A DNA stretch of 10,817 nt from Gallionella sp. (GTDB lineage Bacteria > Pseudomonadota > Gammaproteobacteria > Burkholderiales > Gallionellaceae). The stretch lies in assembly GCA_030690245.1 (NCBI GenBank), contig JAUYGW010000259.1, positions 1-10,817 on the forward strand. The letters are read 5' to 3'. This document shows, in pieces, positions 1 to 10,817 of the stretch; within the stretch, counting starts at the first letter, position 1, and the number at the start of each line of letters is the position of its first letter. A program made the position numbers and the translations under genes. The notes under the pieces were generated by a model that was not told the origin of the DNA, ran no database searches, and saw only the letters and a list, made by a program, of their open reading frames with translations.

Positions 1-256
1 GCTCATCAAACATGGCATTGGCCAGCCAGCTCGCACAGTAAATCCAGACATCCTTGTCTCGCACGGTCGGAAGCCCCGTTGCGCTGGGCGTGATCTCGAA
101 GAACTGACCATCCAGATCGAAGCGTCGAGCCTCCAAATCCCCGGCAGATAAAGCAAAAGGCGTGCAGACGACAGGATGCCTGCTGGCTTTGTCCGCGCTC
201 AATACATCAGCAAAGTAAATGTAGGTGAAAGACGCGGGCGATATGTGAACCGGCAT
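1..256 (-). CDS. Plasmid replication initiator protein, RPA/RepA type (N-terminal part, runs off left edge)
   Basis: The minus-strand frame opens with ATG at 256-254 and stays open to the window edge, giving about 85 residues. The translation contains the segment 'YFADVL', then 'FEITPS', then 'GLPTVRDKDVWIYCAS'. This order and the 'G-x-P/A-T-x-x-DKD-x-x-IYC' signature are typical of plasmid replication initiators of the RPA (Replication initiator protein A) family, which bind the origin and recruit host replication factors. The C-terminal DNA-binding part lies outside the window. No clear Shine-Dalgarno sequence precedes ATG 256. The frame also stays open upstream, with a TTG at 382, but that start would lie upstream of the TATAAT box and palindrome, so ATG 256 is preferred. 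The gene is divergent from the parM-like gene, as in many low-copy plasmid backbones. Family assignment is from recognition of the motif, not a search. Confidence 0.78.
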   Translation of the reverse strand, partial: MPVHISPASFTYIYFADVLSADKASRHPVVCTPFALSAGDLEARRFDLDGQFFEITPSATGLPTVRDKDVWIYCASWLANAMFDE

Positions 257-317
257 GGGTGGTGGCGCGAAATGAATGTCTTGGGATTTTAGTTCCGTTC
301 GATTTGGCGATATGGGG

Positions 318-345
318 AGATTCTCTGCAATTTTGCAGAGAATCT
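318..345. promoter_or_regulatory. 28-bp palindrome, probable rep operator
   Basis: Two perfect 13-base inverted arms (AGATTCTCTGCAA at 318-330 and its reverse complement at 333-345) are separated by two bases. On the minus strand this begins five bases downstream of a TATAAT box, so it would cover the transcription start of the rep gene. Many plasmid Rep proteins repress their own gene by binding an inverted repeat at this place, so an autoregulatory operator is the likely role. In RNA it would form a strong AT-rich hairpin in the leader. It is not followed immediately by a T run in either direction, so a terminator is less likely. Confidence 0.6.
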
Positions 346-350
346 GCCGA

Positions 351-356
351 ATTATA
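351..356 (-). promoter_or_regulatory. TATAAT -10 box of a probable rep promoter
   Basis: The minus strand reads a perfect TATAAT here, ahead of the rep gene. The best -35 match, TTGCGA at 382-377, would be 20 bases away, which is longer than the usual 16-18, so the promoter may be weak or depend on an activator. The predicted start point falls at the edge of the 318-345 palindrome. Confidence 0.4.
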
Positions 357-383
357 TTTTTTCGCCCATCAATAATTCGCAAA

Positions 384-594
384 CGTGCTGGGGACGTTCT
401 GTGGGCGTTGTGATGATCTGGTGGTGAGCGGCGTTTTACTTCCAGGTGTGCCGTGGATGCACTGTAGCCGTGCTGATCTTGATGTCGTGAATCCACGCCG
501 TGCTGCACATGTGCTGAGGACGTGCTGTGGCGTTGGTTGGATGCGGTGGCAGCGGTGCAGGCGTACTGGAGACGCTCTGGGGTTGTTGTGAAGT
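384..594. repeat. 11-bp direct-repeat array, candidate parC centromere / par operon operator
   Basis: Twelve 11-base units lie in four groups of three, starting at 384, 395, 406; 447, 458, 469; 499, 510, 521; and 562, 573, 584. The consensus is YGTGCTGnnGA. The best units are CGTGCTGGGGA (384), CGTGCTGATCT (469), TGTGCTGAGGA (510), CGTGCTGTGGC (521) and CGTACTGGAGA (562). Units at 406, 458 and 584 are weak. Group starts are 63, 52 and 63 bp apart, close to whole helical turns. The array ends seven bases before the AAGGAG ribosome site of the parM-like gene. In plasmid R1, parC also consists of 11-bp direct repeats upstream of parM, bound by ParR, so the same role is inferred here: segregation site and autoregulatory operator. 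No convincing -35/-10 pair was seen inside it. Confidence 0.7.
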
Positions 595-612
595 TAATTT
601 AAGGAGAAAGCA

Positions 613-1584
613 ATGAGCGTGATTGGAATGGATATTGGTTACTCGAATCTGAAGATTGCCTATGGCGACAAGGGTGGCAACCCCGTATTGGTGAACCGCC
701 CAGCAGGGGCGGCTCCGTCGGATCACATCGGGCAAAGAATCATGGGGGATGATGATGCTGTGCGAGTTCTGGTGGATGGGCGCGAGTTTGCCGCCGCGAT
801 CAGTCACGACAGAATCGAAAACTGGGCGCGCGAGCTGCACAAGGATTACACCGCAACGGATTCCTACCGTGCGTTGTTTTATTCCGGCCTGCTGCTGTCC
901 GGTTTGAGCGAGATTGACAAGGTTGTGACCGGATTGCCAACCAGCCAATACTTCGATGCAAACCTTCGCGCTCGTCTGGTTGAAACCATGAAGGGCGAGC
1001 ATCAGGTTACGCCGCGCCGGAAGATTGTAGTGAAGGATGTAAAGATCGTGCCTCAACCTCTGGGCGGGTTTGTCGACTACCTGCACGGCCTTGGTGATCC
1101 GAGCCAGATTGAGGATGCCAGTGTTCTGGTGGTCGATCCCGGCTTCTTCTCGGTTGACTGGGTATTGCTGGTCAATGGCGAATTCAAGCGGGCATCATCT
1201 GGAACAAGCCTGGATGCGGCCTCGGTCATTCTGGATGAGGCTGCGGCGTTAATTTCCAGAGATCATGGCGGCAGCCCTGGCAGAGGAAAGCTGGAGAACG
1301 CGATCAGATCAGGACGCAACACCGTATCCGTGTTTGGGGCGCGAATAGATATTGCCCCCTATCTGGCAGATGCATCATCCAGGGTTGGCCACATTGTTGG
1401 CTCGCAACTTCAGGAGTCGCTCAGAAAAGAGGATTCCGACATCGACACGATTGTGCTGGTTGGAGGGGGCGCTCCGTTCTACGAAGCGGCAATCAAAGCT
1501 GCTTTTCAGCAGGTCCCGGTATCCGTTGCCCATGATTCGGTATTCGCTAATGCGCGAGGGTTCTGGCGTGGAGGTGCTGCCTGA
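613..1584 (+). CDS. parM: ParM/StbA-family actin-like plasmid segregation ATPase
   Basis: This 323-residue protein belongs to the actin/Hsp70 ATPase fold. The phosphate-1 motif is at the N-terminus ('GMDIGYSNLKIAYG', with D7 and G9), the phosphate-2 motif is at about 172-183 ('VVDPGFFSVDW', D175, G177), and the adenosine motif is near 280-292 ('IVLVGGGAPFYEA', G284-G286). Length and motif order fit plasmid ParM/StbA proteins, which polymerise with ATP into filaments that push plasmid copies apart. The start is well supported by AAGGAG at 601-606 with six bases of spacing. A 211-bp repeat array lies directly upstream and a small ParR-like gene starts one base after the stop codon, completing a type II partition module. 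The ATG of the partner and the stop of this gene are adjacent, so translation is probably coupled. Confidence 0.88.
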   Translation: MSVIGMDIGYSNLKIAYGDKGGNPVLVNRPAGAAPSDHIGQRIMGDDDAVRVLVDGREFAAAISHDRIENWARELHKDYTATDSYRALFYSGLLLSGLSEIDKVVTGLPTSQYFDANLRARLVETMKGEHQVTPRRKIVVKDVKIVPQPLGGFVDYLHGLGDPSQIEDASVLVVDPGFFSVDWVLLVNGEFKRASSGTSLDAASVILDEAAALISRDHGGSPGRGKLENAIRSGRNTVSVFGARIDIAPYLADASSRVGHIVGSQLQESLRKEDSDIDTIVLVGGGAPFYEAAIKAAFQQVPVSVAHDSVFANARGFWRGGAA

Positions 1585-1585
1585 G

Positions 1586-1837
1586 ATGCGCATCACCATC
1601 AATTATTTCGAGGGGTACCCGGAATTGCAGGCCGACCTGTCTGCTTTTCCGCTGCGCGCCAGAGCGGAACGGATGCGAATGCTTGCCTCGCTTGGCTTGT
1701 CTGTCCTGAATGGCGGGAGGGCAATTAACAATGCTCCGGCAGTTACCCATGTTCAAGAATCTACTCCTGATGCCAGTCAGCCGGCCGCTTTACGCAGTCC
1801 GTCCGGGATCGTGAAGAGCATATTCGATCAGGTTTGA
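1586..1837 (+). CDS. ParR-like small DNA-binding partner of ParM
   Basis: The protein is 83 residues. It opens with a strand-like 'MRITINYF' followed by helical sequence rich in Arg and Leu ('LSAFPLRARAERMRMLASLGL'). The strand-helix-helix layout matches ribbon-helix-helix adaptors and the small proteins encoded just after StbA/ParM genes. The C-terminal half is low in hydrophobic residues and likely disordered, ending 'GIVKSIFDQV', which could be the filament-binding tail. It starts one base after the parM stop. GGAGG at 1570-1574 lies 11 bases from ATG 1586. The in-frame GTG at 1574 overlaps that site and is less likely. By analogy it binds the 11-bp repeats at 384-594, links plasmid DNA to the actin filament and represses the operon. 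The family assignment rests mainly on position and the N-terminal pattern. Confidence 0.68.
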   Translation: MRITINYFEGYPELQADLSAFPLRARAERMRMLASLGLSVLNGGRAINNAPAVTHVQESTPDASQPAALRSPSGIVKSIFDQV

Positions 1838-1921
1838 TGCATGTCGGGGCTTCTGACAACTTGAAGCAGGGTGGCCGTTGATTATGCAAACCTGTCATTC
1901 AGTATCCGAAGAGGAAAAATG

Positions 1922-2152
1922 ATGGAAATACTTGAGTGGACAGGCTGTGCCACCGGGCTGTGTGGGGCGGCAATGCTGGCGTTGAATAATCGCCACTCCG
2001 GCTGGGGGTTTGTCTTGTTTCTGGGATCGAATGTCGCATGGATAATTTTTGGGCTGCTCTCCCACGCAATCGGCATGGTCGTGATGCAAATCGGCTTTAC
2101 CGCAACCAGCCTGGTGGGGATTTGGAAGTGGCTGGTCATGGCGCGCAAGTGA
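1922..2152 (+). CDS. Small PnuC-like integral membrane protein
   Basis: The 76-residue product has about three hydrophobic segments (roughly 7-21, 29-47 and 49-72) and almost no soluble part. The pattern 'EW-G---GL-G', 'NNRHSGWGF', a conserved Gln (Q56) in the last helix and 'GIWKW' echoes one half of PnuC-type vitamin (nicotinamide riboside) transporters, but at about one third of their length. Such short PnuC-like proteins could act as oligomers; substrate cannot be read from the sequence. GAGG at 1911-1914 lies four bases from ATG 1919 and seven from ATG 1922, so the second ATG is chosen. A GTG at 1871 opens the same frame but lacks a good ribosome site and would add a non-hydrophobic tail. 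It sits 84 bases after the ParR-like gene, possibly in the same transcript. Confidence 0.65.
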   Translation: MEILEWTGCATGLCGAAMLALNNRHSGWGFVLFLGSNVAWIIFGLLSHAIGMVVMQIGFTATSLVGIWKWLVMARK

Positions 2153-2160
2153 AGCCGGGA

Positions 2161-2195
2161 TTATCCACAGAATCTGTTTGTAACCCTGTGGACAA
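2161..2195. promoter_or_regulatory. Two facing DnaA-box matches, possible origin element
   Basis: TTATCCACA at 2161-2169 is a perfect match to the strong DnaA-binding consensus. On the opposite strand, TTGTCCACA at 2195-2187 differs at one base. With the next base each side they form a 10-base inverted repeat (9 of 10 pairs) around a 15-base centre. They lie in the only non-coding gap between the membrane-protein gene and the recombinase. Host DnaA binding would fit a plasmid origin or a DnaA-controlled promoter of the recombinase gene. No Rep iterons were recognised beside them. Confidence 0.45.
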
Positions 2196-2276
2196 CCATT
2201 GCAGGTGATCGAATTTTAGTTGCTTTGTTTGGGTTCGCCTGGAAATTGAGCAATCGAGGCATCACGGGAGATTGTA

Positions 2277-4235
2277 GTGCTTGCAGAATCACACATTAAC
2301 GTTGAGAGGCGCCATCCCATCGCGGTTGAGAGAAAAATAGGACGGCATCACATCGCGTTTTTTCGGTCGATCCTTCTGGGTATGGACATGTGCGAAATGT
2401 CCGACCGGTATCTTGAGACCGGGATGGATTTGCGCCGCGCAAAAACAACGCTGGTCTGGATTCAGGATACGCTGCGTCAGGCGGCATTGAGGCGCGGTAG
2501 GCCAAGGGATGCTCACTTGATGCGGATGCGGATCACGGCGACATCAAGTGCAAACGAGAGCGCACCAGTCCCCTCTCTTGATGAGTACCGCGCAGAGTTT
2601 GATCCTGACGGGTTTTTTCTTGAAAAGGAACTCATACAGTCTTACCTGGCTGCGTACCCGCAAGCGGTCGATACCAGGCACAAGAAAAGACAACGACTGA
2701 TCGACAAGCAGGTGGCAGCACTGAAGTGGATTGAGTCGTTGATTACCGCCGAACCAGTGCGCGATGATTGGGTTGCAGCCTGGTTTGATACGGCGATCTC
2801 AAACCGTCTGAATCTGGCGGGGATACCAACAATAGGATGCCTGGTCGACAGGATTGCTGAACGCGGTTATCGCTGGTGGGTTGGCGTGCCAAGGTTGGGG
2901 GTCAAGGGCGCGGCGCGTATTGTCGCGTGGTTGCGTGGTTACGAGTCCTCTCTTGGTGCGTTGCCGCTGCAATCCCTCGCACCGTCGCGGAGCTTGCCTT
3001 CAGGATTGATTGCTCAAACACGAAAACAGCAGACCGATGTTGTTCCGCTGGAGTCATTCATTGTCCCGTCTGACCTGGATGGCCGATCCGGCTCAAACCG
3101 GTATCCCGGTTCCCCTCGTATTGACGCGTCAGACGATTATCGAGCTGTGTTTGCCTGGCTTGCCACAAAATCCGGCAATCCCAATACCCAGCGCGCCTAT
3201 CAAAAGGAAGCCGAAAGAATCTTGCTGTGGGCAATTCTGGAGCGAGGCAAGGCAATGTCTGATCTGACCGTTGAGGATTGCGCATCCTACCGGGACTGGC
3301 TGTCCATGATGGGTAGAACCGAGGCCGGCAACTGGCCTTTCCGCATCCCTCAATCCGAATGGATCGGCACGAAAAAAATTGAGCGGCACAAGCAGGACTG
3401 GAGGCCGTTTGATGGCGCGCTATCGGCCAGCAGCGTCAGGCACGCGCTGGCAATCATTGGCAATCTCTTCGAGTGGCTGGTTCGCGTGCAGTATTGCTCG
3501 TTCAATCCGTGGAGCGCGGTTGCAAAGTCCCTTGCTGCACATGGCGCCGAATCTGACCCGGATGTGGAGTTTACGCGGGCGTTCTCCGTTGGTCAGTGGG
3601 GTTATATGATGGATCGCTTGCTTGAACTGCCGGCGGCACCTTGCTCGGCCAGACTGCGTTTTGCATTGCCATTCTCACATGCCACGGGGTTGCGACTATC
3701 TGAGCTGGTCGATGCAACCATTGGCCGGATGTACACCATGCCGCTATCGGATGGTTTGGGCGTGCGCTGGATGCTCAAGGTGTACGGCAAAGGCGGAAAG
3801 TGGCGAACAGTGCCATTGCCCGGTGCAGTGATCTTGTTGCTGCAAGAATATCTGGCCTATCGCGGATTGAACTCGGACATCATGACAAATCCAGCGGAAA
3901 CCCCGCTCATTGCCGGTGTGGCGTCAAACAGGCCATTGACTACGAGCGCACTGGCCAAATCGATCAGGTCATTTTTTGGCGACATCGCGCAATCGCTTAA
4001 AGAGAGCGGCAGGCACGTCGAGGCGAAAGCATTTGAACGTGCCACCGTTCATTGGATTAGACACACCTGCGGCAGCTATTTGGCGTTGTCCGGCGTTCCG
4101 GTGAACGTCATTCAGCGGCTGCTTGGGCACGCCAGCCTTCAAACAACAAGCATTTACACCGATACGTCTGATGAAATTTTGTGGCGCGAGGTAGAGGGCG
4201 CGAGACTGGGTGTGGGTAATGCGCATCGACTTTAG
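2277..4235 (+). CDS. Tyrosine recombinase/integrase with large N-terminal extension
   Basis: This 652-residue protein cuts and rejoins DNA through a catalytic tyrosine. All active-site residues of the family are visible in the C-terminal domain: R473 in 'ATGLRLSE', K505 in 'YGKGGK', H592 and R595 in 'HWIRHT', H618 in 'LLGHAS' and Y627 in 'SIYTDT'. The nine-residue step from H618 to Y627 is the same as in XerD. A core-binding SAM-like domain occupies about 285-420 ('NTQRAYQKEAERILLWA'). The first ~270 residues are an added domain unlike XerC/D, resembling the extra N-terminal domain (DUF3701 type) of some plasmid and integrated-element recombinases. The GTG start has GGGAG six bases upstream. 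Likely roles are resolution of plasmid multimers or integration; target sites were not identified. A WGR gene overlaps its 3' end. Confidence 0.9.
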   Translation: MLAESHINVERRHPIAVERKIGRHHIAFFRSILLGMDMCEMSDRYLETGMDLRRAKTTLVWIQDTLRQAALRRGRPRDAHLMRMRITATSSANESAPVPSLDEYRAEFDPDGFFLEKELIQSYLAAYPQAVDTRHKKRQRLIDKQVAALKWIESLITAEPVRDDWVAAWFDTAISNRLNLAGIPTIGCLVDRIAERGYRWWVGVPRLGVKGAARIVAWLRGYESSLGALPLQSLAPSRSLPSGLIAQTRKQQTDVVPLESFIVPSDLDGRSGSNRYPGSPRIDASDDYRAVFAWLATKSGNPNTQRAYQKEAERILLWAILERGKAMSDLTVEDCASYRDWLSMMGRTEAGNWPFRIPQSEWIGTKKIERHKQDWRPFDGALSASSVRHALAIIGNLFEWLVRVQYCSFNPWSAVAKSLAAHGAESDPDVEFTRAFSVGQWGYMMDRLLELPAAPCSARLRFALPFSHATGLRLSELVDATIGRMYTMPLSDGLGVRWMLKVYGKGGKWRTVPLPGAVILLLQEYLAYRGLNSDIMTNPAETPLIAGVASNRPLTTSALAKSIRSFFGDIAQSLKESGRHVEAKAFERATVHWIRHTCGSYLALSGVPVNVIQRLLGHASLQTTSIYTDTSDEILWREVEGARLGVGNAHRL

Positions 4236-4443
4236 AACCGCCCAGCGCGGATATACGATGGTATTGAGCCAAGATTTATTTGGCGCGCATGTGCTCTATC
4301 GCCGATGGTTTGGGTTGTCCAACAGAAGAGGCGGAATGAAACAGCAAGTTTTTGTCGAGGAGGATAAAGCGATGCGAGAAGTTGGTCGAATCAGCCGAAC
4401 CAGGATCAGGAATGGGTATGAGCTAGTTCTAACGCGGAGATGA
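4219..4443 (+). CDS. Small WGR-domain protein
   Basis: The 74-residue product is almost entirely one WGR-like domain: 'YTMVLSQDLFG' (12-22), 'VLYRRWFG' (25-32), 'RRGG' (36-39), 'QQVF' and a final helix ending 'RIRNGYELV'. WGR domains bind nucleic acid ends in PARPs and occur as short single-domain proteins on plasmids and mobile elements. The signature Trp is W30, but the following Gly-Arg is replaced by Phe-Gly and the loop after it is longer, so this is a divergent member. The ATG at 4219 lies inside the end of the recombinase gene (17-base overlap in another frame), pointing to coupled expression. The ribosome site is poor. A GTG at 4210 adds only three residues. Function is unknown; a DNA-binding helper of the recombinase is one possibility. 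Confidence 0.68.
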   Translation: MRIDFRTAQRGYTMVLSQDLFGAHVLYRRWFGLSNRRGGMKQQVFVEEDKAMREVGRISRTRIRNGYELVLTRR

Positions 4444-4667
4444 CTGCATCCATCTTAGAAACAGACAGTGGAGCATGTTCAGCCCTACTTGTCAGACCAC
4501 ACGGAAGTTGCCCTTCGTGACTATCGGCAAACCATTGCCACCCTTTCGACTTTCTCAATAGCAGTCGTTCAATGCAGTCATTTACACAAAATTCCGCACA
4601 CCCTCGGATTTTGCAGTATGGAGAACACCCATAAGAGCCACGTACACACTTCAACCATCTTTAATAG
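4444..4667. other. Non-coding junction between plasmid backbone and metal-efflux region
   Basis: These 224 bases separate the converging WGR gene (plus strand) and CDF gene (minus strand). No ORF with recognisable features, no clear terminator, no transposon terminal repeat and no target-site duplication were seen. The base composition appears more AT-rich than the genes to the left. The sequence CTTTAAT occurs twice at 4660-4680 around a GCTAGC palindrome just at the end of the CDF gene. It is the probable boundary between backbone and cargo. Confidence 0.4.
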
Positions 4668-5291
4668 CTAGCCTTTAATTTCCCTAACTGCTGTGACAGC
4701 CCCACGCAATACAAATATTGCGGAGCGCAGAAAGAGGATGGCGAGTGCCAAACCTACCAATATATCTGGCCAACCTGAATGGGTGTACCACACGCCTGCG
4801 GCAGCAAATAATACAGAGACATTTGCAATAACGTCGTTGCGAGAACACAACCAGACTGAACTCATGTTTATGTCATCAGATCGGTGCCGCCAGAGCAGAA
4901 AAAAACATAAGCTGTTCGCAGCAAGCGCGAGCAACCCAATAACACCAATGGCCTCGAATGCTGGAACATAAGGGAAGAGTATCCTGTAAACCGCCTGACC
5001 TAGAACAAAAAGGCCAAGCATCGCCATAAGGCCGCCCTTAAACAGTGCTGCAATGGCTTTCAACCTCTCGCTACGTGCAACAACGTATAGGCTGAAACCG
5101 TAAACCAGAGCGTCGCCAAGCATATCCAGAGAATCGGCCACTAATGAGACGGAGCCAGAGATCAGTCCTGCCGTAAGTTCCACCAAAAACATAACGGCAT
5201 TGATGGCCAATACTATTTTTAGCGTCGAGCTTTGGCGGGCACGAAGCGCTTCAATCTCACAAGATTTGTCGTTGCAACAATCTGCCATCAT
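4668..5291 (-). CDS. Short cation diffusion facilitator (CDF) family transporter
   Basis: The 207-residue protein has about six membrane segments (near 24-44, 48-72, 80-105, 112-134, 145-169 and 175-197) and lacks the ~80-residue cytoplasmic domain of typical CDF exporters. The N-terminus carries a Cys cluster (C5, C6, C11) that could bind metal. Canonical CDF metal sites use HxxxD in helices 2 and 5; here they read D56xxxD60 ('LDMLGD') and C149xxxD153 ('CSRND'). 'WRHRSDDINM' at 134-143 marks the loop before helix 5. CDF proteins exchange cytoplasmic divalent cations for protons. The altered ligands imply a substrate other than, or broader than, zinc; which one cannot be told. The start is either ATG 5291 or the adjacent ATG 5288, with a weak GGA upstream. 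It lies downstream of the porin gene on the same strand with a ~90-base gap. Confidence 0.82.
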   Translation of the reverse strand: MMADCCNDKSCEIEALRARQSSTLKIVLAINAVMFLVELTAGLISGSVSLVADSLDMLGDALVYGFSLYVVARSERLKAIAALFKGGLMAMLGLFVLGQAVYRILFPYVPAFEAIGVIGLLALAANSLCFFLLWRHRSDDINMSSVWLCSRNDVIANVSVLFAAAGVWYTHSGWPDILVGLALAILFLRSAIFVLRGAVTAVREIKG

Positions 5292-5382
5292 CTATGTCCA
5301 GAAGCTATTCGAAACACACCGTGGCAGATGCATGATCCAGTAAACACCCTATGCAGATATTTTAGCTTCATGACCCTCTCAA

Positions 5383-6639
5383 CTAGAGATTGATTTCAAC
5401 GCGCGCACCTATGATCCATACGTTCTGTCGCGCGGGATTCATATTTGGGTGAGTAACATATTGCACGGTGGGTTGAAACGCGAGCCACGGATTAACTTGC
5501 ATGCGGTAGGTCGCTTCAGTGCTTGTTTCGCTACTCAGGCTCACGTTGAGGCGCTGATAAGTGGCGCTGGCATGACTGACGGTAACTCCAATGGCCGAAA
5601 TATCGTCGTCACGTCCGGCAATCAGGCCGTGGTAGCGCAAGCCAATACTTCCCGTCCAATCCGACTGATGGATATCTTTACTAGCTACGCCGTAACGAAT
5701 GAAACCGGACAGCCCCTGCGCAGGATGGTCCTTTTCATTCATCAGGGTGCGTTCCGCCAGGAAATAGGCACCCTGACTTGGGTGAAGTACGGGATTGAGA
5801 GGATCCAGGTCGTTAAAACGTGTGGAGTAACGCCAAAAACCGATTGCTGTTTTGTTGAAGTATTCCCTTTCCTCGGGCAGTATGGTACCGGTTTGGTCGG
5901 GCTGCGGAGTAAGTCCGAGTTCCACAATGGAAAGCGTCCCGTCGCCCTTGTTCAACTGAATATGTGTGCCGCGCGGGTTATTAGGGTCTCCCGGCACACC
6001 ATCAGTCAGCGCATATTGAGCATAAAAGTTTTTGCTAGGCGTGGTGTACTTCACACGTAGCGCCAACGCGCCAACTGGGAAGATAGGCGGGGCGTTCATG
6101 CCTGACTGCCCCAAGTCATTTGCCATGCCATAAGGAGTCTGGGTAAACACACTGGATGTGTCGTTGACGTAAAACTCGGAATCTATCGCATATAGGCCGA
6201 ACAGCACCGACAGGGTTTCGTCAGAGAAGCCCTTTTGTACCCAGGCTTGAAAAAACTTTGCAGTGTTGTTCGACTCAATGTTGTCCACGATGACGAAGCT
6301 ATCAACGTAATCGCGGTTAAATTTGCTGCCGAGTTGGCTGTGATATTGAATGTAGGCAGAGGTGGCGTCCCATCCCAGCAATTTTTCCAGGTTCATCTTG
6401 ACCCTGGCTTCGGTGTTGCCCATCCATGCTGTGCCACGCTTGACGCCACCCGACAGGTTAGACAGAACATCGCTCTTGTGGGTAAATCCCAGATCAACAC
6501 CCTCTTTATACAAATCAGAACGCATCCCGCCCCAATCACCGGAAAGCGTCTCGGCATTCCAGTCTGGCCCCTTATCTTCTTCGGCTAAAACAGAACCAAC
6601 GCAACCAATAGCCATAACAAATGCCAATACATACCGCAT
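5383..6639 (-). CDS. oprB: OprB-family outer-membrane porin
   Basis: The 418-residue precursor starts with a signal peptide ending 'SVLA' (cut after residue 19, before 'EEDKG'). The mature N-terminus has the OprB hallmark 'ETLSGDWGGMRSDLYKEGVDLG', whose 'LSGDWGG' is highly characteristic. Alternating hydrophobic strands follow, and the chain ends in a strand 'WIIGARVEINL', as in beta-barrel porins, although the usual terminal Phe is Leu. OprB porins form 16-strand channels for sugars and other small solutes. The start is set at 6639 because GGGAG lies directly against the ATG at 6645 but seven bases from the ATG at 6639. Its position downstream of a Czc operon suggests a role in envelope permeability during metal stress or carriage of an unrelated solute; the sequence does not decide. 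The 169-base upstream gap could hold its own promoter. Confidence 0.88.
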   Translation of the reverse strand: MRYVLAFVMAIGCVGSVLAEEDKGPDWNAETLSGDWGGMRSDLYKEGVDLGFTHKSDVLSNLSGGVKRGTAWMGNTEARVKMNLEKLLGWDATSAYIQYHSQLGSKFNRDYVDSFVIVDNIESNNTAKFFQAWVQKGFSDETLSVLFGLYAIDSEFYVNDTSSVFTQTPYGMANDLGQSGMNAPPIFPVGALALRVKYTTPSKNFYAQYALTDGVPGDPNNPRGTHIQLNKGDGTLSIVELGLTPQPDQTGTILPEEREYFNKTAIGFWRYSTRFNDLDPLNPVLHPSQGAYFLAERTLMNEKDHPAQGLSGFIRYGVASKDIHQSDWTGSIGLRYHGLIAGRDDDISAIGVTVSHASATYQRLNVSLSSETSTEATYRMQVNPWLAFQPTVQYVTHPNMNPARQNVWIIGARVEINL

Positions 6640-6683
6640 AACCATCTCCCTTTTTCACGCACATTATCCAACGACAACGCATG

Positions 6684-6710
6684 GCTTGGCTGTCGAAAGT
6701 TGGGCCAAGC
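6684..6710. repeat. Small inverted repeat upstream of the porin gene
   Basis: GCTTGGC at 6684-6690 and GCCAAGC at 6704-6710 are perfect 7-base arms with a 13-base loop. It lies between the lipoprotein and porin genes. There is no T run after it on either strand, so it is not a standard terminator; a regulator site for the porin gene is possible. Confidence 0.3.
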
Positions 6711-6808
6711 TGCTCAGAATATCTCCTTACCCAAATCTCATAATCCCTTCACAAAACATGCAACGACTTGGCTAGCACAGAGACACCTCCACCATTTATT
6801 CTTAAGCG

Positions 6809-7234
6809 TTAATCAAAATGTACCGGGAATGCGGCCCCGGCCTGATCCTTACAAACGCCCGCTGGTTTCACGCCAAATTTCCACATCAAACGGCACGCGA
6901 CTTCATGTCCATCAGCGGATTTAGCAGTTGTCTCAACGGAGTAAACCACATGATCGGTGTCTTGGCCGGAAAAAATCCGATTCCAGTGCTTCGGGTTGGA
7001 GCCATGATAGCGTTTACGCAACTCCGCTAAATTAGTCTGGCGATCGACAACAAAGCCACGAGCCTCATAACGACGATCCGGCGCCTCCAGCACTAGAAGG
7101 TTGTCCTCCCCTCGGTCATGCACCAGCTCCCCAGTAACAAACGGTGCACTGCCTTCCTTGACTAACAGGTGAGTTGGACCAGCGCAACCAGTCAGCCACA
7201 AAATTGCCAGTATGCCCAAGTAAAATGTTTTCAT
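6809..7234 (-). CDS. Small outer-membrane lipoprotein of unknown function
   Basis: The 141-residue precursor has a lipoprotein signal peptide with lipobox 'LTGC' (C17), after 'MKTFYLGILAILW'. The residue after the Cys is Ala, which favours outer-membrane sorting by the Lol system. The mature part is polar, with a predicted beta-rich region ('PFVTGEL', 'LLVLEAPDRRYEARGF') and two further Cys (in 'VACRLMW' and 'AGVCKD') that could form a disulfide in the periplasm. I do not recognise a named family. The start at 7234 has AAAGGA six bases upstream; an ATG 15 bases earlier would give an unnaturally polar N-terminus. It lies 98 bases after the CzcC-type gene and before the porin gene, all on one strand, so a role in the same metal-response locus is likely but inferred. 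Confidence 0.72.
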   Translation of the reverse strand: MKTFYLGILAILWLTGCAGPTHLLVKEGSAPFVTGELVHDRGEDNLLVLEAPDRRYEARGFVVDRQTNLAELRKRYHGSNPKHWNRIFSGQDTDHVVYSVETTAKSADGHEVACRLMWKFGVKPAGVCKDQAGAAFPVHFD

Positions 7235-7332
7235 GGTATTTCCTTTCATTATTAAAAATCGGTAGTGTGGTGGCGCGAAGTTTGAGCAGTATCGAGCGCA
7301 CGCCGGATAGCGCCGAACCGTAAGTGGTTTGA

Positions 7333-8625
7333 TCAGTAGTGATTAGCATGATGTACGTCTTCCTCATTACCTAACGGCCATAGTTGGTGGGCATCCAGCA
7401 GCAGGCGATAGCGCGCTTCGTTGGCATCGAGTTGCGCGAGGTTTTCCGCTATTGAAGATTCCAGCGCGAAGCGGCGTGCGACGAGGCTGTCCGACAAGCT
7501 GCTTTCTCCCAGGCTATATGCCTTGCCGACCAGTTCGGTATTGCTGCGGATCGCCTGTGCCGCCTCGTGCGCTTGTTGCCAAGTGGCAAAGCTGCTCACT
7601 GCTTGAGCATGTGCGGCGTAGATGTCGCCTTCCAGACGGCGTTTGACAAATGCTTCCTGATCGGCGGCGATGGCGGCTTGTTGTGCGACCCCATCAGCCG
7701 TCGCGCTGCGTTGCCCAAAAGAGAGCGGCACGCTGAGATATACGCCGGTCACTTTTTCGTTGCCGCTCGCTTCATTTGCGTAGCGTACACCGACAGTGGG
7801 GTCGGGCAGTTGGTCGGCGCGACTGCGTCGTGCCAGCAGTTGTTGCACATGGCTTTGCTCCTGCACCATGCCGAGTTCGTGGTTGTGTTCGAGTATGCGC
7901 GACTTCCAAAACGCGAAGTCATGCTCGACGGTTTGAGGTATCGCGGGCGGCAATTTTTCCGGCAAATGGATGGCGGGGAACTGGCGCGTCAGATCATTGC
8001 CCGCGAGTTGTGCGCGCAATTGGGCTTGATGCCATGACACGCTGGCTTGTGCGGCGGCAGCTTGTGCCTGATTCAATTCCAGCTTCGGCGCATCGCCTGC
8101 CTTGACGCGCTTCTCGGTCATTTGCGCTTGCTGCTTGAGAATGTCTACTTGCTGTTGCCACAGGTTGACCTGTGCCTGCTCGCGTTGCCATGCGAACCAC
8201 AGTTGTAGCAGCGTGCGCACGGCTTCATGGCGCGTACCGCCGAGCGCGTATTCGGCGCGTGCGACACTGGCAGCGCCAATGTCTTCATCAATGCCCACCT
8301 TGTTGAACAGGCGCAACGGACGTTCCAGTGCGACATCCCATTCCTTCAGGTTCTGCCCTGCATCAACAATCTTGCGTTGCCCCGTACCGGCGCGCAGATT
8401 GAACTCATAATTTCCGCTGTTCCACTTGCGCTGATTGGCGTGTTCCATTCTTAACTCGTTGGTAGCGTTCAGCACCGTGAGGTGTTGGTTCAAGGCGCTT
8501 TCAATTTGCACCGGTGATGGCAGATCGGGGCGGTTGATTTCTCCAGCATTGGCGAGGCTGCTGAACAAAGTCAGACCTAATAGACCGCTTCCCACCCCCC
8601 ACTTTTTACTCCCGCTCCGTTTCAT
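7333..8625 (-). CDS. czcC: CzcC-type outer-membrane channel of an RND metal efflux system (TolC family)
   Basis: The 430-residue precursor has a signal peptide ending 'ANA' (cut after residue 27). The mature protein contains two long helical repeats rich in Ala, Gln and Glu (for example 'QWFAW'-like 'LLQLWFAWQREQAQ', 'AQAAAAQASVSWHQAQ' and, in the second half, 'ANEARYRLLLDAHQLW'), as in TolC/CzcC outer-membrane factors that form a trimeric channel across periplasm and outer membrane. Conserved strand text 'DPTVGVRY' and 'GVYLSVPLSFGQR' marks the second outer-membrane hairpin. It ends with a His-rich tail 'DVHHANHY'. ATG 8625 has GGAGG five bases upstream and overlaps the stop of the DUF3240 gene by ATGA, fixing the start and showing tight coupling. 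It would dock to the CzcA pump whose gene lies upstream. Confidence 0.88.
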   Translation of the reverse strand: MKRSGSKKWGVGSGLLGLTLFSSLANAGEINRPDLPSPVQIESALNQHLTVLNATNELRMEHANQRKWNSGNYEFNLRAGTGQRKIVDAGQNLKEWDVALERPLRLFNKVGIDEDIGAASVARAEYALGGTRHEAVRTLLQLWFAWQREQAQVNLWQQQVDILKQQAQMTEKRVKAGDAPKLELNQAQAAAAQASVSWHQAQLRAQLAGNDLTRQFPAIHLPEKLPPAIPQTVEHDFAFWKSRILEHNHELGMVQEQSHVQQLLARRSRADQLPDPTVGVRYANEASGNEKVTGVYLSVPLSFGQRSATADGVAQQAAIAADQEAFVKRRLEGDIYAAHAQAVSSFATWQQAHEAAQAIRSNTELVGKAYSLGESSLSDSLVARRFALESSIAENLAQLDANEARYRLLLDAHQLWPLGNEEDVHHANHY

Positions 8626-8945
8626 ATCAACCTCCCGAACTCGATCACCGGCGTGATCCAATAGTTCATTTCTGGATTGTTTTCTTCACGCTTGAGATGA
8701 GCAACTAGCGCGTGCGCATCGTCCAGATTCATCACGGTCTGGAGGGCGACGCGCTGTGAGCGTCCGCGTACTTGTTCGATCATGCTCGACAATGCTTCTT
8801 TTTGGCTGCCGCCTTCCATCTTGAACATAGTGAAGCCACGCACCCATTCGGGATGTTCCAGCAGGTGATCTATCAGCCGTTCTTCCAGTGAGTGATGGCA
8901 GACCAGCGTCAAACAGCAATTCATTTCTTTCATTTGATTTTTCAT
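8622..8945 (-). CDS. DUF3240 family protein (small PII-like protein of Czc operons)
   Basis: The 107-residue protein has no signal peptide or membrane segment and so should be cytoplasmic. It fits DUF3240, a family regularly found beside CzcA genes and predicted to adopt a small alpha-beta fold like PII/CutA proteins. The first strand carries C10, C11, C16, H17 and H18, a plausible soft-metal site. The middle 'GFTMFKMEGGSQ' resembles the flexible loop region of such folds, and 'RVALQTVMNLDDAHALVAHLK' is a strand-helix unit. It starts with AAGGA six bases before ATG 8945 and overlaps both neighbours by four bases (ATGA), between pump and channel genes. A metal-sensing or pump-regulating role is inferred; no biochemical function is assigned here. 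Confidence 0.8.
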   Translation of the reverse strand: MKNQMKEMNCCLTLVCHHSLEERLIDHLLEHPEWVRGFTMFKMEGGSQKEALSSMIEQVRGRSQRVALQTVMNLDDAHALVAHLKREENNPEMNYWITPVIEFGRLI

Positions 8946-10817
8946 TTGATTTCCTTGGCACGTTCGAGGCCGAAGCGGCGGTACAGGATGGGCAGCATGA
9001 TGAGCGTCAATAGTGTCGAGCTGATCAACCCGCCTATCACAACGATGGCAAGCGGTTTCTGAATTTCTGAACCGGGACCGGTGGCAAACAACAGCGGCAA
9101 CAGCCCCAGAGCGGTGATGCTGGCAGTCATCAGCACCGGACGCAGGCGGCGCTTCGCGCCTTCAAGCACGACTTGGTCAATCGCTATACCCTCGGCATGA
9201 AGTTGGTTGAAGTAGGACACCATCACCACACCGTTAAGCACCGCAATTCCCAACAACGCGATAAAGCCGACCGAGGCGGGCACCGACATATATTCCCCGC
9301 TCACCCACAAGGCCAGCACACCGCCGATCAAGGCAAACGGGATATTGGTCAGCACCAGCACGGCTTGTCTCACGGAACCGAAAGTGGCGAACAGCAGCAT
9401 GAAAATCATGCCCAGCGCCACAGGAATAACGATGGTGAGCCGTGCAGCCGCACGTTGCTGGTTCTCGAATTCGCCACCCCAAGTCAAGTGGTAACCTTCC
9501 GGCATCTTGATTTGCGCGGCGACGGCGACTTTGGCTTCATCGACAAAACCCACCAGATCGCGCTCGTGCACATTACTTCGCACCACCACCATGCGTTGGC
9601 CGTTTTCCCGGTCAACTTTGACCGGGCCATCCACGCGCTCCAGTTTGGCGACCGCCGACAGCGGCACGCTTTGTCCGCCGGGTTGCGGCAGCGTGAGCGC
9701 GGCAAACAGCGCGGGAGATCGTTGAATGTCACTTGAACCGCGCATGACCAGCGGAGTGCGTCTCCCACCTTCGATCACGATGCCGAGTTGCTGGCCTTCG
9801 ATCTGGCTGTGCAGGGTATTGCCGATATCGTCTACGTTCAAACCCAAACGGCCTGCCGCGAGGCGGTCAATCGTTACGCGGTAATACTGCACGCCACTAT
9901 TTTCCGTGGTGTAGACATCCTGGCTGCCCTTGATGCCTTTCAGCACCTTGACCATTTGTTCGGCGGTCTCGTTGAGTTTATCCAAGTCCGTACCAAAGAT
10001 TTTAATCGCCACATCACCTCGTGCGCCGGTCAGCATTTCCGAGACACGCATTGCGATGGGTTGGGTGAAGCTGTAGGAAACACCCGGCATTTGATCCAGC
10101 ACCTTGCGCAACTCGCCTAGCAGCCATTCCTTGTTCGGCTCACGCCATTCTTCCATGGGTTTGAGCACCAGGAAGGAGTCGGTCTGGTTAAGACCCATTG
10201 GATCGAGGCCCAGTTCATCTGAACCGGCACGCGCCACGATGCTTTTGACTTCCGGCACTTGCGCCATGATGGCCTGTTGAATTTTCAGGTCGAGCGCCGC
10301 CGTTTGTTCCAGACTGACGGAGGGTAGTTTTTCGATGCCGACGATGATGTCTCCCTCATCCATTTCCGGCATGAAGGTCTTGCCGATCTGAGTGTACACG
10401 GCGCCGGTAACGACCAGCATGGCCAGCGCGCCGATAATCACCACACGTTCTTTGTTCAAGACGCGTTGCAGCAGCGGCGCATAAATACCCATTGCCTTGC
10501 GCACCAGCCACGGTTCCTGATGGCTGACCTGCTTGAGCAAATAGGAAGCGAGCGTCGGCACCACGGTCAGCGACAGCAGCAGCGATGCAGCCAGCGCGAA
10601 CACGATGGTCAGCGCTACCGGAATAAATAGTTTGCCTTCCAACCCTTGCAGGGTCAGCAACGGCAAGAACACGATAATGATGATAGCGACCCCGGCGGCA
10701 ACGGGCGTAATGACTTCTTTCACCGCGCGAAAAACGATATGCAGATGCGACAATTTCCCGATATTTTTATCGTGCGCCAGATGCGACTCGATGTTTTCCA
10801 CCACCACGACCGCCGCG
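8942..10817 (-). CDS. czcA: CzcA-type heavy-metal RND efflux pump, C-terminal part (runs off right edge)
   Basis: About 624 residues are present; the 5' part lies past the right edge. The visible part begins in membrane helix 4 at 'AAVVVVENIESH', whose Glu is one of the charged residues of the proton relay in CzcA. Helices 5-6 follow ('AAGVAIIIIVFLPLL', 'LTIVFALAASLLLSLTVVP'), then the second periplasmic domain with HME signatures 'KTFMPEMDEGD', 'LNQTDSFLVLKP' and 'QPIAMRVSEMLTGARGD', then helices 8-12 ending 'LIMLPILYRRFG'. Together this is the heavy-metal-efflux branch of RND pumps, which export divalent cations such as Zn, Co, Cd or Ni from the periplasm or cytoplasm by proton exchange. 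The exact metal cannot be fixed. Its stop overlaps the DUF3240 start (ATGA). The adaptor CzcB should be encoded further upstream. Confidence 0.93.
   Translation of the reverse strand, partial: AAVVVVENIESHLAHDKNIGKLSHLHIVFRAVKEVITPVAAGVAIIIIVFLPLLTLQGLEGKLFIPVALTIVFALAASLLLSLTVVPTLASYLLKQVSHQEPWLVRKAMGIYAPLLQRVLNKERVVIIGALAMLVVTGAVYTQIGKTFMPEMDEGDIIVGIEKLPSVSLEQTAALDLKIQQAIMAQVPEVKSIVARAGSDELGLDPMGLNQTDSFLVLKPMEEWREPNKEWLLGELRKVLDQMPGVSYSFTQPIAMRVSEMLTGARGDVAIKIFGTDLDKLNETAEQMVKVLKGIKGSQDVYTTENSGVQYYRVTIDRLAAGRLGLNVDDIGNTLHSQIEGQQLGIVIEGGRRTPLVMRGSSDIQRSPALFAALTLPQPGGQSVPLSAVAKLERVDGPVKVDRENGQRMVVVRSNVHERDLVGFVDEAKVAVAAQIKMPEGYHLTWGGEFENQQRAAARLTIVIPVALGMIFMLLFATFGSVRQAVLVLTNIPFALIGGVLALWVSGEYMSVPASVGFIALLGIAVLNGVVMVSYFNQLHAEGIAIDQVVLEGAKRRLRPVLMTASITALGLLPLLFATGPGSEIQKPLAIVVIGGLISSTLLTLIMLPILYRRFGLERAKEIK

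Follow-up and report, generated by a model that had tools for sequence, protein, structure and literature searches.

The window, a stretch of 10,817 nucleotides of Gallionella sp. analysed at its full length, carries an array of 11-bp direct repeats between a replication initiator gene and a gene for an actin-like protein. This raises the question of what the array does, and whether its arrangement as four clusters of three units represents a probable new layout of the parC centromere, as an earlier note had claimed. We consider the array most probably (at roughly 0.88) to be the parC centromere of a SrpMRC-like type II (actin) partition system belonging to an RPA-replicon mobile element. This reading follows from the phasing of the array, the gene order array-parM-parR, the homology of ParR to SrpR and the published binding of SrpR to srpC. 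The features are as follows.

2..256, minus strand: 5' portion of an RPA-family replication initiator gene (PF10134 RPA, E=9.9e-07), truncated at the window edge and divergent from parM
318..345, no strand: near-perfect 28-bp palindrome in the rep/array gap, present at one place only in its own genome
371..376, plus strand: AATAAT upstream of the array, conceivably the -10 element of parM
384..416, plus strand: cluster 1, units 384, 395 and 406 (consensus and weight matrix)
447..479, plus strand: cluster 2, units 447, 458 and 469 (consensus and weight matrix)
499..531, plus strand: cluster 3, units 499, 510 and 521 (consensus and weight matrix)
562..594, plus strand: cluster 4, units 562, 573 and 584 (consensus and weight matrix)
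384..594, plus strand: the complete array, a proposed parC centromere of srpC type (z=4.7 at lag 11, 6.05 at lag 115)
601..606, plus strand: AAGGAG, parM ribosome binding site (sequence reading)
613..1584, plus strand: parM, SrpM-like actin-like protein of 323 aa (PF17989 ALP_N, E=2.4e-31; ATG at 613)
1586..1837, plus strand: parR, 83 aa, SrpR homologue and proposed array binder (34-sequence alignment)
1919..2152: small membrane-protein gene (open reading frame; weakly NMN_transporter-like, below cut-off)
2277..4235, plus strand: tyrosine recombinase with DUF3701, 3' of parMR (PF00589 and PF12482)
4668..10816, minus strand: metal-efflux-like cluster (cation diffusion facilitator, OprB porin, outer membrane efflux protein, DUF3240, RND pump)

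All twelve units lie where the earlier note had put them, in triplets starting at 384, 447, 499 and 562. Nine match the consensus YGTGCTGnnGA at seven or more of its nine fixed bases, and the remaining three (458, 573 and 584) match six. With a leave-one-out weight matrix, no more than 0.35% of background positions score as high as a given unit (empirical p 0-0.0035), values that are flattered by the prior choice of the units. The next in-phase candidates are weak by the same matrix (417, p 0.014; 551, p 0.029), and at its 99.5th percentile the full matrix returns from 360-612 only the twelve units on the plus strand and a single site, 512, on the minus strand. The lag-11 self-match of 379-600 is 90 against 59.4 +/- 6.5 (z=4.7), a score as high being found in 0/2000 dinucleotide shuffles and in 1/2119 windows of equal length taken at 5-bp steps, the one match starting at 381, within the array itself.

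The strongest lag in the array is 115 (54% identity, z=6.05, 0/2000 shuffles), and the maximum over lags 2-129 is likewise matched by none of the 2000 shuffles. One 115-bp block occurs twice in diverged form, as clusters 1-2 and as clusters 3-4. The cluster distances of 63, 52 and 63 bp had been given correctly, and their symmetry arises because the block (63+52) is present twice, with no need for a special design. The warning that simple repeat finders could miss the degenerate units largely holds for Tandem Repeats Finder, which reported only 383-409 of the array, but a short-seed search did recover five copies of a 35-nt repeat there. A coding reading of the array (open reading frame 385-591) was rejected, as a period of 11 bp does not keep the reading frame. 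The array ends at 594, just 5' of the parM ribosome site as had been noted, and direct repeats in this place upstream of parM are what the sequence of a type II locus would present, their centromere role being putative.

The reported actin and ParR-like genes do follow the array. The match of ParM to PF17989 lies above the family cut-off, so that the window has the actin-like motor gene of a type II locus, and its scores against TIGR03739 PRTRC_D and StbA_N fall below theirs. Relatives at 44-46% identity occur in SXT/R391-type loci and an IncC plasmid; by tblastn the SXT/R391-type ParM is 46% identical over residues 1-322, which relates the protein to SrpM. Plasmid records with a ParM relative at E<=1e-5 number 1424, and a PDB sequence search with ParM gave no match at E<=0.01.

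For ParR, we aligned the window protein with 33 of 38 references, these being downstream open reading frames of the relatives with five near-duplicates omitted. Across all 34 sequences, SXT/R391-type SrpR included, E13, L14, R24, R26, E28, R29, R31, L33 and G37 are invariant, followed by a variable linker and a short C-terminal stretch; a homologue of SrpR thus lies directly 3' of parM. A profile search yielded 468 homologues, and among the 120 listed none has a Pfam domain and the named ones are hypothetical or uncharacterized. No family cut-off was reached by six ParR proteins against Pfam or three against NCBIfam, the 83-aa ParR alone had no tblastn match among plasmids, and a PDB sequence search with the alignment gave one unrelated match only (E=1.3). 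The AlphaFold2 model of ParR has helices at 12-19 and 23-41 (pLDDT block means of 84-88 for residues 11-40), a lower-confidence C-terminal helix at 73-81 and an extended N terminus. There is no paired strand in the ParR models, and Foldseek with the window model found no PDB match; the model is compatible with a strand-helix-helix arrangement plus a tail helix, and a ribbon-helix-helix fold is only putative. Three relatives (L003:3984-4646, L107:3981-4568 and P0027) encode longer ParR proteins (190-221 aa) that contain the SrpR core as a tandem pair and are possibly single-chain dimers; P0027, folded in search of an internal ribbon, gave helices and no strands (mean pLDDT 62.1, pTM 0.31).

The closest described system is SrpMRC of the SXT/R391 ICEs, in which SrpR binds srpC, located upstream of srpM, and plasmid stabilisation needs srpM, srpR and srpC (PMC4489591, Carraro 2015). 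As far as we searched, this is the one description in the literature of a centromere from the SrpMRC-like family. The window shares with it the order centromere-parM-parR, the related ParM and a homologous ParR. It differs in having twelve direct units in four clusters, whereas the published srpC repeats are four, of 13 bp and in mixed orientation (PMC4489591), and in lying beside rep instead of mobI: the traG-like/mobI-like context of SrpMRC is replaced by an RPA rep upstream and a recombinase downstream.

The RPA rep begins with an ATG at 256-254 by sequence reading, and full-length homologues occupy the equivalent place in two near relatives, L029 and L033 (E=5.6e-47 and 9.4e-46). Upstream of rep, L029 has a gene for an SXT-type TraD coupling protein (422-2239), so that the rep-parM element carries an SXT/IncC-like transfer gene. 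Tyrosine recombinase genes likewise stand 3' of parMR in L038 (with DUF3701) and L062. The genomes that share the parM upstream region with the window include Gallionella and Candidatus Nitrotoga among others. The DNA of 1919-2152 is about 68-71% identical to hypothetical genes of Azospira, Cupriavidus, Comamonas, Acidovorax and Denitratisoma plasmids, and the minus-strand genes of 4668-10816 look like metal efflux genes.

A parM promoter may lie upstream of the array at AATAAT, a motif that, by eye, all 10 aligned near relatives keep directly ahead of their first unit and that the outgroup L010 lacks; a sigma-70 promoter scan of 200-700 gave no match. The same scan gave one weak terminator-like site, inside cluster 4, and an Rfam scan of the window gave no match. 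The 28-bp palindrome could be an operator, a recombination site or a hairpin. Palindromes also occur upstream of parM in L017, L019, L021, L062 and L065, though not in all clades; their sequence varies by clade while the palindromy is kept, and the longest, in L017 and L019, consist of two 27-bp arms without a spacer, 54 bp in all.

The 11-bp period itself extends far beyond the window. We collected 109 loci with a ParM match and counted lags in the 81 distinct ones, with identical upstream regions counted once and L024, L026 and L081 (ParM start missing) and L109 (upstream too short) omitted; a locus containing a masked stretch contributed its upstream DNA and was excluded from the protein alignments. 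Upstream of parM, lag 11 ranks first in 65/81 loci, window included. By ParM identity, this is so in 9/10 loci at >90%, 13/13 at 70-80%, 2/9 at 55-62%, 16/21 at 47-54% and 25/28 at <47%, with mean lag-11 z of 3.9, 4.2, 1.7, 3.2 and 2.5 over the same classes, against -0.38 further upstream (36 loci). Another lag comes first in 16/81 loci, and the 55-62% class is weak. One IncC plasmid has a lag-11 z of 4.9 (0/500 shuffles). In L106, L074 and L076 no 150-bp stretch upstream of parM reaches a z of 2.5, a value reached in shorter stretches in L003, L057, L107 and L108. In L072 (Nitrosomonas mobilis) a strong lag-11 signal (z=5.8) comes from positions -450 to about -300, farther from parM than elsewhere and beyond the range of the first scan.

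The motifs obtained by expectation maximisation were degenerate or noisy, and this method was replaced by the lag statistics and a fixed template. The latter is the unit GTGCTCTGGCG, present in head-to-tail copies on the minus strand of the Azospirillum plasmid L108. Over 82 loci (shorter upstream regions were admitted and L109 kept) it detects 262 sites where 61 are expected, and p<=0.05 is reached in 56/82 loci and missed in 26/82. In the 80 loci with the 600 bases required for controls, the array region has 259 sites, compared with 54 for the far upstream region and 58 for the downstream one, and the reversed template finds 25. Near-identical SXT/R391-type loci are numerous and weigh heavily in these totals; without the ParM class at <=50%, which also holds the template source, there remain 147 sites against 51 over 48 loci. 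In the SXT/R391-type loci there are four sites, of which one lies on the strand opposite to the other three; in number and mixed orientation they resemble the published srpC 13-bp repeats. The label itself is probably right for L077-L105, given their shared ParM, ParR and upstream sequence. For some of these loci it draws on the published occurrence of SXT/R391 ICEs in Marinomonas (PMC5122569).

In the window GTGCTCTGGCG finds only three sites (p=0.11), opposite in strand to three out of four SXT/R391-type sites; by this weak match the window unit is a diverged version. The parMRC of IncA/C plasmids has a related ParM (44%) and the upstream period mentioned above, but differs in its unit, which read by eye has a AAGCAATC core; L109, the IncC locus, has no GTGCTCTGGCG site. 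The relation between IncC and SXT is restated in PMC10954446 and PMC4542580. The literature found on the SrpMRC-like family holds no description of an 11-bp phased array, and the 11-bp unit common to much of this ParM family is a more valuable result than the layout.

Three other explanations of the array have to be weighed against a centromere. The array fills the rep-parM gap and could be read as iterons of the neighbouring RPA initiator, forming part of oriV; plasmid iterons often repeat at steps of about two helical turns. We give this very little credence. Units of the same family lie 5' of parM both where the neighbour is rep (window, L029 and L033) and where it is mobI (L062, L046 and L050), which speaks against a tie to the initiator; in L034, L043 and L038 the upstream neighbour belongs to no recognised family. 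Moreover, the GTGCTCTGGCG unit marks the SXT/R391-type sites, whose published role is SrpR binding (PMC4489591).

A role mainly as an operator, controlling parMR through ParR or a plasmid activator with no centromere function, would suit the position immediately 5' of the parM ribosome site and has a parallel in the control of SXT srpMR by SetCD (PMC4489591). It is just as improbable in our estimate, given that srpC is needed for stabilisation even with srpMR under Plac (PMC4489591) and that twelve units over 211 bp, in our judgement, exceed what an operator usually needs. The 115-bp duplication, together with losses of about 126 bp in relatives, indicates that the array is prone to recombination, and the repeats might on that ground be taken for a non-functional expansion by replication slippage. 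This is the least credible of the three, as the 11-bp period and related units persist over clades with 44-95% ParM identity. A centromere of the SrpMRC-like kind is the reading we carry forward.

How far the four-by-three layout is kept was judged from the near relatives, 10 distinct loci with ParM identity of at least 94% and an intact upstream region; L026, a contig fragment at 96% with the parM start missing, was omitted. The layout is present in 3/10: the window, L004 (= L027) and L033; in each of the latter two the matrix finds one additional hit out of phase. By weight matrix the other seven have two clusters, of 2+3 units in L029, L005, L007, L032, L009 and L008 and of 2+4 hits with a small insertion in L025. 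Between the last unit of a cluster and the first unit of the following one, five of these loci have a step of 41 bp, L009 one of 40 and L025 one of 39; the corresponding step inside the two blocks of the window is 41 bp. The distance separating the first unit from the last cluster is 178 bp in the window and 52 in L005, and this difference of 126 bp (115+11) is as expected from recombination between units 395 and 521.

Cluster starts are spaced 63/51/64 in L004 and 63/50/63 in L033, so the outer steps are kept and the central one drifts. Among the three four-by-three loci, 15/132 unit positions and 16/79 spacer positions are variable, the units being only slightly more conserved. The ParM tree sets the window and L027 apart from the other eight (support 77) and places L033 with loci that have short arrays (path support 30, 20 and 67), and L010 (ParM 79%) retains, by eye, a block like cluster 2. 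An ancestral long array with later losses would be the simpler history, to which these data lend weak support. The four-by-three layout is not a stable class. The earlier note was thus right about the kind of element, a parC-type centromere by parM and a ParR-like gene, as borne out by SrpR homology and the widespread 11-bp period, and its new layout fails as a class: it recurs in only 3/10 near relatives, and distant clades have other unit numbers, partly in opposite orientation. By its sequence, the window array is real, centromere-like and SrpMRC-like. The L025 locus (= L030, on a Candidatus Nitrotoga sp. HW29 contig) has an open parM and a truncated ParR frame of 57 aa, and a second copy of the locus in that genome, L006, encodes a ParR of 83 aa.

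The R1 parC has five plus five repeats. It is split around the promoter, and parC is known in continuous and split forms (PMC5016525); the contrast drawn earlier with R1 holds as far as the published description goes. An R1-type layout, two groups flanking the promoter, is not what the window has, with its four clusters and a parM promoter that may lie upstream of them all. Repeat lengths are 11 bp in R1, 10 bp in pB171 and 20 bp in pSK41 (PMC9426499). The tubC of TubZRC also has its centromere repeats in two or three blocks (PMC5016525), but it serves a tubulin-type motor and a winged-helix TubR. For the Bacillus AlfAB centromere, the literature search found only a passing description.

We tentatively propose the following mechanism. 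ParR (1586-1837) would bind the 11-bp units as dimers side by side, and since neighbouring units are slightly more than one helical turn apart, the dimers would follow one face of the DNA with a slow twist. At 10.5 bp per turn, clusters 63 bp apart would return to the same face. Spacers could then be looped out, like the promoter loop of the split R1 parC, and the bound clusters joined into one superhelix, successive clusters helping ParR to assemble a single wrapped complex that exposes its C-terminal tails. The ends of ParM filaments may capture these tails and push sister plasmids apart, and ParR bound near the parM start probably also represses parMR. The ParR superhelix has 12 dimers per turn (PMC5016525), which equals the number of units in the window, yet most close relatives have about five, so twelve is not a fixed need.

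A broader and more speculative reading, to which we would give a little under even odds as a whole, is that all SrpR-type ParR proteins read one 11-bp unit (approximately GTGCWSTnGnG, diverged in IncC) in helically phased clusters. It would redefine srpC of SXT/R391 and parC of IncC as 11-bp iteron arrays, which grow and shrink by in-register recombination between units. The window, with its twelve units, would then hold an enlarged array, one that could accommodate roughly one turn of a pSK41-like 12-dimer ParR superhelix.

With the 11-bp unit, the binding site of a widespread partition family gains a definition that can be tested. Close relatives with twelve versus about five units amount to a natural experiment on the number of units that a centromere needs, and variants of the centromere may decide which elements can coexist.
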